Shown piece after piece: positions 1 through 64,000 of a DNA stretch of 64,000 nt (the stretch's first letter is position 1; every line of letters begins with the position of its first letter). The notes beneath the pieces were generated by a model. The model was given only the letters and a program-made list of their open reading frames with translations, did not search any database and was not told the origin of the DNA. Where the stretch lies: contig NZ_CP099966.1 in the NCBI RefSeq assembly GCF_025403485.1, forward strand, positions 2,108,001 to 2,172,000. The letters run 5' to 3'. Position numbers and translations under genes: made by a program. This stretch comes from Chryseobacterium paludis (lineage in GTDB: Bacteria; Bacteroidota; Bacteroidia; Flavobacteriales; Weeksellaceae).

Positions 1-1401
1 GGGTATCTGTATGGTCTTGAAATATTTGGTATCCGTTTCCTGAAAGTTGCAGGAACAAGTGCGGGAGCAATTAATACCATGCTAATCGCTGCATACAAAA
101 CCAAAGAGGAAGCGAAAAGCGAAGCCATCAAAGAAATTTTGTTCAACTGGAATTTTGCAGACTTTATGGATGGTAAACCTTATGTACGAACCACCATTCA
201 TGCGATGCTCAATAACAAGAACTTTCTTAAAATAAATACCATTATTGCAGCAATTATTTTAATTCTTTTAATCATCACTCCTTTTGCTGTTCCCTCCGGA
301 ACGATAACGCAGGCAAAGCTTCTTTTCCTTGTACCCGTTATTCCTTTAATCATACTTTTTTTCTGTATTAAAAAGTTTTACAATGATTTCCGAAAACAAA
401 ATAGCGGACTGAATCCAGGAAATACTTTTCTCAATGCAATGAAAGATGTTCTTGATGGTTTTGGAGTAAAAACGGTGACCGAACTGAATCTGAAATTTGC
501 TCCAAAAGAACGTGATCTCAACCTGAATTACCGTTATGGAAATAATCAGGAATATTATACAATTGCACTCGAAAGTATTGAAGAGATCAAGACCAATATG
601 CGGGAACATATTGATGAAACCCAATATAAAATATTTTATGAAAGTGCTGTTAACAATAACCATTATAAGGACAACCCTTTCTATCAGCTAAAATCAGAAT
701 ATGTGGTGATAGCAACCGATATCAATGCTAAGATAAAAGTTGAACTTCCTACAATGGCTAATTTATATTGGTCTGAAGAAGAATTGAAACACAGCAGCCC
801 TGCCGAATTTGTGCGTGCTTCTATGTCGGTTCCTTTCTTTTTCGAACCTCTACAGAAAAGGATCGATAAGGATGATGATTCCGTGAAATATGCCTGGAGA
901 TTCTGGATGAACACAAAACCAGAAAATATCTACCCTGTGGGAGTTTTCATTGATGGTGGAAGTATTTCGAACTTTCCGATTGATCTTTTTCACATGAATG
1001 ATGTTTTTTATCCCAGAATGCCTTTATTCGGAGTACAGCTGACCAGTAAATCTGAAACCGATACCGAAAAAGGAAAAACAAGTGCTGAGATCATGAAAAC
1101 CCCTTTTTCATATGCCGGAAATATGATTAATACCTTGAAAGGATTTAATGATAAATCGTTCCTGACTAAACATACATTCTATAGACTTTACAGTATCCAG
1201 ACTGTAGATTGTGGAACCAGCAGCTGGCTTAATTTCTTCATGAAAAGAGAAGAAAAGGAACAGCTCTTTAACGCAGGTTTTCTCGCCGCCCTAGATTTTC
1301 TTAATCAATTTGATTGGAAAAAATATAAAGCAGAACGGATGCTGATCTCCATGAAAGAGAAAAAAATATTGAAAGAAGAAGATACGAAGACTGTGGGGTA
1401 A
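1..1401 (+). CDS. Patatin-like phospholipase family protein, 5' end cut by window edge
   Basis: The reading frame is open from base 1, so the gene begins upstream. The first visible residues include GTSAG (Ser encoded near base 58), the patatin GxSxG nucleophile elbow. A D-G-G motif (VFIDGGSISNFP, Asp codon at base 952) supplies the second residue of the Ser-Asp dyad. This family hydrolyses acyl esters of lipids. Between the two motifs lie two strongly hydrophobic stretches (about bases 228-363) separated by a short loop, so this member is probably membrane-anchored by an internal hairpin, unlike soluble patatins. The first ATG at 79 is internal, not the start. The substrate cannot be read from the sequence. 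Confidence 0.85.
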   Translation, partial: GYLYGLEIFGIRFLKVAGTSAGAINTMLIAAYKTKEEAKSEAIKEILFNWNFADFMDGKPYVRTTIHAMLNNKNFLKINTIIAAIILILLIITPFAVPSGTITQAKLLFLVPVIPLIILFFCIKKFYNDFRKQNSGLNPGNTFLNAMKDVLDGFGVKTVTELNLKFAPKERDLNLNYRYGNNQEYYTIALESIEEIKTNMREHIDETQYKIFYESAVNNNHYKDNPFYQLKSEYVVIATDINAKIKVELPTMANLYWSEEELKHSSPAEFVRASMSVPFFFEPLQKRIDKDDDSVKYAWRFWMNTKPENIYPVGVFIDGGSISNFPIDLFHMNDVFYPRMPLFGVQLTSKSETDTEKGKTSAEIMKTPFSYAGNMINTLKGFNDKSFLTKHTFYRLYSIQTVDCGTSSWLNFFMKREEKEQLFNAGFLAALDFLNQFDWKKYKAERMLISMKEKKILKEEDTKTVG

Positions 1402-1445
1402 GAGATTTTGAGTATTTTTAGGGACTACTATTTATAAACATATTT

Positions 1446-1944
1446 ATGAAATACGTCTGCGAATGTTGTGGTAAAGAAAAGGAAGATTGGCCAGCGCTTG
1501 CTTACAAATCTCCGGCAAGCTATATGGAATTAACCAAAGAGGAATTGAAGAATGCTGAATTAAGTTCAGATTTATGTGTTATTGAGCACCCTGAGCAAAC
1601 TGATAGATTTATTCGAGCCGTACTTGTACAGGAAATTATTGATAGCTGCCAAACTCTTGAATATGGAGTTTGGGTAACGTTAAGTGAAAAAAGTTTTTAA
1701 TGAATATGTAGAAAACTACAACAATAAGAATTTTGAAGCAAAATATTTTGGATGGTTATCAAACTATCTTCCAGATTATGATTTCTCAGAAAGTATTCCA
1801 ACAAATGTTGTTGTTAACAACGGGATAGGACGTCCTTTTGTTTATCCACAAGAGCGTTTTGAGCATCCGTTTGTAAATGATTTTTATGACGGAATCACAG
1901 AGAAAGAAGCTGAAAGTCGGATTAATAAGATTTTAAATAAATAA
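1446..1944 (+). pseudogene. DUF2199 domain protein, split by a +1 frameshift
   Basis: Bases 1446-1700 encode 84 residues starting MKYVCECCGKEK, which have the CxCCG zinc-ribbon-like start and the DQTDRFIR-type segment of DUF2199. The frame ends LSEKSF-stop. Bases 1684-1944 continue the same domain in another frame (FNEYVENYNNKNFEAKYFGW and onward). Removing one T from the five-T run at 1694-1698 joins the two as LSEKSFNEYVENYN without a stop, giving about 165 aa, the usual domain length. So either the gene is broken by a one-base insertion in a homopolymer or the assembly has an error there. The function of DUF2199 is unknown. Confidence 0.8.
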
Positions 1945-1945
1945 A

Positions 1946-2419
1946 GTGAACTGGATCATAAGAAATACAAATATGGTGAAATTTCACACGAATTTATTTG
2001 AAATTTTAAAACCAATTTGGGAAAACCTTTCTAATTATGACTGGGTTTTAGTTGATCTGGATTTTATGTCAGATGATGTTCTTCCCATAAATTTTGATAA
2101 TGACTTTTTTATTTTAGACCATGATAAATTTGAGCACATTTACCAAAGTAGTACTCAGATTATCTGGGGAATAATTTCCGCTATACCAACAAACACTACA
2201 CTTGATCATAGCTTTATCTCCAATTTATCTTCAGAAAACCAAAAAGTATGGGAAAGCGATCAATTTTTAATTCAAGAATCTTTTCTGGAAATTATAGCTT
2301 TTGATAGTTCTTATACAATCATAAAATTTAAAGATGAAAACCTTTCCAACACTTTTCAGCATTACTTTCAAGAACAGGCTTTAGATTTACAAGAGTTTAA
2401 TAAAAAATATAGTACTTGA
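1946..2419 (+). CDS. Uncharacterised acidic protein, 157 aa
   Basis: I do not recognise this protein. It is acidic, rich in Asn, Asp, Phe and Ile, and has no signal peptide or clear membrane segment, so it is probably cytosolic. It begins with GTG one base after the DUF2199 stop. An in-frame ATG at 1973 (MVKFHTNLFEIL) is an alternative that removes nine residues. Its end overlaps the next gene by four bases (TTGA), which suggests translational coupling. Small acidic proteins of this sort are common among immunity and stress-response families, but nothing here proves that role. Confidence 0.6.
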   Translation: MNWIIRNTNMVKFHTNLFEILKPIWENLSNYDWVLVDLDFMSDDVLPINFDNDFFILDHDKFEHIYQSSTQIIWGIISAIPTNTTLDHSFISNLSSENQKVWESDQFLIQESFLEIIAFDSSYTIIKFKDENLSNTFQHYFQEQALDLQEFNKKYST

Positions 2420-2646
2420 AAAAGCCAGTCTATAAATACCTTTTAGTTACAGGTCTCATAATGATTCCTCTTTCCATCGCTATGTTTATAATTTCCTTGG
2501 CGGTGTTTACAGCCCGAGGGGAATTCCCTCAAATAATCATAAGATTATGGGAGTGGTTTTTCATTCTCTGGCTCCCGTTTTTAATAATAGGAATTCTTTT
2601 TTCTGTTGTAGGTGGGGTAATGTATTCTAGAAAAAATAGTTTATAA
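2416..2646 (+). CDS. Small two-helix membrane protein, 76 aa
   Basis: The protein has two hydrophobic helices (about residues 9-31 and 45-67) and a basic C-terminus (YSRKNSL). The TTG start overlaps the stop of the previous gene; the next in-frame ATG (2461) would cut into the first helix, so TTG is preferred. It is probably a small inner-membrane protein cotranscribed with its neighbours. No family recognised. Confidence 0.55.
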   Translation: MKKPVYKYLLVTGLIMIPLSIAMFIISLAVFTARGEFPQIIIRLWEWFFILWLPFLIIGILFSVVGGVMYSRKNSL

Positions 2647-2665
2647 TTAAGAGAATTATCATAAT

Positions 2666-3136
2666 ATGAAAAAATATATTTTAGAAAAATTTCATATAAT
2701 TATTTTAGTTCTCATTGTACTATTATTTTTGTTTGGCTTTATTCACGAGAATTTATGGATAAAACAAATGCTAAAAAGACCAAAATATACAATTGGAGAA
2801 GCTACGACTGACTGGCATCAGAAAAATGATAACGGTGTAGGAACTGATTATAAATATCAAGTAAAGGACAAAATATATTTTGGAACTACAAACTGCTCTT
2901 ATAAAAAAGGTAATAGATTTCTAGTCATTTTTGATTCTGTGAAACCTAAGAATGTAAAGGTTCTTGGAATTTATTTTATTGAGAATCATTTTACTAATTT
3001 AAAGGTCCCCATAAAAGGATGGAAATATCAGGATGTACCATTTGATATTGATTCTAATACAATAAAAAAGTACGTAAATGACTGGAATGCTGAACCATAT
3101 GAATATGAAAAAGAAATATCACCTTCCCTTCAATGA
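2666..3136 (+). CDS. Uncharacterised membrane-anchored protein, 156 aa
   Basis: There is a single N-terminal transmembrane helix (about residues 10-27) and then a soluble, Lys- and Tyr-rich domain of about 125 residues. The segment DYKYQVKDKIYFGTTNCSYKKGNRFLVIFDSVKPKN looks like a small beta-rich domain seen in many short Bacteroidota proteins. It follows the two-helix protein by 19 bases and may share its transcript. Function unknown. Confidence 0.6.
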   Translation: MKKYILEKFHIIILVLIVLLFLFGFIHENLWIKQMLKRPKYTIGEATTDWHQKNDNGVGTDYKYQVKDKIYFGTTNCSYKKGNRFLVIFDSVKPKNVKVLGIYFIENHFTNLKVPIKGWKYQDVPFDIDSNTIKKYVNDWNAEPYEYEKEISPSLQ

Positions 3137-3175
3137 AAATTTTCATAAAACACCAACCTTACAAAACCTCCAAGA

Positions 3176-3679
3176 ATGAAAAAAGCAGCGACCCTGTTTC
3201 TTCTAATTATTAGTTTATATTCAATTGCACAGAATAAATCTTTACGAACATTTCCTGATCTTGAAAATAGATTGGATACTCACTTTCCAATCGAAAAATT
3301 TAAAGATCAGAACGGTAAAAATTACAGTGCAGATTATTTAAAAGGCAAAATAACATTACTCAATTTTTGGTTCACCACCTGTGAACCATGTCTAAAAGAA
3401 ATACCGGATCTGGTTAAACTAAAAAAATCTGTAGGGAATAAAATAAATTTCATGGGAATCACTCCAGACACTGAAGAAAAAGTAACCCAGTTTTTATTAA
3501 AACATGATTTTGATTTTCAGCAAGTAACCAATGCCGGTCAACAATTAAAGGAGCTATTTGTTGTTCAGCGATATCCCATGACTTTTATTGTAGATAAAAA
3601 CGGGAATATCAGAGAAATCATGGGTATTATTAGTGAAGAAAAATTTGATTCAATTAAAAAAAGGTTTGATGAATATTAA
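3176..3679 (+). CDS. TlpA-like thioredoxin-fold protein, exported
   Basis: A signal peptide (MKKAATLFLLIISLYSIAQN) is followed by a thioredoxin-fold domain. WFTTCEPC holds the redox pair Cys69/Cys72, and RYPMTFIVDKNG carries the cis-Pro loop of the AhpC/TSA-TlpA family. The expected role is thiol-disulfide exchange in the periplasm, for example reducing apocytochrome c or a partner protein. The length (167 aa) is normal for a single-domain TlpA protein. The specific partner is not evident, since no cytochrome maturation gene is nearby. Confidence 0.85.
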   Translation: MKKAATLFLLIISLYSIAQNKSLRTFPDLENRLDTHFPIEKFKDQNGKNYSADYLKGKITLLNFWFTTCEPCLKEIPDLVKLKKSVGNKINFMGITPDTEEKVTQFLLKHDFDFQQVTNAGQQLKELFVVQRYPMTFIVDKNGNIREIMGIISEEKFDSIKKRFDEY

Positions 3680-3714
3680 GGAAAAAGGTTTACAAACATA
3701 TAAATCTTTACAGT

Positions 3715-3817
3715 AGCTCCCTTCGACTCCGCTCAGGATGACATTTCTAATACTAGCTGTTTTTATCAGACGGTAAAAAAGAATACACAGTACATACTGA
3801 ACAGAGTTGAAAGTACT
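3715..3817. repeat. Imperfect palindromic intergenic element
   Basis: The left arm around 3715-3740 contains CTTCGACTCCGCTCAGGATG. The right arm around 3791-3817 (ACTGAACAGAGTTGAAAGTA) is its imperfect reverse complement. The two arms enclose about 50 bp and fill the gap between convergent genes. I recall sequences of the form CGACTCCGCTCAGGATGAC as recurrent intergenic repeats in flavobacterial genomes, so this is probably a dispersed element rather than part of a gene. It may also help terminate transcription from both sides. Confidence 0.5.
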
Positions 3818-3831
3818 ATCATATAAAAAGA

Positions 3832-4362
3832 TTACAAGCTATCAATAAAATCCAGATACATGGAAACACTTTTTTCAACCCATTCCTGAGTGGTGTTGAC
3901 CTCCATTCCAAAATAGGTAAATATTCCTTTATAATCGGCTTTAATATATTCAAAACTCAACTCATAAGGCCTTGTCAATTCTTCCATCGTATATTTATAT
4001 TCGCCTGTTGCTGAATAGTCTTCTTCGTTTACTCCAGCACTGACTGCCAACGCTATTTTCTTCCCTCCTACTTTATAACCACTTTTGCTTCCATATGCCC
4101 AACCGTACGTAAGGACCTCATCAAGCCATTTTTTCAAAAGTGGCGGACTGCTGAACCAATAAAAAGGAAACTGAAAAATAATTTTATCATAAGATTCTAT
4201 TAATTCCTGTTCCTTAATCACATCAATTTTTTCATCAGGATATATTTTATATAAATCATGGATCGTATATTTTTCCGGATACTGAGCCAGTGCTTCCATC
4301 CATCTTTTATTGATCAGAGAATCATCCATATTTGGATGGGTTACGATAACTAATGTTTTCAT
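3832..4362 (-). CDS. NAD(P)H-dependent oxidoreductase, flavodoxin-like fold (MdaB/KefF-type)
   Basis: The start MKTLVIVTHPNMDDSLINKRW is the flavodoxin-like FMN-binding strand-loop of the NAD(P)H quinone reductase family. IIFQFPFYWFSSPPLLKKWLDEVL and GKKIALAVSAG are further family hallmarks. The length (176 aa) is typical. It should reduce quinones or similar electrophiles using FMN and NAD(P)H in the cytosol. It is divergent from an HxlR-type regulator, a common pairing in which the regulator senses electrophiles and controls the reductase. A TAnnTTTG box lies 20 bases before the start. Confidence 0.88.
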   Translation of the reverse strand: MKTLVIVTHPNMDDSLINKRWMEALAQYPEKYTIHDLYKIYPDEKIDVIKEQELIESYDKIIFQFPFYWFSSPPLLKKWLDEVLTYGWAYGSKSGYKVGGKKIALAVSAGVNEEDYSATGEYKYTMEELTRPYELSFEYIKADYKGIFTYFGMEVNTTQEWVEKSVSMYLDFIDSL

Positions 4363-4382
4363 TTTTAATTAAATTTCTATTG

Positions 4383-4431
4383 CAAAAATAATTCATGTAA
4401 CTTACATTTTGTACATTAGCAACTAAATGTA
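4383..4431. promoter_or_regulatory. Divergent promoter and possible HxlR operator
   Basis: On the minus strand TATTTTTG (4390-4383) matches the Bacteroidota -7 consensus and lies 20 nt before the reductase start. An inverted repeat TACATT (4403-4408) and AATGTA (4426-4431) lies between the two divergent genes, where a winged-helix dimer would bind. No well-spaced -33 TTG was found, so the promoter call is moderate and the operator call is inferred. Confidence 0.4.
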
Positions 4432-4454
4432 TGGTACTATAAAAAAGGTAAGTA

Positions 4455-4826
4455 ATGGGTAAAATAAAAGAAACATCAACAAATTTCGCCAATAAAAAAG
4501 TACTTTCAGATGAGTGTTCGGAAGTATATGCTTCAAATGTCATTGGTGGACAATGGTCACTGGCAATATGCAGCTGGCTAATGAATGGAAAATTAAGATT
4601 TGGAGAATTAAGAAAGCTCCTTCCTAATATCACAGAACGCATGCTTACACTGCAGCTTCGAAGACTGGAGGAAAGCAAGATCATTACGCGAACAGTTTTT
4701 GCTGAAGTTCCGCCCCGCGTTGAATATGAACTTACATCAATCGGTTATAAGCTGAAGCCTATTATTAAAGGACTGGAACAATGGGGAGAAGAACATAAAG
4801 AAATTGTTCGCAAGGCCAATAATTAA
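4455..4826 (+). CDS. HxlR-family winged-helix transcriptional regulator
   Basis: This 123-aa protein carries the HxlR signature: CSEVYASNVIGGQWSLAICSWL, then FGELRKLLPNITERMLTLQLRRLEESKIITR (recognition helix and wing) and a C-terminal GYKLKPIIKGLEQWGEEH dimer helix. The N-terminal Cys matches the redox- or electrophile-sensing position in this family. It is transcribed divergently from the NAD(P)H oxidoreductase at 3832-4362, its likely target. Confidence 0.9.
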   Translation: MGKIKETSTNFANKKVLSDECSEVYASNVIGGQWSLAICSWLMNGKLRFGELRKLLPNITERMLTLQLRRLEESKIITRTVFAEVPPRVEYELTSIGYKLKPIIKGLEQWGEEHKEIVRKANN

Positions 4827-4902
4827 AGTACATAGTATCATTTTTATGAACATTTTTTGTACTTTTAATCATAGGACACTTATATCTGAAAACCATTATA
4901 CC

Positions 4903-5412
4903 ATGAAAAATAAATTTCGTTTATTATTACTGTTTGCAGTAATAAGTCTAAGTACCTCTATTAATGCTCAAAAAATAACTGATGGGCAATCTGTTGATCT
5001 TAATGGAATGAGTGTAACTTTTAATATTTTAAATAAAGAAAGTATTGAAGTGGGCGGAAAGCCATTTGATCGTTACAAAGTTTCAGCTACTGTTAAAAAT
5101 ACTTCCGATAAATCATACAATATCAGATTATCCTCTTATCCTCAGGTTACAACCAATATCGGCATTGTAGAATTAGACTGCATCAATGCAACAGGATCAA
5201 AGCTTACTTCAAAAAAAATCCAGCTTAAAATGAAAGCTCAGATGATCAATGTGACCTACACCGCTTATGACAGATCCGGAAAGCTGACTAATGGTGTGAT
5301 TCCTGTAATAGGCAGCTATTATTTTGATGCCGGAGATGCGATAAGTGACAATGCTATTTTCATTGTTCCTCAGGGAGAAAAACCAGAGGTTTCTGTAAGA
5401 AGTCTGAAGTAA
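4903..5412 (+). CDS. Exported protein of unknown function, 169 aa
   Basis: The ATG at 4903 gives a clean signal peptide (KFRLLLLFAVISLSTSINAQ). An in-frame start at 4804 lies inside the upstream regulator gene and would bury the signal, so I reject it. The mature part is beta-rich, with regularly spaced hydrophobic strands (VTFNILNKESIEVG, YKVSATVKNTSDKSYNIR), as in an immunoglobulin-like or DUF4352-like fold. It is likely periplasmic or surface-exposed. No family is assigned with confidence. Confidence 0.65.
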   Translation: MKNKFRLLLLFAVISLSTSINAQKITDGQSVDLNGMSVTFNILNKESIEVGGKPFDRYKVSATVKNTSDKSYNIRLSSYPQVTTNIGIVELDCINATGSKLTSKKIQLKMKAQMINVTYTAYDRSGKLTNGVIPVIGSYYFDAGDAISDNAIFIVPQGEKPEVSVRSLK

Positions 5413-5480
5413 CATTTCATTGTTTAAACGCTAAGATGATGGTTATTAATCATTCCTGCTTAATAAAATAGAACATAAAA

Positions 5481-5506
5481 AAGCCTCCCTAACTGGGAGG
5501 CTTTTA
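5481..5506. terminator. Bidirectional intrinsic terminator
   Basis: AAGCCTCCC (5481-5489) pairs with GGGAGGCTT (5495-5503) around a five-base loop. There is an A-run on the left and a T-rich run on the right. It sits between the convergent exported-protein gene and tag. Confidence 0.85.
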
Positions 5507-5508
5507 CT

Positions 5509-6060
5509 TTATCCTTTTTGCCACATGGGCTTATGTTTTATTATGATACTGTAAACAGAACAATTTTCTGTATGAGCTCCTTTCAGGTAACCAATACTCA
5601 TTAAAAATTCGTTTACAATTTCACCGCCAGTAAATTTGAATGTTTTTTTAAATAGCTTCATCCATTCTTCTAAAGTTTTGGGATGGTTATGTTCCAGCCA
5701 TTTTTCAAAAGAACCAAATTCTTCCTGTAACTGAATAATGGTCTTTGCATTTTCAATCGCGGCATTTACTTTTAATTTATTTCTAATAATTCCAGGATCG
5801 CTCAATAGTCTCTCGCGATCCTCTTCCGTGTATGCTGATACTTTTTGAATATTGAAATTATCGTATGCATTTCTAAAACTTTCTTCTTTTTTTAAGATCG
5901 TTTCCCAGCTCAGTCCAGCCTGATTGATTTCCATAATCAATCTTCCAAACAATTCATTATCATCATGAATAGGAAATCCGTAATGATTATCATGATAATT
6001 CTTATGCAATATTTTTCTGCTTTCCGGCTGCATTCCTTCTATGGCTGAACAATAACTCAT
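5509..6060 (-). CDS. tag: DNA-3-methyladenine glycosylase I
   Basis: Family features include an N-terminal Cys (MSYCSAIEG) and a His-containing NYHDNHYGFPIHDDNELFGRLIMEINQAGLSWETIL core. The GYLKGAHTENCSVY end supplies the C-terminal His and Cys of the small zinc site. The length (183 aa) is normal. The enzyme removes 3-methyladenine from alkylated DNA. It overlaps the MazG-like gene by four bases (ATGA) in an AraC-MazG-Tag operon, which suggests coordinated expression of nucleotide clean-up and base-excision repair. Confidence 0.92.
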   Translation of the reverse strand: MSYCSAIEGMQPESRKILHKNYHDNHYGFPIHDDNELFGRLIMEINQAGLSWETILKKEESFRNAYDNFNIQKVSAYTEEDRERLLSDPGIIRNKLKVNAAIENAKTIIQLQEEFGSFEKWLEHNHPKTLEEWMKLFKKTFKFTGGEIVNEFLMSIGYLKGAHTENCSVYSIIIKHKPMWQKG

Positions 6061-6377
6061 TTAAATAAATTTTCTGTTTTAGTTAAAAATTTTTCTAAAG
6101 CATCTTTAATATCAATGCCTGTTCTATCTGCTAAGATAATCAACCACCAGATATTTTCTCCTAATTTATGTTCCAATTCTGACGCTGAATCTTTTTTCAG
6201 CCACGTTTTTTCATATGACATGATATCTCTTCCAATAAGTCCAGCATCGGTAAGGTAGCCTAATGTATCTTGCTCCAACGTCCATTCACTGCCATTTTGC
6301 TTAGTTTCCAACTCGTGGTACTTTTCTCTGATATTCAAAGAACGCTTTATGATTTCATCTAAATTATTCTGGTCCAT
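6057..6377 (-). CDS. MazG-like nucleotide pyrophosphohydrolase-type protein
   Basis: The start chosen is at 6377 (MDQNNLDEIIKRSLNIREKYHELE), four bases after the AraC stop. A longer frame up to 6536 would run inside the AraC gene. The 106-residue all-alpha protein has the paired acidic helices of the MazG/dUTPase superfamily (REKYHELE and ELEHKLGENIWWLIILADRTGID). These normally bind Mg2+ and hydrolyse NTP or dNTP alpha-beta bonds. The second motif has Lys/Gly where many members have an extra acidic residue, so activity is uncertain. Confidence 0.75.
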   Translation of the reverse strand: MDQNNLDEIIKRSLNIREKYHELETKQNGSEWTLEQDTLGYLTDAGLIGRDIMSYEKTWLKKDSASELEHKLGENIWWLIILADRTGIDIKDALEKFLTKTENLFK

Positions 6378-6381
6378 TATT

Positions 6382-7296
6382 TTAATTTTTGAGGGATTGC
6401 CTGTATTGGTTAGGAGTCTGTCTCGTTTTATTTTTAAAGAGTTTACTGAATGATTGGGGATGTTCAAATCCAAGCTGATAAGCCGTTTCAGAAACTGAAA
6501 GTTGTGCTTCTGATAAATACTCTTTCGCTTTTTCAATTAACTTCTCATGGATATGCTGTTGTGCATTTTGCCCTGTATGATGTCGAAGCATATCACTCAG
6601 ATACCTTGGTGTAAGATTGAGTTGTGAGGCTATATATTCCACTGTCGGTAAACCTTTAATTCCTTTCTCTTTATCAAAATAATCATCCAGTAAATTTTCC
6701 ATTTTGGATAAAAGATCATTATTCGTCGCTTTTCTGGTAATAAACTGGCGGTTATAAAAGCGATTGCTATAGGTAAGTAACAATTCTATTTGTGAAATAA
6801 TAACATCCTGACTGAACTGGTCTATTCTTTCATTTAATTCATTCTGAATATTTTCAAAAACATCCAGAATAGCTTTCTTCTCTTTCTCGGAAAGGTAGAG
6901 TGCTTCTGAGGTGGCATAGGAAAAGAAACCGTAGTTTTTAATTTTTTTCATTAAAGAATATGGTCTTATAAAATCCGGATGAATATGTAATGACAAGCCA
7001 CTGTAGCTATTTTCTTCCTGATCCATTATAAGGATCTGACCTGGTGACACAAAAGACATCCCACCCTCTTCAAAGTCATAGTACCCTTGTCCATAACGAA
7101 TTTTACCGTTAAACTTTGTTTTAAAAGATATTTTATAAAAATCCGATTTTGTCCCCTGCTGGAAAGCTTTTGGGTCAAAGCTTACTTTATCATAATCAAT
7201 AATAGTAATGAGAGGATGCAGGGGTGCAGATAATCCCATTGCCTCATGCAAAGCTGATAATGAACGGAAATGAACAGGTGAATGATTCGTTTTCAT
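6382..7296 (-). CDS. AraC-family transcriptional regulator
   Basis: The 304-aa protein has an N-terminal cupin-like sensing part (GGMSFVSPGQILIMDQEE) and two C-terminal helix-turn-helix motifs (VEYIASQLNLTPRYLSDMLRHHTG and SVSETAYQLGFEHPQSFSKLFKNKTRQTPNQYR). It heads an apparent operon with the MazG-like gene and tag, and lies next to the SDR gene at 7429-8256, a frequent pairing with this AraC subtype. The start is preceded by TATCTTTG with a gap of only four bases. Confidence 0.9.
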   Translation of the reverse strand: MKTNHSPVHFRSLSALHEAMGLSAPLHPLITIIDYDKVSFDPKAFQQGTKSDFYKISFKTKFNGKIRYGQGYYDFEEGGMSFVSPGQILIMDQEENSYSGLSLHIHPDFIRPYSLMKKIKNYGFFSYATSEALYLSEKEKKAILDVFENIQNELNERIDQFSQDVIISQIELLLTYSNRFYNRQFITRKATNNDLLSKMENLLDDYFDKEKGIKGLPTVEYIASQLNLTPRYLSDMLRHHTGQNAQQHIHEKLIEKAKEYLSEAQLSVSETAYQLGFEHPQSFSKLFKNKTRQTPNQYRQSLKN

Positions 7297-7300
7297 GATA

Positions 7301-7308
7301 CAAAGATA
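7301..7308 (-). promoter_or_regulatory. -7 box four bases before the AraC start
   Basis: TATCTTTG on the minus strand is a perfect TAnnTTTG. It ends four bases before the ATG at 7296, so transcription should start at or just before the start codon. No TTG at canonical spacing was found (the nearest has a spacer of 14). Confidence 0.45.
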
Positions 7309-7354
7309 AGATTGGGTTGTGACAACTGTTAGTCAGTAGGAAATTTTTAATAAA

Positions 7355-7447
7355 TGGAAAGTGGAGAATTGAAAATTGAGAGTAATTACCTTAGAATTAT
7401 TTACTTTTCATCTTTCATGTTTCATCTTCTAATTTCTAGCCTCTAAT
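7355..7447. repeat. Inverted pair of degenerate 7-bp tandem arrays
   Basis: Left array 7355-7382: four heptads such as TTGAAAA and TTGAGAG. Right array 7406-7447: six heptads such as TTTCATC, TTTCATG and TTCTAAT. The right array reads as the rough reverse complement of the left, so the RNA could fold back. The right array covers the last codons and stop of the SDR gene, whose C-terminal LEARN is therefore repeat-encoded. The same architecture recurs at 59871-59950 and 60682-60750. Confidence 0.6.
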
Positions 7448-8256
7448 TTATCAAATACAAAACCGGATTTTATTTTCTGGACATGATTTTCGACTCCAAT
7501 TGTATTCCGGTCATTATATAAAGCAATAGCATCCTTCCCGGCAACATATCTCAGCTGATCTTTACCATCTGTAGCGGCCTCATAAATAACACTGGCAATA
7601 TCTTCTGATTTCGAATAATTGGCAATTTGTTCCGGGCTGTAACCTTCCTGTACTTTTTCAGCCAATTGTTGATATGCTTTATGTTGAGCGGCATCTAATG
7701 AACGGCCAGCAAAATCAGTCTGAATTCCTCCTGGAGCGACCACTTTTACCTGAACCCCAAACTGAGCCAGTTCATAGCCCATGCTTTCCGAAAAACCATC
7801 CACAGCAAATTTGGTGGCACTATAGATAGAACATGTTGGAAATCCCATCAGTCCAAAACTGGAAGTAATATTGATCAACACACCCTCTTTTCTTTCTCTG
7901 AAATAAGGAGTGAAAGTTTTCGTAATACGAATCACCCCCATCAGGTTGGTGTCGATCTGTTTTTTGATCTGTTCGTCTGTAAAAGCTTCTAGTGGACCAA
8001 CTAATCCATAACCTGCATTGTTAACAACGACATGGATTTGAGTTTCGGTAAGAACCCGTGCGATAGTTTCTTCTAACTCTTCTTTATTAGTAACATCCAA
8101 CTTGATAACAGACACATTTTCCAAAGCTGTAAGTTCAGTCTCGCTTTCAGGATCTCTCATCGTGGCAATAACATTCCATCCGTGACTTTGAAATAGCTTG
8201 GCGGTAGCTTTTCCCAAACCTGACGATGCTCCGGTGATAAAAATTGTTTTTTGCAT
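7429..8256 (-). CDS. Short-chain dehydrogenase/reductase (SDR)
   Basis: This is a classical SDR of 275 aa. The cofactor-binding TGASSGLG is at residues 8-15, NNAG at 79-82, the catalytic Ser at about 132 and Tyr145/Lys149 in YSATK. The C-terminal tail after residue 210 resembles the SDR group annotated as retinol-dehydrogenase-like or short-chain oxidoreductase. It should catalyse NAD(P)-dependent carbonyl/alcohol conversion in the cytosol; the substrate is unknown. The last residues are encoded by a 7-bp repeat array. A near-consensus -7 box lies about 18 bases upstream. Confidence 0.9.
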   Translation of the reverse strand: MQKTIFITGASSGLGKATAKLFQSHGWNVIATMRDPESETELTALENVSVIKLDVTNKEELEETIARVLTETQIHVVVNNAGYGLVGPLEAFTDEQIKKQIDTNLMGVIRITKTFTPYFRERKEGVLINITSSFGLMGFPTCSIYSATKFAVDGFSESMGYELAQFGVQVKVVAPGGIQTDFAGRSLDAAQHKAYQQLAEKVQEGYSPEQIANYSKSEDIASVIYEAATDGKDQLRYVAGKDAIALYNDRNTIGVENHVQKIKSGFVFDKLEARN

Positions 8257-8333
8257 TGTTATAATTTTATACTACAAAGGTCTTCAGAAATTGAAAATTA
8301 AAAGTAGCCATATTGAGTATCGTTGTAGCTATT

Positions 8334-8363
8334 TTGACGAAATATCAGAAATGACTAGTTTAG
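8334..8363 (+). promoter_or_regulatory. Predicted promoter of the alpha/beta hydrolase gene
   Basis: TTG (8334-8336) and TAGTTTAG (8356-8363, 7 of 8 to TAnnTTTG) are separated by 19 bases, the usual Bacteroidota spacing. The gene starts 19 bases further on. Confidence 0.4.
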
Positions 8364-8382
8364 CAAAAATAATCAGCCACTT

Positions 8383-9297
8383 ATGAAATGGATCTTGCTC
8401 CTTCTTTTTACTCTACCTTTTAGCTCTGTTCAAGCTCAAAATATCTATTCTAAAGATTACGGAAACAAAGACAACCCACCTATTATCTTTATCCATGGTG
8501 GCCCCAGTGGCAATGCCACATTATTTGAAGCTACTACCGCTGAAGCTTTGGCTAATAAAGGATTTTATGTAATTGTTTATGACAGACGTGGTGAAGGACG
8601 TTCTAAAGATGACAATGCAACCATGACTTTTAAAGAAAGTTTCGATGACTTATTGCAGATTTATAAAACCTATAACCTCAAAAAAGCCAACATCCTCGGA
8701 CATAGTTTCGGGGGGATCATAGCGACTTTATTTACCGATCAATATCCTCAGAAAGTCAGCTCACTGACGCTTGTCGGTGCTTTATTTTCCCAACAGGAAA
8801 CCTATGATCATATTCTACATCAGGCTAAGGAAAAATTTAAAAACGATCCTTCAAAACTGAAGCAGATTAATGATATTGATAGTTTAAATAAAAACTCTGC
8901 CGAATACAGAAAAAGCTGTTATGATATAGCCAGTGAACTTAATTTTTTCACGATGCCCAATCAAACTCCAAAAAGTCAGCAGTTAAGGAATGACTATAAC
9001 GCCAGCGATTTTTATAAAAATAATTTCCGCAATCCCAGTTCACCACTAAAGTTTTATAAAAATGAAGCTCAAAATAATCTAGACAATAAAGATATGTTGA
9101 AAAACATAAAAAAGAAAGGGGTTCCCATTTTTGCAATCTATGGAAAAGATGACGGGATATTCTCCGAGAAACAAATTAACGATCTTATACATATTACAGG
9201 AAAAGAAAATTTTAAACTCGTAGATAACTGCTCTCACTACCTGTTTGTTGATCAACAGGATGAATTTTTGAAATTTATTGTTCATCATAGGCATTAA
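8383..9297 (+). CDS. Exported alpha/beta-hydrolase, proline-iminopeptidase-like
   Basis: A signal peptide (ILLLLFTLPFSSVQAQ) precedes an alpha/beta-hydrolase fold. HGGPSGNA forms the oxyanion region, YDRRGEGRS and GHSFGG hold the nucleophile Ser, the acid is in YGKDDGIF and the catalytic His is in NCSHYLF. The HGGP and DRRGxGRS motifs resemble proline iminopeptidases (S33), but a broader esterase role is equally possible. It acts outside the cytosol. The length (304 aa) fits the family. It is divergent from the SDR gene. Confidence 0.85.
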   Translation: MKWILLLLFTLPFSSVQAQNIYSKDYGNKDNPPIIFIHGGPSGNATLFEATTAEALANKGFYVIVYDRRGEGRSKDDNATMTFKESFDDLLQIYKTYNLKKANILGHSFGGIIATLFTDQYPQKVSSLTLVGALFSQQETYDHILHQAKEKFKNDPSKLKQINDIDSLNKNSAEYRKSCYDIASELNFFTMPNQTPKSQQLRNDYNASDFYKNNFRNPSSPLKFYKNEAQNNLDNKDMLKNIKKKGVPIFAIYGKDDGIFSEKQINDLIHITGKENFKLVDNCSHYLFVDQQDEFLKFIVHHRH

Positions 9298-9323
9298 AAT
9301 TCTCTCATTGCATTTTAATAGAC

Positions 9324-9331
9324 TAGTTTTG
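9324..9331 (+). promoter_or_regulatory. -7 box six bases before the ORF at 9338
   Basis: TAGTTTTG is a perfect TAnnTTTG, ending six bases before the ATG at 9338. A TTG at 9308-9310 is only 13 bases upstream, shorter than usual. If used, the mRNA would be leaderless or nearly so for this start. Confidence 0.4.
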
Positions 9332-9337
9332 TAAAAG

Positions 9338-9718
9338 ATGTCGGGTCTAATAATACATAAGAAGATTTCCAAAGCAATCATAATGATGCTTGTTTTGATG
9401 TTTTCATTATCTCCATGCTCTGTTAAAAGAGATTTGCTTGGTATTTTTGACATCGAACATATCAGCTCTTTTAATAAAGTTAAAGTTACTGCGAGTCAGA
9501 GTTTCAGCTGTGACAGCGCAACGGAAACCTCATCAAAAAGAATTGTACTTTTAAAAGTAAATTCCAGATCTGGAAAAGATTTTACTTTTCAGTTTAATTC
9601 TGTTTTAAACTTTTCTAAAGAGGATAAAACATTCTGCAACCCATATTCCGGAGCAACTTCCGGAAGTAGCCCTCCAAAATATATTCTATTTAAACAATTG
9701 AAGTTAAACGTGGTTTAG
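9338..9718 (+). CDS. Small exported protein upstream of the DoxD-like gene
   Basis: I do not recognise this 126-aa protein. The N-terminus (HKKISKAIIMMLVLMFSLSPC) looks like a signal peptide or lipoprotein leader, with a Cys at the end of the hydrophobic stretch. The rest is beta-rich with three further Cys. Starts at 9338, 9383 or 9386 are possible; the -7 box at 9324-9331 fits 9338. It is 53 bases before the DoxD-DoxA gene on the same strand with no terminator between, so the two may work together in the envelope. Confidence 0.55.
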   Translation: MSGLIIHKKISKAIIMMLVLMFSLSPCSVKRDLLGIFDIEHISSFNKVKVTASQSFSCDSATETSSKRIVLLKVNSRSGKDFTFQFNSVLNFSKEDKTFCNPYSGATSGSSPPKYILFKQLKLNVV

Positions 9719-9771
9719 ACTAAGTTCAAAGATCATTTTTTAATTCAATTATTAAGTAAAATATACATTCA

Positions 9772-10782
9772 ATGAAAAACAATACCAATCAGCCTGCTGA
9801 TATGGCTGGTTTATATACATTATCTATCCGTATGGTTATCGGATGGACTTACTTTTCAGCCTTTTGGCGACGTCTGATTCTTGAAAATAAGCTCGATCCT
9901 GATGAAGGAGGATATATTGGAGAAAAATTCAATCACTTTCTTCCAAATGCCTTAGGAATCAAACCGGTCATAGAATATCTGATTACTCATCCCAATGCTT
10001 TACATACTTCCATGGTAACCTTTACAATCCTTGAAGCTATTGTCGGACTATTTATTATTTTAGGATCATTCACAAGATTAATGAGCATTGGAATCTTCGG
10101 TCTGGCTTTTGGAATTTTATTGGGCTCCGGCTGGCTTGGAACTACCTGCCTTGATGAATGGCAGATTGGTGTATTGGGAATTGCCGGTGGATTCACATTG
10201 TTTCTTACTGGTAGTGGACTATATTCACTGGATCATTATTTTTTAAAGAACAAGGTTGGCTTTACCAATAAGAAATGGTTCCGATGGATTGGTTCCGGTA
10301 ATTTTCCTATTAAAAACCCAAAAATCTTAGTATTGGTTATTTCCCTGTTTATTTTTGGAATGACTCTTTATACCAATCAATATTTTCATGGTGGGGTCTG
10401 GGGAAGTTTGCACAATAAATCAGTGAAGCCAGAGATTGAAATCTCCAATCTCAATTTAACCCACTCTGATATAAATTTTGAAATTTATCGAACTGAGGGT
10501 GCTGATGTTTATGGTTCATTTCTTATCGGAATTCATATTATGGATAAGAACGGAACTGTCTTAAAAGCATTGGATCATCATGAGCTTTCGAAATTGAAAT
10601 CAGAAAACATCAAAAATCACTATGTTGCCAAAGTAAAACCAGGCAAACACAGTTTGATCATTCCATTGGGAGCCAAAGCTGACTTACGCCTTAGCATTGA
10701 AGATATTCTCCATCAAAAAGATAAGATCTACAGTATAAAACTGATTGATATCAGTGGTATCGAATGGGTATCTAAACTTTAA
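9772..10782 (+). CDS. DoxD-DoxA fusion membrane protein (thiosulfate:quinone oxidoreductase type)
   Basis: Residues 1-165 form a DoxX/DoxD-like membrane domain with four or so helices. It includes the GSGWLGTTCLDEWQIG segment, characteristic of the TQO small-subunit DoxD family. A further helix (about 183-200) leads to a C-terminal beta-rich domain (about 205-336) that resembles DoxA. In the archaeal enzyme DoxD and DoxA are separate subunits that oxidise thiosulfate and reduce quinone; here they are fused, as is common in Bacteroidota. The actual substrate in this organism is unproven. The gene ends at a strong bidirectional terminator. Confidence 0.8.
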   Translation: MKNNTNQPADMAGLYTLSIRMVIGWTYFSAFWRRLILENKLDPDEGGYIGEKFNHFLPNALGIKPVIEYLITHPNALHTSMVTFTILEAIVGLFIILGSFTRLMSIGIFGLAFGILLGSGWLGTTCLDEWQIGVLGIAGGFTLFLTGSGLYSLDHYFLKNKVGFTNKKWFRWIGSGNFPIKNPKILVLVISLFIFGMTLYTNQYFHGGVWGSLHNKSVKPEIEISNLNLTHSDINFEIYRTEGADVYGSFLIGIHIMDKNGTVLKALDHHELSKLKSENIKNHYVAKVKPGKHSLIIPLGAKADLRLSIEDILHQKDKIYSIKLIDISGIEWVSKL

Positions 10783-10796
10783 TTACTAATAAAAAA

Positions 10797-10820
10797 ACCT
10801 CCGAAGATCTTCGGAGGTTT
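10797..10820. terminator. Perfect 24-bp palindromic bidirectional terminator
   Basis: AACCTCCGAAGA is followed directly by its exact reverse complement, flanked by an A-run on the left and a T-run on the right. It separates the convergent DoxD-like gene and the efflux pump operon. Confidence 0.88.
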
Positions 10821-10830
10821 TTGATTAAAT

Positions 10831-12408
10831 TTAGTGCATGGCTTCACTCAAATCTATTTTTTCTTTACTCTTTCTTTCTTTTACAAATAAGATAAACGGT
10901 ATACAAATTAAGAAAGCGATTCCTAAATAAAGGAAAACATCCATATAAGATAGTACCGTTGCCTGTTTGGTTACTGAGAGATCAAGCATTTTATAGGCAG
11001 CATTTAATGCATTATCAGGAGTCATCCCTTTAGATATAAAACTGGCTTTCAGGGCAGCTAATCTTTGCTGTACCTCAAAACTGTCACTATCGAGATGGGT
11101 AATAAGGTTTACCCTGTATTTCTGACTCGCATTAGCGATGAAGGTAGTAATAGCAGCAATCCCAAAAGATCCTCCTAACTGTCTCATCATCCCTGTAAAT
11201 GCAGCTCCCTGTCCAATTTCCTGACCTTTTAATGTACTTAAGGACAAGGACGTAATGGGTATGAATAAAAGTCCTAATCCAGCTCCCCTCACGATCAACA
11301 TCCAGAAGAATGCTTCTTTACTGGTATCCGGTGTAAGGATCTTATACCCCCAGAAACTGTAAACAAAGAATATAAATAGTCCCAATGATACCAGAATCTG
11401 CTGTTTGGCTCCTTTTGAAAGCAATTTACCAATAATAGGCATCATAAAAGCAGTTGTTAAAGCGGCCGGAATCATTAACGCACCCGACTGTAAAGCCGTC
11501 CATCCTAAAATACTCTGGGTATACAACGGTACAATAAACGTAGAACCATATAAACCAAATCCTAATACAAAGGACATAGCGGTTCCGATCCTCAGGTTAC
11601 TGTTCTTTAAAACCCGTAATTCTACAATAGGATATTTACAGGTAAGTTCCCGCCAAAGGAATAGTATAAATCCTAATACTGCAGATACAGTAAAGGCTAC
11701 GATCATTCCACTTGCAAACCAATCTTCTTCGTGTCCTCTTTCCAAAATAAACTGTAATGATCCTACCGTAACAGCTAACAGGGCAATTCCCAGCCAGTCG
11801 ACATCAGACGCTTTTCGTTTCTCAGCAAATTTGGGACTTTTTACAAATTGTAAAGTCATCAAAGTTGCAGCAATACCAATTGGAATATTGATATAGAAAA
11901 TATATGGCCAGCTAAAATTATCAACAATATATCCTCCCAATGGCGGACCCAAAGTCGGACCAATGATAACTCCTAATCCATATATCGCCTGAGCCATACT
12001 TCTTTTTTCAATTGGGTATGATTCTGTAATGATTGTTTGTGAGGTTACCAATAATGCTCCTCCTCCAATACCCTGGCATAATCTAAAAAAGACCAGTTCC
12101 CAGATATTGTCAGCATTTCCACATAAAAATGAAAATATGGTGAAAATAACAATAGAAGCAGCAAAATAATTTCTACGTCCGAACTGTTGTGAAAGCCAGC
12201 TGGTCATTGGTACGATAATTACGTTACCTATTGCATAAGCCGTAATTACCCAACCTACCTCTGAAAGTGTCGATCCCAGGTTACCCTTCATTTCATTCAA
12301 GGCAACGTTCACAATCGTGGAATCCACAATTTCAAGCAGAGCACAAAGAATAGCCGTAATCGTAATGATTACTCTCCGGGCTCCATATTCTACTAATGAA
12401 TCTTGCAT
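10831..12408 (-). CDS. emrB: DHA2-family MFS multidrug transporter (EmrB/QacA type)
   Basis: This 525-aa inner-membrane protein has about 14 hydrophobic helices. It carries family motifs: ALLEIVDSTIVNVALNEMKGNLG in helix 1, WLSQQFGRRNYF (motif A) and GIGGGALLVTSQTIITESYP with GLGVIIGPTLGPPLGGYIVDNFSWPYIFYINIPIGI (motif C region). It exports hydrophobic drugs or other toxic compounds with the proton gradient. It is the last gene of the TetR-TolC-EmrA-EmrB operon; 155 bases containing a long inverted repeat separate it from emrA. The substrate range is unknown. Confidence 0.92.
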   Translation of the reverse strand: MQDSLVEYGARRVIITITAILCALLEIVDSTIVNVALNEMKGNLGSTLSEVGWVITAYAIGNVIIVPMTSWLSQQFGRRNYFAASIVIFTIFSFLCGNADNIWELVFFRLCQGIGGGALLVTSQTIITESYPIEKRSMAQAIYGLGVIIGPTLGPPLGGYIVDNFSWPYIFYINIPIGIAATLMTLQFVKSPKFAEKRKASDVDWLGIALLAVTVGSLQFILERGHEEDWFASGMIVAFTVSAVLGFILFLWRELTCKYPIVELRVLKNSNLRIGTAMSFVLGFGLYGSTFIVPLYTQSILGWTALQSGALMIPAALTTAFMMPIIGKLLSKGAKQQILVSLGLFIFFVYSFWGYKILTPDTSKEAFFWMLIVRGAGLGLLFIPITSLSLSTLKGQEIGQGAAFTGMMRQLGGSFGIAAITTFIANASQKYRVNLITHLDSDSFEVQQRLAALKASFISKGMTPDNALNAAYKMLDLSVTKQATVLSYMDVFLYLGIAFLICIPFILFVKERKSKEKIDLSEAMH

Positions 12409-12422
12409 AGTAATTTTGTATG

Positions 12423-12560
12423 ATGTACAATTGTATTCATGTAAAATCTAATAAAGACTGATTTAAAGATTGAGATTTATTATTAAAATAAAGTCAGTTA
12501 ATCAATGGCTTTAGCCATCATTTAAATCATAAATACATTTTACATGAATACACAATACAT
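12423..12560. repeat. Long inverted repeat between emrA and emrB
   Basis: The arm at 12423-12447 and the arm at 12537-12560 are near-perfect reverse complements: both contain TATTCATGTAAAAT or its complement, with a small mismatch near the outer end. They enclose 89 bases that include a tight hairpin ATGGCT-TT-AGCCAT (12505-12518). The element fills the emrA-emrB gap and could be a small palindromic mobile repeat or a structured intercistronic region that tunes emrB expression. Confidence 0.65.
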
Positions 12561-12563
12561 ATT

Positions 12564-13676
12564 TTATTTTAACGAAACTTCAGCTTTCACATTCATTCCT
12601 GTTCTTAGTTTTTTAGCGATATTCGGATCTAGTTTTACAAAGTCAATTTTTATAGGAAGCCTTTGTACTACTTTTACGAAGTTACCACTTGCATTATCTG
12701 GAGGCAGGATAGAGAATGTAGCTCCTGTTGCTGGTGAAAAAGAGCTTACTACACCTTCAAACTCCTGGTCAGGGAAAGCATCAATTTCAATTTTCACTTT
12801 TTGTCCTTCCACCATTTTATCAACCTGAGTTTCTTTAAAGTTCGCTACCACCCACTTTTGGTCATTTTTCACGACACTGAATAATTGCGCTCCTGCCTGT
12901 AAATATTGTCCAACCTGAATAGGAACTTTTCCAACATATCCATCTTCTGAAGCTAGGATTATAGTGTATGATAAGTTTAATCTTGCATTTTCTACGTCTA
13001 CCTGTCTTTGTTTAGCGACTGAACCTGCAACGCTTATTTGCTGAGAGCTCGCTTCTGTTTGAGAAGAAGCAATCCCTGTCTGCTGAGCGATCTGATTTCT
13101 TTGCTCTACTAAAACCTGTAATTGCTTGTCAGCAGATTGTTTTGCAGCCAAAGCCTGCTCGTATTGCTGTTCCGTAATAGAATGGTCTTTTACCAGATTA
13201 GCGTATCTTTTTAAATCTAAAGAAGTTTTCCACACATTTACTTTTGCTGCTTCGATCTGAGCATTCGCTGTTGCAACAGCTGCTTCTGAACTGCCAATAT
13301 TTTTAGAAGTTGCAGTAGTTGAAGCCTGTGCAGTAGAAATATTACTTTTTGCGGTAGATAATGCTGCTTCAGCTTGTTCTAATGCCATTTTCTGATCTCT
13401 GCTATCTAAAATAACCAAAGTATCTCCTTTCTTTACAAACTGGTTATCTTTTACTTTAACCTCTGTTACATATCCTGAAACTTTAGAAATAACAGGACTC
13501 ATATTGGAAGCAATTTGTGCATCGTCCGTTTCTTCGTGAATCTGCCCGTAAGAATAAGTTCTGTATCCGTAAATTCCACCTCCAATTAATACAACCGCTA
13601 AAATGATAGGAAAAACTAAACTTTTCTTCTTTTTTGGTTCTAAGTTCTCGATTTGTTCTGTTTTATTATTTTCCAT
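12564..13676 (-). CDS. emrA: HlyD/EmrA-type membrane fusion protein
   Basis: There is one N-terminal transmembrane helix (about 18-35), then a split lipoyl domain (ISKVSGYVTEVKVKDNQFVKKGDTLVILD at about 65-93 and YTIILASEDGYVGKVPIQVGQYLQAG). Between them is a long alpha-helical hairpin rich in Ala, Gln and Ser, and after them a beta-barrel region. The length (370 aa) is typical. It bridges the EmrB pump and the TolC-like outer-membrane channel across the periplasm. It begins 15 bases after the tolC-like gene. Confidence 0.92.
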   Translation of the reverse strand: MENNKTEQIENLEPKKKKSLVFPIILAVVLIGGGIYGYRTYSYGQIHEETDDAQIASNMSPVISKVSGYVTEVKVKDNQFVKKGDTLVILDSRDQKMALEQAEAALSTAKSNISTAQASTTATSKNIGSSEAAVATANAQIEAAKVNVWKTSLDLKRYANLVKDHSITEQQYEQALAAKQSADKQLQVLVEQRNQIAQQTGIASSQTEASSQQISVAGSVAKQRQVDVENARLNLSYTIILASEDGYVGKVPIQVGQYLQAGAQLFSVVKNDQKWVVANFKETQVDKMVEGQKVKIEIDAFPDQEFEGVVSSFSPATGATFSILPPDNASGNFVKVVQRLPIKIDFVKLDPNIAKKLRTGMNVKAEVSLK

Positions 13677-13691
13677 TGTGGTATTATTCTT

Positions 13692-15011
13692 TTATTTAAT
13701 AGTTAAAGTTCCTGTAGTTTGTAATAGTTTTCTGTAGGCTAATGCGGCATCTGCTTTTGCATTAATCACCCCAACATTTGCTGAAATCTGTGCGGCATCT
13801 GCATCCAGAAGCTCTGTCATTGTTGCTAAACCGTTATCAAACTTATTTTTAGTAATTCTATAGTTTTCATTCGCCTGAACAGCTGATTTTTCAAAAACAG
13901 CAATTCTTTGTTTTGAATAGTCTGTATTTTGATACTCTCTGTTTACATCAAGCTTAATATTATCATTTAAAAGTTCATTGCTTGCTTCCAATTGTTTTTC
14001 TCTGGCTTGAGACTGTCTCAATGATGAATTCTTCTTCCAGATATTAGCCAGATTATACTGAATTCCCACTCCAACATTTACCGCATTATAAACTGTTAAA
14101 AAATCAGGCGCATCTGCTGCAATATAACCACCTGTCAATGCAATTGTAGGTAAGTTCTCTGCTTTTGCCGCTTTGCTTCCAAGCTGTGCCGCTCTTCTTT
14201 GTTGACTTAGAGCCTGTAAATCTTTACGGTTTTGCTGAGCTTCAGTTAAATAATAATCTACAGGTTTAGCATCCTGAGCTTCATCTATATAATTAGGATC
14301 AACTTCAATGATTGTCGCTTCCGGAATTCCCAATAGTAAATCCATATTGATGTTGGCAATATTGTAATTATTTTTAGCCTCCAACAACTGTAATTCAATA
14401 TTTGAAGTCTGAAGATTTGCCTTTAAACGGTCATTTCTTGCGATCAAACCATTATTTTCCATTTTTAGGAACGTTTCGTCCCTTTGGTTTGAGGCAGTAA
14501 GGTTTTCCTCTAAAACTTTAATAGATTGGTTTGCTTTAAACAGGTTATTATAAGCCTGTGCAACATTATAAGCAATTGCTATTTTATCGTTTTCAGTGCT
14601 TAATTTTGATGCTTCTACAAGGTATTTCGCAGATTCAATTCCATACTTTATTCTTCCTCCTGAATACAAAGGCATTGATAAATTGGCTTGACCTAAAAAT
14701 ACAGACTTCGGAGATGCCATACCTCCACCTCCAGATCCAGATTCATTTAAAAATTTCAAATCTACTTTTGCATTTGTCAAACGCATATACTGCCCCGAAA
14801 GTTTAAAATCAGGCAGTTGTTTGTTTTTTGCTTCCAAAAGATCTGCTGTAGCCTCTTCAATCTTAGCCGCATCGATCTTAAGATTCTTGCTGTTTTGGAT
14901 TCCCAACTGAACAGCTTCATCGAGGCTGAGTTGTTTTTTCTCCTGAGCATTTGTGTTTGCAATTCCTATAAATAGAGAAAGTGCAATAATGGAATTATTT
15001 ATTTTCTTCAT
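13692..15011 (-). CDS. TolC-family outer membrane efflux protein
   Basis: A signal peptide (INNSIIALSLFIGIANTNAQ) is followed by two OEP repeats with the usual heptad-rich helices: LSLDEAVQLGIQNSKNLK at the start of repeat one, and the second repeat from about residue 230. The length (439 aa) fits the family. It forms the trimeric outer-membrane exit duct for the EmrAB-type pump. Its start overlaps the end of the TetR gene by 17 bases, so translation is probably coupled. Confidence 0.93.
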   Translation of the reverse strand: MKKINNSIIALSLFIGIANTNAQEKKQLSLDEAVQLGIQNSKNLKIDAAKIEEATADLLEAKNKQLPDFKLSGQYMRLTNAKVDLKFLNESGSGGGGMASPKSVFLGQANLSMPLYSGGRIKYGIESAKYLVEASKLSTENDKIAIAYNVAQAYNNLFKANQSIKVLEENLTASNQRDETFLKMENNGLIARNDRLKANLQTSNIELQLLEAKNNYNIANINMDLLLGIPEATIIEVDPNYIDEAQDAKPVDYYLTEAQQNRKDLQALSQQRRAAQLGSKAAKAENLPTIALTGGYIAADAPDFLTVYNAVNVGVGIQYNLANIWKKNSSLRQSQAREKQLEASNELLNDNIKLDVNREYQNTDYSKQRIAVFEKSAVQANENYRITKNKFDNGLATMTELLDADAAQISANVGVINAKADAALAYRKLLQTTGTLTIK

Positions 15012-15633
15012 AACCTAAAAGGTCTTTTAGTATATGTTTAATATGTTTATTAAGTTCTGCGTAATATTTTTTATCAAAAACTTCTTCATCTTCCGTGTCA
15101 TTTAAGAATTCCTTATACATTTCCTTCCCATTAAATGCATAGAACAATGTTCCACTTACCGTTGCATGTAATAAATAAATAGGTGGATTTTTTGTAAAAA
15201 TTCCTTTTCTCAATCCGCTTTCCAGTATTTGTGAATACGTAGAGATAAAGACCATTTTTGTTTGTTTAAGGAATTCTACAATCTGTGGATTTTCAGCATG
15301 TAATTGCTCCCGCTGCATAATTCTGTAAAAACATTTTTGATCTTTTATTTTCGCTGAAAACTTATCTACTATCTTCTCTATTTTCTCCCATTCATTGATG
15401 TCAGTTCTTTCCAGAATATCTTTCGAAAAAAACTGGCCTTCATTCATTCTGTATTCAACCAATTTCTCGTACAGTTTTTCTTTTGAACCAAAATAATAGG
15501 AAATCATGGAAATATTTACATTCGCTGCCTTAGAAATTTCTCTGGTAGAAGTTCCTTCAAAACCCTTTTCTGCGAAAAGTTTTTCTGCGGCAAATAATAT
15601 ATTTTCTTCTTTTGAAATCATGTCACTATTCAT
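14995..15633 (-). CDS. TetR/AcrR-family transcriptional regulator of the efflux operon
   Basis: The N-terminal helix-turn-helix (ILFAAEKLFAEKGFEGTSTREISKAANVNISMISYYFGSKEKLYEKL) is classical TetR. The C-terminal part is a ligand-binding helical domain with little conservation. The frame extends up to 15666, but the predicted -7 box (15652-15645) lies inside that extension, so translation must begin downstream of it: ATG at 15633 (MNSDMISKEE) or 15621. As the first gene of the operon it probably represses its own promoter and the pump genes. Confidence 0.9.
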   Translation of the reverse strand: MNSDMISKEENILFAAEKLFAEKGFEGTSTREISKAANVNISMISYYFGSKEKLYEKLVEYRMNEGQFFSKDILERTDINEWEKIEKIVDKFSAKIKDQKCFYRIMQREQLHAENPQIVEFLKQTKMVFISTYSQILESGLRKGIFTKNPPIYLLHATVSGTLFYAFNGKEMYKEFLNDTEDEEVFDKKYYAELNKHIKHILKDLLGYEENK

Positions 15634-15644
15634 TTTTGAAGCCG

Positions 15645-15730
15645 CAAATTTACATAAGTTTTTCACAAAATCAAACGATTGATTGATTTTTTAATATGTT
15701 TTTAATTTCAGTTAATATAACTAACTGAAA
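15645..15730 (-). promoter_or_regulatory. Promoter and likely TetR operators of the efflux operon
   Basis: On the minus strand TTG (15674-15672), a 19-base spacer and TAAATTTG (15652-15645) form a full-consensus Bacteroidota promoter. AATCAA (15669-15674) and TTGATT (15683-15688) make an inverted repeat over the -33 element. A second one, TTTCAGTTA (15706-15714) and TAACTGAAA (15722-15730), lies upstream. Both are of a size expected for TetR dimers, but binding is inferred. Confidence 0.6.
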
Positions 15731-15941
15731 ATTAATACACTTTGGCTAATTAAAAATACTAAATTTCCATAAAAGGTTTAAATTTAATTTACAAATACGT
15801 GAATTAAATTTAAAATATTTAAACTAAAATCAGCAGGTCCGCTTGTGTCGGAAGAAAAAAAATATTACGCTAAAAGATTAAATAAGATGAAAATTATAAA
15901 AATTCATTAGAAAGAAAAATATACTTGGCAAGGAATTAAAT

Positions 15942-15972
15942 ATTCAACTCCGGCAAATAGCCGGAGTTGAAT
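15942..15972 (-). terminator. Strong hairpin downstream of the S74 surface protein gene
   Basis: ATTCAACTCCGGC (15942-15954) pairs with GCCGGAGTTGAAT (15960-15972) around AAATA: 13 perfect base pairs. It lies 24 bases after the stop of the minus-strand gene. The following T-run is only moderate. Confidence 0.75.
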
Positions 15973-15996
15973 ATAATTAATGGTATCAGTTTAAGA

Positions 15997-17217
15997 TCAA
16001 TTGGTTACGATCATCTTTTTTGAATCTATGATCTTACCATTGGCAACAAGATTATAAATATAGGTTCCTGCTGTCAACGTACGTGCAGTAATACTGATTT
16101 GTTTTTCACCTTTTTTAATAGGAATAAGTTGCATTTGTCTCCCACTCAGATCATATATTCCTATCGCGGCATTTGTGTCACCTGCATTAAATCTGATCAC
16201 CGTTTCCTGATTAAACGGATTAGGAGCATTTTGTTCCAGAGAGTAAGATGTGGATGTATTCACCATAGATGGAGAAGTATTTTTATTATCACCCATAGCA
16301 TTCAGCTTTGCTTCTATTGCATCCATCTTAGCCTTCAGATCTTTAATTTCATTTTTCTGATCTTTTAATTCATTGATTAATAGTGGAATTATTTCAATAT
16401 AATTAAGTGCATAATTTCCTTTTTCATCTATAGTAACTAAGTTTGGAAATTCCTTTTCAACTTCTTGAGCAATAAGACCAAAATGCAGTTTAGTATCAGC
16501 TTTACCTTCACCTTCTTTTTTAGGTTTAAAAGTATAAGAGTATGTATTAAGGTTGAATAGATTACCCGGAATGTCTTTAAGAGGTTTAATATTATCCTTT
16601 AATCTTCTGTCGGAAGTTGAAATAAAAGACTGAGCTCTTGCCTCAAATGAAACCTGTAAACGTCCATCTACATAAAGTTCGTTATTTCCATTTCCCAAAA
16701 CAGTAACCCCTCCGGTTGGAGAACCATTACCCCCATTCAGGAAATTTAAATAAGCCACTCCCCTTATTGAGTTGATGATCGTTCCGTTACCAAAACTCGG
16801 ACTAGAGTACATGGCAATCCCTGAAGACCTTACATTACCTAAATTATCATTGTACATCATCCTGCTTTCATTTACGGTATTCGATAAAGACTGAAGCCCA
16901 AAAACGCCACCATAGCTCAACCAGTTGATTAATACTGGATTTACCGGAGGTATTATATTCGTAACCTGGTTGTAGACTTCTATGATATTAGGAACATTAG
17001 TTCCGTTAAACACTCTATATCCATGATTGATCTTTAATGCAGAAATAGTACTTCCTGAATTAATATCCAATCTCGCCGTAGGAGCTGTGTTACCTATTCC
17101 TACTGCACCACCAGTTGTAGTTGGTATAGCTGTACCTGTCCACACGTTCTGTGCAGAAACAGAAAAAGTTGCACCTAATACAAATAAAAGGCATAAAGAA
17201 GTTGTGATTTTTTTCAT
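15997..17217 (-). CDS. T9SS-exported protein with S74 intramolecular chaperone domain
   Basis: Order of parts: a signal peptide (residues 1-22, ending VSAQ); a Gly/Asn/Ser-rich region (about 23-195); a peptidase S74 domain from about 200 with the Ser202/Lys207 dyad in STSDRRLKDNI and the HFGLIAQEVEKEFPNLV core; a short coiled coil (about 285-310); and a C-terminal T9SS type A sorting domain (NAPNPFNQETVIRF through GTYIYNLVANGKII). S74 domains trimerise phage tail spikes and cut themselves off before the Ser. Here they sit on a secreted surface protein. Three phased TAAGTGT repeats lie upstream. Confidence 0.88.
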   Translation of the reverse strand: MKKITTSLCLLFVLGATFSVSAQNVWTGTAIPTTTGGAVGIGNTAPTARLDINSGSTISALKINHGYRVFNGTNVPNIIEVYNQVTNIIPPVNPVLINWLSYGGVFGLQSLSNTVNESRMMYNDNLGNVRSSGIAMYSSPSFGNGTIINSIRGVAYLNFLNGGNGSPTGGVTVLGNGNNELYVDGRLQVSFEARAQSFISTSDRRLKDNIKPLKDIPGNLFNLNTYSYTFKPKKEGEGKADTKLHFGLIAQEVEKEFPNLVTIDEKGNYALNYIEIIPLLINELKDQKNEIKDLKAKMDAIEAKLNAMGDNKNTSPSMVNTSTSYSLEQNAPNPFNQETVIRFNAGDTNAAIGIYDLSGRQMQLIPIKKGEKQISITARTLTAGTYIYNLVANGKIIDSKKMIVTN

Positions 17218-17299
17218 AGTATTAATTTTTAGTGATTGGATTTATCCATTTGTCAATAAAGATACTATCATGTCAAACTTTTCACATCCTTAAAAAAAG

Positions 17300-17347
17300 T
17301 AAGTGTGGCAATATTCTTAGTAAGTGTCACTATTTTATAATAAGTGT
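17300..17347 (-). promoter_or_regulatory. Three phased TAAGTGT direct repeats, likely activator sites
   Basis: TAAGTGT occurs at 17300-17306, 17321-17327 and 17341-17347, with periods of 21 and 20 bases, i.e. two DNA turns. A 7-of-8 -7 box for the S74 gene (TATCTTTA on the minus strand) is at 17264-17257, so the repeats lie about 45-100 bases before the expected transcription start. This is a typical position for a direct-repeat-binding activator. The regulator is unknown. Confidence 0.5.
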
Positions 17348-17375
17348 ATAATTCTGACTCGTTTAAAAATAAAAA

Positions 17376-17396
17376 AGTCCGGTAAGATACCGGACT
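17376..17396 (-). terminator. Intrinsic terminator of holB
   Basis: AGTCCGGTA (17376-17384) pairs with TACCGGACT (17388-17396) around AGA. On the minus strand a T-run follows (A-run at 17370-17376). It lies 55 bases after the holB stop. Confidence 0.8.
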
Positions 17397-17450
17397 CTTT
17401 ATTATGTAAATTGTTTTTGATATTATATACCTTTAACCACTGTGAAACTT

Positions 17451-18569
17451 CTATGTTGTTTTATGAATATACCTTGAAAGCTTGATCCCAAGGTCGGTCC
17501 ATATAATTTTAGGATTTCCGTTTCGGGTGAGATGCAGATCAGCAGTGCTTATTTCTTCCAAGATACTTTCAATATTTGCTCCACTGATAAATTTGGAAAA
17601 ACCTGTCCAATTGAAACCATTTGCATTAATTTTTTTATAAACCAGACTTTCCGATTGGTAATTTTGCAATAGAGCCAGCCTGAATATTTCAGAACAATAG
17701 TCTAAAAAGTTTTTTTGTTTCTCCCTATTCCATCCTGCAATTTCCCTTGCCCAAAGAATAATATTTTTAAGAAATTCAGGTTTCTTTTTTACCTGAAAAG
17801 CATCTCTCACCCACTGAATGAAAAGCCTTTCAAATTCTTCATTTTTATTCTCTGACTTTAAAAGCTTTATTGCATCATTAAGATTTCCTTGGGCTTCATG
17901 GACTATTTCTCTGGATTGATCATCTGAAACGGAAAAACTGTTCTTTAAATATGCTTCAATATCCGTATCATTAATCCGGGGAACTTCCACGATCTGCGTT
18001 CTGGAAAGTATGGTAGGTAAGATATCATTAGAACTTTCTGCCGTAAGGAGGATAATGGTTTTTGCAGGTGGTTCTTCTAAAAATTTCAAAAACTTATTGG
18101 ACGCTGCAATGTTCATTTTATCTGCCCTCCAGACAATTAGAATTTTAGTTCCACCTTCGAAACTCTTAAGAGAGAATTTCTGGTTTTGGTCATCTACTTC
18201 ATCTGCAGAAATAAAAAGCTGCTTATTCTCTGAATCTAAAAATGCCGTCCAGTCATCATAGCTTGCATAGGGTGATGCAAGGATCATTTCTCTGAAATCC
18301 TCAAACTTATTTTTACTTAATGAATTTTTATTATCCGTATAAACAGGGAAACTAAAGTGGAGATCCAGGTGATTTAAATGTTCAACTTTTGAAGCAGCAT
18401 GTTCATTTTCCCTTTGTAAGATATCTTTTGCATAAGCCAATACAAGTGGGAATGTCCCATATCCCTCTTTTCCGACAAAAAGTTGGGCGTGGCTTACTCT
18501 GTTTTCTTTAATACTGTCTTTAAGAAGTTTTTTCAGGCTCTCTTGACCGGCAATGTTCTCCCAATTCAT
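17451..18569 (-). CDS. holB: DNA polymerase III subunit delta prime
   Basis: The start MNWENIAGQESLKKLLKDSIKENRVSHAQLFVG is typical of clamp-loader delta prime. The P-loop position (GKEGYGTFPLVLAYA) lacks the GKT/S of ATP-binding gamma/tau, as expected for the non-hydrolysing delta prime. The SRC-like segment is present as LSRTQIVEVPRI. The length (372 aa) is normal for Bacteroidota. The protein is part of the complex that loads the sliding clamp on DNA. The start is preceded by TATCTTTG with a gap of four bases. Confidence 0.9.
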   Translation of the reverse strand: MNWENIAGQESLKKLLKDSIKENRVSHAQLFVGKEGYGTFPLVLAYAKDILQRENEHAASKVEHLNHLDLHFSFPVYTDNKNSLSKNKFEDFREMILASPYASYDDWTAFLDSENKQLFISADEVDDQNQKFSLKSFEGGTKILIVWRADKMNIAASNKFLKFLEEPPAKTIILLTAESSNDILPTILSRTQIVEVPRINDTDIEAYLKNSFSVSDDQSREIVHEAQGNLNDAIKLLKSENKNEEFERLFIQWVRDAFQVKKKPEFLKNIILWAREIAGWNREKQKNFLDYCSEIFRLALLQNYQSESLVYKKINANGFNWTGFSKFISGANIESILEEISTADLHLTRNGNPKIIWTDLGIKLSRYIHKTT

Positions 18570-18573
18570 GCTC

Positions 18574-18581
18574 CAAAGATA
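18574..18581 (-). promoter_or_regulatory. -7 box four bases before the holB start
   Basis: TATCTTTG on the minus strand is a perfect TAnnTTTG, separated by GAGC from the ATG at 18569. It predicts a leaderless or near-leaderless holB transcript. The nearest upstream TTG has a spacer of 13. Confidence 0.45.
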
Positions 18582-18712
18582 AAAAATCTTCTTTCAATTT
18601 CCGGAAATTTAATACACCGTATTTGTTAAAAAAATAATCTCCGGATATGATTTTTTAAAACAAAGGATGTAATTATAGTTAGCATCAATAATCAATTTAA
18701 AATAATTCATTT

Positions 18713-18752
18713 AATTAAATTGTATACAATTTAATTTTTAACAATACATTTG
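18713..18752 (+). promoter_or_regulatory. ohr promoter with perfect OhrR-type palindrome
   Basis: A perfect 24-base palindrome at 18713-18736 is centred on AAATTGTATACAATTT, which matches the well-known OhrR operator of Bacillus. It overlaps the -33 TTG (18720-18722). TACATTTG (18745-18752) is a perfect -7 box after a 22-base spacer. A repressor on this site would block polymerase. No OhrR/MarR gene is present in the window. Confidence 0.8.
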
Positions 18753-18786
18753 CTTAGCAATTAAACAAAAAAATAAATTCAACATT

Positions 18787-19215
18787 ATGAAAGTATTATA
18801 CAGTACAGTGGCTACAGCAACGGGAGGAAGAAATGGACATGTAAAAAGTGAAAACGGAGTTTTAGATCTTGAAGTAAGGATGCCAAAAGGCCTGGGTGGT
18901 GCTAACGAGGATTTTACAAATCCAGAAATGTTATTTGCAGCAGGGTATTCTGCGTGTTTTGACAGTGCTTTGAATTTGGTCATTAAACAAAGCAAAATAA
19001 AAACAGGCGAAACAAAGGTTACAGCCAAAGTAAGTCTTGGTCAATTGGAAAATGGTGGTTTTGGTCTTGCCGTAGATCTACATGCCAACATTCCTGAAGT
19101 ATCTTTGGAAGAAGCACAATCCCTGATTGAAAAAGCACATCAGGTTTGCCCTTATTCCAATGCAACAAGGGGAAATATCGAAGTAAAATTAAGTGTTACA
19201 AATACCGAATCCTAA
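18787..19215 (+). CDS. ohr: Organic hydroperoxide resistance protein (Ohr/OsmC family)
   Basis: This 142-aa protein carries the two redox cysteines, Cys57 (AAGYSACFDSAL) and Cys121 (QVCPYSNATRGN), plus the Ohr-type N-terminus (LYSTVATATGGRNGHVKSENG). The enzyme reduces organic hydroperoxides, normally using lipoylated proteins as electron source, in the cytosol. A perfect OhrR-type operator overlaps its promoter, so induction by organic peroxides is expected. An aldehyde dehydrogenase gene follows and could clear lipid-peroxidation aldehydes. Confidence 0.95.
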   Translation: MKVLYSTVATATGGRNGHVKSENGVLDLEVRMPKGLGGANEDFTNPEMLFAAGYSACFDSALNLVIKQSKIKTGETKVTAKVSLGQLENGGFGLAVDLHANIPEVSLEEAQSLIEKAHQVCPYSNATRGNIEVKLSVTNTES

Positions 19216-19319
19216 AATTAATCATAAAGCAATAATCTAAATATTAATTAAAAATCAATAATTTAGATAAAACTTTCAGCAACAATAAATAGGATCCAAT
19301 AATATTAACAAGAAAAAAA

Positions 19320-20639
19320 ATGACACCAGAACTAGACCAACACATCAGGAATGTATTTGAAAAACAAAAGGCATTTTTCAAGACGAACCAAACTAAAGAT
19401 ATTGAATTTAGAAAAGCGCAATTAAGCAAATTCCGTGACGTATTTCTAAGTCACACAGATACTTTATGTGAAGCTCTAGATATTGACTTGGGTAAGAGCA
19501 GAAAAGAGGCAGAATATGTAGAAATTCAAATTGTATCAAGCGAACTGGATTATCTGTTAGAGAACATTGATGAATGGGCAAAACCTACTTTTGTAGAATC
19601 AAAACCACACCCATCAGGTGGTGAGATCGTGAGCAAAATAATGTATGAACCTTACGGTGTTAATTATATTATCGGTCCTTTCAATTATCCTGTTCAGCTT
19701 ACTTTCAGCCCTTTGATTGGAGCATTGATCGCCGGAAATACGGCAATTATCAAACCCTCTGAAAATACACCTCACGTGGCTAAAGTAATTGAAGATATTG
19801 TAAACGAAGCTTTTGATGAATCATATGTAAAAGTGATCCAGGGAGCAATAGAAGAAAATACTTTATTATTAAGTCTTCCTTTTGATTATATATTCTTTAC
19901 CGGAAGTCCAAACGTCGGTAAGATTGTAATGAAAGCAGCAGCAGAACAACTGATCCCACTAACTCTGGAATTGGGGGGTAAATCACCAACTATTGTTCAT
20001 AAGGATGCTGATCTTGATAAAGCTGTGGCTAAGATTTCTTATGGAAAATGGATCAATTGTGGGCAAACCTGTGTAGCACCGGATTATATTTATATCCACG
20101 AATCCGTAAAAGATACATTTATCAGCAAGTTTACAGCCTATCTAAAGGCTACCTATCCTGATGGATCTCTGGGAAAAATAGGAAAGATTGTAAATCCAGG
20201 ACAAATCAAACATTTAGCCAGCTATTTGGAAGCAGCTCCTGACAAAGTAATTTATGGTGGCAGATATAATCTTGATAACCGTCATTTTGAAGCTACACTA
20301 ATGGATAATGTAACCTGGGATGATCAGGTGATGCAGCAGGAAATCTTTGGCCCGATATTACCCATTATGACATATACAGATATTAATGTTGTTTTGGAAG
20401 AGATCAATAGCCGTCCAAAACCTTTAGCGCTTTATGTCTTTTCGGAAAGTCAGGAATTTGCAGATGATGTTTTGAACAGAACAACAAGTGGTGATGCTGA
20501 AATCAATAGTGCTATTATTCATGTTGGTTCACATTTTCTACCTTTTGGTGGTGTTGGAACTTCCGGAATGGGAAAATATCATGGGAAATTTAGCTTTTAT
20601 GCCTTCAGCCATAGCAGATCTGTACTGCAGGTTAAATAA
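19320..20639 (+). CDS. Aldehyde dehydrogenase (NAD(P)-dependent, class 3-like)
   Basis: The catalytic Cys251 lies in NCGQTCVAPDYI and the general base Glu217 in LELGGKSP. Other landmarks are GPFNYPVQL, KPSENTP and FTGSPNVGK. The length (439 aa) and the short N-terminus fit class 3 / fatty-aldehyde dehydrogenases. It oxidises aldehydes to acids; the substrate is not known. It follows ohr by 104 bases and ends at its own terminator. It may be induced together with ohr, though a separate promoter cannot be excluded. Confidence 0.92.
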   Translation: MTPELDQHIRNVFEKQKAFFKTNQTKDIEFRKAQLSKFRDVFLSHTDTLCEALDIDLGKSRKEAEYVEIQIVSSELDYLLENIDEWAKPTFVESKPHPSGGEIVSKIMYEPYGVNYIIGPFNYPVQLTFSPLIGALIAGNTAIIKPSENTPHVAKVIEDIVNEAFDESYVKVIQGAIEENTLLLSLPFDYIFFTGSPNVGKIVMKAAAEQLIPLTLELGGKSPTIVHKDADLDKAVAKISYGKWINCGQTCVAPDYIYIHESVKDTFISKFTAYLKATYPDGSLGKIGKIVNPGQIKHLASYLEAAPDKVIYGGRYNLDNRHFEATLMDNVTWDDQVMQQEIFGPILPIMTYTDINVVLEEINSRPKPLALYVFSESQEFADDVLNRTTSGDAEINSAIIHVGSHFLPFGGVGTSGMGKYHGKFSFYAFSHSRSVLQVK

Positions 20640-20947
20640 AAAATCCTTTATTTCTATAAATAAAATAAGATGTAAAGAGACAGTTTTCAATGATGAAAGC
20701 GGTCTCTTTTTTTATCTTTTAATGAAAAAGAAAACTTATAATAAAACCCCAGCTAACCGTCTAAATCATTATGCTAGTGAAAGATGTACCTTTCAATTTA
20801 ATGAGTATATTTTATAATTACAAAAATAAGCAGCACTCCTTATATATTTAATTTTGTAATAAAAAATTCTGTTTAAGTTTAAAGATAATCTCCCTTAACA
20901 AACTTTAACCTCATGAAATTTTTACAATTCATTAATATTTAAGATAT
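20640..20947. other. Gene-poor 308-bp interval
   Basis: It holds the aldehyde dehydrogenase terminator (20674-20708) and candidate -7 boxes for the downstream barrel gene: TAATTTTG at 20849-20856, and GATATTTG at 20943-20950, which runs just past the interval. A 31-codon ORF at 20722-20817 begins MKKKTYNKTPANRL, but it has no recognisable promoter or family and I do not call it. Confidence 0.5.
20674..20708 (+). terminator. Intrinsic terminator after the aldehyde dehydrogenase gene
   Basis: AAAGAGAC (20674-20681) pairs with GTCTCTTT (20701-20708), followed by more T. The 19-base loop is large, so confidence is moderate. Confidence 0.65.
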
Positions 20948-22276
20948 TTGCGCATTATTTTAAAAATAAAGAATGAAAAAATCTTTGTACTATCATTCAT
21001 TTCTGTTGGGTATTTCCTTAATGCGCAGAGTTTAAGCAATTCACCATATGCAACTTACGGAATCGGAGATGTAAAATATGATAATACGATTGAAACAGCT
21101 TCTATGGGTGGCATTTCAACGGCTTTTATAAGTGATTTCACTAGTAATTTCAACTTTGCCAATCCAGCAAATAATACGAATTTCGAACTTACGAGTATTA
21201 AGCTTGAAGCAACCAACGAAAACAACTATTTCAAAACGAATTATAACAATACGAAGTCTACCAAACATTCTACGTATTTATCTAATATTTCATTAGCATT
21301 TCCTATCTCTTCGAGGGTTAAAATGGGATTATCCTATCAGCCTTACAGTTCAAAGAGCTATGATATTCAAAATATAGAGAAACGACCTGATGGTGGCATT
21401 TATCAGAATAATTTTAAAGGAACCGGAACTTTAAATACTGCTCAGGTTGCCGTATCATATAAAGTAAACAATGAGTTTGCCTTAGGTTTAAGAGCTAACT
21501 ATTATTTTGGAAACCTTTATGATACCAATGAATTTTCAAATCCATATCAGGTATCTAACCCAAATGCTCCTTATTCTGAGTTGATCAATGCTTATGAAAC
21601 CAAAAACAGCATTAAAAATTTCAACTTTACATTAGGGGGGAGCTATCAACACCTAAATACCCGTACTGATAAAAAACTGACAATTGGTGCAACTACTACT
21701 TTTGGTAACACTAGTAATATGACCACTGATTATAAAAACAGTACTTACTTCTATTCAGCTGTGGACACTAAGGCTTATGAAACAATCATTGAGCAGAAAA
21801 GCACAAGTTCTAAAAATCTCTTACCGATACAAGCATCATTTGGGGTAGGATATGGAAGTGAAAACCAATGGTTCGTATCTGGTCAGTTAGACTATAAAAA
21901 AGGTGAAAGTATTTCCTATTTTGGGAAAACAGTAGATTTCGATGATACATACAGAATATCTGCCGGAGGATGGTATTTACCTAACTATAATAACTTCAGA
22001 AACTATTTCTCCAGAGTGGTATACCGATATGGAGCTTTCTATGAAAGAGGAGGTTTAAAAATAGGCAGTAATAACATCAACAAGTTTGGAATTTCTGCAG
22101 GGGTAATGCTTCCATTCAAAACAAGTAGTATCACAAGAATGAGTGGACTTGAATTAGGTGTAGAAGTTGGTAAACGTGGAACTTTAGATAACAACCTGAT
22201 CAATCAGAATTTCATCAACCTAAGAGTAGGGTTCAATTTTGCTGACAAGTGGTTCAGAAAGAGTTTATACAACTAG
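20948..22276 (+). CDS. Outer-membrane beta-barrel protein (OmpP1/FadL-like), probable frameshift at the start
   Basis: Amphipathic strands run through the whole 430-residue mature protein (for example STYLSNISLAFPISSRVKMGLSYQPY). The C-terminal end NLRVGFNFADKWFRKSLYN is typical of an outer-membrane barrel. The in-frame start is a TTG at 20948. A normal ATG at 20973 is one frame off: its A6 run (20976-20981) with one more A would read MKKIFVLSFISVGYFLNAQ, a textbook signal peptide. So the true gene probably starts at 20973 with one base missing from the run. It precedes lptC directly. Confidence 0.75.
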   Translation: MRIILKIKNEKIFVLSFISVGYFLNAQSLSNSPYATYGIGDVKYDNTIETASMGGISTAFISDFTSNFNFANPANNTNFELTSIKLEATNENNYFKTNYNNTKSTKHSTYLSNISLAFPISSRVKMGLSYQPYSSKSYDIQNIEKRPDGGIYQNNFKGTGTLNTAQVAVSYKVNNEFALGLRANYYFGNLYDTNEFSNPYQVSNPNAPYSELINAYETKNSIKNFNFTLGGSYQHLNTRTDKKLTIGATTTFGNTSNMTTDYKNSTYFYSAVDTKAYETIIEQKSTSSKNLLPIQASFGVGYGSENQWFVSGQLDYKKGESISYFGKTVDFDDTYRISAGGWYLPNYNNFRNYFSRVVYRYGAFYERGGLKIGSNNINKFGISAGVMLPFKTSSITRMSGLELGVEVGKRGTLDNNLINQNFINLRVGFNFADKWFRKSLYN

Positions 22277-22277
22277 A

Positions 22278-22871
22278 ATGAAACTGTTTAAAAACTTATC
22301 ATATAAAAAAAATATAGCATGCCTTTTTAGTTGTGCTATATTTTTTATATTGATATCCTGTGAAGAAGACCTTACAAAACGAAATGGCAGTCAAAGTAAG
22401 AATTTTCCATCACAGATCATTAATAATGCCAATATCATACAGAGAGATTCAGGATTTGTTACTTTAAAAGCACTAGCTCCCATTATTGAAAAATATGAGC
22501 TTATAGACAGTCCTTATGTTGTTGCCAGAAAAGGGATCAACATTGAATTTTTTGATAAGAAAAAGCCAAAAGTCCCTGGAAAGATCACCGCCAAATATGC
22601 AAGAATTTTCGAATATAAAAAATTCTATGAAGCGAAAGGTGATGTAAGAATTACGACCAATGAGGGGCAGAGATTTGCCATGCAAAGCATTTATTGGGAT
22701 CAAAGAAAAAACCGCATTTACACCAAAGATACAGTATTTGTAACGATGGCAGATGGCTCTACACTTGTGGGAGCCAATGGAATGACCGCTAAAGACGATT
22801 TCTCTGAATATACTTTCTTCAACAATTCCGGAGATTTCAGTTCCAAACAACTATCCGAATCTAAAAAATAA
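22278..22871 (+). CDS. lptC: LPS export ABC transporter periplasmic protein LptC, lipoprotein form
   Basis: The ATG at 22278, two bases after the previous stop, is chosen; an earlier in-frame ATG lies inside the upstream gene. A lipoprotein signal ends LISC with Cys28. The remainder has the LptC/OstA-like repeated beta pattern (ITAKYARIFEYKKFYEAKGDVRITTNEGQRFAMQSIYWDQRKNRIYTKDTV). LptC takes lipopolysaccharide from LptBFG to LptA. In Bacteroidota it is often a lipoprotein, as here. The tight spacing suggests one transcript with the barrel gene and anmK. Confidence 0.85.
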   Translation: MKLFKNLSYKKNIACLFSCAIFFILISCEEDLTKRNGSQSKNFPSQIINNANIIQRDSGFVTLKALAPIIEKYELIDSPYVVARKGINIEFFDKKKPKVPGKITAKYARIFEYKKFYEAKGDVRITTNEGQRFAMQSIYWDQRKNRIYTKDTVFVTMADGSTLVGANGMTAKDDFSEYTFFNNSGDFSSKQLSESKK

Positions 22872-22878
22872 ATCTTTA

Positions 22879-23922
22879 ATGATTCTACGAGCGTTAGGTC
22901 TAATGTCAGGTACCAGTTTAGACGGATTAGACATTTGTTTTGTACAATTCGAAAAACAGGATCAATGGAGCTTTCAGATCTTGAAAGCTGAAACCATTCC
23001 TTATCCTAAAAACTGGGCGGATAAACTTAGAAATTCCATTTATCTCTCAGCTGAAGAATTACTGGAACTAAATGCCGAATATGGTTTTTATCTGGGAAAA
23101 TCAGTTCGTCGCTTCATTGATGCTTATCAATTAAAAAATATTGATATCATCTCCTCTCATGGTCATACTGTTTTTCATCAGCCTCAAAAAAAAATTACGC
23201 TGCAAATTGGAGATGGAAGGGCTATAAAACTTGAGACAGGCCTCCCTGTCATCTATGATTTCAGAACCCAGGATGTCTTAATGGGTGGAAATGGTGCGCC
23301 ACTCGTCCCTATTGGAGATGAACTACTCTTTTCTCACTATGATGCCTGTCTTAATTTGGGTGGGTTTTCAAATATCTCATTTAAATACAATAATAGACGA
23401 ATAGCATTTGATGTTGTACCCGTAAATATTGTACTCAATAAATTAGTTCAGGAATTTGGTAAAGACTATGATGAAAATGGTGATCTTGCAAGAACAGGAA
23501 CAATTAACGAAAAGTTACTTGACCGACTTGGTTCGCTTCATTTTTACAGACAGGGTCACCCAAAATCTTTGGGAATTGAATGGTGTAATGACCATATTTT
23601 CAACAGTTTTGAAAATATAAAGGCGATTGATCTTTTAGCAACCTTTACAGAACATATTGCCCAACAGATCTCAAATGTAATTAATGATAATGCCCTGAAG
23701 AACATTCTTTTTACTGGCGGTGGAACTTACAACACTTTTCTTATTGAAAAAATAAGAACGAAAACCAGCGCTGAGATTATTATCCCCGAAAAACAGATCA
23801 TTGATTACAAAGAAGCATTAATCTTTGCCTTAATGGGTGCTTTAAAGCTCACTAATGATATTAATATACTTTCCTCAGCTACTGGAAGCTATAGAGACCA
23901 CAGTTCTGGGATTATCGCATAA
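22879..23922 (+). CDS. anmK: Anhydro-N-acetylmuramic acid kinase
   Basis: GLMSGTSLDGLD (residues 7-18) is the family signature, with further motifs SSHGHTVFHQP, FRTQDVLMGGNGAPLVP and NLGGFSNIS. The length (347 aa) is close to the usual 370. The enzyme phosphorylates and opens 1,6-anhydro-MurNAc to MurNAc-6-phosphate during cell-wall recycling in the cytosol. It starts seven bases after lptC and ends at a bidirectional terminator. Confidence 0.94.
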   Translation: MILRALGLMSGTSLDGLDICFVQFEKQDQWSFQILKAETIPYPKNWADKLRNSIYLSAEELLELNAEYGFYLGKSVRRFIDAYQLKNIDIISSHGHTVFHQPQKKITLQIGDGRAIKLETGLPVIYDFRTQDVLMGGNGAPLVPIGDELLFSHYDACLNLGGFSNISFKYNNRRIAFDVVPVNIVLNKLVQEFGKDYDENGDLARTGTINEKLLDRLGSLHFYRQGHPKSLGIEWCNDHIFNSFENIKAIDLLATFTEHIAQQISNVINDNALKNILFTGGGTYNTFLIEKIRTKTSAEIIIPEKQIIDYKEALIFALMGALKLTNDINILSSATGSYRDHSSGIIA

Positions 23923-23925
23923 AAA

Positions 23926-23945
23926 AACCTTCATTTCTGAAGGTT
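23926..23945. terminator. Bidirectional intrinsic terminator
   Basis: AACCTTCA pairs with TGAAGGTT around TTTC, with a long A-run on the left. It lies between the convergent anmK and SRPBCC genes. Confidence 0.78.
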
Positions 23946-23951
23946 TAGTTA

Positions 23952-24341
23952 TTATTTATAAGCTTCTATTTTATCCGTTAATGCATTAATGAAATTCTGT
24001 AAAGGCTTCTCTACCATCATTTTTATAAATGGATTGAATTTACCTTCAAAAAGCATTTGTACTTCTGTCTGGTTTTCATTGAGAGGATTTAAAGTGGCTG
24101 TTAATGAAAAATCCAGACTTGAACTTGCCGATTTTAAAACAGCTTTTTCATCTGTAACTTCATCTATCTTTAAAGCTATTTCCGGCATTCCCTGCAATCC
24201 GAATTTAAATCCATCTTCTCTGCTTTCAAACTTTTGAAGTCCGTCCGGCATAAATTCTTTATAGTTGTCAGGTGTTTTTAGCAGTTCCGCCAACTCTTTA
24301 GATGATTTATTGACAATAATTTTTCGTCCTTCTAAATTCAT
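23952..24341 (-). CDS. SRPBCC (START-like) domain protein
   Basis: This 129-aa protein has the SRPBCC pattern: an N-terminal strand (RKIIVNKSSKELAELLKTPDNYKEFMP), a central beta sheet and the long C-terminal helix (PFIKMMVEKPLQNFINALTDKIEAY). Such domains bind hydrophobic ligands or act as polyketide-cyclase-like folds. No ligand or catalytic residues can be read off. It is divergent from the NUDIX gene with only 29 bases between starts, so the two share a promoter region. Confidence 0.8.
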   Translation of the reverse strand: MNLEGRKIIVNKSSKELAELLKTPDNYKEFMPDGLQKFESREDGFKFGLQGMPEIALKIDEVTDEKAVLKSASSSLDFSLTATLNPLNENQTEVQMLFEGKFNPFIKMMVEKPLQNFINALTDKIEAYK

Positions 24342-24370
24342 TTTTTATTTTTGTATTTAAATTCCTACAA

Positions 24371-24982
24371 ATGTATAAAGTTTTTGTGAACGAAAAAAAA
24401 TTATTGCTGTCTAAACAGTCTGAAAACCTGGAAAAAAATGTTAGGTATGAAAACTTCACAACTTTTGAAATCGCATTGGATCTTCTGGAAAATACATCTG
24501 TAAAAGAATTAAATGTATTTGGAGATGATATCGATACAATTTGGGAAGAATTTAAAAACCTTTTCAGGATTATAGAAGCGGCTGGCGGATTGGTAAATAA
24601 TAGCAAGGGAGAGATTCTTTTTATCAAAAGACTCGGAAAATGGGATCTTCCCAAAGGTAAAATGGAAAAAGGAGAATCCAGAGAGGAATCTGCTGTAAGG
24701 GAAATTGAAGAGGAAACGGGACTAAAGGATGTTGAATTACTGGAATTCATTAATACAACCTACCATATCTATGTAGAAAGAAATGGTGATAAGATCCTGA
24801 AGTGTACCCATTGGTTTGAAATGAGCTTTGATGGAGAAGATACCTCAAAGCCGCAGATCGAAGAAGGCATCACTGAAGTAGCCTGGAAAAACGCTTCTCA
24901 GATAGAAAATGAAGTTTTTCCAAACACCTTCAAAAACATTCAGCTGATTGTTAAAGAATTTCGGAATAGCAAGACTAAATAA
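24371..24982 (+). CDS. NUDIX hydrolase
   Basis: A perfect Nudix box is present at residues 96-118 (GKMEKGESREESAVREIEEETGL). An N-terminal extension of about 65 residues precedes the Nudix fold. The enzyme class hydrolyses nucleoside diphosphates linked to another group; the substrate here is undetermined. A TATTTTTG -7 box lies at 24346-24353. The 3' end overlaps the convergent murF by eight bases. Confidence 0.9.
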   Translation: MYKVFVNEKKLLLSKQSENLEKNVRYENFTTFEIALDLLENTSVKELNVFGDDIDTIWEEFKNLFRIIEAAGGLVNNSKGEILFIKRLGKWDLPKGKMEKGESREESAVREIEEETGLKDVELLEFINTTYHIYVERNGDKILKCTHWFEMSFDGEDTSKPQIEEGITEVAWKNASQIENEVFPNTFKNIQLIVKEFRNSKTK

Positions 24983-26246
24983 AGTCTGCTGCCTTTTCCA
25001 GAGAAATGCCTCTTGATGCTTTTAATAGAATATTTTTTGATTGAATTCCATTTAGTTTTAAATATTCTATTAGCTCTTGGGTATTATTAAAAGATAATGT
25101 TACACTATTTACTTTCTTAAAGTTTCCACCTACTGTAATAATTTCATCAAAGCCTAGTTCCAATGCTTGTTTTAAAATATTCTGATGTTCGGCTTCACTC
25201 TCCACTCCTAATTCAAGCATATCTCCAATAATAATGGTTTTACTTCCTTCAAAAGTTACAAAGTTATGTAAGGAAGCTGTCATTGAACTCGGATTGGCAT
25301 TATAAGTATCCAAAACCAATGTTCGCCCCTCCTTCTTTACAATCTGAGAACGCATATTAGTAGGCGTATAATTTTCAATAGCATGTTTTATTATTTCGAT
25401 ATCAATTCCAAAATGAAGTCCAAAACTTACTGCTGCACAAAGGTTCGTAAAATTATAATTTCCAGTAAGTTTAGAGAGAGCTTTTGTATTTTGATAAGAC
25501 AGCCCAACACAATGATCTTCAGAATAAGCTTCAAAATAATAATCTGAAGTTGGTTTTCCAAAAGTTATTTTCGGTTCATAGCTTTCACTTTTACTCACCT
25601 GAATGTCATCATTCTCATTAATGATGATCGTCTTATTAGATTCTTTTAAGTAATCATATAATTCAGACTTTCCTATAATAACACCTTCGAAACCTCCGAA
25701 ACCTTCTAAATGAGCCTTTCCGAAATTTGTGATATAACCATAATCAGGTTTTGATATAGAACACAGAAGTTCAATTTCCTTTTTGTGATTAGCACCCATT
25801 TCTATAACAGCCATCTCATGATCTGGCTTAATTGATAAAATCGTCAAGGGAACTCCGATATGATTATTCAGGTTACCATAGGTATACTGAACATTATACT
25901 TTTCAGACAGAACAGCATGGATCAACTCTTTTGTAGTCGTCTTACCGTTACTTCCGGTAAGCCCTATAATAGGTATATTTAACTGATCTCTATGATGTAT
26001 AGCTAAAGCCTGTAAAAATTCTAATGTTGAAGGAACATAGAAAATATTTTTACCAATATCTTCGAAATCCTTAAGCTCAACAATAGCAGCCAGCGCTCCC
26101 ATCGAAATAGCTTTTTCCGCTAACGTCGCTGCGTTGAAGTTCTCTCCCGAAAAAGCAAAGAAAATATCATTATTTTCTACTTTCCTACTATCAATCGTAA
26201 CTTTATTGGCCTTCAAAAATAAAGGATAAAACTGTTCTGTATTCAT
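24975..26246 (-). CDS. murF: UDP-N-acetylmuramoyl-tripeptide--D-alanyl-D-alanine ligase
   Basis: The Mur ligase P-loop GLTGSNGKTTTKE (residues 95-107) is followed by YGNLNNHIGVPLTIL and the AVIEMGANHKKEI motif specific to MurF. The C-terminal domain holds DTYNANPSSM. The length (423 aa) is typical. It adds D-Ala-D-Ala to UDP-MurNAc-tripeptide, the last cytosolic step of the peptidoglycan precursor. It stands alone here, outside a dcw cluster, with its own promoter four bases before the ATG. Confidence 0.95.
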   Translation of the reverse strand: MNTEQFYPLFLKANKVTIDSRKVENNDIFFAFSGENFNAATLAEKAISMGALAAIVELKDFEDIGKNIFYVPSTLEFLQALAIHHRDQLNIPIIGLTGSNGKTTTKELIHAVLSEKYNVQYTYGNLNNHIGVPLTILSIKPDHEMAVIEMGANHKKEIELLCSISKPDYGYITNFGKAHLEGFGGFEGVIIGKSELYDYLKESNKTIIINENDDIQVSKSESYEPKITFGKPTSDYYFEAYSEDHCVGLSYQNTKALSKLTGNYNFTNLCAAVSFGLHFGIDIEIIKHAIENYTPTNMRSQIVKKEGRTLVLDTYNANPSSMTASLHNFVTFEGSKTIIIGDMLELGVESEAEHQNILKQALELGFDEIITVGGNFKKVNSVTLSFNNTQELIEYLKLNGIQSKNILLKASRGISLEKAADFI

Positions 26247-26250
26247 AGTT

Positions 26251-26258
26251 CAAAAATA
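26251..26258 (-). promoter_or_regulatory. -7 box four bases before the murF start
   Basis: TATTTTTG on the minus strand is a perfect TAnnTTTG, followed by AACT and the ATG at 26246. The gldJ terminator hairpin lies immediately upstream and occupies the -33 region. Predicts a leaderless murF mRNA. Confidence 0.45.
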
Positions 26259-26261
26259 AAA

Positions 26262-26287
26262 AAACCTTCCAGTATTTAGGAAGGTTT
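26262..26287 (-). terminator. Intrinsic terminator of gldJ
   Basis: AAACCTTCC (26262-26270) pairs with GGAAGGTTT (26279-26287) around an eight-base loop, with T-rich flanks on both strands. It lies 24 bases after the gldJ stop. Confidence 0.85.
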
Positions 26288-26311
26288 TTTATATTATTTT
26301 TTTGATAAATA

Positions 26312-27913
26312 TTATCTTCTAGTTCTACTCTTGTCAGCTGCTCTAGCATCTTGAGCAACACGGAATCCAATCCATCCAAAAGCTCTATTTTGATCTTTAT
26401 ATCTTCTTTGTCCCGGATCCAGCCAATAAGCTGTATCTTGCCAAGAACCTCCTTTAATTACTCTGATATCATTAGACATTGCAGATGTTCTGTCTTTAGT
26501 ATCCTTCTGCATAATTACTTTTCCAGATCCGTCTACAATAAATCTCTGTTTTGGAGAATTATACATATCATAAGCTGTTGCAGAGTCTCCCGCTTTATAA
26601 TAATCTAAAGAAGATTGTCTGTCACCATCTCTGTAGTTTCTGTAATCAGCGATAGTTTGTTTTTCAAACTGTCCTGGTAAACTTTTATATACTAATCTAC
26701 CATCAGCTAAAGTATCATATTTTATTGAACCTTCATCTACCATTTTGTAAGTCCCGTCTCCGTTCTTTACAACAGCCTGAGGCATATTTCCTCTGTAGTA
26801 GTTGAAGTCACTGAAATCTTCGTCAATAACTGGTCTGTAAACATCGGCAACCCATTCAGATACGTTTCCATACATCCCATATACCCCAAGGTCATTAGAT
26901 GGATATTGTCTAACATCTGAAGTTCTTGCTGAACCATCATTTTTCCAGCCTGCAATACCTGAATAATCACCTCTACCCATTTTGAAGTTCTCAAGGAACA
27001 TCCCTCTGTCTCTTCCTTTAGTACCTCTCAATCTTTCGATTTCCGGTTTTTTACCTAGGTATTGGTTATATTCTCTATTTTTAGCCATACCAAGTGCTGC
27101 ATATTCCCATTCAACTTCTGTAGGAAGTCTGAATTTCTGAACCATTGCAGAGTTTGGAGCTCTATTAGCAGAAAGCAATCTTTGGTTTGTTGTTTTTAAA
27201 CCTGATTTTTGCTGCATTCTCTGTTCATTGATATACCCTTGCATTTCAGGATCATTCGCTTTGAATTTATCCATGTTAAATGCAGTTCCACCTTGATTAT
27301 TGGATTCATTGATATACAAATCTTTAGCAATGATTCCTGCAGACATTAATGCTTTTTCATTAGCTCTGTCAGTTAACCACTCACAATATCTATTTGCTTG
27401 AGTCCAAGAAACACCTACTACCGGATAGTAATCAAATTCAGGAGAACGGAAATACGTCTCGTTGTAATCATTTCTAGATAGTTTGTTATCCCATAATAAG
27501 GTATCTGGTAAAGCACCATTATAGATTTCCTTAAAACTTGGATCACTAGGTGGGAATACATACTTCAACCATGTCAGGTATTCGCGGTATTCATAGTTAG
27601 TAATCTCTGTTTCACCGATAAAGAACGAACTTACCTGCATTCTGCGAGGTGAGTTATTCCAATCGTGCATTACATCATCTTTCACTAATCCCATTGTAAA
27701 AGTTCCACCTTCTACATATACCATCCCCGGCCAACCTTTCTGTTTTTGTTGCTTTCCTGCAAAAAACCAACCTTGTTTTTCGTTTGGCTTCCAACCCGTC
27801 TTACTGATAAATTTTTTAGTACCTCCACCTTTGTTGGTACCTGATCCACCACAACTGGTTAATGCAAGTGTAGAACTTAATGCTATTAATGAAAACAACT
27901 TTAGTTTTTTCAT
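26312..27913 (-). CDS. gldJ: Gliding motility / T9SS lipoprotein GldJ
   Basis: The start at 27913 gives a lipoprotein signal (LFSLIALSSTLALTSC, Cys21). A longer frame to 28075 is AT-rich upstream sequence. After a short linker comes a formylglycine-generating-enzyme-like (SUMF1) domain: MVYVEGGTFTMG, YPVVGVSWTQANRYCEWL, FRLPTEVEWEYAALG, NVSEWVADVY and IRVIKGGSWQDTAYWL. GldJ forms a ring-like lipoprotein scaffold with GldK and GldN around the type IX secretion machinery in the periplasm. At 533 aa it has the usual size. It is divergent from porU. Confidence 0.95.
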   Translation of the reverse strand: MKKLKLFSLIALSSTLALTSCGGSGTNKGGGTKKFISKTGWKPNEKQGWFFAGKQQKQKGWPGMVYVEGGTFTMGLVKDDVMHDWNNSPRRMQVSSFFIGETEITNYEYREYLTWLKYVFPPSDPSFKEIYNGALPDTLLWDNKLSRNDYNETYFRSPEFDYYPVVGVSWTQANRYCEWLTDRANEKALMSAGIIAKDLYINESNNQGGTAFNMDKFKANDPEMQGYINEQRMQQKSGLKTTNQRLLSANRAPNSAMVQKFRLPTEVEWEYAALGMAKNREYNQYLGKKPEIERLRGTKGRDRGMFLENFKMGRGDYSGIAGWKNDGSARTSDVRQYPSNDLGVYGMYGNVSEWVADVYRPVIDEDFSDFNYYRGNMPQAVVKNGDGTYKMVDEGSIKYDTLADGRLVYKSLPGQFEKQTIADYRNYRDGDRQSSLDYYKAGDSATAYDMYNSPKQRFIVDGSGKVIMQKDTKDRTSAMSNDIRVIKGGSWQDTAYWLDPGQRRYKDQNRAFGWIGFRVAQDARAADKSRTRR

Positions 27914-28077
27914 AGTCGATATAAATATTTTCAAAGTACAAAGAAAAAATAAATTATTCAATAAATCAAGTAAACATTTGATTTTTTTGAAAAACGTTAA
28001 CAAATTAATTTTATTGTATCGCAATTTAATTATAAAATTTTCATTTATTTTGTAATTTAGAAATTTCAAAAACAAAC

Positions 28078-31000
28078 ATGAAACAATTAACTACGTTTTT
28101 ACTCTTATTGACTTTTGTATCAACGCTTTATGCTCAAAAAATCAACATCGAATGGGATGGATCAAAAATTCAAGATTTTGGCGATACAAAAATCAATCTC
28201 CCTAATTTTAAAAATACAGGTTTTTCGTATGGCCAAAATAACATTTTTATAACAACCAAACAAAAAATAGGAGAAAAGCAGTTAAAGATTTCTAATTTAG
28301 TTTGGGAAACCGTTTCAAATAGAGATTTGTTTGAATTGGGTAAAAACGGAATCCCAGATTATGACATTACAAATGTTTCTTACTACTATTTTGAAGGGGA
28401 ACAATATGCCGGTGTGAATGTCGGTTTATTTAAAAATGTAAAAGGGAGAATCCAGAGGCTTTCATCATTTGAAATTTCAGAAGGCAGTGCTTCGAACCAA
28501 ATTATGAGTGCTGCTAAGGTTGGTACAAATAACAACCCTTTGTCGAGTGGTACTTTTTATAAAATTAAAGTTGACAAATCAGGTATTTTTAAAATCACGA
28601 CACAGTTTTTAAGGGATAATGGCATTAATCCTTCATCTATAAATCCAAGAAATTTCAGAATCTATGGCAATGGAGGAATTATGCTTCCAGAATTTAATCA
28701 GGATGTAAAATATAGCGCTTTACAGGAAAATGCAATACAGGTAGTAGGAGAAAGTGATGGCACTTGGAATGATGAAGATTATGCATTGTTCTATGCTCAA
28801 GGTCCAAACGGATATAACCTTTACAATAAATCAAACGGTAATGGTATAAAAAGAGCTGATGAACGAAATGACAGAAGTGAGAATACAAAAAATATTTATG
28901 ATGATTTTTCTTATTATTTTATCAACTTTGATAAAGGAGAAGGAAAAAGAGTTCAGCCTATAGATGCTAATCTTCCGGCAGCTTTAATTACGCGATTTGA
29001 TAATTATCAGGTTATTAATAATGACCAAAAAAATATCATGAAAGTAGGAAGAGTATGGACTGAAGAAGCACCTTTCACTACTGACAAGACCGTTACGTTC
29101 AACCTCGCCTCACCTATTCAGGGTGCAGATAATATAAAATACCGAACAAAGATAATAGGGTATAAAACTCAGGGTAACAGTATTTCTTTTGATATCAACA
29201 ATCAAAATGCGCAAACCTACTCAACCATTCCAACAGATCTGGATTATATACCATTTGTTTATACTGGGGACATCACTAATTTAAGTGGCAATCAGATCTC
29301 CTTTAATTACAAACCCAGCATTACGACCAATCCTAATGGATTATTTTACTTTGATTATGTAGAAGTACAATATAAAGAAGACCTAAAATATAATGGTTCC
29401 CAAATGAACTTTAGAGATTTCTCTCTTACCACAGGAACTAATACCAATTACGGCTTTAGCGTAAACAATGTTTCAGGATTGGAGCAAATTTGGGATGTTA
29501 CGGATATTACCAATGCAAACAGAAGGGTAAACAAAGCAGCGGGTAGCGCGAATTTTAACTTTGGATATGTTACTGCTGATGTAAATTTCAACAACGAGTT
29601 TGTAGCCTTCAAAGCAGATGCTGCATACTCACCTCAATTTGTAGAGAGGATTGGAAATCAAAATCTCTCCGGATTACAAAATGTAGATTATTTGATAATT
29701 ACGGTTCCGGAAATGATGTCACAGGCTCAAAGGTTAGCCAGCTATCATCAAACCAAGAATAATTTTAATGTTCAAATCGTAGATGCTAATAAAATCTATA
29801 ATGAATTTGGTAGCGGAAGCAGAGATCTTACGGCCATCCGTGATTTTGTAACTAAATTAAATACTCCATCAGGAGCTTTAAAATATGTTTTTATTTTAGG
29901 AGATACTTCATATGATTATAAAAACAGGGTTCCTAATAATTCTAATGTCGTGTCAAGTTATCAAAGTGAGCAGTCTTCAGAATTCATTACCTCTTATGTA
30001 ACTGATGATTATATTGTCATGACAAAACCTCAGACTTCGGCATCTATTCCAAGTAACCTTCCGGATCTTCCAGTAGGAAGAATTCCAGCGGCTAACATTA
30101 CGGAAGCAACAGTTATGATAGATAAAACCCTTGCTTATTACAATTCATTACCAGGCCAATCCAGTCCATTTGGAGAATGGCGTATGAAACTTGATTTTGT
30201 TGTTGATGATGATACTGATAATGGGAGTCCGTTTCATAATGTAATGAACAGTACCTTAGAAACTATTTTTGAACAGGCTGGATCAAATAATCTTAAAGAA
30301 TATAATGTAAGAAAACTGTATTTAGATGCCTTTCAGGCTCAAAGTACAGCGGGGGGGCGTAGATATCCACAAGTAAACCAGGCAATCTCCAACGATATTG
30401 GAAATACCATGTATCTCTTTTATTTCGGACATGGAGGGATCAGTGGCTGGGCCCAGGAAAGAGTTTTAACTCTGGATGAAATCAACAATGCCAATAACTT
30501 TTCGAATGTATACAGTAGATTTCCATTTGTATCCACAATAACGTGTGAATTTACATTATGGGATGAACCGGAAACATTTTCTGCCGGAGAACGTTTCCTT
30601 AAAATGAAACAAGGAGGCCCTGCAGCTATGATTACATCAAGCCGTGCTATCGGTGTAGATTATGGCCGTGATTTTACAAACCTATATACTCAGGATATTT
30701 TCAAATTAGTAAATGATGATTTTGAAACATTAGGACTGGCACATTTAAATGCTAAAAAACAAAAAGGTCCACAAACTGATCATTTAAAAGTAAATCTTCT
30801 TGGTGATCCCGCTATGAAATTAAGCAGGCCCAAAAGATTATTAGTTATTGATAATATTGACACCCCTGTACCAGGGCTGATCAGAGGATTAGATTTTGTA
30901 AAAGTGAAAGGACATATCAATAATGCAAATGGAACAGTTAACACTACATTCAACGGAAGAGTTGTAATTAACATTTTTGATAAAAGATTAAATAAAAAAA

Positions 31001-31962
31001 CTTTAAATAACAGTGGAGCCTTAGATCCGATATTAAACTATACAGAAGAAGGAAGTGCTATTGTAAAAGCATCGGGAATGGCTGTAAACGGAGTTTTCAA
31101 TGTCGAGTTTTATGTTCCAAAAGATATCAATTATGCAGTAGGTGAAGGAAGGATATTAGGATATGCCGATAATAAATCTACTGATGTCTTCAACAACCAG
31201 TCTGTGCAGGTTGGAGATGTTAATCCAAACGGAATTAATGATAGTGAACCGCCAAAAGTAAAATTGTATATGAACAACACCAATTTTGCAGACGGAGGAA
31301 TTACAGATCAAAATCCGATGTTGCTAGCTTGTGTAACTGATGATACAGGAATAAATTCTACAGGTGCTGGTATCGGTCATGATATTACTGTATATTTGGA
31401 CGGACAAATTATTAACACTATCGTATTAAATGATTTTTACGCTTCGGGAGAAGGAAACGGATGTCTGAGCCCGAGTCTTGCAGATTACCAAAAAGGAAAT
31501 GTAACCTACCCTTTCAGGAATTTAGCAGTAGGTCAACATCAATTATCATTTAAAGTTTGGGATATAAACAATAATTCTACGTCTGCAACGTTAAACTTTG
31601 AAGTTAAGGATGAGGCCGATCAGCATCTGGTAATTAACAGACCGCTTAACTGGCCAAATCCATTTACCAACAAAACCTATGTTCAATTTGAACATAATTG
31701 CGATGATATATTAAATGTAAATGTTCAAATCTATACAATAACAGGAAAATTAGTAAGAACATTATCTCAAGCAGTAGTTGCAGAACCCTTCTTACAGGGC
31801 TTTAGAACGCCAAGACAAGCAATTGAATGGGACGGAAGAGATGATTTTGGTTCAACTGTTGGGAAGGGAACGTATATTTTTAAGATATTTGCAAAAAGTC
31901 AAAATCAAGAAAAATGCAAAGGAAGTGCTACAGCTGTAGAAAAAATGGTACTTTTGAAGTAA
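28078..31962 (+). CDS. porU: Type IX secretion system sortase PorU
   Basis: The signal peptide ends LYAQ. Long N-terminal beta domains precede a peptidase C25 (gingipain-like) domain, with the catalytic pair His785 in YLFYFGHGGISGW and Cys823 in STITCEFTLWD. An Ig-like region and a C-terminal FlgD/CTD-like domain (LNWPNPFTNKTYVQF, IYTITGKLVRTL, GKGTYIFKIFAKSQ) follow. PorU removes the C-terminal sorting domain from T9SS cargo on the cell surface and links cargo to anionic lipopolysaccharide. The length (1294 aa) is normal. It is followed by porV, with which it forms the attachment complex. Confidence 0.96.
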   Translation: MKQLTTFLLLLTFVSTLYAQKINIEWDGSKIQDFGDTKINLPNFKNTGFSYGQNNIFITTKQKIGEKQLKISNLVWETVSNRDLFELGKNGIPDYDITNVSYYYFEGEQYAGVNVGLFKNVKGRIQRLSSFEISEGSASNQIMSAAKVGTNNNPLSSGTFYKIKVDKSGIFKITTQFLRDNGINPSSINPRNFRIYGNGGIMLPEFNQDVKYSALQENAIQVVGESDGTWNDEDYALFYAQGPNGYNLYNKSNGNGIKRADERNDRSENTKNIYDDFSYYFINFDKGEGKRVQPIDANLPAALITRFDNYQVINNDQKNIMKVGRVWTEEAPFTTDKTVTFNLASPIQGADNIKYRTKIIGYKTQGNSISFDINNQNAQTYSTIPTDLDYIPFVYTGDITNLSGNQISFNYKPSITTNPNGLFYFDYVEVQYKEDLKYNGSQMNFRDFSLTTGTNTNYGFSVNNVSGLEQIWDVTDITNANRRVNKAAGSANFNFGYVTADVNFNNEFVAFKADAAYSPQFVERIGNQNLSGLQNVDYLIITVPEMMSQAQRLASYHQTKNNFNVQIVDANKIYNEFGSGSRDLTAIRDFVTKLNTPSGALKYVFILGDTSYDYKNRVPNNSNVVSSYQSEQSSEFITSYVTDDYIVMTKPQTSASIPSNLPDLPVGRIPAANITEATVMIDKTLAYYNSLPGQSSPFGEWRMKLDFVVDDDTDNGSPFHNVMNSTLETIFEQAGSNNLKEYNVRKLYLDAFQAQSTAGGRRYPQVNQAISNDIGNTMYLFYFGHGGISGWAQERVLTLDEINNANNFSNVYSRFPFVSTITCEFTLWDEPETFSAGERFLKMKQGGPAAMITSSRAIGVDYGRDFTNLYTQDIFKLVNDDFETLGLAHLNAKKQKGPQTDHLKVNLLGDPAMKLSRPKRLLVIDNIDTPVPGLIRGLDFVKVKGHINNANGTVNTTFNGRVVINIFDKRLNKKTLNNSGALDPILNYTEEGSAIVKASGMAVNGVFNVEFYVPKDINYAVGEGRILGYADNKSTDVFNNQSVQVGDVNPNGINDSEPPKVKLYMNNTNFADGGITDQNPMLLACVTDDTGINSTGAGIGHDITVYLDGQIINTIVLNDFYASGEGNGCLSPSLADYQKGNVTYPFRNLAVGQHQLSFKVWDINNNSTSATLNFEVKDEADQHLVINRPLNWPNPFTNKTYVQFEHNCDDILNVNVQIYTITGKLVRTLSQAVVAEPFLQGFRTPRQAIEWDGRDDFGSTVGKGTYIFKIFAKSQNQEKCKGSATAVEKMVLLK

Positions 31963-32022
31963 AATAAAAGAAGTATAAATAACAATATTAATAAAAAACT
32001 GATAATATATAAAAGACAACAT

Positions 32023-33186
32023 ATGAATTTAACTACTAAACTGCTTTTAGGAATTGGTTTTACTGCTGGTTTTTTAGGCTATTCGCAAGATCTGAGTAAG
32101 GTAGGACCTGTATTAACCGGAGCTCCATTTCTAAGAATTGCGCCAGATGCGAGATCTGGAGGTATGGGTGATCAAGGTGTCGTTACCTCTCCGGATGCAT
32201 TTTCTCAATTCTGGAATGCAGCGAAATACCCTTTTAGCAGAACTAGTTCTTCCGTAGGCCTTAACTACACCCCATACATGGGAAAACTGACTAATGATGT
32301 ATTCTTATTATATGGAGCATTCCATAAATTTTTAGGTCAGGATGAAAGATCTACGATCTCGGCAAGTATTTATTACTTCAATATGGGTCAGGTGGATTTA
32401 ACTCAATTAGTAGGTACTGAGGTAGCTTCTATGGGAACATCAAAACCTAATGAATTCTCTATTGATGTTGCCTACGCACTAAAACTTTCAGATTCTTATT
32501 CCATGGCTGTAACTGGTAGATTTATTCGTTCAGATTTAGCCGGAGGTTTCAATACAGATACTACTCTTAAGCCTGCAAACTCTTTTGCAGTAGACGTTTC
32601 AGGATACTATACTTCTCCAAGATTTTCAAGTTTCGGAGGTTATGATGGTAAATTGAATGCAGGTTTCACAATTCAGAACCTAGGTCCTAAACTGGACTAT
32701 ACAGGAAATGAAGAATCCAGATCTTATCTTCCTACTATGGCAAGATTAGGGGTTGGATATGATATGTATTTAGATGATGCCAATAAAATAGGATTAAGCG
32801 TAGAAGGTTCTAAGATCTTGGTTCCAGGTTCTGAATTTGTAGGAATGGATCCAAATACAAGACAGCCGATGTATGCTGTACCAAACGTAGGTCCAATTGC
32901 AGGTATCGGAAAATCTTTCAAAAATAAAAACAGCATTATGTATAGTGGTGCTTTAGAATATTCATATGATAATGCTTTTGCAGTAAGAACCGGATATTTC
33001 CGTGAAAGCGAAGAACAGGGAGCCAGACAATTTGCAACTGCAGGTGTTGGTTTGAAATACCGTTCTTTTGGACTTGACATCTCTTACTTAATCAATATGT
33101 CTAAAATTAATACAGCTTTAGATAATACACTTCGTTTCGGTTTAACCTGGAATATCGGAGATGAAACTTCTAATGTTGATTATTAA
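32023..33186 (+). CDS. porV: T9SS outer-membrane shuttle protein PorV (LptO)
   Basis: The signal peptide ends LGYSQ. The FadL-type barrel starts with PFLRIAPDARSGGMGDQGVVTSPDAFSQFWNAAKYPF, the conserved PorV entry segment. Other landmarks are PNEFSIDVAYALKLSDSYSMAVTGRFIRSDLAGG and a C-terminal barrel end (TLRFGLTWNIGD). PorV collects cargo from the SprA translocon and delivers it to PorU. It is 60 bases after porU and ends at a terminator. Confidence 0.95.
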   Translation: MNLTTKLLLGIGFTAGFLGYSQDLSKVGPVLTGAPFLRIAPDARSGGMGDQGVVTSPDAFSQFWNAAKYPFSRTSSSVGLNYTPYMGKLTNDVFLLYGAFHKFLGQDERSTISASIYYFNMGQVDLTQLVGTEVASMGTSKPNEFSIDVAYALKLSDSYSMAVTGRFIRSDLAGGFNTDTTLKPANSFAVDVSGYYTSPRFSSFGGYDGKLNAGFTIQNLGPKLDYTGNEESRSYLPTMARLGVGYDMYLDDANKIGLSVEGSKILVPGSEFVGMDPNTRQPMYAVPNVGPIAGIGKSFKNKNSIMYSGALEYSYDNAFAVRTGYFRESEEQGARQFATAGVGLKYRSFGLDISYLINMSKINTALDNTLRFGLTWNIGDETSNVDY

Positions 33187-33211
33187 AAAAATATAATACA
33201 TAAGTTTACAA

Positions 33212-33237
33212 AAGTCTCATATTTATGAGGCTTTTTT
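33212..33237 (+). terminator. Intrinsic terminator of porU-porV
   Basis: AAGTCTCATA pairs with TATGAGGCTT (one G-T pair) in a tight hairpin, followed by a run of six T (33232-33237). Confidence 0.8.
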
Positions 33238-33250
33238 GTTTTCCAATAAT

Positions 33251-33258
33251 TATTTTTG
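33251..33258 (+). promoter_or_regulatory. -7 box four bases before the FUSC gene
   Basis: TATTTTTG is a perfect TAnnTTTG, followed by TAAA and the ATG at 33263. The only nearby TTG (33236-33238) has a short spacer of 12. Predicts a leaderless mRNA. Confidence 0.45.
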
Positions 33259-33262
33259 TAAA

Positions 33263-35527
33263 ATGAACTATTCAGCGGAGCTAAAAAAATTTGTAACCAG
33301 TCAATATGTATATTCTGCCATCAGAATTACATTAGCCACTGTATTGCCTTGTTTAGTTCTTGCCCACTTCGGAATTTTAAAGGAATATTTCCTTTTTCCT
33401 CTTGGAACCAGCTTCGTAGCCCTTACTGATCAACCCGGACCTTTTATAAGAAGAAGAAATGCATTAACATTTGCTATTTTCTGTTTTGTACTCGTATCCC
33501 TTATTGCAAGTTTAGTGATGCATATAAAAGTTCTCGTTATCCTGGAGATCATTGTATTTGCAATGTTTTTCTCATTAATAGGAGTTTATGGACAGAGGCT
33601 GGCTGCCGTTGGTTCATTATCTTTGGTGGTGTTAGCTATCTTTATTGATGGACATCTCACGGGAAGTAATATTTTTAAAAGCCTTCTTATTTTTGCTTCG
33701 GGATGTATCTGGTTCTTACTGATATTCCTTATTGTTACTACCATACAACCCTATAAACTTGCCAGCCAGATGATTGGTGAAAACTATCTTCAACTGGCTG
33801 AGTTCTTAAAAATTAAGGCTAATTATTATCAGAAGAATCCCGATTTTGATAAACTTACAACACAGGTCATTGCTAAACAGATCGGAATTAAAAATCTTCA
33901 GGAAGAAACCAGAGAAACCGTTTTTAAAACCAGGACTATCGTTAATGAATCTACGACCACTAGTCGATTGCTAATGCTGATGTTCCTGAACTCAATGGAC
34001 CTTCATGAAAAATTAATGACTTCTGAAAGTGACTATCAAAAGCTTCAGCAAAGTTTTGAAGACAGCATGATCCTGGTTAATATCCATGATTATCTCAATC
34101 TCCTTTCTGAAGAAATCACCAATATCGGAATCTCTCTTCAGCTTGGTACAAGAGCAAAGCCCATCTTTGATCTCGATATCGAATTAAAAAAACTGAATAC
34201 CTTATATTTTGAGCTTAGAAATAAGCAAATCACACCAGGGAATCTTGAAAACTTTATGATCTTGCGTCAAATTCTAATGCGTATCAGTGAGATTACAAAA
34301 GAAATAAATGAGATCTATAAAGTCTTTTCGCAAGATGTAAAATTAGCAAAGAGTCTTTCAACCGGACTAGATTTAAAGAAATTTATGCCTAATGAAGAGA
34401 AACTTAATTTCAAGGTATTAAGAAATAATATTTCTCTTTCGTCGTCTCAGTTCAGGCATGCTATACGGATTACAACAGCTTTATTAATTGGTTATCTTTT
34501 TTCATTATTCCAATTTTTAGGGATTGGACATACCTATTGGATATTAATCACAATTACCGCAATATTAAAGCCCGCCTACTCTATCACAAAACAGCGGAAC
34601 GGACTTCGTTTGTATGGAACGATCGTTGGTGCTACCATTGCTTATGTGATATTGCACTTCGTTCATATTAACGCCATATTATTTGCTACACTTTTGGTGA
34701 GTATGATCCTTTGTTTCAGTTTATTAAAAGGGAGATATTTCTGGGCTGTCCTATTTATGACGATCTACGTTTTTATGAGTTTCAACTTTTTAAGTCCCGG
34801 GAAAGTAGATGTCATTTTTAAAGACAGAATTGTAGATACTATGATTGCAGGTATCATAGCATTTCTGGTTTCTTATGTTGTTCTTCCTGTTTGGGAACAC
34901 ACTCAGAACCTTGATCTGATGAAGAAATCTGCTGAAAGCAACCTTATCTATTTTCAAAGTGTCATTTCCAAATTTTTACAGGAAGATTTTGATCTTGAAG
35001 ATTATAAAGTAAAACGTAAAAATGCAATCATTTCACTGGCCAATCTTTCTGATAATTTCCAAAGGATGATCTCTGAACCAAAAAACCAGCAGAAGAAACT
35101 GGAGGTTGTCCATCAGTTTGTGGCAACTTCACATCTTATTACTGCTTATACGGCTTCCCTATCTCAGTATTCTAAGAATGAGGAGAAATATCCTGAAATA
35201 GATGCCGAAAGCTGGAGCCGGAAAATAGAATCAGAAATGCATCAGACTTCTGCACTTCTTAATGGAGAAGAAATTAACGAAGTACTGAAAATGGACAGTC
35301 GTCTTGAGCCCGAAGATTCTTCTATTGACGATCTGATGTTAAAAAGAAAAAGTGAGCTTGAAGAAAATGAACCATCAAACTTGAATGATCCGAATAAAAT
35401 ATCTCATCTTACAGAACTGAAAAATATTCATGATGTTCTGGAACTTATTTATGATGTTGCTAAAGAACAGAGAAAAGTTATAGAAAAATATAAAAACGAA
35501 TCTAAAACTACTCCTCCACAATCGTAA
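33263..35527 (+). CDS. FUSC/YccS-family inner-membrane protein
   Basis: The ATG at 33263 is used; the in-frame ATG at 33236 lies in the porV terminator and before the -7 box. Two groups of membrane helices (about residues 18-165 and 400-550) flank soluble helical regions. This is the YccS/YhfK layout, with an N-terminal FUSC-like domain and a second FUSC half (RHAIRITTALLIGYLFSLFQFLGIGHTYWILITITAILKP). The family is linked to export of aromatic acids and similar compounds, but the substrate is unknown. At 754 aa the length is typical. The 3' end overlaps the phosphopantetheinyl transferase gene by 20 bases. Confidence 0.85.
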   Translation: MNYSAELKKFVTSQYVYSAIRITLATVLPCLVLAHFGILKEYFLFPLGTSFVALTDQPGPFIRRRNALTFAIFCFVLVSLIASLVMHIKVLVILEIIVFAMFFSLIGVYGQRLAAVGSLSLVVLAIFIDGHLTGSNIFKSLLIFASGCIWFLLIFLIVTTIQPYKLASQMIGENYLQLAEFLKIKANYYQKNPDFDKLTTQVIAKQIGIKNLQEETRETVFKTRTIVNESTTTSRLLMLMFLNSMDLHEKLMTSESDYQKLQQSFEDSMILVNIHDYLNLLSEEITNIGISLQLGTRAKPIFDLDIELKKLNTLYFELRNKQITPGNLENFMILRQILMRISEITKEINEIYKVFSQDVKLAKSLSTGLDLKKFMPNEEKLNFKVLRNNISLSSSQFRHAIRITTALLIGYLFSLFQFLGIGHTYWILITITAILKPAYSITKQRNGLRLYGTIVGATIAYVILHFVHINAILFATLLVSMILCFSLLKGRYFWAVLFMTIYVFMSFNFLSPGKVDVIFKDRIVDTMIAGIIAFLVSYVVLPVWEHTQNLDLMKKSAESNLIYFQSVISKFLQEDFDLEDYKVKRKNAIISLANLSDNFQRMISEPKNQQKKLEVVHQFVATSHLITAYTASLSQYSKNEEKYPEIDAESWSRKIESEMHQTSALLNGEEINEVLKMDSRLEPEDSSIDDLMLKRKSELEENEPSNLNDPNKISHLTELKNIHDVLELIYDVAKEQRKVIEKYKNESKTTPPQS

Positions 35528-36122
35528 AACAGTAATCATCAAAAAACTCTACTTTGGCTTTGAATTCATCTGAAAACTGATCATCATATACCCTACAGTT
35601 TATTTTGTGAAGATTTTTTAATTCAAAAGGTTTTACTTCATAATTCTTTTTCAGAGACCAGTATTTTGAATGGTGTATTTTGTACATACTTTCTTTCACA
35701 CTCCAGATAATCGTATAATAAGTATCCGCTATATCTTCCGGTATGAAACCTCTTTCATTTTCATAGGTAAACTTATCAATGACCCTCATTATTTTAGGAT
35801 TAAATTTCTCAATATCAATTCCAATTTTATTTTTTGAAATTGCAATCGCAGCAAAAGGAAATGAATGGGTAATAGAAATTTCTGCATCTTTAGGAGAGAG
35901 AAAAGGTTCTCTTTCGTTGTATAGAATCTTTGAACTGGGCTTCAATCCCTTTAAAAGTTTACGGACCATTAAAACCTCCAGGAGTTTCTTAGGGTGATAA
36001 TCCTTTACTTTCTCAGCATTTTCAGGCTCTAAAAGTTCATTAATGCATAATTCTTCACTCTCATCATATTTCCATACAAGAATTGTAGCGGTATCATCTG
36101 AAAAATCTCGGTAAAGGGGCAT
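35508..36122 (-). CDS. 4'-phosphopantetheinyl transferase superfamily protein (Sfp-like)
   Basis: The two signature motifs are present: ITHSFPFAAIAISKNKIGIDIEKF (Mg2+-binding GIDIE) and IIWSVKESMYKIHH (W-x-x-KEx). The length (204 aa) fits the Sfp/AcpT type. It transfers phosphopantetheine from coenzyme A to a Ser of acyl or peptidyl carrier proteins. No carrier protein gene is nearby. A TATCTTTG -7 box is about 25 bases upstream. Confidence 0.88.
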   Translation of the reverse strand: MPLYRDFSDDTATILVWKYDESEELCINELLEPENAEKVKDYHPKKLLEVLMVRKLLKGLKPSSKILYNEREPFLSPKDAEISITHSFPFAAIAISKNKIGIDIEKFNPKIMRVIDKFTYENERGFIPEDIADTYYTIIWSVKESMYKIHHSKYWSLKKNYEVKPFELKNLHKINCRVYDDQFSDEFKAKVEFFDDYCFTIVEE

Positions 36123-36220
36123 TGTTTTTTATTTCGTAAAAGTAATGCAAAGATAACGATTCTAGAATCTCGAAATCATCGGAAATCAAAATATTAGAGT
36201 TCAACTTTTTACAACATAAA

Positions 36221-36248
36221 AAAGGCTCAATCTTCAGATTAAGCCTTT
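36221..36248 (-). terminator. Intrinsic terminator of the HugZ-like gene
   Basis: AAAGGCT and AAGCCTTT close a longer imperfect stem (AATCT-TC-AGATT inside). There is an A-run on the left, which is T on the minus strand, and a T-run on the right. Confidence 0.8.
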
Positions 36249-36251
36249 TTT

Positions 36252-36782
36252 TTATTTTGACTGGTGGTTAACATCATTTCGATGCTCAAGAATTTCTAAA
36301 TTCTCATCAACAAAATAAGCACTTCCAAATCCATTAACATAAGAACCTTTAACAGGATGTAAAGCGATAAGAATAAAATCTTTCATTTCGGAAATAACAT
36401 CAACCACTTTTCCATGATTTTCTTTTAAATTGGCAACAACAGTATTCCACGTATCAGAATCTCTTTCTATTTGAGAAGTTGTTGCTTCAAGTGTTAAACG
36501 TTCACGGGCATAAATTTGTTTTGTTGCAGATTCATCTTCAATAAACATCATTGATGTTTTTCTTCCTTCAGCAAGATTTTTAGTATGTCTCGCCATAAAA
36601 GATACAAGAATATAGAATGTATTTTCCACCTGTATAAAAGGGGCATAGCTGGAATTAGGATTTCCCTCCGCATCTACAGTCGCTAAAATTACACTTTTAG
36701 TATTTGCTATCAATTCTTTCACTTTCGGAGTCAGAGGTTTTGCTTTTTTCTGAGCTTCATCCTGCGTATTTGTATGATTCAT
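36252..36782 (-). CDS. HugZ-like / pyridoxamine-5'-phosphate-oxidase-fold protein
   Basis: This 176-aa split-barrel protein carries family segments SVILATVDAEGNPNSSYAPFIQVENTFYILVSFMARHTKNL and the C-terminal GSYVNGFGSAYFVD, typical of the HugZ/HutZ heme-degradation group. Those enzymes bind heme and open it to release iron. Some relatives only bind flavin, so the heme role is likely but not certain. A TATTTTTG -7 box lies about 18 bases upstream. Confidence 0.75.
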   Translation of the reverse strand: MNHTNTQDEAQKKAKPLTPKVKELIANTKSVILATVDAEGNPNSSYAPFIQVENTFYILVSFMARHTKNLAEGRKTSMMFIEDESATKQIYARERLTLEATTSQIERDSDTWNTVVANLKENHGKVVDVISEMKDFILIALHPVKGSYVNGFGSAYFVDENLEILEHRNDVNHQSK

Positions 36783-36873
36783 TGTATAAATTTATTTAAG
36801 CAAAAATAGGTTATTTAGAATAAATAAAGATAATTTAAAACTATGTATAATCTCATCAATCGAACTTGATCAG

Positions 36874-36908
36874 TTGTTTTTATATCTTAATTATTAATTG
36901 TAATTTTG
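36874..36908 (+). promoter_or_regulatory. Predicted promoter of ahcY
   Basis: TTG (36874-36876) and TAATTTTG (36901-36908, perfect -7) have a spacer of 24 bases, slightly long. The untranslated leader would be about 35 bases. I see no SAH-riboswitch-like fold in it. Confidence 0.4.
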
Positions 36909-36948
36909 CAGTTCGTTATCAATTGAATTTAAACTTATTCATTAACAT

Positions 36949-38265
36949 ATGAGTACTACAACACAATACATTCCTTATAAAGTTAAGGATATTTCTCTAG
37001 CAGAATGGGGAAGAAAAGAAATTACTCTTGCTGAGGCAGAAATGCCTGGTTTGATGTCTATTCGTGAAGAATACGGACCATCTCAACCTTTAAAAGGAGC
37101 AAGAATTGCAGGATGTCTTCATATGACAATCCAGACCGCTGTGCTTATCGAAACTCTTGTAGCTTTAGGTGCTGAAGTTACTTGGTCTTCATGTAATATT
37201 TTCTCTACACAAGATCATGCTGCTGCTGCTATTGCTGCTGCAGGAATTCCCGTTTATGCTTGGAAAGGTTTAAACGAAGAAGAATTCGACTGGTGTATTG
37301 AGCAGACTTTATTCTTTGGTGAAGATAGAAAGCCGTTAAATATGATTCTTGATGATGGTGGAGATTTAACAAACATGGTTTTTGATAAATACCCTGAATT
37401 CACAAAAGATATCAAAGGACTTTCTGAAGAAACAACAACAGGAGTACACAGATTATACGAAAGAATGAAAGCGGGAACTTTAGTAATGCCTGCAATCAAT
37501 GTAAACGATTCCGTTACTAAATCTAAATTCGACAACAAATACGGATGTAAAGAATCTGCAGTAGATGCTGTAAGAAGAGCTACAGACCTTATGTTGGCTG
37601 GAAAAAGAGTTGTAGTTTGTGGCTATGGAGACGTAGGTAAAGGTACTGCTGCATCTTTCAGAGGCGCTGGTTCTATCGTTACTGTTACAGAGATCGATCC
37701 AATCTGTGCTTTACAGGCTGCAATGGACGGTTACGAAGTTAAAAGATTAGATACTGTTGTAGATAATGCAGATATCATCATCACAACGACTGGTAACTTT
37801 AACATTGTAAGAGGAGAGCATTTCCTTAAAATGAAGGATAAAGCTGTAGTTTGTAACATCGGTCACTTCGATAATGAAATCGATATGGCTTGGTTAAACA
37901 AAAACTATGGTCATACTAAATCAGAAGTTAAGCCACAGGTTGACATCTATACTTTAGAAGGTGGTAAAGAAATTATCATCCTTGCGGAAGGTAGATTGGT
38001 AAACTTAGGATGTGCTACAGGACACCCAAGTTTTGTAATGTCAAATTCTTTCTCTAACCAGACTTTAGCTCAAATCGAACTTTGGACTAACTCTGCAGCA
38101 TATGGAAATGAAGTATATATGTTACCAAAACATTTAGACGAAAAAGTAGCTGCTTTACACCTTAAAAAACTAAGTGTAGAATTAGAAACTCTTTCTCCGG
38201 AACAGGCCGAATACATCGGTGTTGACGTAAAAGGGCCGTTCAAACCGGAATATTACAGATACTAA
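36949..38265 (+). CDS. ahcY: Adenosylhomocysteinase
   Basis: Highly conserved segments are [53 protein letters not shown] and the NAD-binding [20 protein letters not shown]. The C-terminus ends KPEYYRY as usual. The length (438 aa) is typical. It splits S-adenosylhomocysteine into adenosine and homocysteine in the methyl cycle. It stands alone between its own promoter and terminator, and its codon use looks like that of a highly expressed gene. Confidence 0.97.
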
Positions 38266-38305
38266 AATGTGATCCTGAATTTTACAAAGGATTTCAAAAT
38301 AATAG

Positions 38306-38333
38306 AAACTCTCCATTTTTGGAGAGTTTTTCT
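38306..38333 (+). terminator. Intrinsic terminator of ahcY
   Basis: AAACTCTCC pairs with GGAGAGTTT around ATTTTT, followed by a T-rich run. A very similar stem terminates the YiaA-like gene at 38994-39019. Confidence 0.85.
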
Positions 38334-38340
38334 TTTTAGA

Positions 38341-38424
38341 AGCTATTTCCCGCTATCTGCTCATACTCCTCGCTCTAATGCTTAATCCATTCCTGCTGTG
38401 GGGTAACCGCTTCTATCGGGGCTA
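38341..38424. repeat. Dispersed-type intergenic repeat element
   Basis: The sequence begins AGCTATTTCCCGCTATCTGC and ends CCGCTTCTATCGGGGCTA. From memory, elements with these two ends and a variable palindromic middle recur in intergenic regions of Flavobacterium and Chryseobacterium genomes. It is GC-richer than its surroundings and has no ORF. Its function is unknown. Confidence 0.5.
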
Positions 38425-38514
38425 ATAATTATTACTTTTCAACCATAAAAAGGAATGTTTAAGGGTAATTAAAAAAAGTATATATTTGGCTCCCTAAACA
38501 AAACATTATAATTA

Positions 38515-38907
38515 ATGAAAAAACAAAGAGTATCAAATGCATTCGTTGCAGCGTCATGGATAGCATTAGGAGCAGGAATGGTAGGCTTTATCGTAGGTCT
38601 TGCAAGAGCCGAAATGTTGCTTAATGAAAAAGGATATTATTTTACGATCCTTTTATATGGTCTATTCGCAGTAGTTTCTTTGCAGAAAGCCGTTCGTGAT
38701 AAATTAGAAAATATCCCTGTAACGGATATCTATTATGGAATCTGTTGGTTTGCAACTTTATCTTCTATTGTATTATTAGCTATAGGCCTCTGGAACGCAA
38801 CCATCCTTCCGAGTGAAAAAGGATTTTATGCTTTTGCATTCTTACTTGCCCTTTTCGGAGCTATTACCGTTCAGAAAAATACAAGAGATAATATGCTTCA
38901 GGAATAA
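38515..38907 (+). CDS. YiaA/YiaB-type inner-membrane protein
   Basis: The protein has four membrane helices arranged as two YiaAB two-helix units (SWIALGAGMVGFIVGLARAEMLLNEKGYYFTILLYGLFAVVSLQKAVRDK and WFATLSSIVLLAIGLWNATILPSEKGFYAFAFLLALFGAITVQKNTRD). The repeated L..EKG(Y/F)Y segment is the family hallmark. Function unknown. A TATATTTG -7 box is at 38481-38488. Confidence 0.88.
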   Translation: MKKQRVSNAFVAASWIALGAGMVGFIVGLARAEMLLNEKGYYFTILLYGLFAVVSLQKAVRDKLENIPVTDIYYGICWFATLSSIVLLAIGLWNATILPSEKGFYAFAFLLALFGAITVQKNTRDNMLQE

Positions 38908-38993
38908 CGAACTCATCACATTTCAAAATCCGGATATTTTACCATTCAGGCTATAAAAGGCAAAAAAGAATAAAATAAATCAATTACAACAAT

Positions 38994-39019
38994 AAACTCT
39001 TCAAAAATTTGGAGAGTTT
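38994..39019 (+). terminator. Intrinsic terminator of the YiaA-like gene
   Basis: AAACTCTTC (38994-39002) pairs with GGAGAGTTT (39011-39019), with one G-T pair and an eight-base loop, and T-rich sequence follows. The TTG at 39009-39011, 19 bases before TATCTTTA (39031-39038), could at the same time serve as the promoter of the next gene. Confidence 0.7.
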
Positions 39020-39055
39020 TCTATTTTTATTATCTTTATTTCACAAAATATTGAT

Positions 39056-40693
39056 ATGTATAAAAGATTTTTACTCCTTATCCTTTTTTATTTTCAAATT
39101 ACAAATGCTCAAAATGAATTTATTACAATCTGGAAGCCTAATGCTCCCACCATTGTTCCCGATATAGACTTTATTGCTCCCCATCCTGCAGGCAACAATC
39201 AAATATGGTTTCCGGGAATTGGAGAAAACTACACCATCAGCTGGGAGGAAGTGGGTTACCCGCAACACAACGGAACCATTTCTAATGTGACCTCCACAAA
39301 TCAGGTTTTCATTGATTTCGGAACAGCCTTAAATCCCAATCTTGCAGATGCTACCTATAAAGTAAAAGCAAGTAATGGAAATGGTATTTTTAAACAAATC
39401 AGATTTAGTGACCCTGAAATCTTAAACTTTCCGTCGGCATATCTTAGTATTTCCTGGCATAGTGTAGGAAGTATCGATAAAATCACAGAAATTGCTCAGT
39501 GGGGAAACATTAATTGGGTTTCAATGAATAATGCTTTTAGTAATTGCAGAAGGCTTCAGGTTACAGCAACCGATGTTCCGGATCTATCCAACGTAAACGA
39601 TGTATCATTTATGTTCTATGGAAATTCAGATTTTAAGGGCCATCCTTCAATGACTACATGGGATACATCTGGTGTTCAAAAATTCACCTATATATTTGGC
39701 CACATTTCTTTTATTCCCGCTACCGCAGCAGTTGATACCTTTAACCTTCCAGTTGGCTCATGGGATATGTCTTCTGCAGAAGATATCAGTTATATGTTTT
39801 TCCACAGAAGATCATTTAATCAAAATTTAAACAGCTGGAATACCTCAAATGTCACAACAATGGCTCATACATTTGAAAATTGTTTCACTTTCAATCAACC
39901 TCTTGATAATTGGAATACTTCAAAGGTTACCGATATGGCTTATCTATTTCATTTTATTCCAGAATTTAATCAGCCAATTGGCAATTGGGATACTTCAAGT
40001 GTTACCAATTTTAGCCACATATTTCATCATTGTACCGCTTTCAACCAACCCCTTAATAACTGGAATACGAGTAAAGGAACCTCAATGGATATGTTATTTT
40101 CAGGTGCTTCCACATTTAATCAGCCCTTAGATACCTGGAAAACCAGCTTAGTAGGAACGATGCTTGCCATGTTTGATGGTGCTACAAATTTTGATCAATC
40201 TTTACAGACATGGGATCTAAGCTCTTTAACTCTGGGAATGCAGATATTAGCAAATTCAGGATTAAAATGCGAAAATTACAGCAATACGCTTATAGGTTGG
40301 GCAAATAATCCTAGCACCCCGAACAATATTAATTTAGCCTCTACAGCACCTTTAATCTATTCACCAGATGTAATTCCTTACAGAAACATGCTCATTAATA
40401 AAGGCTGGGTTTTCAACGGTGATACTCCCGGATCGGAATGCAGAGTATTGGGTGTTTCAGCAAATAATCTCAACAACCCCTCTATCTATCCGAATCCGGC
40501 AACAGACTTTATTTATATCAAAAACATGAAAGGTTTTGATACTTACAAAATCTTTGATAAAAGTGGAAGAATTGTGCTTCAAAATCTGCTACGTGAGGAG
40601 AAAATAAATATCGCTTCTTTAATTAAAGGAAATTACATACTACACATCATTTCAAAAGATAAAATACAGTCTTTTAAATTTATTAAGAAATAA
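39056..40693 (+). CDS. BspA/DUF285-type surface protein with T9SS sorting domain (copy 1)
   Basis: A signal peptide (FLLLILFYFQITNAQ) leads to a conserved N-terminal module (IWFPGIGENYTISWEEVGYPQHNG). Tandem DUF285 repeats of about 25 residues follow (FNQPLDNWNTSKVTDMAYLF and variants, about residues 240-400). The C-terminus is a T9SS type A sorting domain (SIYPNPATDFIYIKNMKG through GNYILHIISKDKIQSFKFIKK). It should be exported by the T9SS and anchored to or released from the cell surface. DUF285 proteins are often adhesive. The binding partner is unknown. It is paralogous to the next gene, 17 bases downstream. Confidence 0.88.
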   Translation: MYKRFLLLILFYFQITNAQNEFITIWKPNAPTIVPDIDFIAPHPAGNNQIWFPGIGENYTISWEEVGYPQHNGTISNVTSTNQVFIDFGTALNPNLADATYKVKASNGNGIFKQIRFSDPEILNFPSAYLSISWHSVGSIDKITEIAQWGNINWVSMNNAFSNCRRLQVTATDVPDLSNVNDVSFMFYGNSDFKGHPSMTTWDTSGVQKFTYIFGHISFIPATAAVDTFNLPVGSWDMSSAEDISYMFFHRRSFNQNLNSWNTSNVTTMAHTFENCFTFNQPLDNWNTSKVTDMAYLFHFIPEFNQPIGNWDTSSVTNFSHIFHHCTAFNQPLNNWNTSKGTSMDMLFSGASTFNQPLDTWKTSLVGTMLAMFDGATNFDQSLQTWDLSSLTLGMQILANSGLKCENYSNTLIGWANNPSTPNNINLASTAPLIYSPDVIPYRNMLINKGWVFNGDTPGSECRVLGVSANNLNNPSIYPNPATDFIYIKNMKGFDTYKIFDKSGRIVLQNLLREEKINIASLIKGNYILHIISKDKIQSFKFIKK

Positions 40694-40710
40694 TAATCCA
40701 ATCCATCAAT

Positions 40711-42270
40711 ATGTATAAAAAGATTTTAGTTTTAAGCTTATTCTTCTTTCTAGGTCACATCATAAAGGCACAGGACGAATTTACCACCATATGGCAACCT
40801 AACATGCCAAATACAACACCACTTATTAATATCGATGCTCCTTATCCTGCAGGTCAAAATCAGATTTGGTTTCCAGGGATCGGTGAAAATTATACCATAA
40901 GCTGGGAAGAAGTAGGATATCCACAGCACAATGGTGTCATGAACAATGTAACCTCTGTAAAACAGGTACTCATTGACTTTGGAAATTCATTAAATTCTGA
41001 TATCGCCAGTGCCACTTATCGCGTAAAAGTAAGTGATGGAAATGGTACTTTTAAGCAAATCAGATTTGGTGAATGTCAAATTATAAATGTGACAGATTCT
41101 TACGTTCTTATATGGAATATGTTTGGCAGCTCAGATAAAATTACAGAAATAGAAAAATGGGGAAATATTTCATGGACTTCTATGAATAGTGCATTTGTAC
41201 ATTGCAGATTACTGCAGCTTACCGCTCCCGATAGTCCAAACCTTAATAATGTAACGGATGTCTCATTCATGTTCTATAATGCCCATAATTTCTTAGGAGC
41301 AAGTTCTATGCAAAATTGGGATACTTCAGGTATTGAAAATTTTAAATTCATGTTTGCAAGAATGAATGACTACCCCCAGGCAATAGACCTCTTTAATTCT
41401 CCTTATTTAAATTCCTGGAATATGTCTTCAGCTAAAAACCTGAACAATATGTTTTCGGGAAGAAATGCATTTAATCAATCTCTAAATAATTGGGATACCT
41501 CTAAAGTGGAAGATATGGGCTGGATGTTTGCAGCATGTGTGAACTTCAATCAGCGATTAGATAGCTGGAACACTTCAAAGGTAAAAGATATGTCCTTTAT
41601 GTTTCATTACATTCCGGTTTTTAATCAGGATATAGGCGGATGGAATACCTCAGCGGTAACTACTATGACCCATATGTTTCACGGATGCCTTGTCTTCAAT
41701 CAGCCTCTTAACTGGAATACTTCACTGGTTACCAAAACTGATTTTATGTTTAATGGCTCTACTCTGTTTAATCAATCTTTGGGAAACTGGAATCTCAGCT
41801 CCCTATCTGAAGCTTCAGGAATGCTCACTAATACGGGACTCAGTTGTGACAATTACAGTAAGACTCTTTCCGGTTGGGCAGACAATCCTACTACTCCAAA
41901 TAATATACCTCTCTCTTCAGTAGCTCCACTACAGTATGCCTCCAATGCCGTTGGTAAAAGAAATATTCTGATCGGTAAGGGTTGGAGCATGTCGGGAGAT
42001 ACAGCAGGCAACTGTTTATTATCAGTCTCTGATGTTCACACAGATGTTCAGAATTCATCCATATATCCTAATCCTGCGGAAGACAATCTGCATATCAGAC
42101 ATGTACACGACACCAAAAGCTATAAAATAATAGATACAAGTGGCAGACTGATACAACAGAATGTTCTTAATACAGATATGATCAACGTGAGTTCCTTAAC
42201 AAAAGGAAATTATATACTACAGATTACTACGAAAAATAAAACGGAATCGTTTAAGTTTATTAAAAAATAA
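40711..42270 (+). CDS. BspA/DUF285-type surface protein with T9SS sorting domain (copy 2)
   Basis: It has the same architecture as the preceding gene: signal peptide ending IIKAQ, the module IWFPGIGENYTISWEEVGYPQHNG (identical over this stretch), DUF285 repeats (FNQSLNNWDTSKVEDMGWMF and others) and a T9SS type A tail ending SFKFIKK. It is 26 residues shorter, which suggests one repeat unit fewer. Its position and similarity point to tandem duplication followed by divergence. The pair is cotranscribed and ends at a strong terminator. Confidence 0.88.
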   Translation: MYKKILVLSLFFFLGHIIKAQDEFTTIWQPNMPNTTPLINIDAPYPAGQNQIWFPGIGENYTISWEEVGYPQHNGVMNNVTSVKQVLIDFGNSLNSDIASATYRVKVSDGNGTFKQIRFGECQIINVTDSYVLIWNMFGSSDKITEIEKWGNISWTSMNSAFVHCRLLQLTAPDSPNLNNVTDVSFMFYNAHNFLGASSMQNWDTSGIENFKFMFARMNDYPQAIDLFNSPYLNSWNMSSAKNLNNMFSGRNAFNQSLNNWDTSKVEDMGWMFAACVNFNQRLDSWNTSKVKDMSFMFHYIPVFNQDIGGWNTSAVTTMTHMFHGCLVFNQPLNWNTSLVTKTDFMFNGSTLFNQSLGNWNLSSLSEASGMLTNTGLSCDNYSKTLSGWADNPTTPNNIPLSSVAPLQYASNAVGKRNILIGKGWSMSGDTAGNCLLSVSDVHTDVQNSSIYPNPAEDNLHIRHVHDTKSYKIIDTSGRLIQQNVLNTDMINVSSLTKGNYILQITTKNKTESFKFIKK

Positions 42271-42276
42271 CATAAA

Positions 42277-42297
42277 GCCTCACTAATTAAGTGAGGC
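42277..42297. terminator. Bidirectional intrinsic terminator
   Basis: GCCTCACT pairs with AGTGAGGC (42290-42297) around a five-base loop, with A-rich left and T-rich right flanks. It lies between the convergent surface-protein pair and purE. Confidence 0.85.
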
Positions 42298-42316
42298 CTT
42301 TTTATTTAAATAATTT

Positions 42317-42820
42317 TTACTTATCGTATTGATTAGGATGCTGAGCTTTAATATCATCTACTGTTCCTAAAACTTTATCTTTTAAAGAATCTTGATATTG
42401 TTGTAGCCTTTGGGCAACCTGTTCATCGCCACTACCTAAAATTTTAGCAGCTAGAATCCCTGCATTTAAAGCACCGTTTAGTGCTACAGTAGCGACAGGA
42501 ATTCCACCTGGCATTTGAAGAATTGACAATACGGAATCCCATCCGTCAATTGAATTGCTGGAAAGAATAGGAACTCCGATTACAGGAAGCGTAGTGCAGC
42601 TCGCAACCATTCCGGGAAGATGAGCAGCTCCTCCAGCTCCGGCTATTATTACTTTTAGTCCTCTTTCTTTTGCTGTTTTAGCATAATCGAACATTCTTTC
42701 CGGTGTTCTGTGAGCCGAAACCACTGTAAGCTCATAAGGAATATTGAGGCTTTTCAGAAAATTTGCCGCTTGTTCCATGATCGGCAAGTCGCTTTGACTT
42801 CCCATAATAATTCCTACCAT
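42317..42820 (-). CDS. purE: N5-carboxyaminoimidazole ribonucleotide mutase
   Basis: The start at 42820 (MVGIIMGSQSDLPIMEQA) is used; a longer frame to 42997 runs into the AraC gene. Motifs are GSQSDLP, SAHRTPERM and AGAGGAAHLPGMVAS. The length (167 aa) is normal for class I PurE. It converts N5-CAIR to CAIR in purine synthesis, after PurK. A TATCTTTG box (minus strand, 42848-42841) 20 bases upstream indicates its own promoter. purK lies about 4 kb upstream on the same strand. Confidence 0.95.
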   Translation of the reverse strand: MVGIIMGSQSDLPIMEQAANFLKSLNIPYELTVVSAHRTPERMFDYAKTAKERGLKVIIAGAGGAAHLPGMVASCTTLPVIGVPILSSNSIDGWDSVLSILQMPGGIPVATVALNGALNAGILAAKILGSGDEQVAQRLQQYQDSLKDKVLGTVDDIKAQHPNQYDK

Positions 42821-42902
42821 CTTCAATTTTATTAGATTTTCAAAGATAAAAATTAAAATCTGTTTTTTAAAATTACTGCTACCATGAAATCCAAACTGCT
42901 TC

Positions 42903-43790
42903 CTAATTGTTATTCTGGCGAAATAAAGAGGGTGACATCCCATTTGATTTTTTAAAGAATCTATTAAGATGACTCTTATCTGTAAAACCAAATTCATCTG
43001 CTATCTCATTAATCCTCATATCACTGTATTTCAACCGATTTTCAATGAGTTTCATTCTATACTGAGCAATATATTCAGTGAATGCTTTTCCAGTCTGATT
43101 TTTAAAGTAACGTCCAACATAAGTAACGGATATTCCAAAAACTTTACTGATATTATCAGCAGATAGCTTTTCAGGATGATAAATATTTTCATGGACATAT
43201 TGAATAATATGAGCAGCTTTGTCATCTGTTTTTTCACCAACCTTAAGATTTGTTTTCTGCAAAAGATTACGGGAAACAATAACCAAAACGGAATGTACCA
43301 ATAAATGGGTTACTTCACGTTCATAAATTCTCATCCCATCTTTTTCGAGCAACAGACTTTGCATAATATGTTTTATCATAAGGTTATCTCCTTTATGGTC
43401 AATAATACAACCCTGAAAACCATTTGCATTAAAAAAACGCTGTTCAATTTGCTGTAAAAAAGAAGAAGCCAACTGATTCGTACTAAAAAAAATACGATTA
43501 AACCTGATAAAAAACAATTGTGTTTTTGCTTTAAATCTAAAATAGTGGACATCATCCGGCATTAACAAGAAAAGATCTCCTTCCTTATAAGAAAACTTAT
43601 TTCCATTAATGTTCTGAGTTCCGGTTCCTGACACAATATAAACCAGTTCAAAGAAACTAACCCCGTGCTCTCCTCTGGGGCAAGCATCTATTGGTTCTTT
43701 TAAATCAAGTTCAAAAGGTTCATTCAGATAATCTTTCTTCACAGCAACAATATACTCTTTAATGATGTAAAAATACAACATTTTAACCAT
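42903..43790 (-). CDS. AraC-family transcriptional regulator
   Basis: The N-terminal cupin (ISGTGTQNINGNKFSYKEGDLFLLMPDDVHYFRF) is followed by a C-terminal double HTH (LSADNISKVFGISVTYVGRYFKNQTGKAFTEYIAQYRM and INEIADEFGFTDKSHLNRFFKKSNGMSPSLFR). The length (295 aa) is typical. It is divergent from the quinone-oxidoreductase-like gene with 64 bases between, so that gene is its likely target. A start at 43781 is also possible. Confidence 0.9.
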   Translation of the reverse strand: MVKMLYFYIIKEYIVAVKKDYLNEPFELDLKEPIDACPRGEHGVSFFELVYIVSGTGTQNINGNKFSYKEGDLFLLMPDDVHYFRFKAKTQLFFIRFNRIFFSTNQLASSFLQQIEQRFFNANGFQGCIIDHKGDNLMIKHIMQSLLLEKDGMRIYEREVTHLLVHSVLVIVSRNLLQKTNLKVGEKTDDKAAHIIQYVHENIYHPEKLSADNISKVFGISVTYVGRYFKNQTGKAFTEYIAQYRMKLIENRLKYSDMRINEIADEFGFTDKSHLNRFFKKSNGMSPSLFRQNNN

Positions 43791-43854
43791 ATGAATTTTT
43801 CAACTTTGTATTATAATTAAATGATAATAACGAACAAAAAATCAACATTAAAAA

Positions 43855-44838
43855 ATGAAAGCACAAGTATTAGAACAATTTGGAAAACCTTTGGTATTAA
43901 AAGAAATAAACAAACCGGAACCAAAAGACCATGAAGTTTTAGTTAAAATAAAAGCGAGTGGGCTTAACCCCTTAGATGTTAAAATAAAAAATGGACAGGC
44001 TGCTCATGCTGAAGCTGCCCTACCTATGATATTAAGCTTGGATATGGCCGGTGTTGTAGAGGAAGTAGGAAAAGATGTTCACAATTTTAAAGTAGGTGAT
44101 GAGGTATTTGGTTTGGTAGGAGGGGTCTCGGATCTTCAGGGAACTTTAGCTGAATATATTGCAGCAGATGCTGACTTGCTGGCATTAAAACCAAAAAATA
44201 TTTCATTCTACGAAGCTGCGGCAACACCTTTGGTATTTATCACAGCCTGGGAAGCATTGGTAGATCAGATGAATATTCAACAGAACCAAACTGTTTTAAT
44301 TCATGGCGGTAGTGGTGGTGTAGGCCATGTAGCCATACAAATTGCAAAAGCAAAAGGAGCAAAAGTATATACCACTGTTGCACCCTATCAGGTTGAATCA
44401 ATAAAAAAATATGGTGCTGAATCCATTGATTACCAAAGTTTATCCGTAGAAGATTATGTAGAAACATATACCAATGGAGTTGGATTTGATGCTATTCTTG
44501 ATACCGTTGGGGGCAATGTTCTTGAAAGTTCTTTTAAAGCTGTAAAAAGATATTCAGGGCACGTTGCAAGTATTTTAGGTTGGGGCAGTCAGAACCTCGC
44601 GCCACTTTCTTTCCGTAATGGAACCTATTCAGGAGTATTCTCTTTATACCCATTGTTATCCGGTAAAAGCAGAAAACACTTCGGAAAAATATTAAATGAA
44701 GCTGTTGAGCTTTTTGAACAAGAAAAACTAAAAATAATACTTCATCCGATCGCTTATACATTAGAAAACGCAAATGAAGCATATACCGATTTAGAAAATA
44801 AAAAAACCACAGGAAAATTGGTTATTGAAATTCATTAA
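43855..44838 (+). CDS. NADP-dependent zinc-independent MDR oxidoreductase (quinone reductase-like)
   Basis: The fold matches the medium-chain dehydrogenase superfamily: a GroES-like N-domain (LVKIKASGLNPLDVKIKNG), AATPLVFITAWEAL, and the cofactor motif VLIHGGSGGVGHVAIQIAKAKGAKV. The structural and catalytic zinc ligands of alcohol dehydrogenases are missing, as in zeta-crystallin/QOR enzymes. It should reduce quinones or enones with NADPH in the cytosol. At 327 aa it has the usual length. Likely regulated by the divergent AraC protein. Confidence 0.9.
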   Translation: MKAQVLEQFGKPLVLKEINKPEPKDHEVLVKIKASGLNPLDVKIKNGQAAHAEAALPMILSLDMAGVVEEVGKDVHNFKVGDEVFGLVGGVSDLQGTLAEYIAADADLLALKPKNISFYEAAATPLVFITAWEALVDQMNIQQNQTVLIHGGSGGVGHVAIQIAKAKGAKVYTTVAPYQVESIKKYGAESIDYQSLSVEDYVETYTNGVGFDAILDTVGGNVLESSFKAVKRYSGHVASILGWGSQNLAPLSFRNGTYSGVFSLYPLLSGKSRKHFGKILNEAVELFEQEKLKIILHPIAYTLENANEAYTDLENKKTTGKLVIEIH

Positions 44839-44917
44839 ATAGGGATTTCAATAAAAAAGATTAGCACGAAATTCAATTCAAAATAAATATCTTTGTGTTC
44901 CATTTCACATCTATATT

Positions 44918-45829
44918 TTGAAAGATTATAAACTCTTTTTTGCTATCGTTACAGTTGCTATTGTTTGGGGAACAACATTTTTGGCAATCCGGGTCGCCGT
45001 ACAAACAATACCTGCCTGGTTCGTAGCAGGAATACGTCAGTTTTTAGCATCCCTTATCATGCTTTCGATCCTTCTTTACAGAAAAGAATTTAAATGGATA
45101 GGATGGAAAAATCTAAAATATCAGATTATTTTCTCTACATTAATGCTTGTGATTGCTAACGGGATGACCACTGTAGCTGAAGAAACGGTATCTAGCAGTC
45201 TTGCTTCATTAATAAGTGCCTCCTCTCCTATTCTTGTTTTTTTAGGCAGTGTCGCTATTGGCTTACAAAAGTTTAGCTTTAAAGCTTTTCTGGGTGTATT
45301 AATGTGTTTCGGCGGAATTCTTTTTATCTTTTGGGATGGTCTTAAAGATCTTGCTAATCCAGATTACAGAATGGGAATCCTCTTCCTGTTCTGTGCTATT
45401 TCCGGATGGGCCTCAGGTACTATTTTTACCAAGAAACTAAATATCCAAAGTGGAAATATTTCACTGAATCTCTTTTATCAGTTTGCCTTTGCCGGAATTA
45501 TTCAGATTATTTTTGCTTTTTTATTTTCACAAGATTATAATTTTGGAAATTGGAGTATCAAAAGTATTTCAGCCATGCTTTATTTATCTGTTTTCGGTTC
45601 AGTAGCCGCATTTTTTGCTTTTCATTTTGCCCTTACCAGGGTTTCACCTGTTCAGGTTTCTATTCTGGCATATTTTAATACGATCATCGCAATATTTTTA
45701 GGCTGGCTCATTCTTAATGAGAGTATTTCTTTTAAATTCATCATTGCTGCTGTTTTAATTATTTTCGGTGTCTTTATCATCAATTATAAACCCGAAATGT
45801 TTAAAAGACAAAAAATTCAGGATTCCTAA
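44918..45829 (+). CDS. EamA/DMT-family transporter
   Basis: Ten hydrophobic helices fall in two EamA repeats, starting FFAIVTVAIVWGTTFLAIRVAVQTIPAWFVAGIRQ and, in the second half, FCAISGWASGTIFTKKL. The length (303 aa) is standard. It is an inner-membrane exporter or importer of small metabolites; the substrate is unknown. The start is TTG at 44918, with a perfect TATCTTTG box at 44888-44895. No ATG in frame gives a full first helix. Confidence 0.88.
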   Translation: MKDYKLFFAIVTVAIVWGTTFLAIRVAVQTIPAWFVAGIRQFLASLIMLSILLYRKEFKWIGWKNLKYQIIFSTLMLVIANGMTTVAEETVSSSLASLISASSPILVFLGSVAIGLQKFSFKAFLGVLMCFGGILFIFWDGLKDLANPDYRMGILFLFCAISGWASGTIFTKKLNIQSGNISLNLFYQFAFAGIIQIIFAFLFSQDYNFGNWSIKSISAMLYLSVFGSVAAFFAFHFALTRVSPVQVSILAYFNTIIAIFLGWLILNESISFKFIIAAVLIIFGVFIINYKPEMFKRQKIQDS

Positions 45830-46183
45830 AGAATATTCCCCCAAGTCGAGACGCCTTTATTTTAGTTGACAAGAAAAGTATATCTTGAATTAGATTTTTA
45901 TTTACAGTTCTTTTCAAGGGATATCTTTCTTTCGGGACTATCTATCGATTCCTATTCCCTCATGTATTATTCAGAAGATTTTCAATCAATTAACCTATAT
46001 TGATAATATAATTTCAACCAGCTGACGCTATTATTTTTAGTTTATTTTCATTAAATTAGATCAGGTGAAAATCATGAATTTTGGCCTTTCATTTTATACC
46101 AACGAATCAATAATTAAACTAATTAAAAAACGGACCAGCCGAACACCGTATTTCAAAGTAGGCAACAAAAACACACTTAGATT
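45830..46183. other. Gene-free 354-bp interval
   Basis: AT-rich sequence between the EamA and DUF308 genes. A 41-codon ORF starting at 46074 (MNFGLSFYTNESII) overlaps the next gene and has no supporting signal. I see no terminator, RNA gene or clear repeat here. Confidence 0.5.
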
Positions 46184-46816
46184 ATGCCCAATTTATTAAA
46201 ATCATTTAGAAACTCAGTAAAACACTGGTATATCCCACTTATTTTAGGGATTCTCTTTATTGTCTGTGGAATTTATGTATTTTCATCTCCCGTTGAAACT
46301 TATTTAGCATTATCCGTTCTTTTCAGTGTATCGTTTATCGTCTCAGGAATTTCGGATATATTTTTCTCTCTTAATAACGCCAAATTTTTAAATGGATGGG
46401 GCTTATATCTGGTCACAGGGCTACTCTCCCTCATTATGGGAATCTATCTAGTTTCCTATCCTCATATTTCAATGAGCGTTCTTCCTTTTATAGTAGGATT
46501 TACCGTTATGTTCCGTTCTTTTCAGTTATTAGGAATTTCGTTTGACCTAAAAGATGCCCATGTACTTAAATGGGGAAACCTGGCTATTTTTAGTATTTTA
46601 GGTATTATATTATCTTTTATGCTTTTGGCTAACCCTATATTCTCTGGTATCTCACTAGTTGTTTTAACTGGTTTATCTTTCATTTTTGTAGGAATTGCTT
46701 CCGTAATCCTAGCATTCAATTTGAAGAAAATAAAAGACTACCCCAGCAAACTCAGCAGTGAATTGAAGGAAAAAATAGAATCGCTTCAAAATGAAATTAA
46801 TGACAGAATGAAATAA
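46184..46816 (+). CDS. HdeD/DUF308-family membrane protein
   Basis: Six hydrophobic helices fall in three DUF308-like pairs (HWYIPLILGILFIVCGIYVFSSPVETYLALSVLFSVSFIVSGISDI and following), ending in a charged coiled-coil tail (LKEKIESLQNEINDRMK). The founding member HdeD is linked to acid resistance in enterobacteria; that role is not established in Bacteroidota. The length (210 aa) is near the family norm. Confidence 0.88.
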   Translation: MPNLLKSFRNSVKHWYIPLILGILFIVCGIYVFSSPVETYLALSVLFSVSFIVSGISDIFFSLNNAKFLNGWGLYLVTGLLSLIMGIYLVSYPHISMSVLPFIVGFTVMFRSFQLLGISFDLKDAHVLKWGNLAIFSILGIILSFMLLANPIFSGISLVVLTGLSFIFVGIASVILAFNLKKIKDYPSKLSSELKEKIESLQNEINDRMK

Positions 46817-46833
46817 AGAAGCTTAAAATAAAA

Positions 46834-46857
46834 AAAGACTGCTTTTCGGCAGTCTTT
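46834..46857. terminator. Bidirectional intrinsic terminator
   Basis: AAAGACTGC pairs with GCAGTCTTT around TTTTCG, with an A-run on the left and T-rich sequence on the right. It lies between convergent DUF308 and purK genes. Confidence 0.85.
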
Positions 46858-46868
46858 TATCTTTATCG

Positions 46869-47978
46869 TTAAGCAATCACTTTTACCATTCCTTTTATCA
46901 TTATCAACTTTTCCATCAGTTCTTCTTTCGAGTCAGCCAGCACATTAATGTGTCCCATTTTCCTTCCTGATTTGGTCTCTGTTTTTCCATAAAGATGAAC
47001 ATAGGTTTTTGGAAGCTTTAAAACCTCATCCATTCCTTCATAGATCACTTTTCCAGCATAACCTTCAGCTCCTACCAGATTGAGCATCCCACTATATCCA
47101 AAAGCATCCGTATCTGCTAAAGGTAAATTTTTAACCACCCGGTACATTTGTTCAAATTGTGAATTTGCATTTCCCTCCTGACTTTGATGTCCGGAATTAT
47201 GTAATCTTGGTGCTGTTTCATTTACCCATACTTTGCCATCCTTATCTAAGAACAATTCTATAGCAAAAAGTCCTGGAGAATTAACAGCATTTAAAAATTT
47301 CTCAGTGATCAGATTAATCTGCCTTTCAATATCCTCGTTAAGAAAAACCGGGCAAATATTAAAATCTAACAGATTTAATTTCGGATCAGCAACCATCTCT
47401 GTAACCGGAAAAGTCTTGGTCTCTCCTTTTTCATTTCTGGCAACAATCACAGAAAGTTCTTTATCAATATCAACAAGACTTTCTATTACAGATGCCTCTT
47501 TCCATAAATGTTGATAATCTGCTTCTGTTTTAATGACCTGAACACCTTTTCCATCATAACCACCCGTATTCATTTTCTGAACAAAAGGTAATGACATCAT
47601 AATTTTTTCATCACTATTCCATACCACCTGAAATTCGGGACTTGGAATATCGTGAGCTTTATAAAATTCCTTCTGAAGGATTTTCTGTTGAATGGTTTTA
47701 ATGATTTTAGAATTCGGAACGACTTTTACCCCTTGGTTTTCAAGCTCTGCCAATGCCTCAGCATTTACATGTTCAATTTCTATTGTGACAACGTCTTTAT
47801 CCTTACCAAAATTCAGGACTGTTTCATAATCATTGAAATTTCCCTGTGTAAAATTCGAAATATTGTGACAAGGTGCATCAGAAGCAGGATCCAGAGTATA
47901 AAAGTCATCGTCATAATTCAGTGCACTCTGTATCAACATTCTTCCGAGTTGTCCACCTCCTAAAATTCCTATTTTCAT
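46869..47978 (-). CDS. purK: 5-(carboxyamino)imidazole ribonucleotide synthase
   Basis: The start MKIGILGGGQLGRMLIQSALNYD is the PurK nucleotide-binding entry. The ATP-grasp core follows (MNTGGYDGKGVQVIK, LFAIELFLDKDGKVWVNETAPRLHNSGHQS). The length (369 aa) is typical. It uses ATP and bicarbonate to carboxylate AIR to N5-CAIR, the substrate of PurE. It is on the same strand as purE but four unrelated genes lie between them. Confidence 0.95.
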   Translation of the reverse strand: MKIGILGGGQLGRMLIQSALNYDDDFYTLDPASDAPCHNISNFTQGNFNDYETVLNFGKDKDVVTIEIEHVNAEALAELENQGVKVVPNSKIIKTIQQKILQKEFYKAHDIPSPEFQVVWNSDEKIMMSLPFVQKMNTGGYDGKGVQVIKTEADYQHLWKEASVIESLVDIDKELSVIVARNEKGETKTFPVTEMVADPKLNLLDFNICPVFLNEDIERQINLITEKFLNAVNSPGLFAIELFLDKDGKVWVNETAPRLHNSGHQSQEGNANSQFEQMYRVVKNLPLADTDAFGYSGMLNLVGAEGYAGKVIYEGMDEVLKLPKTYVHLYGKTETKSGRKMGHINVLADSKEELMEKLIMIKGMVKVIA

Positions 47979-48136
47979 TCTATTTTAATTAGATATATTC
48001 AATTAAGTATTAATAATCGTTCACCATTTATAATGATAATAGTACGATACATATTCGTCTGTTTAAGACTTTGCAAAGATAAAAATTTTATATCCTACTA
48101 CCTAAATTTTCACTTTATTCAAATATACTCTAAAAT

Positions 48137-48167
48137 AAGAGGGCCGGCTTTTCAAGCCGGCCCTCTT
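48137..48167 (-). terminator. Very strong GC-rich terminator of the DUF1543 gene
   Basis: AAGAGGGCCGGCTT (48137-48150) pairs perfectly with AAGCCGGCCCTCTT (48154-48167) around TTC: 14 base pairs. It begins seven bases after the stop of the minus-strand gene; the weak T-run may be offset by stem strength. Confidence 0.85.
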
Positions 48168-48173
48168 ATTAGG

Positions 48174-48728
48174 TTATACTTTATCTATTTTCAGATATCC
48201 CAGTCCCATTGGATTTTTCTGATCTTCCGTATCTGATTTCTCTAAAACAATAGAATATTTTTCTTTCATTTTTTGTGGAAGAATATCATTGACATTAAAA
48301 ATATCATCAATATCTACTCCGTGCTTATCATCAACGTGGCTTACTGCACCTTCAAACCCCATTGTCTTATAAAACTCTGTATCTTTTACTCTTTTCACAA
48401 TCTCCCCCATTGATCGTCCTACCATCAGGTGCTGCTCATGAAACTCTTCGAAAAAGCCTTTTTTATATCCACCCAGGTTTATAAAGTATAATTGATTTTC
48501 AGAAACAGAGTCTCTTTTTTCAACAATTTTCACTTCATATCCGTCTGCAAACTTCACTTCCTGATGACAGTCGATATGTATTTTACCATCAGCCTCTTTC
48601 CAGAAATCCTTCATATCCGGAACGAGGTCTTTTAAACTTTCTGCTATACCAAAGAATACATCGTGCTGTTCAATATTCCTTCCTGGAGGTGTAGCACCAA
48701 GGATAACATAGAATAATTTCATTTCCAT
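48174..48728 (-). CDS. DUF1543 domain protein
   Basis: The signature YVILGATPPGRNIEQHDVFFGIAESLKDLVPDMKDFW matches DUF1543; the protein is cytosolic with an alternating alpha/beta pattern. Start 48728 (MEMKLFYV) is chosen because a TATTTTTG -7 box overlaps the longer N-terminus that would begin at 48755. 48722 is also possible. Length 184 aa. Function unknown. Confidence 0.85.
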   Translation of the reverse strand: MEMKLFYVILGATPPGRNIEQHDVFFGIAESLKDLVPDMKDFWKEADGKIHIDCHQEVKFADGYEVKIVEKRDSVSENQLYFINLGGYKKGFFEEFHEQHLMVGRSMGEIVKRVKDTEFYKTMGFEGAVSHVDDKHGVDIDDIFNVNDILPQKMKEKYSIVLEKSDTEDQKNPMGLGYLKIDKV

Positions 48729-48773
48729 TTTTTTATTCACACAAAAATACGTCAAATTTATCTTTTTGAAAGT

Positions 48774-48804
48774 TTGGCAGAAAACGGCAATAGTTTTATA
48801 TTTG
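48774..48804 (+). promoter_or_regulatory. Consensus promoter of the TauE/SafE gene
   Basis: TTG (48774-48776), a 20-base spacer and TATATTTG (48797-48804) form a full-consensus Bacteroidota promoter, with the ATG at 48810 only five bases after the -7 box. The same TTG could be misread as an alternative start codon. Confidence 0.65.
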
Positions 48805-48809
48805 TATTC

Positions 48810-49640
48810 ATGTCAGAAATCATTATTCTCTTTCTTGGAGCAATTTCGGCCGGCCTGTTAGGCTCGCTTACCGGTTTAGGAGGAGGAGTTATCATTATCC
48901 CTTTGTTGACACTGGGTTTCGGTGTTCCTATGCATTACGCAATCGGAGCTTCTTTAATATCTGTAGTAGGTACTTCCTCTGGAGCTGCTGTAGCTTTCGT
49001 TAAAGAAGGTTTTACCAATATGAGAATTGGAATGTTCCTTGAAATTGCCACTACGGCCGGAGCCATCGTTGGAGCTCTTGTCTCAGGAATTCTTAATCCC
49101 AATACCATCGGAATTATTTTCGCCAGTATCCTTCTGCTTACTGTAATTCTTAATATTAAAGGAAAACCTGATCATCAGGAACCTTTGATAAAAGGAAGCT
49201 TAGAAGATAAACTTAAGTTGTATGGAACTTTCCCCGATAAAGGGGTAATTAAAAATTATTCAGCGAGAAATACTATTCCTGGATTTTTTATGATGATGTT
49301 TGCCGGTGCAATGTCTGGGCTTTTAGGAATTGGTTCAGGTGCATTGAAAGTATTGGCAATGGATAATATGATGAAACTGCCTTTCAAAGTTTCAACTACG
49401 ACCAGTAACTTTATGATTGGGGTAACTGCTGTAGCCAGTTCTTTAATTTATTTTCAGAGAGGTGAAATTATCCCTGTTATTGTAGCTCCTGTGTTAGTAG
49501 GTGTTGTAGTAGGAAGTTTTATAGGATCTAAAACATTAATGGTTTCTAAAACAAAAAAATTAAAAGTATTTTTTGCTATTGTAATTACTATCCTTTCACT
49601 TTATATGATGTATAACGGTATAAATCAAAGTTTCCGATGA
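48810..49640 (+). CDS. TauE/SafE-family sulfite exporter-like permease
   Basis: The ATG at 48810 is used; the in-frame TTG at 48774 is part of the promoter. The protein has eight or so hydrophobic helices with the Gly-rich repeats GSLTGLGGGVIIIPLL and GLLGIGSGALKVLAMD, hallmarks of the TauE/SafE family. Members move sulfite, sulfoacetate or other anions across the inner membrane; the substrate here is unknown. The stop overlaps the DUF1634 gene by four bases (ATGA), so the two are coupled. Confidence 0.9.
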   Translation: MSEIIILFLGAISAGLLGSLTGLGGGVIIIPLLTLGFGVPMHYAIGASLISVVGTSSGAAVAFVKEGFTNMRIGMFLEIATTAGAIVGALVSGILNPNTIGIIFASILLLTVILNIKGKPDHQEPLIKGSLEDKLKLYGTFPDKGVIKNYSARNTIPGFFMMMFAGAMSGLLGIGSGALKVLAMDNMMKLPFKVSTTTSNFMIGVTAVASSLIYFQRGEIIPVIVAPVLVGVVVGSFIGSKTLMVSKTKKLKVFFAIVITILSLYMMYNGINQSFR

Positions 49641-50020
49641 GAAAGAATTTCACAGATGTTGATTTGAACCGTTCGGTAGGAAACCTTTTAAGACTTGGGG
49701 TTATTCTATCCGTAATTATATCTCTTATAGGATTTATAAAATTATTCCTTGAAGGCTTTAAAATGCCTAAAAACTATTCCTCTTTAGAAACAGGATCTTC
49801 TTCAGAAAAAGTATGGAGTCAGCTTTGGGATTCTTTATGCAAAGGCGAAGGCATGGCTATTATCCAGCTTGGGATTCTTGTGCTAATCTTCACTCCTTTA
49901 ATGAGAATTGTTTTTGCATTGATAGGTTATCTAAAAGAAAAAGATTACGTTTATGTCGTAATCTCATCTATTGTTTTAGCCATTATGGCAATCAGTTTCT
50001 TTACAGGTTATGCTCACTAA
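49637..50020 (+). CDS. DUF1634 membrane protein, partner of the TauE/SafE permease
   Basis: Three hydrophobic helices (about residues 17-37, 73-95 and 103-124) and the IIQLGILVLIFTPLMRIVFALIGYLKEKDYVYV segment are typical of DUF1634. Genes of this family commonly sit next to TauE/SafE permeases, as here with an ATGA overlap, so it may be an accessory subunit. That role is inferred from context only. Confidence 0.85.
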   Translation: MRKNFTDVDLNRSVGNLLRLGVILSVIISLIGFIKLFLEGFKMPKNYSSLETGSSSEKVWSQLWDSLCKGEGMAIIQLGILVLIFTPLMRIVFALIGYLKEKDYVYVVISSIVLAIMAISFFTGYAH

Positions 50021-50023
50021 ATT

Positions 50024-50401
50024 TTACATTTCATAAAATTCCAGAGGAAGTTGGTCCGGATCCTGGGTAAAGAAAAATTCTTTCCCTGTAAATTCATCAA
50101 TACGAATTCCCTCACAATTGAGACCTTTTTCAATGAGCTCCTGACGTTTCTCATTAACGTTCTCTACAGAAAACGCAAGATGCCTTAATCCACATGATTC
50201 AGGGCGTGATGGCCTTTTTGGCGGATCAGGAAATGAGAAAAGCTCTATGACATAATGATCTCCAATAGCAAGATCCAATTTATAAGACTTCCTTTCTTCA
50301 CGGTATACTTCGCGTATCATATTCAATCCTAAAATCTCTGTATAAAATTTCTTTGAAACATCGTAATTCGAGCCGATAATAGCTATATGGTGAATTTTCA
50401 T
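50024..50401 (-). CDS. VOC-family (glyoxalase I-like) protein
   Basis: Start 50401 (MKIHHIAIIGSNYDVSKKFYTEILGLN) is used; the frame beyond it runs into the neighbour. Two beta-alpha-beta-beta-beta units carry HHIAI, VIELFSF, LRHLAFSVENV and LPLEFYE, which position the likely metal ligands (His and Glu). At 125 aa it is a typical single-domain VOC protein of the gloA2/YwbC type. The substrate is unknown. It starts seven bases after the NTF2-like gene ends. Confidence 0.88.
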   Translation of the reverse strand: MKIHHIAIIGSNYDVSKKFYTEILGLNMIREVYREERKSYKLDLAIGDHYVIELFSFPDPPKRPSRPESCGLRHLAFSVENVNEKRQELIEKGLNCEGIRIDEFTGKEFFFTQDPDQLPLEFYEM

Positions 50402-50408
50402 TTTTAAA

Positions 50409-50858
50409 TTATTTGATATTTTCACAATTCTCCTTCCTTCTTGTATCAATAATATACTGAATTTTCCACTTATCATTCTGTTTTACCAATTGAAAACTAT
50501 TGGCTCCACAATGTGAAAATTTCCCTTTATAATAAAACTGATATGGAGTGAATACACTCGCCAGTTCTCCATCAACATGAATAGATTCTACAATTATCCT
50601 CTCATCTAGGTCACCTTTTGAAGCTTTAGAGATCGTAGATATAAAATCATTAATACTATCTGTTTTTACAACCCCACCCTTTGTGATAGTCTGTAGAACT
50701 GCGGTTTCAGCAAAAGTTGATTTTAGTAAATTTGGATCTGCATTTTTCATCGCTGAAAAAAGATCCCGGATAGGTTTTTCAATGTCCTTATTTTCAGATC
50801 CCTGCCCAAAACAGAAAGAACTAAAAAACATAGCAATAACAAATATTCTATTGATCAT
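50409..50858 (-). CDS. Exported NTF2-like (SnoaL / lumazine-binding type) protein
   Basis: The signal peptide ends SFCFGQ. The mature domain (KPIRDLFSAMKNADPNLLKSTFAETAVLQTI and ELASVFTPYQFYYKGKFSHCGANSFQLVKQNDKWKIQYIIDTRR) has the NTF2-like cone fold pattern often annotated as putative lumazine-binding. Length 149 aa. It is probably periplasmic; no catalytic residues can be assigned. Cotranscribed with the VOC gene. Confidence 0.8.
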   Translation of the reverse strand: MINRIFVIAMFFSSFCFGQGSENKDIEKPIRDLFSAMKNADPNLLKSTFAETAVLQTITKGGVVKTDSINDFISTISKASKGDLDERIIVESIHVDGELASVFTPYQFYYKGKFSHCGANSFQLVKQNDKWKIQYIIDTRRKENCENIK

Positions 50859-50990
50859 ATTTTCTCATAGTTTAATTGATTAAAAATAAGAAAAATACCT
50901 TTTAAACAAACCTGATTTAAACTAAAAAAAGCCAATTTAATTTGAATTCTTGTAAAAATAAGCTACTTTTATCAACCTATTCTAAGAGAT

Positions 50991-52073
50991 ATGTGGAGTG
51001 CTTACCTGATTTTAATTGGTTTACTGATCCTGTTAACATTATTACCCAAAATTCAAAATCAGCATTGGATATTTCGGGTTCCTGAATTTGGGAAAATTCA
51101 AATCACATATTTTATTGTTATTACCTTCATTTTAGGCTTTTTCTTGGAGTCTTCTGAAAAATTTTGGTATTTCCAGAGTGCCCTATTAATTCTATTTGTT
51201 CATCATGGTTCTATTCTTGTAAAATACACTCCGCTCTATAAGGTTAAAAAACATCGTCAACATAATCATTCGTCCCAAAAAATACATTTTGTTTCTGCCA
51301 ATGTTTATCAGTTCAACACTGATTACAATAGATTCGTTGAACTTATTGAAAAAAGCAAACCGGAGATATTCATGACTATGGAAAGCAATGGTGGTTGGGA
51401 GAAAGCATTAAGAATTCTCGAAAAAGATTATCCTTACACTCATAAAGTGACTTTAGAAAACACTTATGGGATGCATTTTTATTCTAAAATCAAAATCAAA
51501 AATGCTGTAACACATTATTTCGTTGCTGATGATATTCCAAGCATTGAAATATCCTTGGAAACCGAAGATGGCTTTTCTTTTGTTTTTTTTGGAGTTCATC
51601 CACCACCGCCAAGTCCTACGGAAGAAGAAACATCAAAAGAAAGAGATGGTGATCTTTTAAGTATTGCAAAACGAGTAAAAGACATCAAAATTCCAGTTAT
51701 TGTTGTTGGTGATTTCAATAATGTTGCCTGGTCAAAATCATCTATATTATTCAGAAAAACCAGTCACCTTATCGATCCAAGAATCGGACGTGCCTTTGTT
51801 TCTACCTTTCATGCAAAATATCGTTTATTAAGATTTCCGATCGACTTAATGTTTCACAGTGAAGACATTTTTATTAAAGATCTTAAAACCCTGGAAAATT
51901 TTGGCTCAGATCATTTACCAGTCTATTGTGAGTTTTTTATAGATCATCATAATGACGGGCAGGAGGAAAGAATTGAAGATGCGACTTTAGAAGAAAAAGC
52001 GGAAGCAGAAGAAATGATTCAGGAAGGAAAAAAAGAAGATGGCGAGCGTGATGCTGTGGTTACAGAAGATTAA
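50991..52073 (+). CDS. Endonuclease/exonuclease/phosphatase-family membrane protein
   Basis: Three N-terminal hydrophobic helices (to about residue 78) anchor a catalytic EEP domain. Its landmarks are VSANVYQFN, IFMTMESNGGWE (Glu metal ligand), GVHPPPPS, VVGDFNNVAWS (Asp/Asn) and the terminal GSDHLPVYCEF (catalytic Asp-His). A Glu-rich acidic tail ends the protein. The family cleaves phosphodiester bonds of nucleic acids or phospholipids; the membrane anchor suggests an extracytoplasmic role. Length 360 aa. Confidence 0.87.
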   Translation: MWSAYLILIGLLILLTLLPKIQNQHWIFRVPEFGKIQITYFIVITFILGFFLESSEKFWYFQSALLILFVHHGSILVKYTPLYKVKKHRQHNHSSQKIHFVSANVYQFNTDYNRFVELIEKSKPEIFMTMESNGGWEKALRILEKDYPYTHKVTLENTYGMHFYSKIKIKNAVTHYFVADDIPSIEISLETEDGFSFVFFGVHPPPPSPTEEETSKERDGDLLSIAKRVKDIKIPVIVVGDFNNVAWSKSSILFRKTSHLIDPRIGRAFVSTFHAKYRLLRFPIDLMFHSEDIFIKDLKTLENFGSDHLPVYCEFFIDHHNDGQEERIEDATLEEKAEAEEMIQEGKKEDGERDAVVTED

Positions 52074-52152
52074 TTTGCTTTTTCAGTGAATAGCTCCTAT
52101 TGATCGTACATTTTATTATTACCTATTCAAAACACGATAAGAATTTTCGGAA

Positions 52153-52206
52153 CTTTTTGGTGTCAAAAAGGATCCATAAAAAACAGAATTTATCCCTTTT
52201 TTATGG
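52153..52206. repeat. Pair of consecutive hairpins
   Basis: CTTTTTG/CAAAAAG (52153-52170) is followed by CCATAAAAAA/TTTTTTATGG (52174-52206). Together they form two stems in a 218-bp convergent gap, upstream of the mvaD terminator. They may act as a terminator for the EEP gene or be a small repeat element. Confidence 0.45.
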
Positions 52207-52253
52207 TTGGAAACCAAGATATTCGAACCAAAAAACACTTTAACTTCACAAAA

Positions 52254-52273
52254 AAACGGGCTAAAGCCCGTTT
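52254..52273 (-). terminator. Intrinsic terminator of mvaD
   Basis: AAACGGGC pairs with GCCCGTTT around TAAA. On the minus strand a T-run follows. It lies 18 bases after the mvaD stop. Confidence 0.82.
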
Positions 52274-52291
52274 GTATTATTTTTTATGTCA

Positions 52292-53350
52292 TTAAAATTT
52301 CATTATATCTTTCACTACCCCATTTTTTTGAGTGTGCTGTAATAACTCTGCTTCAATAAAACTTTTTATTTTTTCTTCAGAACCATCATTTGGAAATAGA
52401 AGGTGGACATTTGCCCCTGCATCCAAAGTAAAGAATAATGGTAGTTTCGTGTCTTTTCTAAAATCCCAGATCTTGTTAATTACTTCCATAGTTCCTGCCT
52501 TCATCAAAATAAATGCAGGATCACTCATCATCATCATTGCATGAAGAGTTAATGCTTCATGTTCTACTAATTTAATAAAGCTTTCAAGATTACCACTTTT
52601 AAGTATTGCCTTCATCGGAATAAAGTTTTCTCTGGCCTCTTGAAATCTTCTTTCGGCATAAGGATTTGTATTCATCAAACCATGCCCTACTGTTGAGGAT
52701 ACACTTTTCTGACCTTCATGGATCAATAAAACCCAGTCATTGAAATCCTTAAAGATCTCGTGAACCTCAGTATTTGGATATTGCACAGCAAATAAATCTG
52801 AACTTCCTGAAACCTCATCAGAATCTCCCCAAACCACTAATCCATTGTACAGACTTCTGCATGCACTTCCACTTCCCAACCTTGCCAAAAATGATGCTTT
52901 TCGTAGGGAGTCTTCCTGAGAAATATTTCCTGAAAAAGTTTCCTCCAGCTTCATCAGACATTTTGCAATAGCTCCAAACCCAGAAGCTGAACTTGCAATA
53001 CCAGAGCTGTGTGGAAATGTATTTTCTGTTTTAATACTATATTTTCCTTTTAAAATCCAAGGTAAATATTGTTCTATATTTTTAAAGTATTTTTCTATTT
53101 TTTCAGCAAACTTTACTTCTTCAATTCCCGACAAAAAAGTTTGTACAGAGAAAGCTTCATCAGCCAGAAATTCTATGGTCGTATTTGTTTTACAATGATT
53201 AAGAGTATAGCTGATACTTGGGTTTGCAGGAATCTGATTTGCATATTTCCCCCAATATTTAATCAGTGCAATATTTGATGGACAGCTTTCTGAAACCATC
53301 TGCGAATGAATGGTATAATTTTCTTTTCCTAGAAATTCTTGTGTTGTCAT
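52292..53350 (-). CDS. mvaD: Diphosphomevalonate decarboxylase
   Basis: GHMP-kinase fold with the family-specific start SESCPSNIALIKYWGKYANQIPANPSISYTLN and the ATP loop NTFPHSSGIASSASGFGAIAKCL, plus SLYNGLVVWGD. At 352 aa it has the expected length. It decarboxylates mevalonate diphosphate to isopentenyl diphosphate with ATP. Flavobacteria use the mevalonate route for isoprenoids, which agrees with the inferred host. Confidence 0.95.
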   Translation of the reverse strand: MTTQEFLGKENYTIHSQMVSESCPSNIALIKYWGKYANQIPANPSISYTLNHCKTNTTIEFLADEAFSVQTFLSGIEEVKFAEKIEKYFKNIEQYLPWILKGKYSIKTENTFPHSSGIASSASGFGAIAKCLMKLEETFSGNISQEDSLRKASFLARLGSGSACRSLYNGLVVWGDSDEVSGSSDLFAVQYPNTEVHEIFKDFNDWVLLIHEGQKSVSSTVGHGLMNTNPYAERRFQEARENFIPMKAILKSGNLESFIKLVEHEALTLHAMMMMSDPAFILMKAGTMEVINKIWDFRKDTKLPLFFTLDAGANVHLLFPNDGSEEKIKSFIEAELLQHTQKNGVVKDIMKF

Positions 53351-53408
53351 AATTTAATTTAAATGTGCCATATCATTTCAATAAAAATCATCGAATGGTG
53401 GCTACCTA

Positions 53409-55172
53409 CTAATACATCTTCTCAATAATATCTTCATATCTCTTCAGAACTACATTTCTCTTGATCTTCAAAGTAGGAGTGATTTCCCCCGTGTTAATAT
53501 CAAATTCTGCAGGCATAAGGGTGAATTTTTTCACCTTCTCGAAATCTGCCAGATGCTCCTGTAGTTCTTTTATTTTATTTTTATAAAGATCGATAATTTC
53601 TTCTTTTTTAACAATTTCTTCCCAACTGGTAAATGGAATATTATTTTTCTTGATATAGTCTTCTAAAAATTCAAAATTAGGAACTATTAAGGCTGAAACA
53701 AACTGTCTTCCTTCAGCAATCAATACAATCTGCTGGATATAATTATTATTGGTCAGCAAATTCTCAATCTGTTGTGGGGCAATATATTTCCCATTGGAAG
53801 TTTTCATGAGATCCTTGATCCTATCTGTAATGATCAGATTTCCGTTATCATCAAATTTTCCAGCATCCCCGGTTTTAAACCACCCATCTTCCGTAAATAC
53901 CGCTTTCGTTTCTTCAGGTTTATTATAGTAGCCTTTCATAATCCCATTTCCTCTGGCCTGAATTTCATCATTATCGCTAATTCGAACCTCAACTCCGGGT
54001 AAGGGTTTCCCACTGGTAGCATGTTCAAAATGAGTTAAGGGAAAAAGAGTTAACGTAGCTGTAGTTTCAGTAAGACCATATCCTACTGTCACATGGATTC
54101 CTACAGATTCAAAGAATCGGGTCACTTCAGGAGATAAAGAAGCTCCGCCACAAGGTAAAAACCATAATCGTCCACCCATTTTCTCTTTGATCTTACTAAA
54201 GACCAACATATTGGCAATGGATTCTTTAATTTTCAATCCAAATGGAGCAGGATGATCATTTCTTCTTAATTCGGCTGTTTGTTTACCAACTTCTAAAGCC
54301 CAATTAAAGATCTTTTTCTTAAATGGTGAGCTTTCTGCTGCCATATCATTTACTCCAGCATAAATCTTCTGGAAAAATCTTGGAACCGCACACATCATTG
54401 TTGGCTTTATTTCCACTAGGGCTTTAGCAATATTTTTAGGATCTTCTAAAAAATAAACCCTTGCCCCTCCATACAATGAAAGTAAGCTCCAGCTTCTTTC
54501 AAAAACGTGGCTTAATGGTAAAAATGCCAGTGAAAGTTCTTCTTCGAAATTTTTAAACTTAAAAAACTCAAAGTGGGCATCAAAAGCCTTTACAAAATTA
54601 CCGTGTGTAAGCATTACACCTTTAGGAGTTCCAGTGGTTCCGGAAGTATAAATCAATGTAGCTACATCTTCATATTCCTTTTTAGAGATTTCCAATTTTG
54701 GAGACGCCTTTGCAATAAAGTCTTCCAAATAAGATGCATTTTCTTTTTTTATCCAGACTGCTTTTTTAGTGACAACAATGGTCTGAAGATCATTATCCTC
54801 TTTACTTAACAGTTCAAAACAAGCATCATACTGAGCCTGATCTCCTACTAAAACAGCTTTAGCCTGAGAATCCCTGATAATATATTCCGCCTGTTCTGCA
54901 TTGTTGGTAGAATAAATTGGTACCGTAATGGCTCCGATAGACAATGAAGCCAGATCAAACATCATCCATTCAGCAGAATTGTCTGAATAAATAGCCACTT
55001 TATCATTTTCCTGGATTCCTGCATTTTTAAGCGCATTGGCAGTTTTAAAAATCATTTCGCTGAATTTTTTCCAGCAAAGTTCTTTCCAAACCTCTTTACT
55101 TTTAAAACCAATTGCTGACTTTAAAGGATGCTTTTCTATATTTTTACTGATAATAGCCTCTGCAAGATTCAT
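53409..55172 (-). CDS. Long-chain acyl-CoA synthetase (AMP-forming)
   Basis: This adenylate-forming enzyme has the core P-loop TLIYTSGTTGTPKGVMLTHGN, GYGLTETTATLT, GWFKTGDAGKFDDNGNLIITDRIKDLMKTSNGKYIAPQQIE and the C-terminal TPTLKIKRNVV lysine motif. At 587 aa it fits the FadD15-like long-chain group. It activates fatty acids to acyl-CoA. It begins at the base next to the epimerase stop, so the two are cotranscribed. Confidence 0.92.
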   Translation of the reverse strand: MNLAEAIISKNIEKHPLKSAIGFKSKEVWKELCWKKFSEMIFKTANALKNAGIQENDKVAIYSDNSAEWMMFDLASLSIGAITVPIYSTNNAEQAEYIIRDSQAKAVLVGDQAQYDACFELLSKEDNDLQTIVVTKKAVWIKKENASYLEDFIAKASPKLEISKKEYEDVATLIYTSGTTGTPKGVMLTHGNFVKAFDAHFEFFKFKNFEEELSLAFLPLSHVFERSWSLLSLYGGARVYFLEDPKNIAKALVEIKPTMMCAVPRFFQKIYAGVNDMAAESSPFKKKIFNWALEVGKQTAELRRNDHPAPFGLKIKESIANMLVFSKIKEKMGGRLWFLPCGGASLSPEVTRFFESVGIHVTVGYGLTETTATLTLFPLTHFEHATSGKPLPGVEVRISDNDEIQARGNGIMKGYYNKPEETKAVFTEDGWFKTGDAGKFDDNGNLIITDRIKDLMKTSNGKYIAPQQIENLLTNNNYIQQIVLIAEGRQFVSALIVPNFEFLEDYIKKNNIPFTSWEEIVKKEEIIDLYKNKIKELQEHLADFEKVKKFTLMPAEFDINTGEITPTLKIKRNVVLKRYEDIIEKMY

Positions 55173-56189
55173 TTATTTATTCAGCTTTTTGTCGTTAATG
55201 TAATTATTGAGATGAAAATCAATACTATCTTTTACGGGAATGAATTGATAATTCAACTTTTCTTTAATTCTTTGACTGGAAATGGTGTTGAATGAAGTGA
55301 TAGATTCAATATTAGATTTTGTAACCATCTTTAATTTAGGAATCAACCAACCAAAGAGTATATTGGCTGTTCTTCCGGCATTAAGCTCTGCTTGGGATAA
55401 AATCCGGGCGTCTTTTAATCCTAGTTTTTTACGGATATAATTACCTACTTCTGCATATCTTTTATTTTCAGAGACCAAGATAAAACGTTCACCAAAAATG
55501 TTATTCTCCATAAGTTCTATAGAGATCCTGGCAACGTCCCGAACATCAACGTATGATGAACCACCAGAAAATGTAAAATTATTTTTCTCAAAAGTTGAAA
55601 AAAGCTCACCACTGCTTTGAGTCCAGTTTCCACTGCCTATGATAATAGCCGGATTGATGATGATCGTATTTAAACCTTCCGCTGAAGCTCTCCATACTTC
55701 CATTTCTGATAAATGCTTAGAAATGGCGTATGCAGGATGATCAATTTTTGGATTAAAATCAGAATCTTCGTCAAGCTCTCCTTTTTCATTGAAGCCGTCT
55801 AAAACAGCCACAGAGCTTACATGTAGAAATTTTGTTACCTGAGAACCTTCACAGGCAAATAAAAGACGTTCAGTACCTTTGATATTTGTATGGTACATCT
55901 CCTTTCCATCTTGTGGATGAAAACTTACTTTTGCGGCGCAGTGATACACTTCATCTACTCCTTTCAAAGCATTTTCCAGTGAATTGATATCGTCAAAATC
56001 AACATCTATCCATTCGATCTTGTTAAAAAAATCATCTGGATTTTCAGTATAAAACTGATACGAATGTCTTACTTCGTTTAAATTACTTGTGGGTCTTTTG
56101 GCGCCTCGTACATTTTTACCTCTCTTAAGAAGTTCTAAAATAATTACGCGGCCCAAAATTCCGGTTGCTCCCGTTACAAAAACCATCAA
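55173..56189 (-). CDS. NAD-dependent epimerase/dehydratase (extended SDR)
   Basis: The Rossmann start MVFVTGATGILGRVIILELLKRG (GxxGxxG), VYHCAAKVSFHP, HVSSVAVL and the YAISK catalytic Tyr/Lys mark an extended SDR of the dihydroflavonol-reductase-like group. Length 338 aa. The substrate is unknown. A role near lipid or acyl metabolism is possible from its immediate coupling to the acyl-CoA synthetase gene. Confidence 0.9.
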   Translation of the reverse strand: MMVFVTGATGILGRVIILELLKRGKNVRGAKRPTSNLNEVRHSYQFYTENPDDFFNKIEWIDVDFDDINSLENALKGVDEVYHCAAKVSFHPQDGKEMYHTNIKGTERLLFACEGSQVTKFLHVSSVAVLDGFNEKGELDEDSDFNPKIDHPAYAISKHLSEMEVWRASAEGLNTIIINPAIIIGSGNWTQSSGELFSTFEKNNFTFSGGSSYVDVRDVARISIELMENNIFGERFILVSENKRYAEVGNYIRKKLGLKDARILSQAELNAGRTANILFGWLIPKLKMVTKSNIESITSFNTISSQRIKEKLNYQFIPVKDSIDFHLNNYINDKKLNK

Positions 56190-56396
56190 TTATATTCCTA
56201 CTTGATTGTTGACTAAATTATGATAATATTTTTGATTCAGCAATTCTCAGCTGCATCCTAAAAATGTGAAAAAATACTTTTGCAAATTTGCGATTTTTAA
56301 AGCACAATTCAGCTTAATTTCATCAATATTATCAGTTTAAATATATTCTTAGAATAGTTATTGTAACGGAAAACCGGCTTTATAAAAATTTACTTT

Positions 56397-57404
56397 TTAA
56401 GCTAAAACCATATTATTTCTTCTCGGTGCCTTGTCACACAAAACATCAGCAATACTTTTAGAAATAAGATTCTCTTCCGTTAGATTATCCAACCAGAAAA
56501 ACTCACCAGCACCATTAATTTCAATGAAATAATATTCATCATCAGGAGATACAATAATATCCAATGCACCGTAATCAACATTATAAACATCCAGAAGTTC
56601 GAGAACTTTAGTTTCAATATCTTTAGGAAGATCTGTTCTCACCCATTTATCGATAAGATTCACACCATCTTTTCTCCAGTCTACTTTTGCATCTTCAAAT
56701 TGTTGCGAATCGATCTCAAAAGCGTATACATCTCTGCCTACAACAGTCACTCTTAATTCTCTTTTCTTTTCGATTTTCGTCTGAAACTGCATCGGACAAT
56801 AGAGTAAAGTATCCAATTCTTCCAGTTTCTCTTCTCCAATAACATTCGTAAAGACCACGTTCTCTACACCATCTTCATAGATTGCAAAACCAGCCTGCAT
56901 CTTCCCTATCACATTCTTGTGTTTAAGGATAAAGCTTCTTGCCTCATCAGGGTTATTGGTAATACAGGTTTCAGGAATTTTCAATCCGATTTTATCAGCA
57001 ATTTTCAACTGTTCTTCCTTACTGTCTAATCTTCTGTAGACACTTGGTTTTCCCAAAGCGTACGCATCAATAGATTCTAAAAATCCAAAAAGTGTTGTGC
57101 GAATTTCACCCATTGCTGCACCATAAAATTTAGCATCAATTTCTTCTTTCAGGCCCTCCCCCATATTATAGGCTCTTCTATACCATACAGCAGCAATATC
57201 ATCTAAACGATGTTTAGCAGTAGGAGTTTCGAGAATGCTGATCCATTTTCCATCCTGGAAAGTGGTTGATAATTTATTTTGTAGAGGATATAAATCTACA
57301 TCAAAACGAATAACCTCAAAGCCATTTTTTTCAATATATTCTGTTACTTTTAGAATTGAAAAATTATCTCCAGTATGGGTTATTATTAAAATTTTATTGT
57401 TCAT
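56397..57404 (-). CDS. Graspetide (microviridin-type) ATP-grasp ligase, MvdC/MvdD family, second ligase
   Basis: This 335-aa ligase carries the family's N-terminal ITHTGDNFSILKVTEYIEKNGFEVIRFDVDLYP, AVWYRRAYNM and GKMQAGFAIYEDG. LLYCPMQFQTKIEKKRELRVTVVG, EIDSQQFEDAKVDWRKDG and the Mg/ATP end YGALDIIVSPDDEYYFIEINGAGEFFW follow. These closely follow the cyanobacterial MdnB/MdnC ligases, which join core Thr/Ser/Lys side chains to Asp/Glu carboxylates. It overlaps the preceding ligase gene by 11 bases. Whether it forms the esters or the amide cannot be decided by eye. Confidence 0.92.
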   Translation of the reverse strand: MNNKILIITHTGDNFSILKVTEYIEKNGFEVIRFDVDLYPLQNKLSTTFQDGKWISILETPTAKHRLDDIAAVWYRRAYNMGEGLKEEIDAKFYGAAMGEIRTTLFGFLESIDAYALGKPSVYRRLDSKEEQLKIADKIGLKIPETCITNNPDEARSFILKHKNVIGKMQAGFAIYEDGVENVVFTNVIGEEKLEELDTLLYCPMQFQTKIEKKRELRVTVVGRDVYAFEIDSQQFEDAKVDWRKDGVNLIDKWVRTDLPKDIETKVLELLDVYNVDYGALDIIVSPDDEYYFIEINGAGEFFWLDNLTEENLISKSIADVLCDKAPRRNNMVLA

Positions 57405-58353
57405 TGGTTTTCATTCTTTTTATAAGGTTATCGGCAATGCTTTCCGCAATAGGAAAATCTAATTCTTTTTGTAACATTCCCCACTCTCCTTGTGGGTTTA
57501 CTTCAAGGAAATAATAATTTCCATCTCTCCCTTTTATCATATCAATGGCGCCCATATAAAGTCCCATTTCTTTCATCATTCCGGAAAGATGAGCTTTAAT
57601 ATCTTCAGGCAATTCATAAGGTGACCAAAAATAATTTCCTTGATTGACACGCCAGTCAGCATGTTCACTATTATTGATCTTTCCTGTAAAAAAATCACCA
57701 TCCACATACATGATTCTTAATTCATATTCTTTTTCAATATAAGGCTGAAAAATCATAGGGCAGTAAGCGATATCAGAAATTGATTCTAAATTATCTTCAT
57801 CAATTATTGTCGTAGAAAGTAAATCTTCTCCGCCCATCGATTTTGAAATGACCCCATGAAGTTTTGCGACTGCTTTTCCATTACAATGCTCATGGAAAAA
57901 AGCAGTTATTTTTTCTTTATCATTCGAAAACAATGTTTTTGGAACCGTTAAATTATTCTTTTTTGCTATTTTCAGTTGATACAATTTATTTCCATCCACT
58001 TTTTTTTCTTCTTCAAAGGGATTGATCCATGGGACATGCTCTAAAGCTGTGTAAAGATTATATCGCAAACTTCCATATTCATTTACAAAAATTTTCACAT
58101 AATCATTATCCAACTCTTCCGGAATACTGATGCGCCAGCCTTTTCTGTGCCAAACCGCTTTAATATCATTGGAACTGACTGTATTTCCATACTCATCTGT
58201 CAATTCAAATGAATTTTCGTTAATACTGACTTCCTGAAGATGGTTCACATGATCTGAATTCAATCTGAAATATGGAATATTTTTAGAGGAAAGATATTCG
58301 AAGAAAATATCAATGTTATAAAAATCATTGGAGTGAGTGATACAAAGAATCAT
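57394..58353 (-). CDS. Graspetide (microviridin-type) ATP-grasp ligase, first ligase
   Basis: This 319-aa protein has the same fold and motif order as its partner: ITHSNDFYNIDIFFEYLSSKNIPYFRLNSD, AVWHRKGW, KLHGVISKSM, AYCPMIFQPYIEKEYELRIMYVDG, ADWRVNQGNYF and MGAIDMIKGRDGNYYFLEVNPQGEWG. It differs at hallmark positions (WHRK for WYRR, NPQGEWG for N.(A/V)GEFFW), so the two ligases are diverged and probably form different bonds. The gene follows a hairpin with T-run that separates it from the precursor genes. Confidence 0.9.
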   Translation of the reverse strand: MILCITHSNDFYNIDIFFEYLSSKNIPYFRLNSDHVNHLQEVSINENSFELTDEYGNTVSSNDIKAVWHRKGWRISIPEELDNDYVKIFVNEYGSLRYNLYTALEHVPWINPFEEEKKVDGNKLYQLKIAKKNNLTVPKTLFSNDKEKITAFFHEHCNGKAVAKLHGVISKSMGGEDLLSTTIIDEDNLESISDIAYCPMIFQPYIEKEYELRIMYVDGDFFTGKINNSEHADWRVNQGNYFWSPYELPEDIKAHLSGMMKEMGLYMGAIDMIKGRDGNYYFLEVNPQGEWGMLQKELDFPIAESIADNLIKRMKTNEQ

Positions 58354-58371
58354 TTATTGCTTTTTATTAAA

Positions 58372-58400
58372 AAAGGAAACTTAGAGTGTAAGTTTCCTTT
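58372..58400 (-). terminator. Hairpin with T-run between precursor and ligase genes (attenuator-like)
   Basis: AAAGGAAACTTA (58372-58383) pairs perfectly with TAAGTTTCCTTT (58389-58400) around GAGTG. On the minus strand it is followed by a T-run. Placed after the two precursor genes and 19 bases before the ligase start, it should stop most transcripts while letting some read through, giving more precursor than enzyme. Confidence 0.8.
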
Positions 58401-58444
58401 AATTATGATTTGTAAATATTGTTATCTATTATATAAACAATTCA

Positions 58445-58642
58445 TTATACTGTTGGAGCATCATCATCCCCATCAGATGGATATTTCATTGTATGAGCCA
58501 TATCTAAAGTTGGCTTTGTAACAACATCTCTTTCTGGAATTGTAATGTCTGGTCCACCGCCTGTTACAGATTGAGGATCTTTTAATTGTTTCTCAAGAAA
58601 TGATGCGAAAAATGGTTTTTTCTTTGAACTCTTGTTTTTCAT
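58445..58642 (-). CDS. Microviridin-like graspetide precursor peptide 2, 65 aa
   Basis: The leader has PFFASFLEKQ (residues 10-19), the ligase-binding helix equivalent to PFFARFL of microviridins, and VTGGG (26-30). The core near the C-terminus is HTMKYPSDGDDDAPTV. Its T51-x-K53-x-P-S56-D57-x-D59-D60 pattern matches the tricyclic microviridin core, but the lactam position has Asp (60 or 61) instead of the usual Glu. Predicted bonds by family rule: Thr51-Asp57 and Ser56-Asp59 esters, Lys53-Asp60 amide. A four-residue tail follows. Confidence 0.9.
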   Translation of the reverse strand: MKNKSSKKKPFFASFLEKQLKDPQSVTGGGPDITIPERDVVTKPTLDMAHTMKYPSDGDDDAPTV

Positions 58643-58685
58643 AATGTTTTAATTTGGTTTGACTTAATATTTTGTTGAAATTTGA

Positions 58686-58955
58686 TTAAAAATGATCGAT
58701 CGGTAAAGATGGATCTATAGGATGAAGAGGTCCGCCTTCATCATTATCAGAAGGATACTTCAATGTAACATTATCATTTCTTACTGTTGTTACATTATCT
58801 GCTAAAACAGAAGTAATGTCATCTTTTGAAGGAATAGTAATTACATCTCCGTTAATGGAAGTAATAACCCCGCCTCCGGTTACTTTCTCAGGCTCTTGAA
58901 TTTGTTTCTCTAGAAAAGAAGCAAAAAATGGTTTTTTTAGTTTTTTTGGTTTCAT
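58686..58955 (-). CDS. Microviridin-like graspetide precursor peptide 1, 89 aa
   Basis: The leader has PFFASFLEKQ (residues 9-18) and VTGGG (25-29), shared with precursor 2. A longer spacer (30-62) leads to the core TLKYPSDNDE (64-73). By the family rule the bonds would be Thr64-Asp70 and Ser69-Asp72 esters and Lys66-Glu73 amide. A 16-residue tail (GGPLHPIDPSLPIDHF) extends beyond the core, longer than in classical microviridins. It is the first gene of the cluster, 43 bases before precursor 2. The upstream region has TACTTTAG with a TTG 15 bases before it as a weak promoter candidate. Confidence 0.92.
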   Translation of the reverse strand: MKPKKLKKPFFASFLEKQIQEPEKVTGGGVITSINGDVITIPSKDDITSVLADNVTTVRNDNVTLKYPSDNDEGGPLHPIDPSLPIDHF

Positions 58956-59067
58956 AAGTAAATATTTTTAACTTTTTTGATAAATCTAAAGTACAAAATT
59001 TTCACATTCAAAAAAATAAATCACTCTTTTAAGAAAATTTTAACAACATAAAAGACAGAGTATCAAA

Positions 59068-59847
59068 TTAATCCAACCCTAAAAATTTTTTAACAACCAT
59101 ACTAAAATCCACAGGATTATCGGCCTGAACCCAATGAGCTGCATTTTTAACCGTCACAATTTTCGCCTTTGGAAACTGTTGTTTAATTGCATATTCATCT
59201 TGTGGAAGAATGTAATTGGATTTTTCTCCGGCAATAAACAATGTCTCTCCTTCAAAAACTCCAAATTTTATCGCATTGGAAACAAACTCATTATATTTTT
59301 CAGATAGTGTTTTAAGATTAAATCTCCAATTCAATTTTTTATTATCATCCCAATACAGATTCTTAGCCAGAAACTGAATGGTCGATTTTTCTGGGATATA
59401 CTGAGTTAATACAGCTTCTACTTCATTTCTTGATCCCACTGTATTGAAATCAACAGTTTCCAAAGCTTTAATAATTCCCTGATGATGTGGAGGGTATGCT
59501 TTTGGAGAAATATCAACAACAATTAACTTTTCAACTTTTTCCGGATATTTTATGGCAAACTGCATTACCGCTTTACCACCTAAAGAATGTCCTAAAACGT
59601 GGGCTTTTTTTATTCCATAATGATCCATATAATTGGCAATATCATCTGCCAGGTCATCATGTGACATACTTTCTGAGTGGAAACTTCGTCCATGATTTCT
59701 TAGATCCAAAAGATGAACCGGAAGATATTCTCCCAGATCCTTTCCAAAACTTCCCCAATTGTCGAGCATTCCAAACAAACCATGGAATACTAATAAAGGT
59801 GTAGACGATTTTTCTTCGCCAAATATTTTTGAATGTAAAATTTCCAT
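59068..59847 (-). CDS. Alpha/beta-hydrolase, YbfF-like esterase
   Basis: Landmarks are LLVFHGLFGMLDNWGSFGKDL (oxyanion region), HLLDLRNHGRS, VLGHSLGGKAVMQFA (nucleophile Ser) and the C-terminal NAAHWVQADNP (catalytic His). At 259 aa with no signal peptide, it is a cytosolic esterase of the YbfF group, which acts on short acyl esters including malonyl- and acyl-CoA in E. coli. It is upstream of the graspetide cluster on the same strand, with a 112-base gap. I see no functional link. Confidence 0.88.
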   Translation of the reverse strand: MEILHSKIFGEEKSSTPLLVFHGLFGMLDNWGSFGKDLGEYLPVHLLDLRNHGRSFHSESMSHDDLADDIANYMDHYGIKKAHVLGHSLGGKAVMQFAIKYPEKVEKLIVVDISPKAYPPHHQGIIKALETVDFNTVGSRNEVEAVLTQYIPEKSTIQFLAKNLYWDDNKKLNWRFNLKTLSEKYNEFVSNAIKFGVFEGETLFIAGEKSNYILPQDEYAIKQQFPKAKIVTVKNAAHWVQADNPVDFSMVVKKFLGLD

Positions 59848-59870
59848 AATTCTTTTTTAAGATTTTAAAT

Positions 59871-59950
59871 TTCAGACCACAGATTCCAGAGGATCAGTAT
59901 ACTTTATATTTAAAGTCTACTATCTGACACCCGGTATCCAACATCTAAAT
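59871..59950. repeat. Inverted pair of degenerate 7-bp tandem arrays
   Basis: The left array 59871-59898 has CAG recurring at 7-base steps (units such as TTCAGAC and CACAGAT). The right array 59916-59950 has five heptads such as TCTACTA and TCTGACA, ending at the last base before the pdxJ stop codon. The arms are roughly complementary. Same architecture as 7355-7447 and 60682-60750. Confidence 0.6.
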
Positions 59951-60670
59951 TTACCACTTTGCTAATCTCTTCAGATAGGCCTGAACCGTATTCTCCATTC
60001 CCATATACAGGGCTTCAGAAACTAAAGCATGCCCGATAGAAACTTCTAATAGATTAGGGATCGTATCAGCAAAATATTTTAAATTTTCAAGACTCAGATC
60101 GTGTCCTGCGTTTACACCCAATCCGAATTCACCAGCAGCAATTGCTGTTTCAAGATAGGGCTTTATAGCTTGTTCTTTATTTGTAAGATAATCTTTTGCA
60201 TACGCTTCAGTATACAGCTCTATTCTGTCAGCACCTGTTTTTGCAGCATACTCCACCAGTTCAGGTTTTGGATCTAGAAAAATTGAAGTACGAACTCCTG
60301 CATTTTTAAACTCAGCAATTATTTCTTTTAGAAAATCTAAATGCTTTTTGGTGTCCCAACCCGCATTGGAAGTTATAGCATCATCCGCATCCGGAACAAG
60401 AGTAACCTGTTCAGGTTTCACCTCCAGCACCATATCGATAAAAGAACGGTGTGGGTTTCCTTCAATATTAAATTCTGTGGTTACTAAAGGCTTCAGGTCA
60501 TAAACATCTTTTCTTGTAATATGTCTCTCATCTGGTCGTGGATGAATGGTAATTCCCTGTCCTCCAAACTCCTGAATTTTTATTGCTGCTTCTGTAACGC
60601 TTGGTGTTTCGCCTCCCCTTGCATTTCTTAAAGTTGCAATTTTATTAATGTTTACGCTTAGTTTTGTCAT
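59951..60670 (-). CDS. pdxJ: Pyridoxine 5'-phosphate synthase
   Basis: The start KLSVNINKIATLRNARGGETPSV and the TIHPRPDERHI, FNIEGNPH and VTLVPD motifs, with NAGHDLSLENL near the end, are specific to PdxJ. At 239 aa it has the normal length. It condenses deoxyxylulose phosphate with aminoacetone phosphate to make pyridoxine phosphate. The gene is bounded on both sides by 7-bp repeat arrays. Confidence 0.95.
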   Translation of the reverse strand: MTKLSVNINKIATLRNARGGETPSVTEAAIKIQEFGGQGITIHPRPDERHITRKDVYDLKPLVTTEFNIEGNPHRSFIDMVLEVKPEQVTLVPDADDAITSNAGWDTKKHLDFLKEIIAEFKNAGVRTSIFLDPKPELVEYAAKTGADRIELYTEAYAKDYLTNKEQAIKPYLETAIAAGEFGLGVNAGHDLSLENLKYFADTIPNLLEVSIGHALVSEALYMGMENTVQAYLKRLAKW

Positions 60671-60681
60671 TTTTTATAAGT

Positions 60682-60750
60682 AGATGTTAGATGTCAGATC
60701 CTAGATGTTAGATAAGGTTGCTTCTAATATCTAAAGTCTAACCTCTTATT
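60682..60750. repeat. Inverted pair of 7-bp tandem arrays, clearest copy
   Basis: The left array 60682-60716 has five heptads: AGATGTT, AGATGTC and variants. The right array 60723-60750 has four: TCTAATA, TCTAAAG and variants. The right array is roughly the reverse complement of the left, with six bases between, so a long imperfect hairpin can form. It fills the gap between the MscS stop and the pdxJ start. Confidence 0.7.
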
Positions 60751-60753
60751 AAA

Positions 60754-62016
60754 TTAAACTTTTACGGTTACCTGCATTACCTGCAGATCAAATTCTTTTG
60801 AAGCGACTAAAAGGTGATCAAAGATATCTGCCTGAATCTGTTCAAAACGTTCCCATTTGGAATCATTTGCGAAGCAATAAACCTCCAGGGGAAGCCCATG
60901 CGGAGTAATATCCAGCTGACGAACCATCATAACTCCTTTTTTGTCTATATCAGGATCATTTTCGATATACTTTTGTGCATAATATCTGAAAACCCCAATA
61001 TTGGTTAATTGCCTTCCGTTTACAATTTTGTCTTTATGTGCAAGCTTCTCTTTTTCTTTTCTGATTTCTACGCTTTTACCTTCCAGATATTCAGAAATCA
61101 AATTAATATCCTTTAACCGTTCAATCTCCTCATCGCTTAAAAATTTAAAAGAATTGATATTGAAATAGATCGATTTTTTAATTCTTCGGGTATTGGATTC
61201 TGACATAATCTGAAGATTCTTTATCTCAGTAGTTAACAGATCATAGGTTGGAATTGTAGAGACTGTCTTATCAAAATTTGTGATTTTTGTGGTTAAGAGA
61301 CTGATATCTGCAATATTTCCTTCTATGTTGTATTTAGGGATACCAATCCAATCTCCTACTTTCATATTTTTAGAAGTTGCCACGTGAAGTCCTGTAACAA
61401 ATCCTAAAATGGTATCTCTGAAAACGAGAACCAAAACAGCAGTTATAGCTCCTAAACTTCCTAATATTGTCCCACCTTTAATTCCAAAAATCACACAAAT
61501 ACCTACCACAGTAAGGATAAAAATACCAAATATTTTTACAGACTCTGAAATAGCATTCAAAGCCATTATCTTATAAAAGTCCTGTTTGATCACAAAATAA
61601 TTCCTTAAGGCAGTTAATGCTCTGAATAACATTCCCGCAATGACAAAAATAATAGAAACACTTACGATCAATCCCAATAGTTCAAAACTTTTAGGATGTC
61701 TCCAAAAAACAGATTTCAAAGCATATTCTGCAAAACTCAATGCTCCTAAGTGAACAATTGAATTGGTAATTCGGGATTGATAAATTGATTTTAGAACCGG
61801 ATATTTCTCTTTGTCAAAAAAATATTTAAATATAGTATTAACAAGAATTTTAAAAATAAAATCCAATACATAAACAAGTCCAGCCAAAAATAAAAATTTA
61901 AGGATTATCTGGCAGGTAAGCACCAAGTCATTGGGCACATTAGCACTTACAAAATAGTGGATCTGATCACTAATATCCTGTAAAAAATCTTTGGTGTCTT
62001 GTAACTCGTCTTTCAT
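60754..62016 (-). CDS. MscS-family mechanosensitive channel
   Basis: The start at 62016 (MKDELQDTKDFLQDISDQIHYF) is used; the frame beyond to 62076 lies before the -7 box. Five hydrophobic helices precede the MscS pore helix and beta domain (GAITAVLVLVFRDTILGFVTGLHVATSKNMKVGDWIGIPKYNIEGNIADISLLTTKITNFDKTVSTIPTYDLLT). The long C-terminus resembles YbdG-type channels. It releases ions on osmotic downshock from the inner membrane. Length 420 aa. Confidence 0.9.
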   Translation of the reverse strand: MKDELQDTKDFLQDISDQIHYFVSANVPNDLVLTCQIILKFLFLAGLVYVLDFIFKILVNTIFKYFFDKEKYPVLKSIYQSRITNSIVHLGALSFAEYALKSVFWRHPKSFELLGLIVSVSIIFVIAGMLFRALTALRNYFVIKQDFYKIMALNAISESVKIFGIFILTVVGICVIFGIKGGTILGSLGAITAVLVLVFRDTILGFVTGLHVATSKNMKVGDWIGIPKYNIEGNIADISLLTTKITNFDKTVSTIPTYDLLTTEIKNLQIMSESNTRRIKKSIYFNINSFKFLSDEEIERLKDINLISEYLEGKSVEIRKEKEKLAHKDKIVNGRQLTNIGVFRYYAQKYIENDPDIDKKGVMMVRQLDITPHGLPLEVYCFANDSKWERFEQIQADIFDHLLVASKEFDLQVMQVTVKV

Positions 62017-62021
62017 TATAG

Positions 62022-62029
62022 CAAATTTA
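62022..62029 (-). promoter_or_regulatory. -7 box five bases before the MscS start
   Basis: TAAATTTG on the minus strand is a perfect TAnnTTTG, followed by CTATA and the ATG at 62016. No TTG at canonical spacing. Predicts a leaderless or near-leaderless mRNA. Confidence 0.45.
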
Positions 62030-62289
62030 TGAAATTTAAGGCTGATTTTAATTAAAACCTTTCCATCAATTTTCATCCCAAATAATTTCCTTTTTTAATA
62101 TTTAATAAAAATTTTAAATCATTTTTTTTAAGATTATTAAATCCCATTAAACTTGGATTAATAAATAAAAAATTCACCAAAAAACTTAATTAAAAATAAA
62201 TAATACTGAAAATTTATCATATTTTATAATTTTATATTTAATTATTTATTAAATTTGATCAAAACTAACCCAATCAAAATCAATTAGAT

Positions 62290-63477
62290 ATGAGAAAACA
62301 CTACTTATTTATTTTATTGTGTGTATTCACACTTTTAACAAATTGTGCAGGAGGAGACGATCCTGTGATGACTCCCCAAAATGTTGGCCCTACAGCTGTA
62401 AAAACCGGAAAACTTACCGGAAAGGTGATGTCACAAAATGGAACAAAACCTATTGGAGGTGCTTCAGTTTTTACTTTTGATGACAAGTATAAAATCTATT
62501 ACACTACTTCAGATGCAGATGGTAACTTTACCTTGGAAGCCCCGGTTGGAAATCACACCATTCATATCCAAACAGGTAATGGTAGTAATTTCCGTACGGA
62601 AATTAACACAACTGTAAAAGATAATGAAACTTTAAATCTCGACGCCAGTCAAACCAAACTGAATCAGGTTGCAAAAATCGCTTACGTAAAAGGAACGTAT
62701 GATAAAATCGAGGATATTATTCAGACTTTAGGCTATACCACCACCGAAATTACCAATACCGATCTTGCTAACCTAACTACTATTGCACAGTATGATATTA
62801 TATTTCTTAACTGTGGTTCAAGGAATAGTTACTCTTCAAATCCGGGACTTTATTCTGTAATTGATACTAATTTAGCAACTTTTGTTGCTAACGGAGGAAG
62901 TATCTACGCTTCAGATTGGGACGTTGCCTACTTAGTGGGTGGAACAACCAATACCAATAACTGTTCTCTTCCTGGAGGATTTGTTCCTGATACAAAATTA
63001 TGCTCTAAAAATATCGGAAGTTCAGGTACACTAGGCGCTACGGTAACTAATACGGGACTTACAACAGCTTTGGGGTTCAATACACTTAATATCGATTATG
63101 ACTTAGGTGCGTGGCAAAAAATAACTAATTATGATCCTGCTTATTGGGAAGTTTTAGTTAAAGAAACTTCATCAAATGACGCTTTAATGATCAGAACCAA
63201 TCATTTTACAGCAACAGGAATACCAACTACTCCGATAGGAAATGCTCCGAATTCAACATTTGTAACGGTTTGTATTACTCTTCCTGGAAACATCCAGATC
63301 AGTATTTCAGTTCCTCAGGTATTAGTTCCTTATTTGGTTGCATTAGGTGCAACAGTAGGACCATGCTCAGGATCTTCAACAAGTGGGTATATTTATTACA
63401 CAACTTTCCATAATCATGCTTCAGGTAACATTGGAAACGCCGGCGTAATTCTACAATATGTAATCTTAAACTTATAG
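62290..63477 (+). CDS. Surface or periplasmic lipoprotein with carboxypeptidase-regulatory-like domain
   Basis: A lipoprotein signal (LFILLCVFTLLTNCAGGDD, Cys near residue 19) precedes a carboxypeptidase-regulatory-like Ig fold (KLTGKVMSQNGTKPIGGASVFTFDDKYKIYYTTSDADGNFTLEAPVGNHTIHI, about 40-110). A C-terminal region of about 270 residues follows, with the pattern of a class I glutamine-amidotransferase-like (ThuA-like) fold: IAYVKGTYDKIEDIIQTLGY, YDIIFLNCGSRN, VANGGSIYASDW and YYTTFHNHASG. A nucleophile elbow is not clear, so it may be a binding protein. Acts outside the cytosol. Confidence 0.75.
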   Translation: MRKHYLFILLCVFTLLTNCAGGDDPVMTPQNVGPTAVKTGKLTGKVMSQNGTKPIGGASVFTFDDKYKIYYTTSDADGNFTLEAPVGNHTIHIQTGNGSNFRTEINTTVKDNETLNLDASQTKLNQVAKIAYVKGTYDKIEDIIQTLGYTTTEITNTDLANLTTIAQYDIIFLNCGSRNSYSSNPGLYSVIDTNLATFVANGGSIYASDWDVAYLVGGTTNTNNCSLPGGFVPDTKLCSKNIGSSGTLGATVTNTGLTTALGFNTLNIDYDLGAWQKITNYDPAYWEVLVKETSSNDALMIRTNHFTATGIPTTPIGNAPNSTFVTVCITLPGNIQISISVPQVLVPYLVALGATVGPCSGSSTSGYIYYTTFHNHASGNIGNAGVILQYVILNL

Positions 63478-63497
63478 AAAATCTTAAACTTATATTA

Positions 63498-63524
63498 AAA
63501 GGTGGCTTTTTTAAGGCCACCTTT
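63498..63524 (+). terminator. Intrinsic terminator of the lipoprotein gene
   Basis: AAAGGTGGC pairs with GCCACCTTT around a T-rich loop, followed by a run of T (63522-63528). Confidence 0.85.
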
Positions 63525-63552
63525 TTTTATCTTGCATATATAATTTTAAAGA

Positions 63553-64000
63553 ATGGATACAACGTTAATTAATATTCTCTGTCTTGTTTTATTAATATTA
63601 GGAATGCTGGGAACTTTCCTCCCTATTTTACCAGGCCTTTTATTAAGCCTTTGCGGTTTGTTGATTTATAAGTTTGGAACGGATGCCGATTTACCAATGC
63701 TTTATATTTGGGTTTTTGGAATCCTTACTGCTGCCTCCGCGGTTTTAAACTATGTAATTCCCGCTAAAACCAATAAAAAATATGGTGGAACAAAATGGGG
63801 AAGTATAGGTTCAGTAGTTGGTACCATTGTAGGGATGTTTATTCCTATTCCATTGGGATTTTTAATAGGGATGTTTGCCGGAGTATTTATAGGGGAATTA
63901 CTTCACGACAGCAAAGATATGGATAAAGCCCTTAAATCCACAAAAGGAGCTTTCATTGGATTTATATATGGTACGGGATTTAGTTTTGTTGTAGGTGTGG
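63553..64000 (+). CDS. DUF456 membrane protein, 3' end cut by window edge
   Basis: The frame from the ATG at 63553 is open to the last base (149 codons visible). The translated part begins MDTTLINILCLVLLILGMLG and has the DUF456 segments TFLPILPGLLLSLCGLLIYKFG, NYVIPAKTNKKYGGTKWG and IPLGFLIGMFAGVFIGELLHD. It is a multi-helix inner-membrane protein of unknown function. Most of the usual 160-residue length is present. Confidence 0.85.
   Translation, partial: MDTTLINILCLVLLILGMLGTFLPILPGLLLSLCGLLIYKFGTDADLPMLYIWVFGILTAASAVLNYVIPAKTNKKYGGTKWGSIGSVVGTIVGMFIPIPLGFLIGMFAGVFIGELLHDSKDMDKALKSTKGAFIGFIYGTGFSFVVGV

Follow-up and report, generated by a model that had tools for sequence, protein, structure and literature searches.

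A chryseoviridin-type graspetide locus of Chryseobacterium paludis with Thr-Asp modules in both precursors and a conserved hairpin ahead of the ligase genes

What do the four genes at positions 56397-58955, all on the minus strand (ORF list), of the window, the 64,000-nucleotide stretch of C. paludis DNA analysed here, produce, and is the system new? The preliminary description assigned them to the microviridin-like graspetides related to chryseoviridin and suggested that two single-core precursors served by one ligase pair might be a novelty. This interpretation is partly supported. The locus is real, and it is a complete, ordinary chryseoviridin-type (class III microviridin-like) graspetide locus; the type is already described, and no new kind of system is involved. 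Its features are listed in Table 1.

Table 1. Positions of the genes, the hairpin, the predicted ring regions and the flanks in the window
Feature	Position	Strand	Evidence
Alpha/beta hydrolase, conserved upstream flank	59068-59847	-	Pfam
Precursor A (distal), 89 aa	58686-58955	-	ORF; NF033738 67.4 bits; PF12559 23.5 bits
Predicted macrocyclised part of A	58737-58862	-	T32-D37, T40-D45, T48-D53, T56-D61, cage T64-E73
Precursor B (proximal), 65 aa	58445-58642	-	ORF; NF033738 69.4 bits; PF12559 32.3 bits
Predicted macrocyclised part of B	58463-58543	-	T34-D39, T42-D47, cage T51-D60
RNA hairpin between precursor B and ligases	58366-58401	-	folding; alignment of gaps
CdnB, MvdC(MdnB)-type ATP-grasp ligase, 319 aa	57394-58353	-	TIGR04185 416.4 bits; 7m4s 213.9 bits
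CdnC, MvdD(MdnC)-type ATP-grasp ligase, 335 aa	56397-57404	-	TIGR04184 471.9 bits; 7mgv 626 bits
NAD-dependent epimerase/dehydratase, conserved downstream flank	55173-56189	-	Pfam

Both precursors score above the cut-offs of the two precursor profiles, NF033738 (microvirid_RiPP, 26 bits) and PF12559 (21 bits). They share the PFFA-type leader helix PFFASFLEKQ, followed in both by GGG, and a cage of the form TxKxPSDx(D/E)(D/E), which reads TLKYPSDNDE in A and TMKYPSDGDD in B. The tails are unlike, that of A being proline-rich. A and B are the only matches of NF033738 in the whole 5.05 Mb genome, and a search of 14 control genomes with this profile yielded zero precursors.

The two ligases score above the cut-off of PF21068, the MvdD pre-ATP-grasp domain, and are the only matches of an MvdD-family search in the 5.05 Mb genome. 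The best-scoring type is MvdD for the 335-aa ligase and MvdC for the 319-aa ligase. Both fall narrowly under the NCBIfam equivalog cut-offs, 475 for TIGR04184 (MvdD) and 425 for TIGR04185 (MvdC), and for this reason are not filed under these models. The nearest solved structure to the 335-aa ligase is CdnC itself (PDB 7mgv, residues 3-334), and the CdnC orthologue that marks a chryseoviridin locus is thus present; the nearest to the 319-aa ligase is AMdnB (PDB 7m4s). The ATP-grasp D and ExN motifs, which we take to be the metal-binding residues, are found in both proteins (D271, E284 and N286 in the 319-aa ligase; D282, E295 and N297 in the 335-aa ligase). The start of the 335-aa ligase gene overlaps the preceding 319-aa ligase gene by 11 nt. 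By analogy with characterised ligases, the 335-aa ligase is predicted to form Thr/Ser-Asp/Glu esters, and the 319-aa ligase a Lys-Glu/Asp lactam.

On these points the preliminary description holds up: the two small precursors with PFFASFLEKQ and TxKYPSD, the two MdnB/MdnC-type ligases and the class are all recovered, and the loss of ATP-grasp catalytic residues, which it had named as a ground for refutation, is not observed. Its proposed check against family models had a mixed outcome, as the precursors pass NF033738 and PF12559 and the ligases pass PF21068, with both ligases just under TIGR04184 and TIGR04185.

To place the locus, the GTDB collection was scanned with the 319-aa ligase; 95 loci, close relatives only, were found, and the best 80 were analysed. 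By record title, 78 of these 80 come from Chryseobacterium and two from Weeksellaceae MAGs (L058, L084). In one of the relatives, Chryseobacterium sp. ISL-6 (L005), both precursors are identical to A and B. By leader or core motif, the best 80 of 95 loci contain 199 precursors, with one per locus in 11 cases, two in 35, three in 20, four in 12 and five in 2; the stricter count by TxKxPSD only gives 13, 42, 19, 4 and 2. Two precursors per ligase pair is therefore the commonest arrangement (35/80, best 80 of 95). CdnC is present in 78 of these 80 loci, and both misses (L082, L084) end at a contig edge. The alpha/beta hydrolase and pdxJ occur in 80/80 loci each, and the epimerase and an acyl-CoA ligase-like gene (labelled by eye) in 72/80 each (best 80 of 95). 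Of the eight loci that lack them, L019, L050, L082 and L084 are truncated, while L040, L041, L051 and L058 are not. The hydrolase and the epimerase also flank the locus in the window; they are not thought to be part of the graspetide pathway.

Of 169 genomes of the genus Chryseobacterium, 140 contain the precursor family and 139 contain CdnB at E <= 1e-40. At the same threshold CdnB occurs in 131 of 296 genomes of the family, all within one of 28 genera. A FastTree tree of the 187 distinct precursors (best 80 of 95 loci) contains a branch, chosen post hoc as the one that best separates proximal from distal precursors, with local support of 0.906. One side of it holds all 72 distinct proximal precursors, i.e. 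those adjoining CdnB, plus L032_p2 and L044_p3, which are distal. Of the window's precursors, B falls in the proximal lineage and A in the distal one.

According to PMC8939145, the chryseoviridin locus of C. gregarium consists of four precursors, CdnB and CdnC, and has been traced through 47 related species with alpha/beta hydrolase and epimerase flanks; precursors have been duplicated and exchanged, and two precursor clades are likely ancestral. The locus in the window resembles that of C. gregarium in the CdnC-like ligase, the PFFA-type leader, the GG motif, both flanks and, as far as the published description goes, additional linkable modules ahead of a cage like that of microviridin. It differs in having two precursors rather than four. 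Taken as two groups, the proximal and distal lineages would fit the two ancestral clades of that account. Since multi-precursor chryseoviridin loci are in print there and the two-precursor form is the commonest among the relatives, the suggested novelty of the arrangement is rejected. Two ATP-grasp ligases, the PFFA leader helix and the TxKYPSD cage with two acids behind it are shared with the cyanobacterial microviridin clusters (MdnA/B/C, MvdC/D/E), which differ from the present locus by the GG leader and the T-x4-D modules ahead of the cage found here. An acetyltransferase, which PMC13039773 describes as optional, is absent from the four genes. The same source describes class III precursors, mostly from Bacteroidetes and including the chitinoviridins, as having a GG motif and a longer core that is microviridin-like at the C-terminus alone, which fits A and B; it describes a C39 transporter as often present in class III, whereas the four-gene cluster lacks one.

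The precursors contain more candidate linkage sites than the cage. A has four T-x4-D modules which, together with the cage residue T64, place five threonines at an exact period of 8, and B has two such modules ahead of its cage. The fraction of shuffled sequences reaching four modules is 0.0003 for A; that reaching two is 0.026 for B, which is marginal for B taken alone. For the family as a whole, module statistics were collected over 187 distinct precursors from the best 80 of 95 loci (201 once duplicates and those of the window are included). In this set T-x4-D occurs 603 times, about five times as often as in 500 shuffles (mean 116, sd 9.2, maximum 145). Among Thr-to-Asp offsets from 2 to 11, offset 5 stands out with 603 occurrences, the runner-up having 119. 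Modules are spaced by 8 residues (430 cases), 9 residues (155) or other distances (18), and this 8/9-residue register persists down to the core threonine (187 precursors, best 80 of 95 loci). Several Thr-Asp modules followed by a microviridin-like core, the mark of a chryseoviridin, are thus seen here as a sequence register. The chryseoviridin product CdnA3 of Zhao et al. 2021 reportedly carries several five- or six-residue rings with the microviridin-like core last, which fits this register. The modules also fit the extra linkages that PMC8939145 calls possible and names once as lactam and once as lactone; PMC12291112 counts chryseoviridin among graspetides with repeating macrocycles.

Judging from these motifs, neither precursor is probably single-core, as had been proposed, and the expected loss of three waters per core is probably wrong: up to seven water losses are predicted for A and up to five for B. 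For A these would be six esters and one amide, for B four esters and one amide. With the leader cut off after GG, the calculated monoisotopic masses are 6510.272 for unmodified A and 6384.198 after seven losses, and 3896.845 for unmodified B and 3806.792 after five; a cut after GGG would lower each by about 57.02. Among 187 distinct cores (best 80 of 95 loci), Lys at position 3 is accompanied by an acid at position 10 in 180 of 180 cases, whereas the remaining seven cores carry Arg at position 3 and none of them has the acid. This is expected if positions 3 and 10 form the lactam. The seven Arg cores are related and may reflect a single event, so a Fisher value computed from them does not amount to a fair probability.

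The 91-nt gap between precursor B and CdnB contains GGAAACTTA-N5-TAAGTTTCC within a hairpin with a 12-bp stem (58372-58400) and a 5-nt loop. The operon strand also carries six consecutive T there, and the first three of these can form pairs at the base of the stem. The gap folds at -16.6 kcal/mol (z -4.57). A genome search for the pattern returned this single site. Our detector, which looks for a stem of 8 or more and a T-run within a gap, was positive for 79 of 80 precursor-ligase gaps (best 80 of 95 loci) vs 6 of 1600 shuffled gaps, a generous contrast since T-runs reaching into the 3' arm were counted and the shuffles were plain. It was positive for 0 of 118 gaps between precursors in the same loci; these are 118 of 119 such gaps, the omitted one having about 10 bases or fewer.

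In the alignment of 79 distinct gaps from the best 80 of 95 loci (L012 repeats L010, and the window gap replaces that of L005) the core stem is present in 79/79. In 75 of the 79 the stem is followed on the operon strand by 5-7 consecutive T; on the opposite strand the run is at most 3 in 67 and 4 or 5 in 12, never longer. Among 944 alignment cells 99.3% are paired, and the 7 unpaired ones are all at the foot of the stem. Both sides of a pair are changed in 31 cells, 29 of them being A-U to G-C at one pair, and all 34 one-sided changes that keep pairing are A to G, producing G.U on the operon strand. Of the five covariation measures, shuffles attained two (both-sided changes, further pair types) in 234 of 500 cases and the other three in 0 of 500. 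Since the stem is conserved, its pairing is maintained, the one-sided changes yield G.U and the T-runs are biased towards one strand, the hairpin is well supported as an RNA element of the operon strand.

An Rfam search of 56300-59100, up to E 1, gave no match. A generic terminator scan found 2 sites vs 1.2 in shuffles; it lists the hairpin on the plus strand only and does not accept it on the operon strand. A scan for sigma-70-type promoters produced 16 matches vs 14.2 in shuffles, Flavobacteriia promoters lying outside that scan. In lanthipeptide operons, partial terminators that separate precursor from enzyme genes are well known, and thus the hairpin would be a new detail of a familiar arrangement. 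It was not found described in the literature searched, with subscription papers mostly outside; PMC8939145 does not contain the word "terminator", and in PMC13097080 and PMC9576775 the word denotes a species name and the T7 terminator, respectively.

No peptidase or transporter is encoded by the four genes. A cluster-encoded leader peptidase was considered and rejected, the two C39 peptidase-transporters of the genome lying about 1.9 and 2.5 Mb from the cluster, at genome positions 4114555 and 4662321; each adjoins its own small GG/GA peptide (seen by eye). Among 169 genomes, uncorrected for kinship, a C39 domain is present in 140 of 140 precursor carriers and 25 of 29 non-carriers, all four genomes without it being non-carriers. 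For one of the proteins, the 731-aa transporter, 159 of the 169 genomes contain a match at E <= 1e-280. The ten genomes without such a match include six carriers (G018, G036, G037, G060, G105, G110), each with another C39. As this transporter is near-universal and 6 of 140 carriers have no match to it, the link between C39 and the cluster is weak; the co-occurrence is compatible with processing in trans and names no enzyme. PMC8939145 describes such loci as not typically encoding C39, and PMC13039773 notes GG motifs in class II and III precursors, often with C39 transporters.

Taken together, the genes, families, motifs, module register, conservation and hairpin, all of which can be read from the DNA, make the following course of events very probable; ring chemistry, cleavage, export, protease inhibition and the effect of the hairpin are predicted in it by analogy with relatives. 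The PFFASFLEKQ helix of A and B would dock on the ligases. CdnC would esterify Thr/Ser to Asp/Glu in the six-residue T-x4-D modules and in the TxKYPSD cage, and CdnB would complete the cage by adding the Lys-to-Glu/Asp amide. A C39 peptidase-transporter whose gene lies outside the cluster would probably cut the leader off at the GG motif, and the peptides would then leave the cell as serine-protease inhibitors. The hairpin after the last precursor would probably shape the transcript, by partial termination or a protected 3' end, leaving more precursor mRNA than ligase mRNA.

Several departures from this scheme can be weighed. The modules might be a mere spacer, with only the TxKYPSD cage cross-linked at the cost of three waters per precursor. 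The cage is the part common to classical microviridins, and the modules of B alone are marginal against shuffles, so the idea is not without grounds; however, the five-fold excess of T-x4-D in the 187 precursors (best 80 of 95 loci) and its register down to the core threonine make it highly improbable. The multiply ringed peptides might instead have another role, as an exported signal, a metal-binding peptide or an antibacterial. The peptides of A and B are not known to have any activity, and their tails differ. However, Met or Leu predominates at the presumed P1 position, in 72 of 81 proximal precursors and 67 of 70 second ones (best 80 of 95 loci, including duplicates and the window). Such residues suit targets of the chymotrypsin, subtilisin or elastase type rather than trypsin. 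Every graspetide characterised so far inhibits proteases, as stated in PMC8939145, and we consider another role unlikely.

As regards the hairpin, one possibility is that it is no terminator, and serves either as an RNA processing or stability element or, at the DNA level, as an operator palindrome for a regulator. Indeed, the nine innermost base pairs form a palindrome that hardly varies. A DNA operator is at odds with the 31 cells changed on both sides and with the one-sided changes, 34 of 34 of which are G.U on the operon strand and A.C on the other, and the 5-7 T runs on the operon strand, against 4 or 5 on the other strand in 12 of 79 gaps (best 80 of 95 loci), speak for a terminator. However, pairing changes and T-runs cannot tell a terminator apart from an RNA element that confers stability. 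A role other than termination is given some weight, as a minority possibility, since three of the six T may be taken up by the base of the stem and the generic scan does not accept the operon strand. The hairpin could act as a terminator, and it may keep the precursors in excess over the ligases. A stronger proposal, that it is a dedicated, regulated attenuator whose read-through rises under some condition and thereby tunes the ligase-to-precursor ratio and the number of T-x4-D rings closed, appears very unlikely. Were it true, one precursor gene could give rise to differently ringed products.

In short, the cluster is one ordinary instance of a graspetide system that is found across the genus and has already been described. 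Its products are probably, by analogy with relatives, small ring-tied peptides acting as protease inhibitors, and the revised linkage count, up to seven or five in place of three, matters for any mass-based search for them.

The core stem of the hairpin located between the last precursor gene and the gene of the CdnB ligase was found in all 79 distinct gaps aligned from the related loci. A search of the genome with the hairpin pattern yielded a single occurrence.

Precursors with TxRYPSDSD(A/S) cores were observed in the loci L034, L036, L040, L051, L065, L082 and L084, always in the third or fourth position from CdnB. The core lysine is gone along with its acidic partner and, because both are missing, the sequences of these precursors predict a cage without the lactam.

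The joint CdnB-CdnC frame of L089 may have arisen by gene fusion in nature, or it may reflect an indel introduced in sequencing. The contig of L017 is as long as that of L089, and the two loci may come from one and the same genome.

Coordinates of the hairpin, the joint CdnB-CdnC frame and the C39 peptidase-transporter loci
Feature	Coordinates	Remark
RNA hairpin with T-run	window 58366-58401	between last precursor and CdnB
Fused CdnB and CdnC	L089:3544-5499	single 651-aa frame; one draft genome, G103
731-aa C39 peptidase-transporter and neighbours	L087:4115-9778	
Second C39 peptidase-transporter and neighbours	L088:6534-10306	

The L088 transporter adjoins a 443-aa protein, labelled cupin/JmjC-like on inspection by eye, as well as a small peptide that has an LRGG leader and a tail rich in Val and Arg. 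The 731-aa transporter of L087 is accompanied by a Cys-rich peptide with a GA leader and by two genes, one HlyD-like and one VKOR/thioredoxin-like (again labelled by eye). At a threshold of E <= 1e-280, this transporter is matched in 159 of the 169 genomes of the genus. The L087 system is apparently a core peptide-export system.
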